From a virus: a DNA stretch of 23,227 bases. The stretch covers positions 1 through 23,227 of the IMG/VR virus record IMGVR_UViG_3300037264_000391. One strand, given 5' to 3'. A program made the position numbers and the translations under genes. This document shows, one piece after another, positions 1 to 23,227 of the stretch. The notes under the pieces are model-generated. The model did not search any database. It saw only the letters and a program-made list of their open reading frames with translations, and was not told the DNA's origin. Numbering within the stretch: position 1 is the first letter of the stretch; every line of letters starts with the position of its first letter.

Positions 1-91
1 TCGTAGAGGCAGCCTGCCCGAACGCATGAATGCCAATCTCCGAAGGACGGAGGCTATCGACCGGGCTTTCGTACTGGCGAATGTTGGGCAT
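1..91 (-). CDS. internal virion protein, N-terminal fragment (runs off left edge)
   Basis: Thirty codons are visible, starting at the ATG at 91-89, which overlaps the TGA of the preceding gene as TGATG. An AAGGCGG ribosome binding site lies about 9 bases upstream. The peptide begins MPNIRQYESPVDSLRPSEIG. The pattern (short polar start, YESPV, then LRPSEIG and an alanine-rich stretch) is one I associate with the start of large internal virion or pore/transglycosylase proteins encoded after the tail genes of podoviruses. Position after the S74 ejection-type protein supports that. The rest is outside the window, so the domain content is unknown. Confidence 0.6.
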   Translation of the reverse strand, partial: MPNIRQYESPVDSLRPSEIGIHAFGQAAST

Positions 92-807
92 CACCGCACC
101 GCCTTTTCATAATCGACGCGCTTGAAGCCATCCTCACCCATAGCCACTGCCTCAGGCCGAAGCTGCTCCACTTCGTCCGCCATCATGCCGACCCGGACGG
201 TATCTTCGCCCACGAGCCGATACTTATAGAAAGACAGGCCGTTGAATGCAGTGCCGACCCGAACCACGTCCACCTTGAGGCCGCGATCTGAGAACATGAA
301 GGCCGCCGCGCCAATACCGATTGCGCCCTTGAGCAAGCTGCCCCACCCACCAAGTTCGGCAGCGGACGCGGCACTCTCGGCCGCCTGTGCTTGAGCATCC
401 ATCGCGAACGCCTGTTGCATGTAGGCGTTCTCCTGGATGTGGCCCTGAAGATCAATCAGCCCCTTGGCAAGCGCACCCTGCGCGGTGCTGTCGCGCAACA
501 GATCGAGAGCGGTGCCCGAGGCCGCGAAGCCCGCCCCGGCTACGTCCGCTTGCTGACCGCCGATTGCCTTGTAGATTTTCCGGCCTTCCTGAAACTCCTG
601 GATGTCAGCGGAAACCTTCGCCAGCGTAGCATTCTCGCGCGCGAGCCCGGCGCCCTGCCGATAGAACCCGGCCGACGCCCGGTTGCCTTTGGCGAGTTCC
701 CAACTCCCGAAGGCTCCGAAGATGTCGCCCACGGCTCCGCCGATGCCAGCAAAATTCACTGGTCCACCGCCAAAGCCACCACCCATATTCATGCCTTCGC
801 TTGCCAT
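91..807 (-). CDS. ejection/internal virion-type protein with C-terminal peptidase S74 domain
   Basis: A 238-aa protein. Residues 1-40 are glycine-rich; about 40-165 is an alanine/glutamine-rich helical region like small internal virion (DNA ejection) proteins of podoviruses, ending in a hydrophobic glycine/alanine stretch (about 155-171). Residues 172-235 fit the intramolecular chaperone/peptidase S74 domain: FSDRGLKVDV at 172-181 carries the Ser173 and Lys178 of the SDxRLK self-cleavage motif, followed by YKYRL and VGMMADEVEQLRPEAV. In the S74 family the domain helps a trimer fold and then cuts itself off before the serine. Glycine replaces the usual arginine at 176. The start has an AGGATAAG site just upstream and follows the tail nozzle gene by one base. 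Family assignment of the N-terminal part is inference. Confidence 0.72.
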   Translation of the reverse strand: MASEGMNMGGGFGGGPVNFAGIGGAVGDIFGAFGSWELAKGNRASAGFYRQGAGLARENATLAKVSADIQEFQEGRKIYKAIGGQQADVAGAGFAASGTALDLLRDSTAQGALAKGLIDLQGHIQENAYMQQAFAMDAQAQAAESAASAAELGGWGSLLKGAIGIGAAAFMFSDRGLKVDVVRVGTAFNGLSFYKYRLVGEDTVRVGMMADEVEQLRPEAVAMGEDGFKRVDYEKAVR

Positions 808-808
808 A

Positions 809-3800
809 TCACTTATCCTGTGTCACCTGAAAGCCACCCACCGCGCACACTATCGCCGGGTACGGCCGGGTCACTTCCCAACAAATCTGCCCGTCCATAT
901 CGTTATCACCGGAGAGCGGTTCGGTCCACATCCCCGAAAACAATTCGGTTTTCTCATAAACAGTCCCGCCGGCCGTCTTGAATAGAGCGGGCTTCAAGTT
1001 GGTGAAGCTGGTCCCGAACTTGATGCCCTTGCGGATGCAGTTCTGAAGCAAGGCCGCATAATGATGCACGCGACGGGTCTTGCCGAAGCCCGGCCCGGCC
1101 TGCGTACCGACATCCTTCGGATCAACCGGCCGCAGCAGTTGGCCACGGGATGTATAAGTGAACCCGACAATGCACGGGATCGTCAGGGCGCCACTGTCAA
1201 TCGGGCATTCCAAGTCTCCAAAGTCAACCAGATCATTCGTAGTCGCGGAAAGATGCGCGAAGGTGAACAGGTGCCGATCGTCCGTTGCATTGGCCACAGT
1301 GGTCGCGGATGCGAGCGGTACATCGCAGTACCCGCCTTCAACGAGGTAGTCACCGCAATCCAGACCCGCGGCGAAAACTGTCACCTTCTTGCCGTTCAAA
1401 TTCCAGAGCCCCCAAAAGCGAATGTAAACGATACTGGAAACCGTGACCGTTTCTCCGGTGATCGGGACGATTGCATCGTCGAGGAATGCGGCAGCCGTTA
1501 GCAGATCGTCTTCCTCGAACATCGTGCCGGCCAACTCGACGTGCCGGATGCTGGTCCCGAGGTCATTCGACACGATAGCCAAGGTATCGAGATTGCCGTC
1601 GATCGACGGACCAACAGCGATGCTTTCGACTTCGCGGTCAGACCCGAGGGTGTGCTGGTGCCATGCCCGGAAATCGGGCTGATCCTCGGAACGCATCCGC
1701 ACACGGCGGTAGGTGCAGCCACTCAGACCACCGTTACCATCGCGCAGCCACACGACCGGCGCCAATTCTTCCTGGTATGCAATCTCCTCGACCCCGTACC
1801 GGGTGACGTGCTTGGCGAACTCCGTCAAGTTCGGGCCGTAGTATTTTCCCGAATAAGCGTCCGCCAGATACTCCATGATCCGGCGCTTGAGTTTCTGAAC
1901 GAACACAGTCGTCAATCCAGTCTTAACGGGCTCGATATTGGCGCAGCCGTAGTTGGTCATACGGTGGGCCTGGATACTAGTCGGGCTCAGAATGTTGTTG
2001 TTGTTGCTCGCGTGAACGAGAACTTCTCCGCCTTGTGTTCCGCAGACGAGCCCTTGAAGACCCGGCTTCATCCAGAAAATATCATTCTTGTCCTCGAAAT
2101 TGAACGTATACGAGATCGCGTTGTTGTCTGCGACCGCGCCCGAAGGATCGGTCGGGGCCATCTCAACTTCGTCGGCTACTGCTCCGCTCGTTGTGCTTCG
2201 GTCGATAACACCGTTCGATTTGGAACCATCAATCCGATTTTGCACCAACCCGGAAAGCCACAGCCGCCCTTCGTGCCACGCCCCGCAACGCGGCCAGCCA
2301 GTCGTGTCGCTATAGACCCCAAGGCGCCATGTTCGAACGGCCGATGTATAGAGCAGTGGGTCCCCGAGAAGCTGCACGGAGACGCCGGAACCCGCCGCGC
2401 CGATTGAAGTATAGAACTGAACTTCCGAACACCCCACCAACCAGTTTGAAATAGAACTTTCGATCTCAACCCAAACGTAATTCCACGTTGTTACTGTATC
2501 AGTCGAAGTAATTGTCCGAGGACCACCAGAAACGTACCCGGCCTCCGAAAATGGTCCCGTGGTCCCGAGTAAAGTTCCATCAGACGGCGATGAAGGCGCA
2601 GTTGCTTTTGCTCGCAGCCTAAGTGTTATCGTCAAGGATTGATCGACGAAAGCCTCCTCCGAAAAAGCAAACGAAAAACCATAATCGGATGTCGGGTACA
2701 CAGTAGCCGAACCAATAGCTTGCGCGGAAGCACCAGAATAATTTTTCCCGACATACGAATTTGTCCCACCCCCATCCTCACGGGCAGCCTGTTCGATATT
2801 TTGGCTTGTGTTGCCATCAAAACAAGCGGCAAGACCACCTTTCGCAGTCATATTACCAATGTTCACGGACCCCGCCAAGTCCTGCGCGATAAGACCTGAA
2901 GTCGAAAGCGCAGTTATCCGCCCCCAAGTCCAACGAGCCGCGGATGGATTAAGCACCCAAGTCGTCGTCTTCAAGCCCGGCTGGTTCGGGTTCACGTCCC
3001 CCGCGGAAGGGGTCGCACCCGTCATCGAAATCAAAGCCGTCCAATACAAATCCGCGAAAGACACTACGTTGCCGGCAGTGTAAGAAGTTTCTGACACCCA
3101 CAGTGGCGGCTCCGAAAACAACCGCACAAGTCGTCCAATGTCCGTCGCTACAAACCCTTCTTCGGCAACCGCAACACCCGGCGTCACAACTTCCCAAAAA
3201 GTAGCCGAAGACGAGGGGGTATTGCCCTGGTTTTCATCTACAAGCGACTGATAATGGACACCGCTGGCAGTCACGAAATCACCCTCGTCATACGCTGTCG
3301 CTGCAACGTAAGTTTGGAATGACAAGGACAAGTTCGTAATGCCTGTTAAAGCATCTGGCGTAATCCAGGACCCTTCAATCGGGTCAAGATAGGGGCCGTC
3401 CTTAAACCTTACAGCAGCCAAAGCAACGACTTCCGCAATGCCCGGATCATCAAATGGCGTGATGTCGAGAATTTGAGGAGCCACTTCACCATGCAAAAGA
3501 ACCGCGTGGTCCCCCGTCTGGATCGCTCGGATATCTTGCCATTTCTCGTCATCGTAGCTCGTAGCCGTATCGACCACACGAGCAACACGGAGGTCCGACC
3601 CGGTAAGCGAAATTGTACTGAAGGCATAGAGAACGTGCGTGATCGGGTCCGCGAGCGAGAAAGTCGTCGTAGACAGAACCACCAATTCGAACTGGCGACC
3701 CCCAAAAATCTTGAACGCCAGCTTGGTCGCCGCATCCCCGAAGATAAATTGCACAACATCCCCGCTCGCCCAACCATGCGCGGTCGTCGTGGTGATGACA

Positions 3801-4129
3801 TTGGTAGCCGCGGTCGTCACGACTTGGTTATCCGCCCCCACAACAAGGTTCCGACCATTGAACAAGCGCAAGTGGCTGTCAGTGAACTCCAGATTATAAG
3901 GCTGTGCTTCCGAAAGAACATGTGGGATCACGCGCCCCGCCGCCCCCTCTCGGGTAGGCGCCGCAAGCCGGAAGCCCGACCGGCGCACCCACGAACCCTC
4001 CTCAACCGGGTAGCCATTGAGACACGTCCCCATCGCCCGTTTGTAGTCGGGATGGTCCATCCGGCCCTGAGCAAGTTTACTCCAGAGGCCGCCGAGGAAA
4101 GATGTCTGAACCCACGAGCCCAACCCCAT
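809..4129 (-). CDS. tail tubular protein B / nozzle-like tail protein with inserted binding modules
   Basis: An 1106-aa tail protein, the largest gene here. The N-terminus (MGLGSWVQTSFLGGLWSKLAQ, then LNGYPVEEGSWVRRSGFRL at 38-55 and VIPHVLSEAQPYNLEF at 67-82) has the pattern of nozzle/tail-tube B proteins of podoviruses: 'N.yp...G...RRpG..f', then 'liPf.fs..q.Y.Lef'. Residues 272-317 and 343-394 are two short modules of the pattern aromatic-Y-x-x-G-x-x-V...Y-x-S...P...FW, resembling carbohydrate-binding module 5/12. Residues about 430-590 look like an inserted beta-sandwich (CFDGN...SYVGKNYSG...ATVYPTSDYGFSF). The following half returns to the tail protein core. Start 4129 has GAGG 8 bases upstream and sits one base after the TTPA stop. 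Expected to form the distal short-tail tube. Distant paralogues differ much, so the exact name is moderately certain. Confidence 0.75.
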   Translation of the reverse strand: MGLGSWVQTSFLGGLWSKLAQGRMDHPDYKRAMGTCLNGYPVEEGSWVRRSGFRLAAPTREGAAGRVIPHVLSEAQPYNLEFTDSHLRLFNGRNLVVGADNQVVTTAATNVITTTTAHGWASGDVVQFIFGDAATKLAFKIFGGRQFELVVLSTTTFSLADPITHVLYAFSTISLTGSDLRVARVVDTATSYDDEKWQDIRAIQTGDHAVLLHGEVAPQILDITPFDDPGIAEVVALAAVRFKDGPYLDPIEGSWITPDALTGITNLSLSFQTYVAATAYDEGDFVTASGVHYQSLVDENQGNTPSSSATFWEVVTPGVAVAEEGFVATDIGRLVRLFSEPPLWVSETSYTAGNVVSFADLYWTALISMTGATPSAGDVNPNQPGLKTTTWVLNPSAARWTWGRITALSTSGLIAQDLAGSVNIGNMTAKGGLAACFDGNTSQNIEQAAREDGGGTNSYVGKNYSGASAQAIGSATVYPTSDYGFSFAFSEEAFVDQSLTITLRLRAKATAPSSPSDGTLLGTTGPFSEAGYVSGGPRTITSTDTVTTWNYVWVEIESSISNWLVGCSEVQFYTSIGAAGSGVSVQLLGDPLLYTSAVRTWRLGVYSDTTGWPRCGAWHEGRLWLSGLVQNRIDGSKSNGVIDRSTTSGAVADEVEMAPTDPSGAVADNNAISYTFNFEDKNDIFWMKPGLQGLVCGTQGGEVLVHASNNNNILSPTSIQAHRMTNYGCANIEPVKTGLTTVFVQKLKRRIMEYLADAYSGKYYGPNLTEFAKHVTRYGVEEIAYQEELAPVVWLRDGNGGLSGCTYRRVRMRSEDQPDFRAWHQHTLGSDREVESIAVGPSIDGNLDTLAIVSNDLGTSIRHVELAGTMFEEDDLLTAAAFLDDAIVPITGETVTVSSIVYIRFWGLWNLNGKKVTVFAAGLDCGDYLVEGGYCDVPLASATTVANATDDRHLFTFAHLSATTNDLVDFGDLECPIDSGALTIPCIVGFTYTSRGQLLRPVDPKDVGTQAGPGFGKTRRVHHYAALLQNCIRKGIKFGTSFTNLKPALFKTAGGTVYEKTELFSGMWTEPLSGDNDMDGQICWEVTRPYPAIVCAVGGFQVTQDK

Positions 4130-4130
4130 G

Positions 4131-5405
4131 TCAGTACCTCGCGGTCAGATAGTCGTCTTCCGGGGGTTCTTCCGCCCCGATTTCGATTGCATTCACCGTC
4201 CGTGCTTCGCCCATGAAAACCTTGTACTGCCCTTCGATCTTCGACAACTTGGTCACGGATTGCGTAATCGGCTCACAGACCGCCATCGCAATCCGGCACG
4301 CCAGCCCCTCGATGAACATGTCGTCCATCGCCTGCACGTCCACAACATCCGCCACAAAGCGTGCCATAACCGGGCCGGGCTCACTGGAGACGAAGAAGTT
4401 TCCTTCCAGGTCCCAATCGCGATACCAGTTTCCGCCACCCGCCCCGAGTGGCGAATACGAGCCCGCCTTCGGGTCCTGCGCGGCCATACGAAGGAAACCC
4501 GCCGGGAGCCGGTAGGCATTGCGGGTGATCGCCTGAGACGAGGGGCCTGAGCCGATCGGGTAGAAGTGGTTGATGCTCGTCATAGCCGCGAACAGCGGCA
4601 GCCAAGTCGTAGCTGAAGTTTGGATCGTGGGGGTCTTCGCCCACGCGGACGCGATGTTAGTGGCCGTCCAGTGGACGCCCAAATTCCCAACCGGATCGTT
4701 GCCGGTGTTGGAGCCCGCGACGGAAGTGTATTTGTAGCCATCCGAGCCCGTCACAGCATCCGACGCCGCATAAATTGCCGTCTCGTCCCAATCGGTCGCC
4801 GCCACAGCCGGGGTCGTCCCGATGTTGAACTCGATCAGGCTGCGCCAGTTGAAGCCGCCTGACGAAACCACATCGTCCTTGTTGTAAGTCGTGGTCGCAA
4901 CATAAGCCGTCGCGGTCGAAGGCACATCATCGTTGCCGCCCTCGCGCGACATGTAGATGACAAAGCTGCCCGCATTCGTGCCCGCCTTATAGACGAGTTC
5001 GCCCGCACTGTAAGTGAGGGTACTGTCGTAGAGGCTGACCGTCATCGGGCCGAAATACTGGTCCCACGCCGAGGTCGTGGCCGGATCGCTGGCCAGATTG
5101 GCGGCAACCCGCGAAACCCACAGGACGCCGTTCTCGTCCTTGACAATCGAGCCCACGGAATAGGTAACTTCCGTGTCCCATTCATCGGGATCGAGGATCA
5201 TAGTCGTGGTGTCGATGGCCCGCAAGATCACGCGACGGATCGAGAACCGCCAAGTGTTGCGGCGAAGTTCTGGCCGGCGCAATTTGTCGTAAGCGAATGC
5301 GGTCAGCGTATTTTTCTTGCTGTCCTCGGAGACGCTTTCTATCGGGTCCTGCCCGACATGAAAGAGCGCACGGTTAGCCACATCGAGGCTATCGAGAAAA
5401 GGCAT
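4131..5405 (-). CDS. tail tubular protein A-like (gp11/gatekeeper-like) with four inserted ~41-aa modules
   Basis: A 424-aa protein. Residues 1-62 (DVANRALFHVGQDPI, then AYDKLRRPELRRNTWRFSIRR) match the start of T7 gp11-like tail tubular A/gatekeeper proteins, which join portal and nozzle. The C-terminal third (YRLPAGFLRMAAQDP, EGNFFVSSEPGPVMARFVAD, then a helical tail) matches the conserved second half. Between them lie four tandem modules at about 76-118, 126-167, 168-208 and 209-249, each with Y-x-x-G/D-x-x-V, a central aromatic-x-S and a proline-containing W/aromatic ending, like carbohydrate-binding module 5/12. The insertion more than doubles the usual length (about 200 residues). Start 5405 has AGAGGA 8 bases upstream. 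Encoded immediately before the nozzle gene, as is usual. Confidence 0.82.
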   Translation of the reverse strand: MPFLDSLDVANRALFHVGQDPIESVSEDSKKNTLTAFAYDKLRRPELRRNTWRFSIRRVILRAIDTTTMILDPDEWDTEVTYSVGSIVKDENGVLWVSRVAANLASDPATTSAWDQYFGPMTVSLYDSTLTYSAGELVYKAGTNAGSFVIYMSREGGNDDVPSTATAYVATTTYNKDDVVSSGGFNWRSLIEFNIGTTPAVAATDWDETAIYAASDAVTGSDGYKYTSVAGSNTGNDPVGNLGVHWTATNIASAWAKTPTIQTSATTWLPLFAAMTSINHFYPIGSGPSSQAITRNAYRLPAGFLRMAAQDPKAGSYSPLGAGGGNWYRDWDLEGNFFVSSEPGPVMARFVADVVDVQAMDDMFIEGLACRIAMAVCEPITQSVTKLSKIEGQYKVFMGEARTVNAIEIGAEEPPEDDYLTARY

Positions 5406-5408
5406 GGG

Positions 5409-6179
5409 TCAGTCCTCTAGTGTAGGCGCCGCAGAACGACGCTGCTGGAGGGTCGGGGCATCCGACCTACGCTGGCCAAGAACCGGGTCAACTAGCCTGT
5501 TTGCCTGGAGAGCCGGGCTAACACTGCGGTTCTGTGAAAGAACCGGGTCAGCGTGTCGGCGGGACATAAGACGCGGAATGACGTGCCGGCGCTGGAGAAA
5601 GCGCGACAGAATACTACCACGAGCCAGGATCGCAGACAAGCCCGTAAATACATAGGCTCCGACCGCATGGGCAAACGAAATAGCTTTGTAGGCCGCCTGT
5701 CCGGTGAGGGTATAAGCGCCTACCGCACTGGCCCGGCTAATCTTCTGGAAAGTTGCAATCCCGGTGAAAGCATAAGTCCCCACTGCACTCGCCCGAGATA
5801 TGTGCTGGAAAGCCGCCATCCCCGTGAGAGCGTAAGTGCCGAGGGCCGCGACAATTGTATAGCCTTTCCGAAGAATAGCGTCCTGTCCGGTGAGGGTATA
5901 AGCGCCTACCGCACTGGCCCGGCTAATCTTCTGGAGGGCCGCAAGCCCGGTCAGAGCATACGTCCCGAGTGTCGCGACGATCGTATAACCTTTCCGAAGG
6001 GTCGCATCCTGCCCGGTCAAAGCATAAGTGCCCAAGGCAGCAGTTTTCGTAATTTTCTGGAGGGCCGCAAGCCCGGTCAAAGCATACGTTCCCAACTCAG
6101 CCGCGAGTGTGTATGCAACTGTTCCGCCCGGAAGTTCTGAAAAAGCTGCTTCAGAAAAAGCCGTGTGACCGAAAGACAT
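5409..6179 (-). CDS. repeat protein: eight G-x-Y-x-L/F-T-G repeats and a 10-residue C-terminal repeat
   Basis: A 256-aa protein of unknown function made almost wholly of repeats. Residues about 25-190 hold eight units of 20-22 residues, each with a core such as LGTYALTG or VGAYTLTG followed by LAALQKISRASA or QDAILRKGYTIVAA; the two linker types partly alternate. I recall GSYALTG-type repeats in phage and prophage tail-region proteins, but know of no proven function. The last ~60 residues form a second, basic repeat of ten residues (L-x-x-R-R-x-x-x-P-x, about six copies, ending APTLED). GGAG lies 6 bases before the start. Position between fibre-type genes and tail tubular A suggests a virion or adhesion role. 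The DNA repeats make copy-number change by recombination likely. Confidence 0.75.
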   Translation of the reverse strand: MSFGHTAFSEAAFSELPGGTVAYTLAAELGTYALTGLAALQKITKTAALGTYALTGQDATLRKGYTIVATLGTYALTGLAALQKISRASAVGAYTLTGQDAILRKGYTIVAALGTYALTGMAAFQHISRASAVGTYAFTGIATFQKISRASAVGAYTLTGQAAYKAISFAHAVGAYVFTGLSAILARGSILSRFLQRRHVIPRLMSRRHADPVLSQNRSVSPALQANRLVDPVLGQRRSDAPTLQQRRSAAPTLED

Positions 6180-6182
6180 GGC

Positions 6183-6668
6183 TCACTCCATCAATTCAGT
6201 CGGCCACAATATCTTCAGTTCCTCCGGTGTCTGCACTTGCTCCAAATCAAATGTTTGTGGCAAATTTCGCAAAGTCTCGCGTCCAGCCTCAATTTGGTCG
6301 GCCAAAGTAATTTGTTTCCGCCCTACCGCCTTCATGTATTCCCGATCCAGAACCTCAAGTTTCGCATTACGCGCTTGGCGAATGCGGTTCATGTGGATCG
6401 ACCGAGCTTTCGGCATACTCACAGACACCCGAGAACCATCCGTCTCCCAAGCATTGCGAAAATCGCGATCGTGGTGAGGCAACTCATCGTGTTCGCATTC
6501 ATGGACATTAACCGCGTCTTTCAGTTGCCAGTCGTTTCTCTCGTACACGTGCGCCCAATACGCCTTCTCGGTTAGCGGACCAAGAATACGCTCAAGATGT
6601 TCCTTTGGCGCGGGCAGGATGAACGACATTCCTCCGTCAGGTCGAGTGAAGCAGATAACTTTATTCAT
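6183..6668 (-). CDS. conserved phage protein after tail appendage gene, function unknown
   Basis: A 161-aa soluble protein. I chose the ATG at 6668, which overlaps the previous TGA as TGATG and has GGAGA 7 bases upstream; a GTG one codon earlier is possible. The first half is mixed (MNKVICFTRPDGGMSFILPA, then DFRNAWETDGSRVSVSMPKA). The second half is a charged helical region (about 95-150) beginning MPKARSIHMNRIRQARNAKL. Similar two-part proteins (an RDAWE-type segment followed by 'MPKAREIHR..iR..R...L..LD..Y') commonly follow tail fibre genes in proteobacterial phages. Whether they assemble fibres or belong to the virion is not known to me. Confidence 0.65.
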   Translation of the reverse strand: MNKVICFTRPDGGMSFILPAPKEHLERILGPLTEKAYWAHVYERNDWQLKDAVNVHECEHDELPHHDRDFRNAWETDGSRVSVSMPKARSIHMNRIRQARNAKLEVLDREYMKAVGRKQITLADQIEAGRETLRNLPQTFDLEQVQTPEELKILWPTELME

Positions 6669-7450
6669 CACTGGTCTCCGAACATAGCAACGTGATTTTT
6701 AGTCGGATCGGCAAGAGACATACTTGCAGGCACACCAGCAGAACCGATAATCCTGACTTGTATTAGTCTGATTACACCTGCGGCCTTAGCGGTCGCTGTA
6801 GAAAAAGCCGGTGCTACGAGGAGGTCGTCTGTCGGCGCATCATAGGAGGTTGATACGGCAACATAGTTTGCAGAAGAAAAATCTGTCGCAATCGTCAGCG
6901 TCCAGTCGCCCGCCCCATTGTCTGTAATCGAAGTCATATTATATGACGCATCAATCGTCGTCGTAGTGCCCCACACAACCCAACACTTCGCGGCGCTTGG
7001 GTGGTAATGCTGGCGACCGGGAGTGACTGCCCTAGCCACATCCGTCCCGGTTTCCATTTCGGACTGGACCGCAAGTTCAATTGCGCCACTAGCCGTATCG
7101 GATGCTGCCGGTAGATCAGCGGCCAGAACAAGCTCACCAATCGCTCGGAATTTACCGGCCGGAAGATTGACCCACAGTGTTCGAGTACCGGCGCCCCAAT
7201 TTACCGCGGCGCCCGCATTCGAAGATGCCAAGATCGTTGTACGAGCTAGGGTATCAGGAGCCGCATCCGTAACAGTCCCGAGCCCAACTTCCCAATCGGT
7301 CCCGTCCGTCGCAGCGTAATAGCAAGTGTTCCCCGTTCCGATACCTGCAACGAAAGTACGAAAGCCTGTCGCCGCTCCCACGAGATTGTAGGTGCCCGTG
7401 CCAGTAGTGGTTGAGGTTTCCTTAACCCGATCCGCATGAACCAGTGCCAT
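6668..7450 (-). CDS. tail fibre/appendage protein
   Basis: A 260-aa protein. Residues 1-100 (DRVKETSTTTGTGTYNLVGA, WEVGLGTVTDAAPDTLART, LASSNAGAAVNWGAGTRTLW) match a widespread N-terminal module of phage tail fibre and appendage proteins, thought to be a beta-rich attachment domain. The rest (about 150-260) is threonine/alanine-rich with short beta-type segments and would be the exposed part. AGGA lies about 10 bases before the start. Located with the other adhesion-type genes, downstream (in transcript order) of a 138-aa structural protein. Receptor unknown. Confidence 0.7.
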   Translation of the reverse strand: MALVHADRVKETSTTTGTGTYNLVGAATGFRTFVAGIGTGNTCYYAATDGTDWEVGLGTVTDAAPDTLARTTILASSNAGAAVNWGAGTRTLWVNLPAGKFRAIGELVLAADLPAASDTASGAIELAVQSEMETGTDVARAVTPGRQHYHPSAAKCWVVWGTTTTIDASYNMTSITDNGAGDWTLTIATDFSSANYVAVSTSYDAPTDDLLVAPAFSTATAKAAGVIRLIQVRIIGSAGVPASMSLADPTKNHVAMFGDQ

Positions 7451-7460
7451 AGCGTCATTC

Positions 7461-7877
7461 CTACGCTATAGTGAGGACGCCCGTGGCCGCGTCGAAGTCA
7501 ACCGTGAACGTGTCGCCGTTCGCCAGCGTGACCGGCGTACCGTAATCCCACCACCCGATCAATTCGTCGTTCGTGGCCGTATCGTTATACAGAACGGCGT
7601 ATTGGAATGGGCCAACCGCACCTGTCGCCGTGAACACTACATCAGCCAAGACGAGCTTGTAGGTGCCGGAAGTCTGCGCTGAAGACGAGATTGAGGCCGC
7701 GGTGCCACCAGTCGTGTAGCCGTTGCCGTTCGCGATCTGCGTGATGTTCGCGAGCACGGTGTTCGTGTTGACCGGCAACGTATTCGAGAGGGCGACCTTG
7801 AGCGTATCCGACCCGAGATTGTGCGCCTTCTCGGCCAGAAGCTCAACAAAGGACTGAAATTTGTTATACGACGCCAT
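7461..7877 (-). CDS. putative virion/tail-associated protein
   Basis: A 138-aa beta-rich protein beginning MASYNKFQSFVELLAEKAHN, then LKVALSNTLPVNTNTVLANI and YAVLYNDTATNDELIGWWDY. This pattern (short amphipathic start, 'LKVALSNT.P...nt', a Y.vLYNDT segment, C-terminal VDFDAATGVLTIA) is common in phage structural gene clusters, next to capsid or fibre genes, with no defined role. An AGAGGG site precedes the ATG. It is the first gene after the stable hairpin at 7896-7917, so its expression may be uncoupled from the genes before it. Confidence 0.65.
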   Translation of the reverse strand: MASYNKFQSFVELLAEKAHNLGSDTLKVALSNTLPVNTNTVLANITQIANGNGYTTGGTAASISSSAQTSGTYKLVLADVVFTATGAVGPFQYAVLYNDTATNDELIGWWDYGTPVTLANGDTFTVDFDAATGVLTIA

Positions 7878-7895
7878 CGGAGCCCTCTAAGGAAG

Positions 7896-7917
7896 AACGG
7901 GGGCCGAAGCCCCCGTT
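7896..7917 (-). terminator. very stable 9-bp hairpin with cUUCGg loop
   Basis: Perfect inverted repeat AACGGGGGC / GCCCCCGTT around a 4-base loop. On the minus-strand RNA the loop reads UUCG closed by C-G, the extra-stable tetraloop. It lies in the 46-base gap after the stop of the gene at 7924-8622. The RNA continues CUUCCUUAG, only partly U-rich, so it may be a weak or partial terminator or an mRNA 3'-end stabiliser that lets capsid-region transcripts exceed tail transcripts. On the plus strand the hairpin is followed by TTTT-less G, so only the minus direction is relevant. Confidence 0.6.
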
Positions 7918-7923
7918 TTGGGA

Positions 7924-8622
7924 TTATGCAGCAATCGGCACTTCCTGCCAAGTCAGCTTCATGGAGAACAAGTCCACCGAAGCCACAAGGCCGCAAGGGA
8001 AGAACAGAACGCCGGGCGGAATGATGATCGAGCCGTCGATGAAGTCTTCGATGACTTGCCAAGTCGTTTGAACCGGGATCGTGGTCGTGGCGCCAGTGCC
8101 GGTGCCCACAATCTGTCCGTGGTTGCCGGAGATGAAGTTCGCAGTCGGCGCCGCAACAATCGTGTTCGTCGCGGCATTCGAGAACTTCGCAACGGAAGTC
8201 GGACCATTGCCCAAGAGACCACTCACAATGCCCGCAGCAACGTGGTTGAACGCAGCAACCGGCGAACCCGTCGCAGCCTGGGCGCCTGCATCCGCTTTCC
8301 AGTTGTAGCCGAGCGAACCCGCAGCGCCAACACCCGACACATAAGCCGCCGAGAACTTGAGGAGTTCGAGATTGAACCCACTACCGAGCGGGTTCCACAA
8401 CGCAAACACAAGAGCCGTGGCACTGTAAATCGGGAAAGCGTTACCGCCGACCACAGAATTTCCGTGAAAGATACGACCGCGCGAGGCGCTCTCGCCGTAA
8501 GGGCTGCGGCCAGCGGCCGTCACCAACCCGCCGGTACGTTCGAACCGCGAAGAAACTTCGGTGTTGTCGGGAGACCGCTGTTCGCCAACCCGGCCCTTGA
8601 GGAAGAAAGTATCCGCTGCCAT
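7924..8622 (-). CDS. putative structural protein, unknown function
   Basis: A 232-aa soluble protein, glycine/alanine-rich with many short beta-type segments and no membrane segment. It begins MAADTFFLKGRVGEQRSPDN and ends in VDLFSMKLTWQEVPIAA. AGGAG lies 7 bases before the ATG. Its place in the gene run that follows the capsid gene suggests a minor head, decoration or appendage protein. I recognise no domain. The stable hairpin at 7896-7917 directly follows its stop codon. Confidence 0.55.
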   Translation of the reverse strand: MAADTFFLKGRVGEQRSPDNTEVSSRFERTGGLVTAAGRSPYGESASRGRIFHGNSVVGGNAFPIYSATALVFALWNPLGSGFNLELLKFSAAYVSGVGAAGSLGYNWKADAGAQAATGSPVAAFNHVAAGIVSGLLGNGPTSVAKFSNAATNTIVAAPTANFISGNHGQIVGTGTGATTTIPVQTTWQVIEDFIDGSIIIPPGVLFFPCGLVASVDLFSMKLTWQEVPIAA

Positions 8623-8634
8623 TGTCGTCTCCTG

Positions 8635-8847
8635 TTACGTGACCGGATTGGTCGGGTTCATCGTGCGGTTCGTGAAGAAAGTAATCATTTGCTTGAGCGC
8701 AAGGATCACTTCCTTGTGAGTGAGGCCCGCACTATCCTCAACCCGGAGTTCGATGTCGGCCGCAGCAGTCGAGGAAGTGCCGGTCGTGAAATCCGACAAC
8801 TTGAACCCCTTGCCGCCGCGCTGTAGAGCAACGTAATTACTCGCCAT
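8635..8847 (-). CDS. small structural-cluster protein, unknown function
   Basis: A 70-aa soluble protein starting MASNYVALQRGGKGFKLSDF, threonine-rich in the middle, with a helix (THKEVILALKQMITFF) and a polar end (TMNPTNPVT). AAAGGAACG sits just before the ATG. It follows a 98-base gap that holds no gene; that gap contains a distant 7-bp inverted repeat (8868-8874 with 8933-8939) but no clear promoter. Function not recognised. Confidence 0.55.
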   Translation of the reverse strand: MASNYVALQRGGKGFKLSDFTTGTSSTAAADIELRVEDSAGLTHKEVILALKQMITFFTNRTMNPTNPVT

Positions 8848-8945
8848 CGTTCGTTCCTTTGTTAAGTCCTACGGTCGAGCAGGACCCCTTTCTGGAGGAG
8901 GGACGAGGCTACCGTGCTAGGAGACCCGCCCGCCGTAGGTACGCC

Positions 8946-9461
8946 TTACAACGTCCAATACACGTCGATCCCGAGCACTCCGGTTCCGGTCGTCACCGCG
9001 GTCGTCTTGACCGTGGCCACGATGTCGATGAACCGGTTGGGATTGGTGGAAAGCCCGAGAGCTTCCCAAAGCTGCTGTTGCTGCTTCGCGGTCGTGTAGG
9101 TCGTGCTTTCGTTCGTGATTTCCGTCCGAACCACCGCCGCAGCGCAGTCGATAACGGTTGCGAAGAAATCCTGGTCGATCGCGTCAGCCGCGAGCGGGGT
9201 CAGGTCATCGCTGTAGTACGCACCGATGTCGAACTTGCCGGCGGTCTGAGCCGCAGACTGGAACCAGATTGCCTTGACGATCGCCTCGGGCGGGAGCCGC
9301 ACGAGTTGATAGGTAGCATCTTCGCTCGAAGACGCGAGCGCGGTGGCGGAACCAGAACTGATCCGCATAACACCGGGAGCGTTGCGACCAACCTTGCCGG
9401 CAATTCGCGGCGAGGCTTCGTCGTTGGTGAGGTCGGTGGCCTTGACGTGATCGACTGCCAT
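8946..9461 (-). CDS. protein encoded after major capsid; putative head/virion component
   Basis: A 171-aa soluble, alanine/threonine-rich protein. Visible segments are YQLVRLPPEAIVKAIWF (about 51-67), KFDIGAYYSDDLTPL and the C-terminal LGIDVYWTL. AGAGGATACTCC precedes the ATG, only 23 bases after the capsid gene stop. Proteins of this size with the pattern 'q.vrlp.gA.v.siw..s.a...g..DiG.Y' often follow capsid genes in podoviruses, which points to a head-associated role. That is inference from position and pattern. Confidence 0.6.
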   Translation of the reverse strand: MAVDHVKATDLTNDEASPRIAGKVGRNAPGVMRISSGSATALASSSEDATYQLVRLPPEAIVKAIWFQSAAQTAGKFDIGAYYSDDLTPLAADAIDQDFFATVIDCAAAVVRTEITNESTTYTTAKQQQQLWEALGLSTNPNRFIDIVATVKTTAVTTGTGVLGIDVYWTL

Positions 9462-9484
9462 TGGAGTATCCTCTCAGTTCACGA

Positions 9485-10402
9485 TTACGGGTTGATCGAA
9501 GCGCCAGTGCTGTCGAGGCACGCGATCTGAATGATCTTGCCCGGCTGCAACCGAGAAGCACCGAACGACGCCTGCGTATAGACCTGCCACGGATGACCGG
9601 ACAGATCGTTGCGCTGCGTGATGGTATTCTGCATATCCTTCCAGATGCCGAGGTACAGACCGCTCTTGACGTAAGCGAGAACGCCGCGAGTGTTGGTCGT
9701 GTAGGTCGGCAACCGCTCCGACATCACAATGTTGAAGCCGAGGAAGCGAGTGATCCGGCCCTCCATCAAGACCGGCCGATCGTTGAACTCGGTCGAGACC
9801 ACCTGGATGTCTTCCAGAAGGTCGGCTTCCTGTTGGGAGCCGATGACCAGCGTAAGCTGGTCACTCTCGAAGTCATTTTCGTAATGCCGCAGGATGCGCT
9901 TGGCCTCCTTCAACTTCGCGACCGTGAGGCCGGAAGCCGCGGTCGAACCAAAGGTGTCCGCGACACGGAAATTCGTAGTGTTGAACGTCTCGGCCGAGAG
10001 GCCGCCAGCGTCCACGCCAATCGAGGCCGAACCAACGGCCGCGTCGATAATCGCCTGATCCCAGGAGCGCGCGAGCGCAGCGGCGGCGTTCTCGACATAG
10101 GCCGACTTCGGATCGACGATCGTTTTCAGTTCGTCGAAGCTGTCAACCTGTTGGGTGAGGTCTTTGTCCACAGGAAACACCCAACGCCGGGTGAAGTCAC
10201 TGTCAACGCGACTGAGCGCAGCGAAGCGGCCAGCGGGGGTCTGCATCGCGACATGGCCAACCTGTTGCACAGGCGAAGCCATCTTGCCAACGTGGGTACC
10301 CTCGCGGACGGTGCCACGAAGCTTCGACATCTTCTGTTGAAGCTTGAGTTCCAGATTGGTTGAATACTGCGTGGTGAGGAGTTCGACTTCGAAAGCAGCC
10401 AT
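9485..10402 (-). CDS. major capsid protein
   Basis: A 305-aa protein with the layout of HK97-fold capsid proteins of the phage capsid type 2 group: an N-terminal helical arm (ELKLQQKMSKLRGTVREG), a middle region with DKDLTQQVDSFDELKTI, a long helix AKLKEAKRILRHYENDFESD followed by LTLVIGSQQEADLLEDIQVV, then MEGRITRFLGFNIVMSERLP and GVLAYVKSGLYLGIWKDM near the end. The order Q..aLL....v...df...pvl..G.i....G in this family marks the capsid core. It follows the scaffold gene (with one gene between) and has its own promoter. No separate N-terminal delta domain is evident, consistent with a separate scaffold protein. Confidence 0.85.
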   Translation of the reverse strand: MAAFEVELLTTQYSTNLELKLQQKMSKLRGTVREGTHVGKMASPVQQVGHVAMQTPAGRFAALSRVDSDFTRRWVFPVDKDLTQQVDSFDELKTIVDPKSAYVENAAAALARSWDQAIIDAAVGSASIGVDAGGLSAETFNTTNFRVADTFGSTAASGLTVAKLKEAKRILRHYENDFESDQLTLVIGSQQEADLLEDIQVVSTEFNDRPVLMEGRITRFLGFNIVMSERLPTYTTNTRGVLAYVKSGLYLGIWKDMQNTITQRNDLSGHPWQVYTQASFGASRLQPGKIIQIACLDSTGASINP

Positions 10403-10409
10403 AGCTTTA

Positions 10410-10452
10410 CCCCGTGTTCGAGTGACCGAGCTTGGCCGTGTCCGAACCGGGG
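10410..10452 (-). promoter_or_regulatory. leader hairpin overlapping capsid ribosome binding site
   Basis: In the capsid mRNA leader, CCCCGGTTCG (minus strand of 10452-10443) can pair with CGAACaCGGGG (10420-10410) with one bulged A, giving 10 base pairs around a 22-base loop. The 3' arm includes the GGGG of the GGGGTAAAG ribosome binding site 4-12 bases before the capsid ATG. Pairing would cover the site and tune capsid translation. Seen only by eye; no folding energy was computed. Confidence 0.35.
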
Positions 10453-10466
10453 GCCGTCATTTCCGC

Positions 10467-10496
10467 ATCGTAGCACGCAACTTTCTTGCGTGTCAA
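10467..10496 (-). promoter_or_regulatory. sigma70-like promoter for major capsid gene
   Basis: Reading the minus strand: -35 TTGACA (10496-10491, perfect), 18-base spacer, -10 TACGAT (10472-10467) with the extended TG two bases before it. The expected start is near 10460. The spacer holds a 7-bp inverted repeat (CACGCAA / TTGCGTG, 10474-10480 and 10486-10492), which could be an operator. It lies in the 111-base gap between the signal-peptide gene and the capsid gene. Confidence 0.7.
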
Positions 10497-10513
10497 GCAA
10501 GATAATTGCGCGA

Positions 10514-10879
10514 TTATATCAGGGTTTTCACCTTGGGGGTCAGAAGGATCGTGAAATCGCCCATCCCCATGTTCTCGCCGGCCAAGACACAGCCCCGATC
10601 CACAAAGGCAATCGACACATAATTGCCGATGATCGCAACCCACACCGTTTGCGGCTTATGCGTCGAGACTGGTTCCAGCGCATTATAGTTCGCAACAAGG
10701 GTTTTTGCGTCCGCCTCCGCGAGTGGAACGAACTTCCACATCGGGTTTTTCTCCTGAATGGAAACCCAATCCCGCGCAGGATCGGGACAGCGAGCCTCCT
10801 GCGCGAACGCCATCCCCATCAGGACAGCGTAAAGCGCCAACCCCGCGACCAACCCAAGACCCCACCATGCCTTCCGCAT
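10514..10879 (-). CDS. signal-peptide protein between scaffold and capsid genes, unknown function
   Basis: A 121-aa protein with an N-terminal signal sequence or anchor: MRKAWWGLGLVAGLALYAVL followed by MGMAFAQEA, with a plausible signal peptidase site after AFA (residue 26). The exported part is about 95 residues, with two cysteines (about 31 and 96) that could form a disulfide, and motifs WVAIIGNYVSIAF and GDFTILL. AAAGGGTG precedes the ATG, 11 bases after the scaffold stop. A membrane or periplasmic protein inside a head-assembly cluster is unexpected; superinfection exclusion or envelope modification are guesses. No family recognised. Confidence 0.65.
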   Translation of the reverse strand: MRKAWWGLGLVAGLALYAVLMGMAFAQEARCPDPARDWVSIQEKNPMWKFVPLAEADAKTLVANYNALEPVSTHKPQTVWVAIIGNYVSIAFVDRGCVLAGENMGMGDFTILLTPKVKTLI

Positions 10880-10890
10880 CGTTGCACCCT

Positions 10891-11766
10891 TTATGCCGCC
10901 TTCGCCACCTTCGCGCTCGTGATAAGCGTGAGCAACGCAGTCATCTCACGCTTCTCTGCGGCGCCGCCATCGTTGTACCGCTTAACCCACGCCGCATCAG
11001 ACATCAGTTCTTCTTTCTTGGACTTCGCCTGCTCGACGGTCATTACAGCATTCCGGTTGCCGGGTCCACCCCCGATGAACTTATCTTCACCGATTTTTGT
11101 TCCGATCAGGTGCATCATCTCCATGACCGCGGCATAGCCGACGCCATCGAGTTTTTCGAGAGCCGCTACCGCTTCCGGTTTGATGCCGAGAGCAATCGCC
11201 GCGTTGCGCGCGACCAGCTTGTTCGCTTCCACGTTGACGCCCCAATTCGCTTCAAGCGCCTTCCGCTCGGTGACAAGGGCCGCCGCGGACACCGCCGCCC
11301 GCTCCGTCTCCTGGTCATCGAGAAACTTCTGGACGCGAGCCGCTACCGTCACGGCTGCGTCTTTCGGAAGGTGAGCATTGTAGGCACCTTCGCGGATCGT
11401 CGCGGCCAACGCCTCGTCGAGCGGCTTATCGCCCGCGCGCTTGATCGAAGTGAAGTCGTAATCCTTGGCTTCCGCCGGGGCGCCAAGGCGGCCCCAAAAA
11501 GCCCGGACTTCGTTCTCGGGCGAGGCTGGCTTGAGCAGACGGAGAATTTCGTTTGCCGGGGCACCAATCAGGCGCTCGGCCTCGCGGTGAGACTTCGAAG
11601 CCTCGATTGCAATTTCCTCGGGGGTCTTCGTGATCCATCCGCGGTTCTGCCAGTGCCCGACAATCTCGGGAGTGACGCCGGGTTTCCCCTCGTACCACGC
11701 AGCGGGAGGCGGGGTCGGAGTAGGCGTCGGAGTGGGGGTCGGGGTTGGTGTCGGATCATCAGCCAT
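10891..11766 (-). CDS. capsid scaffolding protein (putative)
   Basis: A 291-aa acidic/helical protein with a low-complexity start: eight Thr-Pro pairs at about residues 6-20, then PPPAAWYEGKPGVTPEIVGHWQNRGW. The AWYEGKPG..PE..G.WQN.GW segment is typical of the head region of phage scaffold/capsid assembly proteins. The body is rich in Ala, Glu and Lys helices and it ends with SDAAWVKRYNDGGAAEKREM and a short helix; the 'd.aw..r...G...a.re...L' ending is also familiar from scaffolds. AGGAGG lies 10 bases before the ATG, and it overlaps the Bbp19-like gene by 8 bases. Located between portal and capsid genes, as scaffolds usually are. Confidence 0.75.
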   Translation of the reverse strand: MADDPTPTPTPTPTPTPTPPPAAWYEGKPGVTPEIVGHWQNRGWITKTPEEIAIEASKSHREAERLIGAPANEILRLLKPASPENEVRAFWGRLGAPAEAKDYDFTSIKRAGDKPLDEALAATIREGAYNAHLPKDAAVTVAARVQKFLDDQETERAAVSAAALVTERKALEANWGVNVEANKLVARNAAIALGIKPEAVAALEKLDGVGYAAVMEMMHLIGTKIGEDKFIGGGPGNRNAVMTVEQAKSKKEELMSDAAWVKRYNDGGAAEKREMTALLTLITSAKVAKAA

Positions 11767-12040
11767 TGGTATTTTCCTCCTGTGTAATGGATTGGCCAGA
11801 GTACAGAGCGACGAGTTGCTCTGGTGTCAGATGTAGATGTTGCTGGATGCGGAGCCACACTTCACGGCGGCCCTCAAGTACCAGCGTCTTGTCCCGATCG
11901 TTCGGGATCACGCATGTCTCATTCGCGCGGCAGAAGATTGAGAGGTCGTTCAGGACTTCCCGCCACGCGGGCGAAGTCCACACGAGTTGGTAAGCCCGCT
12001 TGCGCGTGCTCACGAAATTGAATGCGTCCCTCCATTGCAT
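11759..12040 (-). CDS. Bbp19-like phage protein
   Basis: A 93-aa protein. I chose the ATG at 12040 (GAGGGAGGG about 9 bases upstream); longer readings would extend into the portal gene. Core: WTSPAWREVLNDLSIFCRAN, ETCVIPNDRD, VLEGRREVWLRIQQHLHLTP and EQLVALYSG. This 'p.g..vL.DL..FCra.et.....r....LEGRReVwLRI..hL.lt...L..ly' pattern is that of the Bbp19 family, named from Bordetella phage BPP-1 and usually found next to the portal gene. Its role in head assembly is unknown. It lies between portal and scaffold, matching that context. Confidence 0.75.
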   Translation of the reverse strand: MQWRDAFNFVSTRKRAYQLVWTSPAWREVLNDLSIFCRANETCVIPNDRDKTLVLEGRREVWLRIQQHLHLTPEQLVALYSGQSITQEENTNG

Positions 12041-12056
12041 CAGTGCCAGCCCTCCC

Positions 12057-13772
12057 TCATGCGGCCACCGGCTGTTCCTGTGGCACGCCGGCCGCAACCT
12101 GTTTCGCCTTCGCACTCATAAGCGCCGCCTGCGCGGGGGCCGCCTGTATCTGTTGCGCCGCCGCCTGCGATCGAGCGCGGCCTTCGCGCTTCGCCTTGAT
12201 CTTCTTGTCGTCGGCCATCCAACTCGGCTTGACGCCGTGGATTTCCGCGATCTCCGGGACCGCAACATCGAAGTCGAAGGGGTCATAAACCGAGGGGTCC
12301 TGCGTAATCTGCGCGACCCGATCCGCCACTTCGAGCGTCCGCATGAAACCGGCCGCCTCCTGGGCGCGCATCGCGCGGGCCATCGGAGACTGGTGAACCA
12401 TCTTGTAGGAGCCGGCCGCTTCCAACAGACGCGGGGGCATTGGCAGCAAGAGCTTCTGTTCGGACAACAGATCGAGTTCCCGATCGACCGCGGGACCGCG
12501 ATACTCACTCTGTTGACGGCCAACAGTCGGCGCAAGCAGAATGCCCTTCTCGTTCGTCCGCTCGATGACTTCCGTAGCCGTCATCTGCGGGGTCTCGGTC
12601 AAAATCTGAAACAGTGTGACGAGGAAGGCGTCGTTGATAAGCGACCGCTCCATCTCCATCATCTTCTCGTTGATCTGGATGTTTCCGGTCGGCAGCACAT
12701 GGACGAGCGGGCGCCCGTCCGCATTGACGCCGCCCTTGTTCATGGCACCGGGCCGCAGCGACATATCCACAAGCCCGTCATCGCCCACGAGCAAAACGGG
12801 GTCAGCCGCGCGATGACCTTGCTTCAGGAAAGTCCGCTTCTCGGCGTTGAGGGTCTTCAGCGCCGGCAGAACCATCATGGCCGGACTGCGCCCGTAGATT
12901 TCTCCGGGGGCCTGTTCGTACCGGGACGCCACCAGCGGAATGCTGTTGTAGCCGCCCTCCTGCAAGACGCACTTCGCCTTCTCACAGACATAGCACGAGG
13001 AGTAAAGCAGACTGTCGCTGCTGATCTTCTCGGGATCATATTTCTCGTTCGGAGCCACGCGATGCAGGATTACGAACGTCTCCTCGCTGGCCGAGTTCAA
13101 TGCCTGCTCAAGTTCCGCCGGGAACCGATCGGGCCACGCCTCTTTGATCTGCCGGGCATTCCACCGGAACCAGCGGATGAACCCATCCACGATCCCCTGA
13201 TGGTTCTCACGCAAGAAAACCTGCCCGAGCGGAAGGGCCTTGTAGCGGAGCCCGCGCGCACCGTTCGGTGCCACGAGCTTGTCAATGAACAATGGTGCCG
13301 TCCCGTAGGCCCCGAGGGAGCCGTACACATTCTGGTTCTGCGCGCTGAAGTTTGCGACCGGCGCATAGCGATACTTGAACAGCTTGCGGGTCGTGTCCTC
13401 AAACCAGAGCTTCGTCGCGCGATCCTTCATCACATAGTCGTCATCCGCGACCACCGCCTCATACATCATGTTGCGCGGAGTGAGCAAACTGTCGCAAATC
13501 GCCTTGAAGCGACCGAGGGCCATCATCCCGCTCGCATCCACTTGCCGCGAGGTCTTCTTTTCCCCCGGCGTATTATAGTGCTGATAGGTGAACGTGTTGA
13601 CCGAAGTGGGATCAATCAGGGACGCAACTTCTTCCCAATGGCCTTCGAACTCTGCACGATGCGGCTGCATCTGCGCGAACTCGCGCAGGACCATATCCAC
13701 CTTCGCGGCTTCCGCATCGGAAATGATCCGCGGCATCCTTGTGTCGTTGGTCACGCTGCCATCGTATGCCAT
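12057..13772 (-). CDS. portal (head-tail connector) protein
   Basis: A 571-aa protein of the podovirus head-to-tail connecting family. Recognisable stretches: RPHRAEFEGHWEEVASLIDP-type start (about 36-57), QVDASGMMALGRFKAICDSL with LTPRNMMYE, WFEDTTRKLFKYRYAPVANF, VYGSLGAYGTAPLFIDK, GLRYKALPLGQVFLREN, APGEIYGRSPAMMVLPALKT-LN, and TPQMTATEVIERTNEKGILL near the C-terminal third. The last 60 residues are Ala/Gln/Lys-rich. It forms the dodecameric ring at the packaging vertex. I placed the start at the ATG at 13772 (TGATG overlap with the previous stop, GGGG 7 bases upstream) rather than at a TTG one codon earlier. Length fits the family (about 500-600). Confidence 0.92.
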   Translation of the reverse strand: MAYDGSVTNDTRMPRIISDAEAAKVDMVLREFAQMQPHRAEFEGHWEEVASLIDPTSVNTFTYQHYNTPGEKKTSRQVDASGMMALGRFKAICDSLLTPRNMMYEAVVADDDYVMKDRATKLWFEDTTRKLFKYRYAPVANFSAQNQNVYGSLGAYGTAPLFIDKLVAPNGARGLRYKALPLGQVFLRENHQGIVDGFIRWFRWNARQIKEAWPDRFPAELEQALNSASEETFVILHRVAPNEKYDPEKISSDSLLYSSCYVCEKAKCVLQEGGYNSIPLVASRYEQAPGEIYGRSPAMMVLPALKTLNAEKRTFLKQGHRAADPVLLVGDDGLVDMSLRPGAMNKGGVNADGRPLVHVLPTGNIQINEKMMEMERSLINDAFLVTLFQILTETPQMTATEVIERTNEKGILLAPTVGRQQSEYRGPAVDRELDLLSEQKLLLPMPPRLLEAAGSYKMVHQSPMARAMRAQEAAGFMRTLEVADRVAQITQDPSVYDPFDFDVAVPEIAEIHGVKPSWMADDKKIKAKREGRARSQAAAQQIQAAPAQAALMSAKAKQVAAGVPQEQPVAA

Positions 13773-14023
13773 CAATAACCCCGATCCGGGACAATGCCCC
13801 AGGACTTCCCGAACAACTCAGACGTGGCCGGGTAGAGATCAGAATTAACATCCGAAAGACTGGACCGACGCTTTTTCCGACGCTCCTCCTCGTCATCCAC
13901 CCCGTTCATGACATTCGGCCCACCAAGTCCGAGGTCCATGATCGCATTCGTGAGCCCCCCGCCGCTCCCCCACTGAGAACGCGCAAGCCCCAAATTGTAC
14001 ATCGCCTCGGACGAATTAGCCAC
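13772..14023 (-). CDS. small protein upstream of portal, unknown function
   Basis: An 83-aa protein. The GTG at 14023 is favoured as start: GGAGGG lies 7 bases upstream, and it overlaps the previous gene's stop by 8 bases. A later ATG (codon 8) is possible. Start ANSSEAMYNLGLARSQWGSG, then a charged centre DDEEERRKKRRSS (about 44-56) and SELFGKSWGIVPDRGY at the end. The ATSELFG / AASELFG motif is shared with the C-terminus of the neighbouring 62-aa protein, so the two may be related or bind the same partner. Function not recognised. Confidence 0.6.
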   Translation of the reverse strand: MANSSEAMYNLGLARSQWGSGGGLTNAIMDLGLGGPNVMNGVDDEEERRKKRRSSLSDVNSDLYPATSELFGKSWGIVPDRGY

Positions 14024-14204
14024 CGCTGTACCCTCCAAACAACTCCGACGCCGCAGCACCCGTCACTTCCTCGCGACGGCGGCGCAGGGCTTCCTTCCGG
14101 CGCTCCTCCGTCTCAGTCTCCAACTGGAGCATGAGCATGTCCCCAAGGCCAAGTTCAGTCGCGGCCGGCGAGAGCGCAAAGTTCTTCGGGTTGGCGAGCG
14201 GCAT
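14016..14204 (-). CDS. small helical protein, first gene of the portal operon, unknown function
   Basis: A 62-aa protein: MPLANPKNFALSPAATELGL, then a strongly charged helix (about 31-48, ETEERRKEALRRRREEV) and the end AAASELFGGYSGG. It is the first gene downstream of the promoter at 14232-14260, with an AGGGTTT near-site before the ATG. Small charged-helix proteins upstream of the portal gene are common in podoviruses but poorly characterised. Shared SELFG tail with the next gene. Confidence 0.6.
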   Translation of the reverse strand: MPLANPKNFALSPAATELGLGDMLMLQLETETEERRKEALRRRREEVTGAAASELFGGYSGG

Positions 14205-14231
14205 GGGCGAAACCCTATAGTTCGACCGGCA

Positions 14232-14260
14232 ATCATAGGGGATAATTGGCTAGGGGTCAA
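14232..14260 (-). promoter_or_regulatory. sigma70-like promoter for portal/head operon
   Basis: Minus strand: -35 TTGACC (14260-14255), exactly 17-base spacer, -10 TATGAT (14237-14232). Expected start near 14225, 20 bases before the 62-aa gene. The -35 hexamer contains the TGA stop of the collagen-like gene. An inverted repeat GCTAGG/CCTAGC (14249-14254 and 14261-14266) brackets the -35 and could be an operator or a weak 3'-end hairpin for the upstream gene. Confidence 0.72.
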
Positions 14261-15216
14261 CCTAGCAGTTTGAGAACACCATAGCTGCCAGCGCGGACAT
14301 TCGGCCCTGTCCCTACCGCCTCGCGCTTCACCCGAGCAATCAATGTGCCCGCATTGGCCCCATTCCGCAGAATGCCACGGATGACAAACATTCTCCGGGT
14401 AGCCCCATTGCTCGCGGTACTCGCTGTGTTCGCATCATAAGCCACCGCACCACGGAAAGCCTCCACCGTCACACTCGTCCAGTATTGTTGCTCATAAATT
14501 ATGGCTGTAGGAGACGCAGGGCCATTGACTGCAACGTCGATACCCGTAGTCACGGCGTCCGCATCGCAAATCAAGAAGAACTCGAAAGCATAAGTCAAAT
14601 TCGCGAGGACCGCCAAGCCAAGACCAGAAACATCCGCAAACGCTGTACCGATTGCAGTCTGGTCGCTCGCCTTTAGCGCGACGGCAGTAAACCCGAGCCC
14701 ATTAACGCCAGGGATACCTTGCGAACCTTGGGCGCCAGGATTACCCTGCGGACCCGGATTTCCTTGAGCGCCTGGGATACCTTGCGGACCTTGAGTGCCC
14801 GGAGCCCCATCATTTCCAGGGGCACCCTGCGGACCTTGAGCGCCCGGAGTACCTGAAGCACCATCGTTCCCAGGATTACCCTGCGGACCTTGAGCGCCCG
14901 GAGCACCATCATTCCCCGCAGCACCAGCAACGCCGGGGATACCTTGCGGGCCGGTAGCTCCATCGACGCCAGGATTACCCTGCGGACCCGGATTTCCTTG
15001 AGTGCCTGGGATACCTTGCGGACCCTGAGTGCCTGGAGCACTCTGTGGACCCGGATCACCTTGTGGACCCGCGGGACCCGGAGCCCCATCATTTCCAGGA
15101 GCGCCCTGCGGACCTTGAGCGCCCGGAGTACCGCTCTCACCGGTGGACAAAGCCTGACGCAAATATGGGGTATGCCTCAAAGTCAAAGCCATCCGAGCTA
15201 TTTCATGGTGGTTCAT
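14257..15216 (-). CDS. collagen-like tail fibre/virion protein
   Basis: A 319-aa protein. Residues 1-25 are an N-terminal attachment segment (MNHHEIARMALTLRHTPYLR). Residues about 26-174 are roughly 50 Gly-X-Y triplets (e.g. GAPGNDGAPGPAGPQGDPG), i.e. a collagen triple helix, with one break where Ser59 replaces Gly (GPQ-SAP-GTQ). Residues 175-319 form a beta-rich C-terminal domain probably needed for trimer registration and binding (YAFEFFLICDADAVTTGIDV, MFVIRGILRNGANAGTLIAR). Such proteins are trimeric phage fibres or appendages. Unusually, it lies between the lysis genes and the portal operon, not with the other tail genes. The start overlaps the previous stop by 3 bases. Confidence 0.85.
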   Translation of the reverse strand: MNHHEIARMALTLRHTPYLRQALSTGESGTPGAQGPQGAPGNDGAPGPAGPQGDPGPQSAPGTQGPQGIPGTQGNPGPQGNPGVDGATGPQGIPGVAGAAGNDGAPGAQGPQGNPGNDGASGTPGAQGPQGAPGNDGAPGTQGPQGIPGAQGNPGPQGNPGAQGSQGIPGVNGLGFTAVALKASDQTAIGTAFADVSGLGLAVLANLTYAFEFFLICDADAVTTGIDVAVNGPASPTAIIYEQQYWTSVTVEAFRGAVAYDANTASTASNGATRRMFVIRGILRNGANAGTLIARVKREAVGTGPNVRAGSYGVLKLLG

Positions 15217-15410
15217 TGTATCCGCTCCGCGGCACCGGGCGGTAAATTGCGGCCTCGGACTTGATTGAGGTTCTTCATATCAACCTTCAGTTCCGCGAGG
15301 TCTTCCTTCACCCCCGCGAGATCGGTGTGCATCTTCCCGGCCGAGAATGCCAGCCCGAGCAGGAACACCAGCACTGCCCATGAAACTTTCGTGTTGGTGT
15401 CGAGCGTCAT
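15213..15410 (-). CDS. small single-span membrane protein with coiled coil
   Basis: A 65-aa protein. The start at the ATG at 15410 overlaps the previous TGA as ATGA; a GTG four codons earlier is less likely. Residues about 8-24 are a membrane segment (VSWAVLVFLLGLAFSAGKM), followed by a heptad-like helix (LAGVKEDLAELKVDMKNLNQ) and a short polar tail. The layout would suit a spanin-like or holin-associated protein, or a membrane anchor. It ends the lysis-region run and overlaps the collagen-like gene start. No family recognised. Confidence 0.65.
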   Translation of the reverse strand: MTLDTNTKVSWAVLVFLLGLAFSAGKMHTDLAGVKEDLAELKVDMKNLNQVRGRNLPPGAAERIQ

Positions 15411-15598
15411 TTCTTGCCCCACCCGCAGATCGCCTTACCCTTGCGATTGTGCTCGTCGGCCTGTTCCTTCGTGTAGCGGGTATCAACGCGCGACCAGTAG
15501 ATCGGCTTTGCCACCGCACAGAAGCGGGCAGCGTCCACCGAGGGCGATCCGTCCCCGAACGTCAGGCAGAACAGAATGCAGATCGCCTTGAGTTCCAT
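15407..15598 (-). CDS. conserved small lysis-region protein (YWS..DTR.TKEQ..EHN type)
   Basis: A 63-aa protein; the ATG at 15598 has GGAGAG about 7 bases upstream (inside the end of the previous gene) and starts 2 bases after that gene's stop. A hydrophobic start (MELKAICILFCLTFG) is followed by DAARFCAVAKPIYWSRVDTR and YTKEQADEHNRKGKAICGWG. The 'C..a.PIyWS..DTR.TKEQ...HN...k.lC.w' pattern recurs in small proteins next to phage lysis genes. The early cysteine does not make a convincing lipobox, so an outer spanin role is unproven. Four cysteines may form disulfides. Confidence 0.65.
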   Translation of the reverse strand: MELKAICILFCLTFGDGSPSVDAARFCAVAKPIYWSRVDTRYTKEQADEHNRKGKAICGWGKK

Positions 15599-15600
15599 GC

Positions 15601-15768
15601 CTACTCTCCAAGCGTCCACTTCTCGCCGGACCCGACCTTGCCGCAGTCGTGACACATGCCGTGTACGTCATAGCGAAACTTATAACGACCCTCGGCATCG
15701 CCAACGTGGTAGCCGCGAAGCCAACAGCGAACGCGGCGAAGCCTCTGGATCAGCAGAGCACGGAGCAT
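15601..15768 (-). CDS. small protein with single Cys-x-x-Cys pair, unknown function
   Basis: A 55-aa protein starting MLRALLIQRLRRVRCWLRGY and containing GDAEGRYKFRYDVHGMCHDC followed by GKVGSGEKW. The CHDCGK knuckle with nearby His could bind a metal. It fits tightly between neighbours: the ATG begins 3 bases after the previous TGA, and its own TAG is 2 bases before the next ATG, with the next gene's ribosome site within its last codons. Its own ribosome site is poor (CGGTGA), so translation is probably coupled. Function unknown. Confidence 0.55.
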   Translation of the reverse strand: MLRALLIQRLRRVRCWLRGYHVGDAEGRYKFRYDVHGMCHDCGKVGSGEKWTLGE

Positions 15769-15771
15769 TAG

Positions 15772-15879
15772 TCACCGATGATCGAAGGGGATTGAAGCAA
15801 GAGCCGAAAAGATAATCCCGAGTACCACCAAGAACCCAACAACCCCGATGATTGTGAGTGCGATTTGTCCTGCGTCCAT
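15772..15879 (-). CDS. 35-aa single-span membrane protein
   Basis: MDAGQIALTIIGVVGFLVVL then GIIFSALASIPFDHR: one membrane segment from about residue 6 to 30 with short polar ends. AGGAGG lies 5 bases before the ATG, among the strongest ribosome sites of the minus-strand block, and the gene fills an otherwise empty space between two lysis-region genes. It may be a holin, antiholin or pinholin-like partner of the 70-aa protein; that is inference from size and place only. Confidence 0.65.
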   Translation of the reverse strand: MDAGQIALTIIGVVGFLVVLGIIFSALASIPFDHR

Positions 15880-15881
15880 AT

Positions 15882-16109
15882 TTACCTCCTGAAGTCCTGG
15901 TCGAATGCACCATCGTCCGTCTTCGCGTGTTCCTTCACCGCGGCATCGCCGGCCGCCTTCGCCGCGGCCTCCTGCTTGTCGCGGGCCTCAATCGCCTCGA
16001 GTTTGACTTCGGCTTTGGCCCCGGCCCGAACCAGCAGGGTATTGAAAAAGGTAGTGACCGCGATGAACGCTTTAAGCGCCGCCGCGATCACCGATGCCCA
16101 AGAGAACAC
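15882..16109 (-). CDS. small membrane/helical protein, spanin-like
   Basis: A 75-aa protein. The GTG start at 16109 directly follows the TAA of the holin candidate (TAAGTG), with no good ribosome site, so reinitiation is likely. Residues about 6-28 are hydrophobic (VIAAALKAFIAVTTFFNTLL), and the rest is a long Ala/Lys/Glu helix (KAEVKLEAIEARDKQEAAAK) ending DGAFDQDFRR. Inner-membrane anchor plus periplasmic helix is the layout of i-spanins, but it is shorter than most. Position right after the holin candidate supports a lysis role. Confidence 0.6.
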   Translation of the reverse strand: MFSWASVIAAALKAFIAVTTFFNTLLVRAGAKAEVKLEAIEARDKQEAAAKAAGDAAVKEHAKTDDGAFDQDFRR

Positions 16110-16322
16110 TTAGGCGGACAGCTTCTTGGCCAGCCAGGACCAGATGCCGACACCGGCCGCAACCGCAATCACTTGGACTGCTTCCGCGACACCCGGCGTG
16201 AAGAATGCCCCGAGCAGAGGGTACTTGAGCGAGAACCAAGTGAGGCCCGCCGCCACCGCAGCACGGACATAACCGGCGAGCTTGTCCGCGCCGAGAATGG
16301 AATTGAGGAAATCGAGAAGCAT
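16110..16322 (-). CDS. putative holin
   Basis: A 70-aa protein with two membrane segments: about 16-40 (GYVRAAVAAGLTWFSLKYPL) and about 45-64 (VAEAVQVIAVAAGVGIWSWL), ending KKLSA. It resembles the small two-span phage holin candidates of the Pam3-gp28 type. AAAGGACG precedes the ATG, 15 bases after the endolysin stop. It would form the inner membrane lesions that release the signal-less endolysin. Confidence 0.7.
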   Translation of the reverse strand: MLLDFLNSILGADKLAGYVRAAVAAGLTWFSLKYPLLGAFFTPGVAEAVQVIAVAAGVGIWSWLAKKLSA

Positions 16323-16337
16323 GAGATCGTCCTTTCG

Positions 16338-17000
16338 TTAGAGGGAGGCGAGATAGCGCGTGAATACCCATCCGGTCTTCCCGGCATTCGAGACACGCGA
16401 CCAGTCAGCATTGCGGGACTGGATAACAAGGATTTCGCCCGAATGCAAGGTCTCAATAATTCGGTACGCCGTACTCGGGCCAGAGCGCATATTAAGCAGG
16501 GAAACCCCGACTTTCGCCCGCTGTACCGCTGGCTTGATTGGCTCCGGGAGGCCCTTGGTCATGATGATGCGATCGAGATACCAAGTCTTCGTGTCGTTCC
16601 AGAATTGCTTCTGCTCGCGCACCGAAACGTGGACATGTTCCTTGTGCGCGTTCGAGCCAGTGTAGGGCCGCCACACCCACGGGCTCGTGAGATAGTGCGC
16701 GATCCGCTTGCTGGAGATGATGTACTTTATCCGGGGGTCGCGGCCAGCAACAAGGGCCTCCGCGAGATGATGGGCGTTGAAGTCCGCTGCCGCGGCCGGC
16801 ACCAGATCGCGGTCGAAGTCGCGCGCAGAAACCACCCACACTTCCCACTCAAAATCCCAAATCCACGCATTGTGATCCGAGTTCCGGCTCTGGTGCGCCT
16901 CGTCCCCGATCCCGCCATCGCTTTCCTTATCCCGAAGCGGCCACTTCGCATTGATCTCAGTTCGCAGGACTTCGAGTGCCGGCGCAACAATCCATGACAT
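16338..17000 (-). CDS. endolysin: M15-like peptidase with C-terminal SH3b domain
   Basis: A 220-aa protein without a signal peptide. Residues about 1-145 match the phage M15-like (D-Ala-D-Ala carboxypeptidase fold) peptidase type: RNSDHNAWIWDFEWEVWVVS has the first His, ARDFDRDL the Asp, RIKYIISSKRI the conserved centre, and NAHKEHVHVSV the last His pair, together giving the zinc site. Residues about 160-220 are an SH3b wall-binding domain (LLNMRSGPSTAYRIIETLHS, GKTGWVFTRYL). It cuts peptidoglycan peptide bonds at lysis. GGAGG lies just before the ATG. Followed by holin and spanin-like genes. A C-terminal SH3b domain on an endolysin is less usual for a phage of a Gram-negative host. Confidence 0.85.
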   Translation of the reverse strand: MSWIVAPALEVLRTEINAKWPLRDKESDGGIGDEAHQSRNSDHNAWIWDFEWEVWVVSARDFDRDLVPAAAADFNAHHLAEALVAGRDPRIKYIISSKRIAHYLTSPWVWRPYTGSNAHKEHVHVSVREQKQFWNDTKTWYLDRIIMTKGLPEPIKPAVQRAKVGVSLLNMRSGPSTAYRIIETLHSGEILVIQSRNADWSRVSNAGKTGWVFTRYLASL

Positions 17001-17033
17001 GAGGAGCCTCCATGAGAGGGCAGACTTCTAAAC

Positions 17034-18467
17034 TCAATCGAGATCGAAGTCAACATCGCGGGCGACCAGCGCAGTCTCCCGGCGAATGTCTTTTGAGCCG
17101 AGCGGCACCGCCCGCGCAAACCGCTTCGCCATGATCGCAATGCGGGTCGCACTCATGATGTCGTCGCGCTCTTTCACGATCAGCCCGTCCTTGCGGTGAT
17201 AGAGCCGGAACTCCTCGAACCAGTCCGACAGGTGCGCGGCAACTTTCAACCGACCCGTAGTCATACGGTCCTGCATCTCCATGATGCCCGCCTCCGTCGA
17301 GTTGCCGCCCTCAGGCCACATCGCCGGTCCCGGCAGCATGTGGAGGCCCTGCTTCTTGTAGAGGGTCGCCATGCTTTCGCCGGCTTCGCCCTTGCGCTGC
17401 GTCCCGTCCTGCGGCCAAGCGACCGGGACCGCGGCACCACGCGCCTTCATCGGAACCGAGTGCTGGAGCGGCAACTGGTCCTTGACGCGGATGGTGTGGA
17501 GAACGTGGATGACATCGTTGTCCTTGTCCCACGCGATCAGGACCGCGGCGAACGGATGGCCGATGCCGAAGTCGATACCCCACAGCAGAACCCAATGCGC
17601 GGGGATGTAGGAGAGCGGCGCCTCCATGATCGCCTCGTCGCTGATCTGGAAGATGCGACCCGAGCCGAGCATCGGGATGCCCTTGGCCCGCGCTTCGCGC
17701 TCGTGCGCGGGATAGCCAGCAACACGCTTGGCGCGTTCCTCGGCCGAGAAGTGAAGCGCATCGTCGATCGTCATGATCGTGATGCTGCGATCGGGCGAGG
17801 GCTCGTTCAGGAAGCGTGCGACGACATTCGACATCCCCTTGAGTGGGGTGAAGGTCATGAACATCATGCCATCGCTGGCGAGCCGCGTCAGAAACTCGGA
17901 GTAGATGCTTTCGTCGGGTTCTTCGTCCGGCCACCCGAAGTCGATCGTGTCGGCCTGGAACTTCGTCCGGCCCTGTTCGTAGGATTTGAAGCGAAGGATG
18001 GAAGTGCCATCCACTTTGCCATTCGTCTTGTGCTTGACCTGGATTGTGTCGTAGGCGTCCGTGACCCCTCTCGCTAGAGAGGGAGCATCCACGAACGCAT
18101 CCTTCGGGATCAGGCCGGTGCCGAGACTGTCGGCCACGCCGGGCTCACCGCAGAGTTTCTTTTGCTGCACGTCGCGCACGACCGTCGAGCTTTCGCCGGC
18201 CGCCCATCCCTTCGTCGGATGCGTGAACCGTTTTCCCATCCACCACTCGGGATACTCGCCGGTCAGGTGACACGCAGTTTCGAATGCACCAGCCTCGGTC
18301 TTGCCGACTTGGTTGCCGGCCATCAGCAACCGCTCGCGCTTCGAGGCGCCGAGATCGAAGAACTCGACCTGCTTCGCGTAGGGCGCAAAGAAATTGATCT
18401 TGCGATACGTCTTGAGGGACGCCGCCGCTTCGAGGGTCGCGAGGATTTCTTCGAGCTTGGCTGTCAT
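17034..18467 (-). CDS. terminase large subunit
   Basis: A 477-aa DNA-packaging motor. The N-terminal ATPase has Walker A AGNQVGKT (50-57), Walker B IDFGWPDEE (175-183) with the catalytic glutamate, and coupling motif MTFTPLKG (204-211). The C-terminal RNase H-like nuclease begins at WGIDFGIGHP (about 296-305, catalytic Asp299) and a later acidic pair lies in VKERDDIMSATR (about 440-452). Length and motif spacing fit the Terminase_6 type. It overlaps the previous stop as ATGA with no clear ribosome site, so its translation is probably coupled to the peptidase gene upstream. Confidence 0.93.
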   Translation of the reverse strand: MTAKLEEILATLEAAASLKTYRKINFFAPYAKQVEFFDLGASKRERLLMAGNQVGKTEAGAFETACHLTGEYPEWWMGKRFTHPTKGWAAGESSTVVRDVQQKKLCGEPGVADSLGTGLIPKDAFVDAPSLARGVTDAYDTIQVKHKTNGKVDGTSILRFKSYEQGRTKFQADTIDFGWPDEEPDESIYSEFLTRLASDGMMFMTFTPLKGMSNVVARFLNEPSPDRSITIMTIDDALHFSAEERAKRVAGYPAHEREARAKGIPMLGSGRIFQISDEAIMEAPLSYIPAHWVLLWGIDFGIGHPFAAVLIAWDKDNDVIHVLHTIRVKDQLPLQHSVPMKARGAAVPVAWPQDGTQRKGEAGESMATLYKKQGLHMLPGPAMWPEGGNSTEAGIMEMQDRMTTGRLKVAAHLSDWFEEFRLYHRKDGLIVKERDDIMSATRIAIMAKRFARAVPLGSKDIRRETALVARDVDFDLD

Positions 18468-18901
18468 ACGCGGCGGTACGCGATGACGTTCTTGAGCCGA
18501 TAGGGGCCTTCATAGACCCGGCCGTTGAAGTTCCCCGAGTGGACAATCCAGTTTCCTGGCGATCCGCCGACAATCTGTACGACATGGCCGCCGCGGCGCC
18601 CGCGCGTCGAGACTACGATGACACCGATCCCAGGTCCACCAGCGGGCGCTCCCACTCCAATCCAATTCTTCGCATACCAGAGATCACGCCGTGGAGCCCC
18701 GAAGATGCGGACAGCCATGTGGCATCCGCACCAGAGCGTCCGCGGGCACCCGGCGGGTCGATCGAAAGAAGATATTGCACGCGGCGCAGCCTGCGAAATT
18801 TCGACGCCGACGCGCTCTTGCGCCTTCGCCCGCGACAACACCGCATAGGACAACAGAATGAACGCGGCTGTAAGGATCACCGCACGAACAACATTCATCA
18901 T
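18464..18901 (-). CDS. secreted papain-like (NlpC/P60-CHAP-type) cysteine peptidase/amidase, putative
   Basis: A 145-aa protein with a signal peptide (VVRAVILTAAFILLSYAVLS, cleavage likely after AKA at about 27). The mature part has TLWCGCHMAVRIFG (Cys58 or Cys60, just after a Trp, on a likely helix), GPGIGVIVVSTRGRRGGHVV (His106) and NWIVHSGNFNGRV (polar third residue). This is the order of CHAP/TIGR02594-type peptidases that cut peptidoglycan. It is embedded between the two terminase genes with overlapping starts and stops on both sides. It could act on the wall, for example in exclusion of other phages or lysis. The catalytic cysteine assignment is by eye. Confidence 0.65.
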   Translation of the reverse strand: MMNVVRAVILTAAFILLSYAVLSRAKAQERVGVEISQAAPRAISSFDRPAGCPRTLWCGCHMAVRIFGAPRRDLWYAKNWIGVGAPAGGPGIGVIVVSTRGRRGGHVVQIVGGSPGNWIVHSGNFNGRVYEGPYRLKNVIAYRRV

Positions 18902-19545
18902 CCCTCGTCCTCCTCTATGATCTCGGCTTCCAGAAGTTCCTCAAGCACCTGTACCTCCCCGGTCATAATCCCGCCTCCGGTCGCTACAGGCTCCAGCACA
19001 TCAACCGCCCGCTCAGAAGGGACTTCCTTGAACTCCACGTCGATGACCCCGGCCGATCCGAGGAGTTTCACCGGGTCGAGGCCCTGCTCGATCGCCAGCC
19101 GGCGGATACGGTCGATCATGGTCGCGTCGTCAACAGTGTGCTCGACCTGAACCTTGTGCTCGCTAAGGGCGTGGAGGCCAACCCGGTTGAGGAGCATCTC
19201 GACCGCCTTCAGCCGATCCTTGGCCAAGGCGCCATTTCCGCCGCGGACGATCTCCAGCAACACCGAGACCGCTTCGAGCGAACCGGACTTCATCCGCTTC
19301 TTGGCCTCCTCATACATGGCCTCCTGGACTTTGCTGTCGTGCGCGAGGCGGTGCCCGGTGACGCGAAGGGTCTGTCGGTCGCCGCTGTAGCCGGCAAGTT
19401 GCGCGGCCTCCCACTGGTCGATCGACGGCCGATCCAGAATGGCGGTGACGAACGCGCGCTGGTACTCGCTCAAGGCAAGCATCGCAGGCCCGAGGCGGCC
19501 GGGGTCGGGTAGGGCGACCTGAATGGGTAATTTGTGGTGCGTCAT
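18898..19545 (-). CDS. terminase small subunit (putative)
   Basis: A 215-aa protein. Residues about 27-75 form a helix-turn-helix region (LSEYQRAFVTAILDRPSIDQ, WEAAQLAGYSGDRQTLRVTG, HRLAHDSKVQEAMYEEAKKR), typical of small terminases that bind the packaging site. The central region (EAVSVLLEIVRGGNGALAKD) fits the usual oligomerisation helices. The C-terminus is very acidic (EELLEAEIIEEDEG). Location directly before TerL supports the call. No ribosome site is visible before the ATG at 19545, and an internal ATG at codon 22 is no better placed, so the exact start is uncertain. Confidence 0.8.
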   Translation of the reverse strand: MTHHKLPIQVALPDPGRLGPAMLALSEYQRAFVTAILDRPSIDQWEAAQLAGYSGDRQTLRVTGHRLAHDSKVQEAMYEEAKKRMKSGSLEAVSVLLEIVRGGNGALAKDRLKAVEMLLNRVGLHALSEHKVQVEHTVDDATMIDRIRRLAIEQGLDPVKLLGSAGVIDVEFKEVPSERAVDVLEPVATGGGIMTGEVQVLEELLEAEIIEEDEG

Positions 19546-19751
19546 GATACGGAGTAAGCATGGAGGCCCCGGTAAGTCAAGATTGGCGCGGAAAAACTGT
19601 GGACAGCCATACCCATACCGGAAAGGGGGTATTCCGGTCGGCGACGGATATTATAGGAAAGCCGCGGGAGACAGAGGTCGGCCCGACAGACGTTGCACAA
19701 TTTTATTACGGGGGTACGCCGGCGGGCACCCGGTCTATTCGGTGTAAGCCC

Positions 19752-19780
19752 TTGATAATGCTAGGCAATTCATACATAAT
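19752..19780 (+). promoter_or_regulatory. sigma70-like promoter P1
   Basis: -35 TTGATA (19752-19757), 17-base spacer, -10 CATAAT (19775-19780). Expected start near 19787, which would give a transcript reading through the repeat cluster and P2 to the small early genes. Confidence 0.6.
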
Positions 19781-19958
19781 ATACACGCGCGCAATTATAT
19801 TCCAAGGATACGCGCAACAATCGTGCGCGAAATGATATTGCCCCGATCATAAGCCAAGCACGCAATATTATTGCGCCCATGATCCAAGCCTATAGTCTGA
19901 GCACGAGCGCGCAATATCAGCCTATGAAATGATATGGGCCAAGCAAGAGAATAGGCCC

Positions 19959-19987
19959 TTGACATTCCCATTCTAGGCTGCTATGTT
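19959..19987 (+). promoter_or_regulatory. sigma70-like promoter P2 for rightward genes
   Basis: -35 TTGACA (19959-19964, perfect), 17-base spacer, -10 TATGTT (19982-19987) with an extended TG (19979-19980). Expected start near 19994, six bases before the leader hairpin and about 104 before the first gene. This is the best promoter in the window for the plus-strand genes. Confidence 0.75.
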
Positions 19988-19999
19988 CGCATCGCTTAC

Positions 20000-20053
20000 G
20001 TCGAGAGACGGTGAAACGGAGTTGCACGGAGTTTCACTCCGTCACGTCTCGAC
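20000..20053 (+). ncRNA. structured 5' leader with an alternative fold
   Basis: The RNA starting from P2 can form an 18-bp hairpin: GTCGAGA (20000-20006) with TCTCGAC (20047-20053), GACGG (20007-20011) with CCGTC (20039-20043), and TGAAAC (20012-20017) with GTTTCA (20031-20036); loop 20018-20030, bulges 20037-20038 and 20044-20046. A competing 7-bp hairpin pairs ACGGAGT (20026-20032) with ACTCCGT (20036-20042); an identical upstream copy of ACGGAGT (20016-20022) offers a third partner. It may protect the mRNA 5' end or act as a switch or small RNA. Folding is by eye. Confidence 0.55.
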
Positions 20054-20097
20054 AAGAGCACACGCGAACTAGATAGCCTAGAAACTGGAGACTTAAT

Positions 20098-20274
20098 ATG
20101 CAAATCGGAACGCCCTATTCGGGCTCACTGCTCGCGCTCAATATCGGCGTGCGCGAGAATTGGAATGGGCGCATGTATTTCAATCCCGCGCTCGTGCTTT
20201 GGCTTGGTCCGTTGTTTCTCATGGTTCGCGCTCGCGGGCTTTGGGGCAAGCGGATCATTTATTACTGGCATTGA
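20098..20274 (+). CDS. 58-aa early protein with hydrophobic centre, unknown function
   Basis: First gene of the rightward block, with GGAG 8 bases before the ATG. MQIGTPYSGSLLALNIGVRE, then NPALVLWLGPLFLMVRARGL (about 29-48, a membrane-length hydrophobic stretch) and a basic aromatic end KRIIYYWH. Probably a small membrane-associated protein. Small early phage genes often encode host-takeover factors, but nothing here shows which. It is followed by a strong hairpin. Confidence 0.65.
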   Translation: MQIGTPYSGSLLALNIGVRENWNGRMYFNPALVLWLGPLFLMVRARGLWGKRIIYYWH

Positions 20275-20281
20275 CAAGAAA

Positions 20282-20312
20282 CTAGCGCGCGGGCATTGTG
20301 CTCGCGCGCTAG
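20282..20312 (+). repeat. intergenic hairpin 1 (14-bp stem)
   Basis: CTAGCGCGCGGGCA (20282-20295) pairs with TGCTCGCGCGCTAG (20299-20312) with one G-U pair and a 3-base loop. No T-run follows, so it is not a standard terminator. It may be an RNase III/processing or mRNA-protection element between the 58-aa and 28-aa genes. Confidence 0.7.
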
Positions 20313-20333
20313 AGCATCCTGGAAACTAGGACA

Positions 20334-20420
20334 ATGCTTTACCTTCCCAAACCAAATGCGATAGCATCCGCGCTCGCGGGCATCTTGCTCGTGCTGGCGT
20401 GTGTGATGCTATTCGCCTAA
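20334..20420 (+). CDS. 28-aa single-span membrane peptide
   Basis: MLYLPKPNAIASALAGILLV followed by LACVMLFA: almost entirely one membrane segment with a short polar start. TAGGA sits too near the ATG (2 bases) and CCTGGA is about 12 bases away, so initiation is less ideal than in its neighbours. The stop is 15 bases before the next gene's ATG. Treated as real because it fills the space exactly and keeps the local gene spacing, but it is very short. Confidence 0.45.
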   Translation: MLYLPKPNAIASALAGILLVLACVMLFA

Positions 20421-20435
20421 CCTGGAGCAATGACA

Positions 20436-20600
20436 ATGGATGAACAAGTTTTTCTGGTGATCCTTTCTAATAGCGGCGGGGAACTAGACCGCCGCCAAGT
20501 ACTAGGCGAGGATGCAATCCGGGACGCGGTTGTTGACCTAATCGCCAGCATCACACTAATGGATGGGGACACTATCCGCGTTCAAGTGGTGCAACAGTGA
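20436..20600 (+). CDS. 54-aa acidic early protein, unknown function
   Basis: The start at 20436 has CCTGGAG 8 bases upstream; an ATG two codons earlier is too close to that site. MDEQVFLVILSNSGGELDRR, then a helix (EDAIRDAVVDLIASITLMDG) and the strand-like end TIRVQVVQQ. Small, soluble and acidic; its fold may be a simple strand-helix-strand. The next gene starts at a GTG overlapping this stop as GTGA. Confidence 0.6.
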   Translation: MDEQVFLVILSNSGGELDRRQVLGEDAIRDAVVDLIASITLMDGDTIRVQVVQQ

Positions 20601-20761
20601 ACCAAGAGCCTAATTTCCCGCGTCATACTGGCCACGGGGAACTATGGGAACCGCCGGTGTTAAAGGAAACATGGGTCGATCGGTTCCCGTGGGGCGCTCT
20701 TTCTCTTTTCTTCTGTGCTCTGTCGTTTGCATTAGTAGGGCTGTCACTCTACTTGCAGTGA
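20597..20761 (+). CDS. 54-aa membrane protein with GTG start, translationally coupled
   Basis: GTG at 20597 overlaps the preceding TGA by 3 bases. The product is MNQEPNFPRHTGHGELWEPP and VLKETWVDRFPW, then a membrane segment ALSLFFCALSFALVGLSLYL (about 34-53) and a terminal Gln. A soluble N-terminal part (about 32 residues) with a C-terminal anchor suggests an N-in tail-anchored protein. No independent ribosome site is visible. The frame stays open precisely from the overlap to the next hairpin, supporting a real gene. Function unknown. Confidence 0.55.
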   Translation: MNQEPNFPRHTGHGELWEPPVLKETWVDRFPWGALSLFFCALSFALVGLSLYLQ

Positions 20762-20770
20762 CGCAAGCTC

Positions 20771-20795
20771 GAAGGCTCTTTCTACTAGAGCCTTC
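20771..20795 (+). repeat. intergenic hairpin 2 (9-bp stem)
   Basis: GAAGGCTCT (20771-20779) pairs with AGAGCCTTC (20787-20795) around TTCTACT, with an outer ACGCA/TGCGT pair (20761-20765, 20797-20801). It begins at the stop codon of the 54-aa membrane gene and ends before the next ribosome site. No T-run. Confidence 0.65.
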
Positions 20796-20834
20796 CTGCG
20801 TGCGCCAATGGTGGCACACGAATAGGAGACGACA

Positions 20835-21011
20835 ATGGGCAAGACCTATAAAGACATGCGAGACCGTGAACTAGCGAACGATCGGCGCGAGCATGGCCGC
20901 CGCATTGAAGCCCGGCGCTTGGCAAATCGCCCGTGGCAGGATCATGAGCACGAGATGACGGCGCGCGGACGTGTACTCGCGGCGGAAAGCGAAGCAATCA
21001 ATTCCAAGTGA
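20835..21011 (+). CDS. 58-aa highly charged helical early protein
   Basis: MGKTYKDMRDRELANDRREH, then GRRIEARRLANRPWQDHEHE and MTARGRVLAAESEAINSK. It is rich in Arg, Glu, Asp and His, probably one long helix; it may bind nucleic acid or a protein partner. AGGAG lies 6 bases before the ATG. Lying between hairpins 2 and 3. No family recognised. Confidence 0.65.
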   Translation: MGKTYKDMRDRELANDRREHGRRIEARRLANRPWQDHEHEMTARGRVLAAESEAINSK

Positions 21012-21020
21012 CGCCGCGGC

Positions 21021-21053
21021 ATAGGCACTAGGGCGCATTGCTCTAGTGCCTAT
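21021..21053 (+). repeat. intergenic hairpin 3 (14-bp stem)
   Basis: ATAGGCACTAGGGC (21021-21034) pairs with GCTCTAGTGCCTAT (21040-21053), one G-U pair, loop GCATT. Ten bases after the stop of the 58-aa gene. Its top (GGGC..ATTG..GCT with CTAG) resembles hairpin 1, suggesting a shared origin or recognition. No T-run. Confidence 0.7.
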
Positions 21054-21090
21054 CGCGAGGCGCCATGCCTCTTAACCTGGAGGGTTAGCA

Positions 21091-21378
21091 ATGCTACTCG
21101 ATAATCCACTTCTGCCCCGCAATCCCGCGCACGTTTCGGAACGTGCCGCGCGGTCACTATCGGCCATCGCTTGCGAAATTTCGCGAGACTGGCAGAAGGT
21201 CTATTTCGGCGCCGTGCCTTATCTCGCTGCAATGCGTTCGCTTGGCACGATCGAAGATCGCTATTATGAAGATAGCGCGCGTTCCGTTGTCGCCTATTTC
21301 CTTTCCAATGCTACTACATGGAAGGGCGACACGGCGCGGCGAGTGAAGAAAGAATTGAACGCGATGCTAAAAGCCTAA
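21091..21378 (+). CDS. conserved phage early protein, unknown function
   Basis: A 95-aa soluble protein: start MLLDNPLLPRNPAHVSERAA, then SLSAIACEISRDWQKVYFGA, PYLAAMRSLGTIEDRYYEDS and ARSVVAYFLSNATTWKGDTA before RRVKKELNAML. The 'Y..Ml.L......YG.D....iv.yFLsN...W.G..Ar.iK.EL' pattern is widespread in small phage genes of unknown role. GGAGGG lies 7 bases before the ATG. Not homologous to anything with a defined activity that I know. Confidence 0.7.
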   Translation: MLLDNPLLPRNPAHVSERAARSLSAIACEISRDWQKVYFGAVPYLAAMRSLGTIEDRYYEDSARSVVAYFLSNATTWKGDTARRVKKELNAMLKA

Positions 21379-21389
21379 AGTGCCCGCTA

Positions 21390-21426
21390 CCCTGGGCGCG
21401 CGTGCCTCGTGCGAACGCGCCCAGGG
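21390..21426 (+). repeat. intergenic hairpin 4 (11-bp stem), copy A of a duplicated element
   Basis: CCCTGGGCGCG (21390-21400) pairs with CGCGCCCAGGG (21416-21426), 15-base loop. It is followed by a segment (about 21416-21470, including CAGGGCCTTCCCTGC and AGACCGATTGTT) that recurs at about 22007-22065. Confidence 0.7.
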
Positions 21427-21470
21427 CCTTCCCTGCAAGACCGATTGTTTCGCCTACCATGAACAAACCT
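21416..21470 (+). repeat. duplicated intergenic element, copy A
   Basis: Nearly the same sequence as 22007-22061: CGCGCC, then GGGCCTTCCCTGC, AGACCGATTGTT, CGC, TACC and TGAAC are shared in order with a few substitutions. It is noncoding and ends before the ribosome site of the 139-aa gene. It may be a regulatory or recombination element. Confidence 0.65.
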
Positions 21471-21489
21471 TGAACCTGGAGGAAAGACG

Positions 21490-21909
21490 ATGAATAAGAA
21501 GCTCGCAGACAAAATCCTGTCCTATACCCATCGCACACAATCTCAGCTAGGATGCATCCTAGTTGCAGTGCTTGGGCAAAATGATCCGAACATAGTCCCG
21601 CGTTTTGAAGGTAAGGCGCATGTCACAAGTGATGGGTATGTGATGTGCTCTTTCATTACGCGCGACTATCAATATAAAATGAGCGCCTTTGTGGGATCAT
21701 TGGCAGACTTGGAATTGAATGTGCGCGGGATTGCAAACCATGCCAAGCTTAACCCGAAAGAGCGTTTGCAATTTTATGGCGCCGTGCAAGCTTGGCTTGG
21801 GCGCGCAATCGTCGAAAAGCCCGTGCCGCCCTATTGGCAAGCGGTGAAAGACGGGCTTGTGCCTAGTGACGTTCCGAATTATTCTAAGGCACGGCGCAAT
21901 GTACGCTAA
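21490..21909 (+). CDS. 139-aa early protein, unknown function
   Basis: GGAGG lies 7 bases before the ATG. Start MNKKLADKILSYTHRTQSQL, a hydrophobic beta region (GCILVAVLGQNDPNIVPRF), KAHVTSDGYVMCSFITRDYQ, a helical part (LNPKERLQFYGAVQAWLGRA) and the basic end YSKARRNVR. It is soluble; no catalytic motif seen. The last four codons overlap the truncated HhH-like copy that starts at 21899. Confidence 0.65.
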   Translation: MNKKLADKILSYTHRTQSQLGCILVAVLGQNDPNIVPRFEGKAHVTSDGYVMCSFITRDYQYKMSAFVGSLADLELNVRGIANHAKLNPKERLQFYGAVQAWLGRAIVEKPVPPYWQAVKDGLVPSDVPNYSKARRNVR

Positions 21910-22015
21910 CCACGTCCCCACAATCAATGCGGCAATGCGCGCTTGCCCTAAGACTTTCGCGCGTGGCGTCATGTTCGCAATCCTAAGCGCGCGAGCATCT
22001 GGCCAACGCGCCTAG
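21899..22015 (+). pseudogene. truncated copy of the HhH gene start (38 codons)
   Basis: Codons 1-32 (MYANHVPTINAAMRACPKTF, then [12 protein letters not shown]) match the start of the helix-hairpin-helix gene at 22536: 30 of 32 residues and 83 of 96 bases identical by my count. Nine of the eleven changed codons are synonymous. After codon 32 the reading goes ASGQRA and stops at 22013-22015, inside hairpin 5. The ATG overlaps the end of the previous gene; no ribosome site of its own is obvious. Either a remnant of a full gene or a selected short peptide. Confidence 0.6.
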
Positions 22016-22016
22016 G
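21982..22016 (+). repeat. intergenic hairpin 5, related to hairpin 4
   Basis: CCTAAGCGCG (21982-21991) pairs with CGCGCCTAGG (22007-22016) with one A-C mismatch; 15-base loop, as in hairpin 4. The left arm lies in the truncated HhH copy; the right arm starts the duplicated intergenic element. Confidence 0.55.
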
Positions 22017-22065
22017 GCCTTCCCTGCGAGACCGATTGTTGCGCGTACCGTGAACGAAACCCGAA
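22007..22065 (+). repeat. duplicated intergenic element, copy B
   Basis: Counterpart of 21416-21470, with GGGCCTTCCCTGC, AGACCGATTGTT and TGAAC conserved. It stands before the 79-aa gene just as copy A stands before the 139-aa gene, so the two genes may share control, or the unit moved by duplication. Confidence 0.65.
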
Positions 22066-22082
22066 ACCCTGGGAGAACAACA

Positions 22083-22322
22083 ATGAAAAGCCCGTTAGAC
22101 CTATTCACTGCTTGCAGCATCGCAGAAGGCTTCTGCGGTGGCGAGAACGCGAGCGAGCAAGAGACGATTGAGGCATGGCAGTATCTAATTGACACGGGCG
22201 CCGCCTGGACACTGCAAGGCTGGTATGGGCGAACTGCCGCGCATTTAATCGAGCAAGGCATTTGCACGCGCCGTGTCAAAGGCTCAGACTTGCGCCTAAC
22301 GCAAGAGCAAGGGGCGCGCTAA
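22083..22322 (+). CDS. conserved small phage protein (LQG.YGR motif), unknown function
   Basis: A 79-aa protein. The ATG at 22083 has GGGAG 7-8 bases upstream; longer in-frame readings cross the duplicated intergenic element. [20 protein letters not shown], then [20 protein letters not shown] followed by [20 protein letters not shown]. The 'e.lidtG.aw.LQG.YGR.A..LIe.G.C' core is found in a common family of small tailed-phage proteins (DUF7417-type), usually in early regions and of unknown role. Its stop and the next start overlap as TAATG. Confidence 0.75.
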
Positions 22323-22546
22323 TGCTATACGCTCGGCACGATAGCTACATGCTAGGCTCAGATTATACCGTCATGGCGCCCGACTTGGAGACCGTGCGCG
22401 GTGTTTGCAATCGAATAGTGCGCGGCAAATGGCCGGCGGGGCACTGGCGGATTTATGACTGCCATCCCGCCGACTGGTACAAAGTGACCGGGCATTTTCT
22501 AGTTGGCAAATGCCACAAGCGAAAGGCACGTGACAATGTATCTTAA
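22322..22546 (+). CDS. 74-aa early protein, unknown function
   Basis: The start at 22322 overlaps the previous TAA and has AAGGGG 8 bases upstream. [60 protein letters not shown], and a basic end VGKCHKRKARDNVS. Three cysteines and three histidines; a metal site is possible, but no spacing stands out. The stop lies 8 bases inside the HhH gene. No family recognised. Confidence 0.62.
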   Translation: MLYARHDSYMLGSDYTVMAPDLETVRGVCNRIVRGKWPAGHWRIYDCHPADWYKVTGHFLVGKCHKRKARDNVS

Positions 22547-23171
22547 CCACGTTCCTACAATCAACGCGGCCATGCGCGAATGCCCTAAAACGTTCGCGCG
22601 TGGTGTCATGTTCGCAATCCTAAGCGCGCGGGTTCAATTCCCGCGCGTGCCTATCCAAATGAAGGAACTGGACCGCATGGGCGCCCGTGCCGCGTGCCTA
22701 TGGGGATGGAAGCGCGGCGCCTTTGACTATGTGACGGAACATCGCGACACGCTCTGGCACGAGACGTGCGCCGCCCGCGATAGCGAGGAGGCAATCTTAA
22801 TCCTTTGCCGCATTCCAGGCATGGGTATAGTCAAGGCGGCATTTGTCCTGCAATTTCTTGGCCATGACATTGCTTGCCTCGATACCCGAAACATTATGCG
22901 GGAAGGCTTAGACCCCCGCGCCTACCGATCGGACGGGCCGGCGTGTAAAGCCCGTCCGGCGTTCGCTCGCAAGGCCCGGCGCTATGTCACCCAAACGCAA
23001 GGCCGCGCGCAAGAACTATGGGATGCTTGGTGCGGGGACGTTGCCGGCGTCTATGGGATGCAAGCGGCGCAAATCTCAGCCATGCACCTTGCTATTGTGC
23101 CGGCGCGGCAACGCCACTTGACAAGCCCGCTAGTTCCGTTTATCGGCTTATCTGAGCCGATACCATTCTAA
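22536..23171 (+). CDS. helix-hairpin-helix protein of the DNA glycosylase/HhH-GPD fold (putative)
   Basis: A 211-aa protein. IPGMGIVKAAF (93-103) is a helix-hairpin-helix, and LGHDIACLDTRNI (108-120) fits the strand and Asp (Asp116) of the HhH-GPD superfamily (compare VDTHV in endonuclease III). A lysine (Lys100) lies one residue off the catalytic position of bifunctional glycosylases, so it could be a monofunctional enzyme, or only a DNA-binding relative. There is no C-terminal iron-sulfur cluster motif. I chose the ATG at 22536 because the truncated copy at 21899 starts there too; an upstream ATG at 22503 is possible. The substrate is unknown; repair or handling of modified bases are options. 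Confidence 0.6.
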   Translation: MYLNHVPTINAAMRECPKTFARGVMFAILSARVQFPRVPIQMKELDRMGARAACLWGWKRGAFDYVTEHRDTLWHETCAARDSEEAILILCRIPGMGIVKAAFVLQFLGHDIACLDTRNIMREGLDPRAYRSDGPACKARPAFARKARRYVTQTQGRAQELWDAWCGDVAGVYGMQAAQISAMHLAIVPARQRHLTSPLVPFIGLSEPIPF

Positions 23172-23188
23172 CCCTGGAGGTAGAAGCC

Positions 23189-23227
23189 ATGACGAAGAAG
23201 CACTTTATCGCGTTGGCGCATATCCTA
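23189..23227 (+). CDS. early protein, N-terminal fragment (runs off right edge)
   Basis: Thirteen codons, MTKKHFIALAHIL, with GGAGG 8 bases before the ATG. The 'MTKKHF.ALA..l' start is frequent in small phage genes of unknown function. The rest is outside the window. Confidence 0.5.
   Translation, partial: MTKKHFIALAHIL

Follow-up and report, generated by a model that had tools for sequence, protein, structure and literature searches.

A short open reading frame (ORF) near the end of a 23,227-nucleotide stretch of viral DNA from the IMG/VR collection (hereafter, the window) is a mosaic of two sequences, both of which are present a second time in the same stretch. Its 5' part is an allele of a downstream gene that encodes a full-length HhH protein, and its 3' end, including the stop codon, belongs to a repeated intergenic hairpin unit (Table 1). 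This ORF is probably a harmless recombination scar that was left, most simply, by one crossover between two related phages.

Table 1. Features of the locus that contains the short ORF (positions in the window)
Feature	Positions	Strand	Remarks
Intergenic hairpin-leader unit, first copy (D2A)	21385..21489	+	ends at start codon of 21490 gene; perfect hairpin 21390-21426
139-aa gene, no function assigned	21490..21909	+	last codons KARRNVR overlap short ORF start
Duplicated HhH 5' segment	21886..21993	+	86% to 22523-22630
Chimaeric 38-codon ORF	21899..22015	+	codons 1-32, HhH-gene allele; codons 33-38 and TAG stop, intergenic hairpin unit
Junction zone	21976..21993	+	identical to HhH 22613-22630; 14/18 to intergenic unit at 21385-21402
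Intergenic hairpin-leader unit, second copy (D2B)	21976..22082	+	ends at start codon of 22083 gene; hairpin 21981-22018
79-aa DUF7417 protein (PF24192)	22083..22322	+	E 4.6e-11
74-aa gene, no function assigned	22322..22546	+	last codons KARDNVS overlap HhH start
Full-length 211-aa HhH protein, 8-oxoguanine-DNA-glycosylase-like predicted fold	22536..23171	+	AlphaFold2 pLDDT 93.2; Foldseek to Tm1821, MjOgg

Two repeats make up the short ORF

A preliminary description of this DNA had reported that the first 32 codons of the HhH gene recur upstream with 13 base changes and two amino acid changes, and direct comparison of the two copies confirms these counts: 10 of the 13 differences are at third positions, and the residue differences are A3/L3 and A15/E15. 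The match is not confined to these codons; the aligned segment (108 nt, 21886-21993 versus 22523-22630) consists of the last codons of the preceding gene, an AAGG ribosome-binding-like stretch, the start codon and codons 1-32. Within the match, the 12-13 nt immediately 5' of the start of the short ORF comprise the final codons of the preceding gene as well as AAGGCACG, the likely site of ribosome binding. The short ORF has the same start signals as the full HhH gene, namely, the AAGG stretch and a start that overlaps the stop of the preceding gene, and the two preceding genes end in matching codons (KARRNVR in the 21490 gene versus KARDNVS in the 22322 gene). When the genome record is compared with itself, this HhH 5' match (E 1.4e-32) is unique, apart from the repeat of the intergenic unit.

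That second repeat was overlooked in the preliminary description. The intergenic unit at 21385-21474 recurs as the hairpin of the short copy plus all the DNA that follows, with 80% identity over 90 nt (21976-22065 versus 21385-21474). The first copy of the unit is located after the 21091 gene and opens with a hairpin that has a 12-bp stem (21390-21426), followed by GGCCTTCCCTGCRAGACCGATTGTT. The short ORF is, in other words, a partial copy of an intact gene that ends abruptly against unrelated DNA, as expected of a recombination scar or a truncated pseudogene.

The seam

Inside the short ORF, the two repeats overlap by 18 nt (21976-21993). Across this zone, the short copy agrees with the HhH gene at 18 of 18 positions, and the first intergenic unit (unit A) agrees with the HhH gene at 14 of 18. 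A scan of the whole 23-kb window with this stretch reached a score of 14/18 only at 21385, 21976 and 22613; because no sites other than the two units and the HhH gene attain it, chance agreement at the seam is unlikely. The joint contains seven exact bases (GCGCGCG) plus CCT, and a patch common to both parental sequences lies at the joint, as in recombination scars. A joint this short is below the usual requirement of homologous recombination.

The preliminary description also noted that the match ends at a hairpin in both copies and proposed recombination at that point. Both hairpins are indeed present, at 22624-22648 in the HhH gene and at 21981-22018 in the short copy, and the proposal gains support from the identification of the partner sequence, which is the hairpin's 5' arm in the repeated intergenic unit. 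The hairpin of the HhH gene (GGCGCGCG...CGCGTGCC) is also found in the closer relatives L057 and L058 (L numbers denote related loci), in which the GC-rich stretch is likewise present because of the codons for ARVQFPRV. We considered and rejected the idea that the HhH hairpin sequence GCGCGGGTTCAATTCCCGCGC represents a tRNA T-arm or an attP site: ARAGORN predicted no tRNA and Rfam returned nothing, and the resemblance to a T-arm is a codon coincidence, closer relatives encoding VQF.RV at this place with similar DNA. Strong GC-rich hairpins without U runs are located between many of the early plus-strand genes of the window (20282-20312, 21021-21053, 21390-21426 and 21981-22018), and the case described here suggests GC-rich hairpins between early genes as crossover points. 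Similar stems, of 23-24 bp, are present in L140 (4014-4064) and L143 (5004-5054).

Artefactual joining of two strain variants from one metagenome during assembly is an explanation to which we assign hardly any weight. Two observations are compatible with a wrong join: the IMG/VR record, at 23,227 bases, probably represents a fragment, and at the joint the HhH copies have 26 identical bases in common. However, the exact overlap between the HhH gene and the hairpin unit, only about 7 bases, is too short for a k-mer join, and pairing the other way at the 26-base repeat would be expected to yield a nonsensical small circle.

The position of the stop codon bears on another alternative, in which the short ORF is a cis-regulatory leader: its translation up to the TAG would melt the hairpin at 21981-22018, so that transcription or translation proceeds into the genes from 22083 to the HhH gene. 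In unit A, the hairpin follows the stop of the preceding gene; in the short ORF, by contrast, the TAG is part of the hairpin's 3' arm. At position 22013, unit B has T and unit A has C; the T pairs with the HhH-derived 5' arm, which the base of unit A would not do, and creates the TAG stop. Later selection is one conceivable reason for this T, which is, however, a single change and may be ancestral. Moreover, the hairpin lacks a U tract and received no terminator score: a test for intrinsic terminators, that is, a GC-rich stem followed by a U run, found no terminator-like site at 21390-21430 or 21981-22025, where the stems lack the U run. An Rfam search of the hairpin found no family, and the two copies of the unit are too few for covariation. 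A regulatory leader of this kind appears very improbable.

Divergence between the two copies

The residue changes in codons 1-32 are significantly fewer than randomly expected. Neutral simulation of 20,000 copies, each with 13 changes, gave a mean of 8.7 changed residues and a probability of about 5e-5 for two or fewer. The preliminary description took this pattern to imply protein-level selection on the short copy or on an ancestral full copy. The second part of that statement is supported, and the first is not demonstrated: both changed residues (3 and 15) occupy positions that are variable in the HhH family, so that the pattern resembles divergence between alleles that were both full-length, and as many as about six of the 13 changes may post-date the truncation and be unselected without conflict with the data. 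A recent loss of constraint is compatible with the pattern because the binomial probability of at most two nonsynonymous changes is 0.098 with six unselected changes and falls to 0.044 with seven. The best reading is that the synonymous bias built up while both alleles were full-length, and selection on the peptide, which may also have acted, is not needed to explain it. More generally, an excess of synonymous changes in a gene fragment can be a legacy of full-length ancestors and must not be taken as selection on the fragment.

The two pairs of repeats have diverged to a broadly similar extent: the HhH parts differ at 10 of 32 third positions and 6 of 16 fourfold sites, and the non-coding units at 14 of 72 positions. 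Such similarity is what allelic pairs would show if both came from one and the same couple of lineages.

The same bias (P about 5e-5) can be read in favour of a small protein kept by selection, such as a decoy or inhibitor consisting of the two N-terminal HhH helices, as can the start signals, which are those of the full gene (the AAGG stretch and the start overlapping the preceding stop), and the lack of residue change at the conserved positions of the family. Nevertheless, descent from full-length alleles fully explains the bias, the last six residues are a translated hairpin, the short form is found in no relative (see below), and the two helices belong to a confidently predicted globular fold rather than to a separate domain. 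We regard a maintained peptide as improbable. A combined scheme, in which translation of the TAG-in-hairpin ORF controls expression from the DUF7417 gene to the HhH gene and, additionally, the two-helix product interferes with the full protein, seems highly improbable.

The short form is restricted to this genome among the relatives searched

The HhH family was gathered from IMG/VR and phage records, many of which are fragments. Besides the locus in the window, about 138 HhH loci contain one full-length gene each (a few genes run off a contig end), and a second or shortened HhH copy was found in none of them. In 15 closer relatives, with 40-57% protein identity, searches of the entire record with the family profile and with the 38-aa peptide returned a single match per record, in the full gene. 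The checks in relatives that the preliminary description had proposed were for a full-length second gene at this place and for the same 38-codon form. Both came back empty across the approximately 138 loci and, for the 15 closer relatives, the entire records, and the suggested decoy or regulatory peptide, which would lack most of the predicted fold, thus finds no support in the relatives. The short form is not conserved, the closest relative having 57% protein identity, as expected of a scar and not of a small protein or decoy.

The surroundings of the HhH gene are variable. The gene directly 5' of it differs among relatives, with few pairs alike; the order of a 21091 homologue followed by the HhH gene is kept in L004, L140 and L143, and in L140 and L143 a strong hairpin is located immediately 3' of the 21091 homologue. 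Distant relatives of the 21490 gene are present near the HhH gene in L138 and L057 among the fetched loci; a separate scan with the 21490 gene found no relative, and none of the loci searched has this gene directly before a full HhH gene. Near relatives at the DNA level were not found in phage collections by sequence, by the hairpin-unit pattern or by a shared 27-nt pattern, and the HhH gene is absent from 46 contigs that were identified as relatives by their terminase. Bacterial genomes yielded no relative of the HhH gene, so no prophage source is seen.

Several other genes in the vicinity of the HhH gene in relatives deserve mention. An ORF directly 5' of the HhH gene in the phage contig L058 (5236-5895) resembles, by eye, an IS1595-type transposase, with a zinc-ribbon start. 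Pentapeptide-repeat genes flank the HhH gene in L057 (4126-4773 and 6646-7425), L059 (6566-7276) and L140 (4616-5170), and the two copies in L057 have a common start, MKILQLGTGKVLWEGADL.

The full-length HhH protein

The 211-aa HhH protein was modelled with AlphaFold2 at high confidence (pTM 0.90; pLDDT in Table 1), and in the model the first two helices are made up of residues 1-32. Because the 32 residues retained in the short ORF are two helices of a confidently predicted glycosylase-like fold, a folded decoy or any separate folded role of the 38-aa peptide is unlikely, as far as the model can tell. The nearest solved structures in a Foldseek search are Ogg2 8-oxoguanine glycosylases (probability 0.98-1.00, E 0.04-0.2, TM-score about 0.5), and profile matches to Ogg2 are weak (best E 0.0099 with one profile and 0.052 with another). 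The phage protein may resemble the Ogg2-type glycosylases of the HhH-GPD superfamily (Tm1821, MjOgg) in its predicted fold, contains an HhH motif (IPGMGIVKAAF) and has an aspartate in line with that of IIDRH; sequence similarity to them is only weak, the TM-score is about 0.5, and the lysine conserved in the phage family is one position later. The aspartate in question, Asp116, is invariant in the phage family, as is Lys100, which is one column off a lysine that itself differs between Ogg entries; altogether, the invariant residues are K100, D116, N119, W162, W165, C166, S181 and H184. Pfam and PHROGs gave no assignment at a useful score for the family, and the best matches in a library of viral structures are phage proteins without names. 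Given the predicted fold, the protein is possibly a DNA glycosylase or a DNA-modification enzyme. Full-length homologues are encoded by Roseobacter phage CRP-9, Paracoccus phage ParKuw1, Microcystis phage Mwe-JY26 and DSS3_VP1/PM1, with 29-34% identity over ~80% of the length; unlike the window, the fetched stretches of these phages contain single full-length HhH copies and no short paralogue.

Origin of the short ORF

The preferred scenario would start from two parent phages with the same order of elements, namely, a hairpin-leader unit, one or more variable genes and the HhH gene. The first parent would have carried the 21490 gene and an HhH allele, and the second the present HhH gene together with the 22083 and 22322 genes. 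A single illegitimate crossover would then have joined codons 27-32 of the HhH gene of the first parent to the 5' arm of the hairpin of the second, within the 18-nt patch of partial identity that is rich in GCGCGCG. The outcome would be a genome with both sets of variable genes in tandem, the first HhH allele cut after 32 codons and the downstream full HhH gene retained. The short frame may still be translated, by coupling to the 21490 gene, because the start signals of the gene remain, and no function of the fragment would be required. A single crossover is the simplest way to account at once for the two diverged units, the two diverged HhH 5' ends, the tandem arrangement of unrelated gene sets and the KARRNVR/KARDNVS pair.

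Phage mosaics have been found to arise mainly via homology-driven, divergence-tolerant recombination, illegitimate recombination events being probably much rarer (PMC3945230). The first of these findings is in keeping with the proposed origin; the reported rarity of illegitimate events, together with the very short patch, counts against the crossover, as does the lack, among the loci searched, of a relative with the 21490 gene directly before a full HhH gene. The locus resembles phage mosaic junctions with gene-fragment scars (modular evolution; relaxed homologous recombination, PMC3945230): unrelated stretches abut abruptly where a short patch is partly identical, the seam retains part of a gene and the flanking genes are variable. 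What sets it apart is the joint, which connects the interior of a coding gene with an intergenic hairpin, and the full copy of the gene nearby, so that both parental alleles can be read in one genome.

The same anatomy could also result from duplication within one phage, whereby tandem HhH copies diverged under selection and one of them lost codons 33-211 by a deletion from codon 32 to the downstream hairpin unit. A tandem duplication followed by deletion would give identical DNA, and this sequence alone cannot separate it from the crossover: the 18-nt patch would be common to both ends of the deletion, and the synonymous bias is accounted for as well. However, this course of events needs two steps plus a second copy of the leader unit, and two HhH genes occur in 0 of the ~138 related loci; we consider it rather unlikely. 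With a crossover between two phages as the probable origin, both parental alleles and the precise point at which the mosaic was joined are preserved in this locus, which in the wider context of phage biology is a neat but ordinary example of mosaicism.

Elsewhere in the window, two of the late genes, both on the minus strand, encode repetitive proteins: a collagen-like protein with Gly-X-Y repeats (14257-15216) and a protein with repeated units of the type LGTYALTGLAALQKISRASAVGAYTLTGQDAIL (5409-6179).
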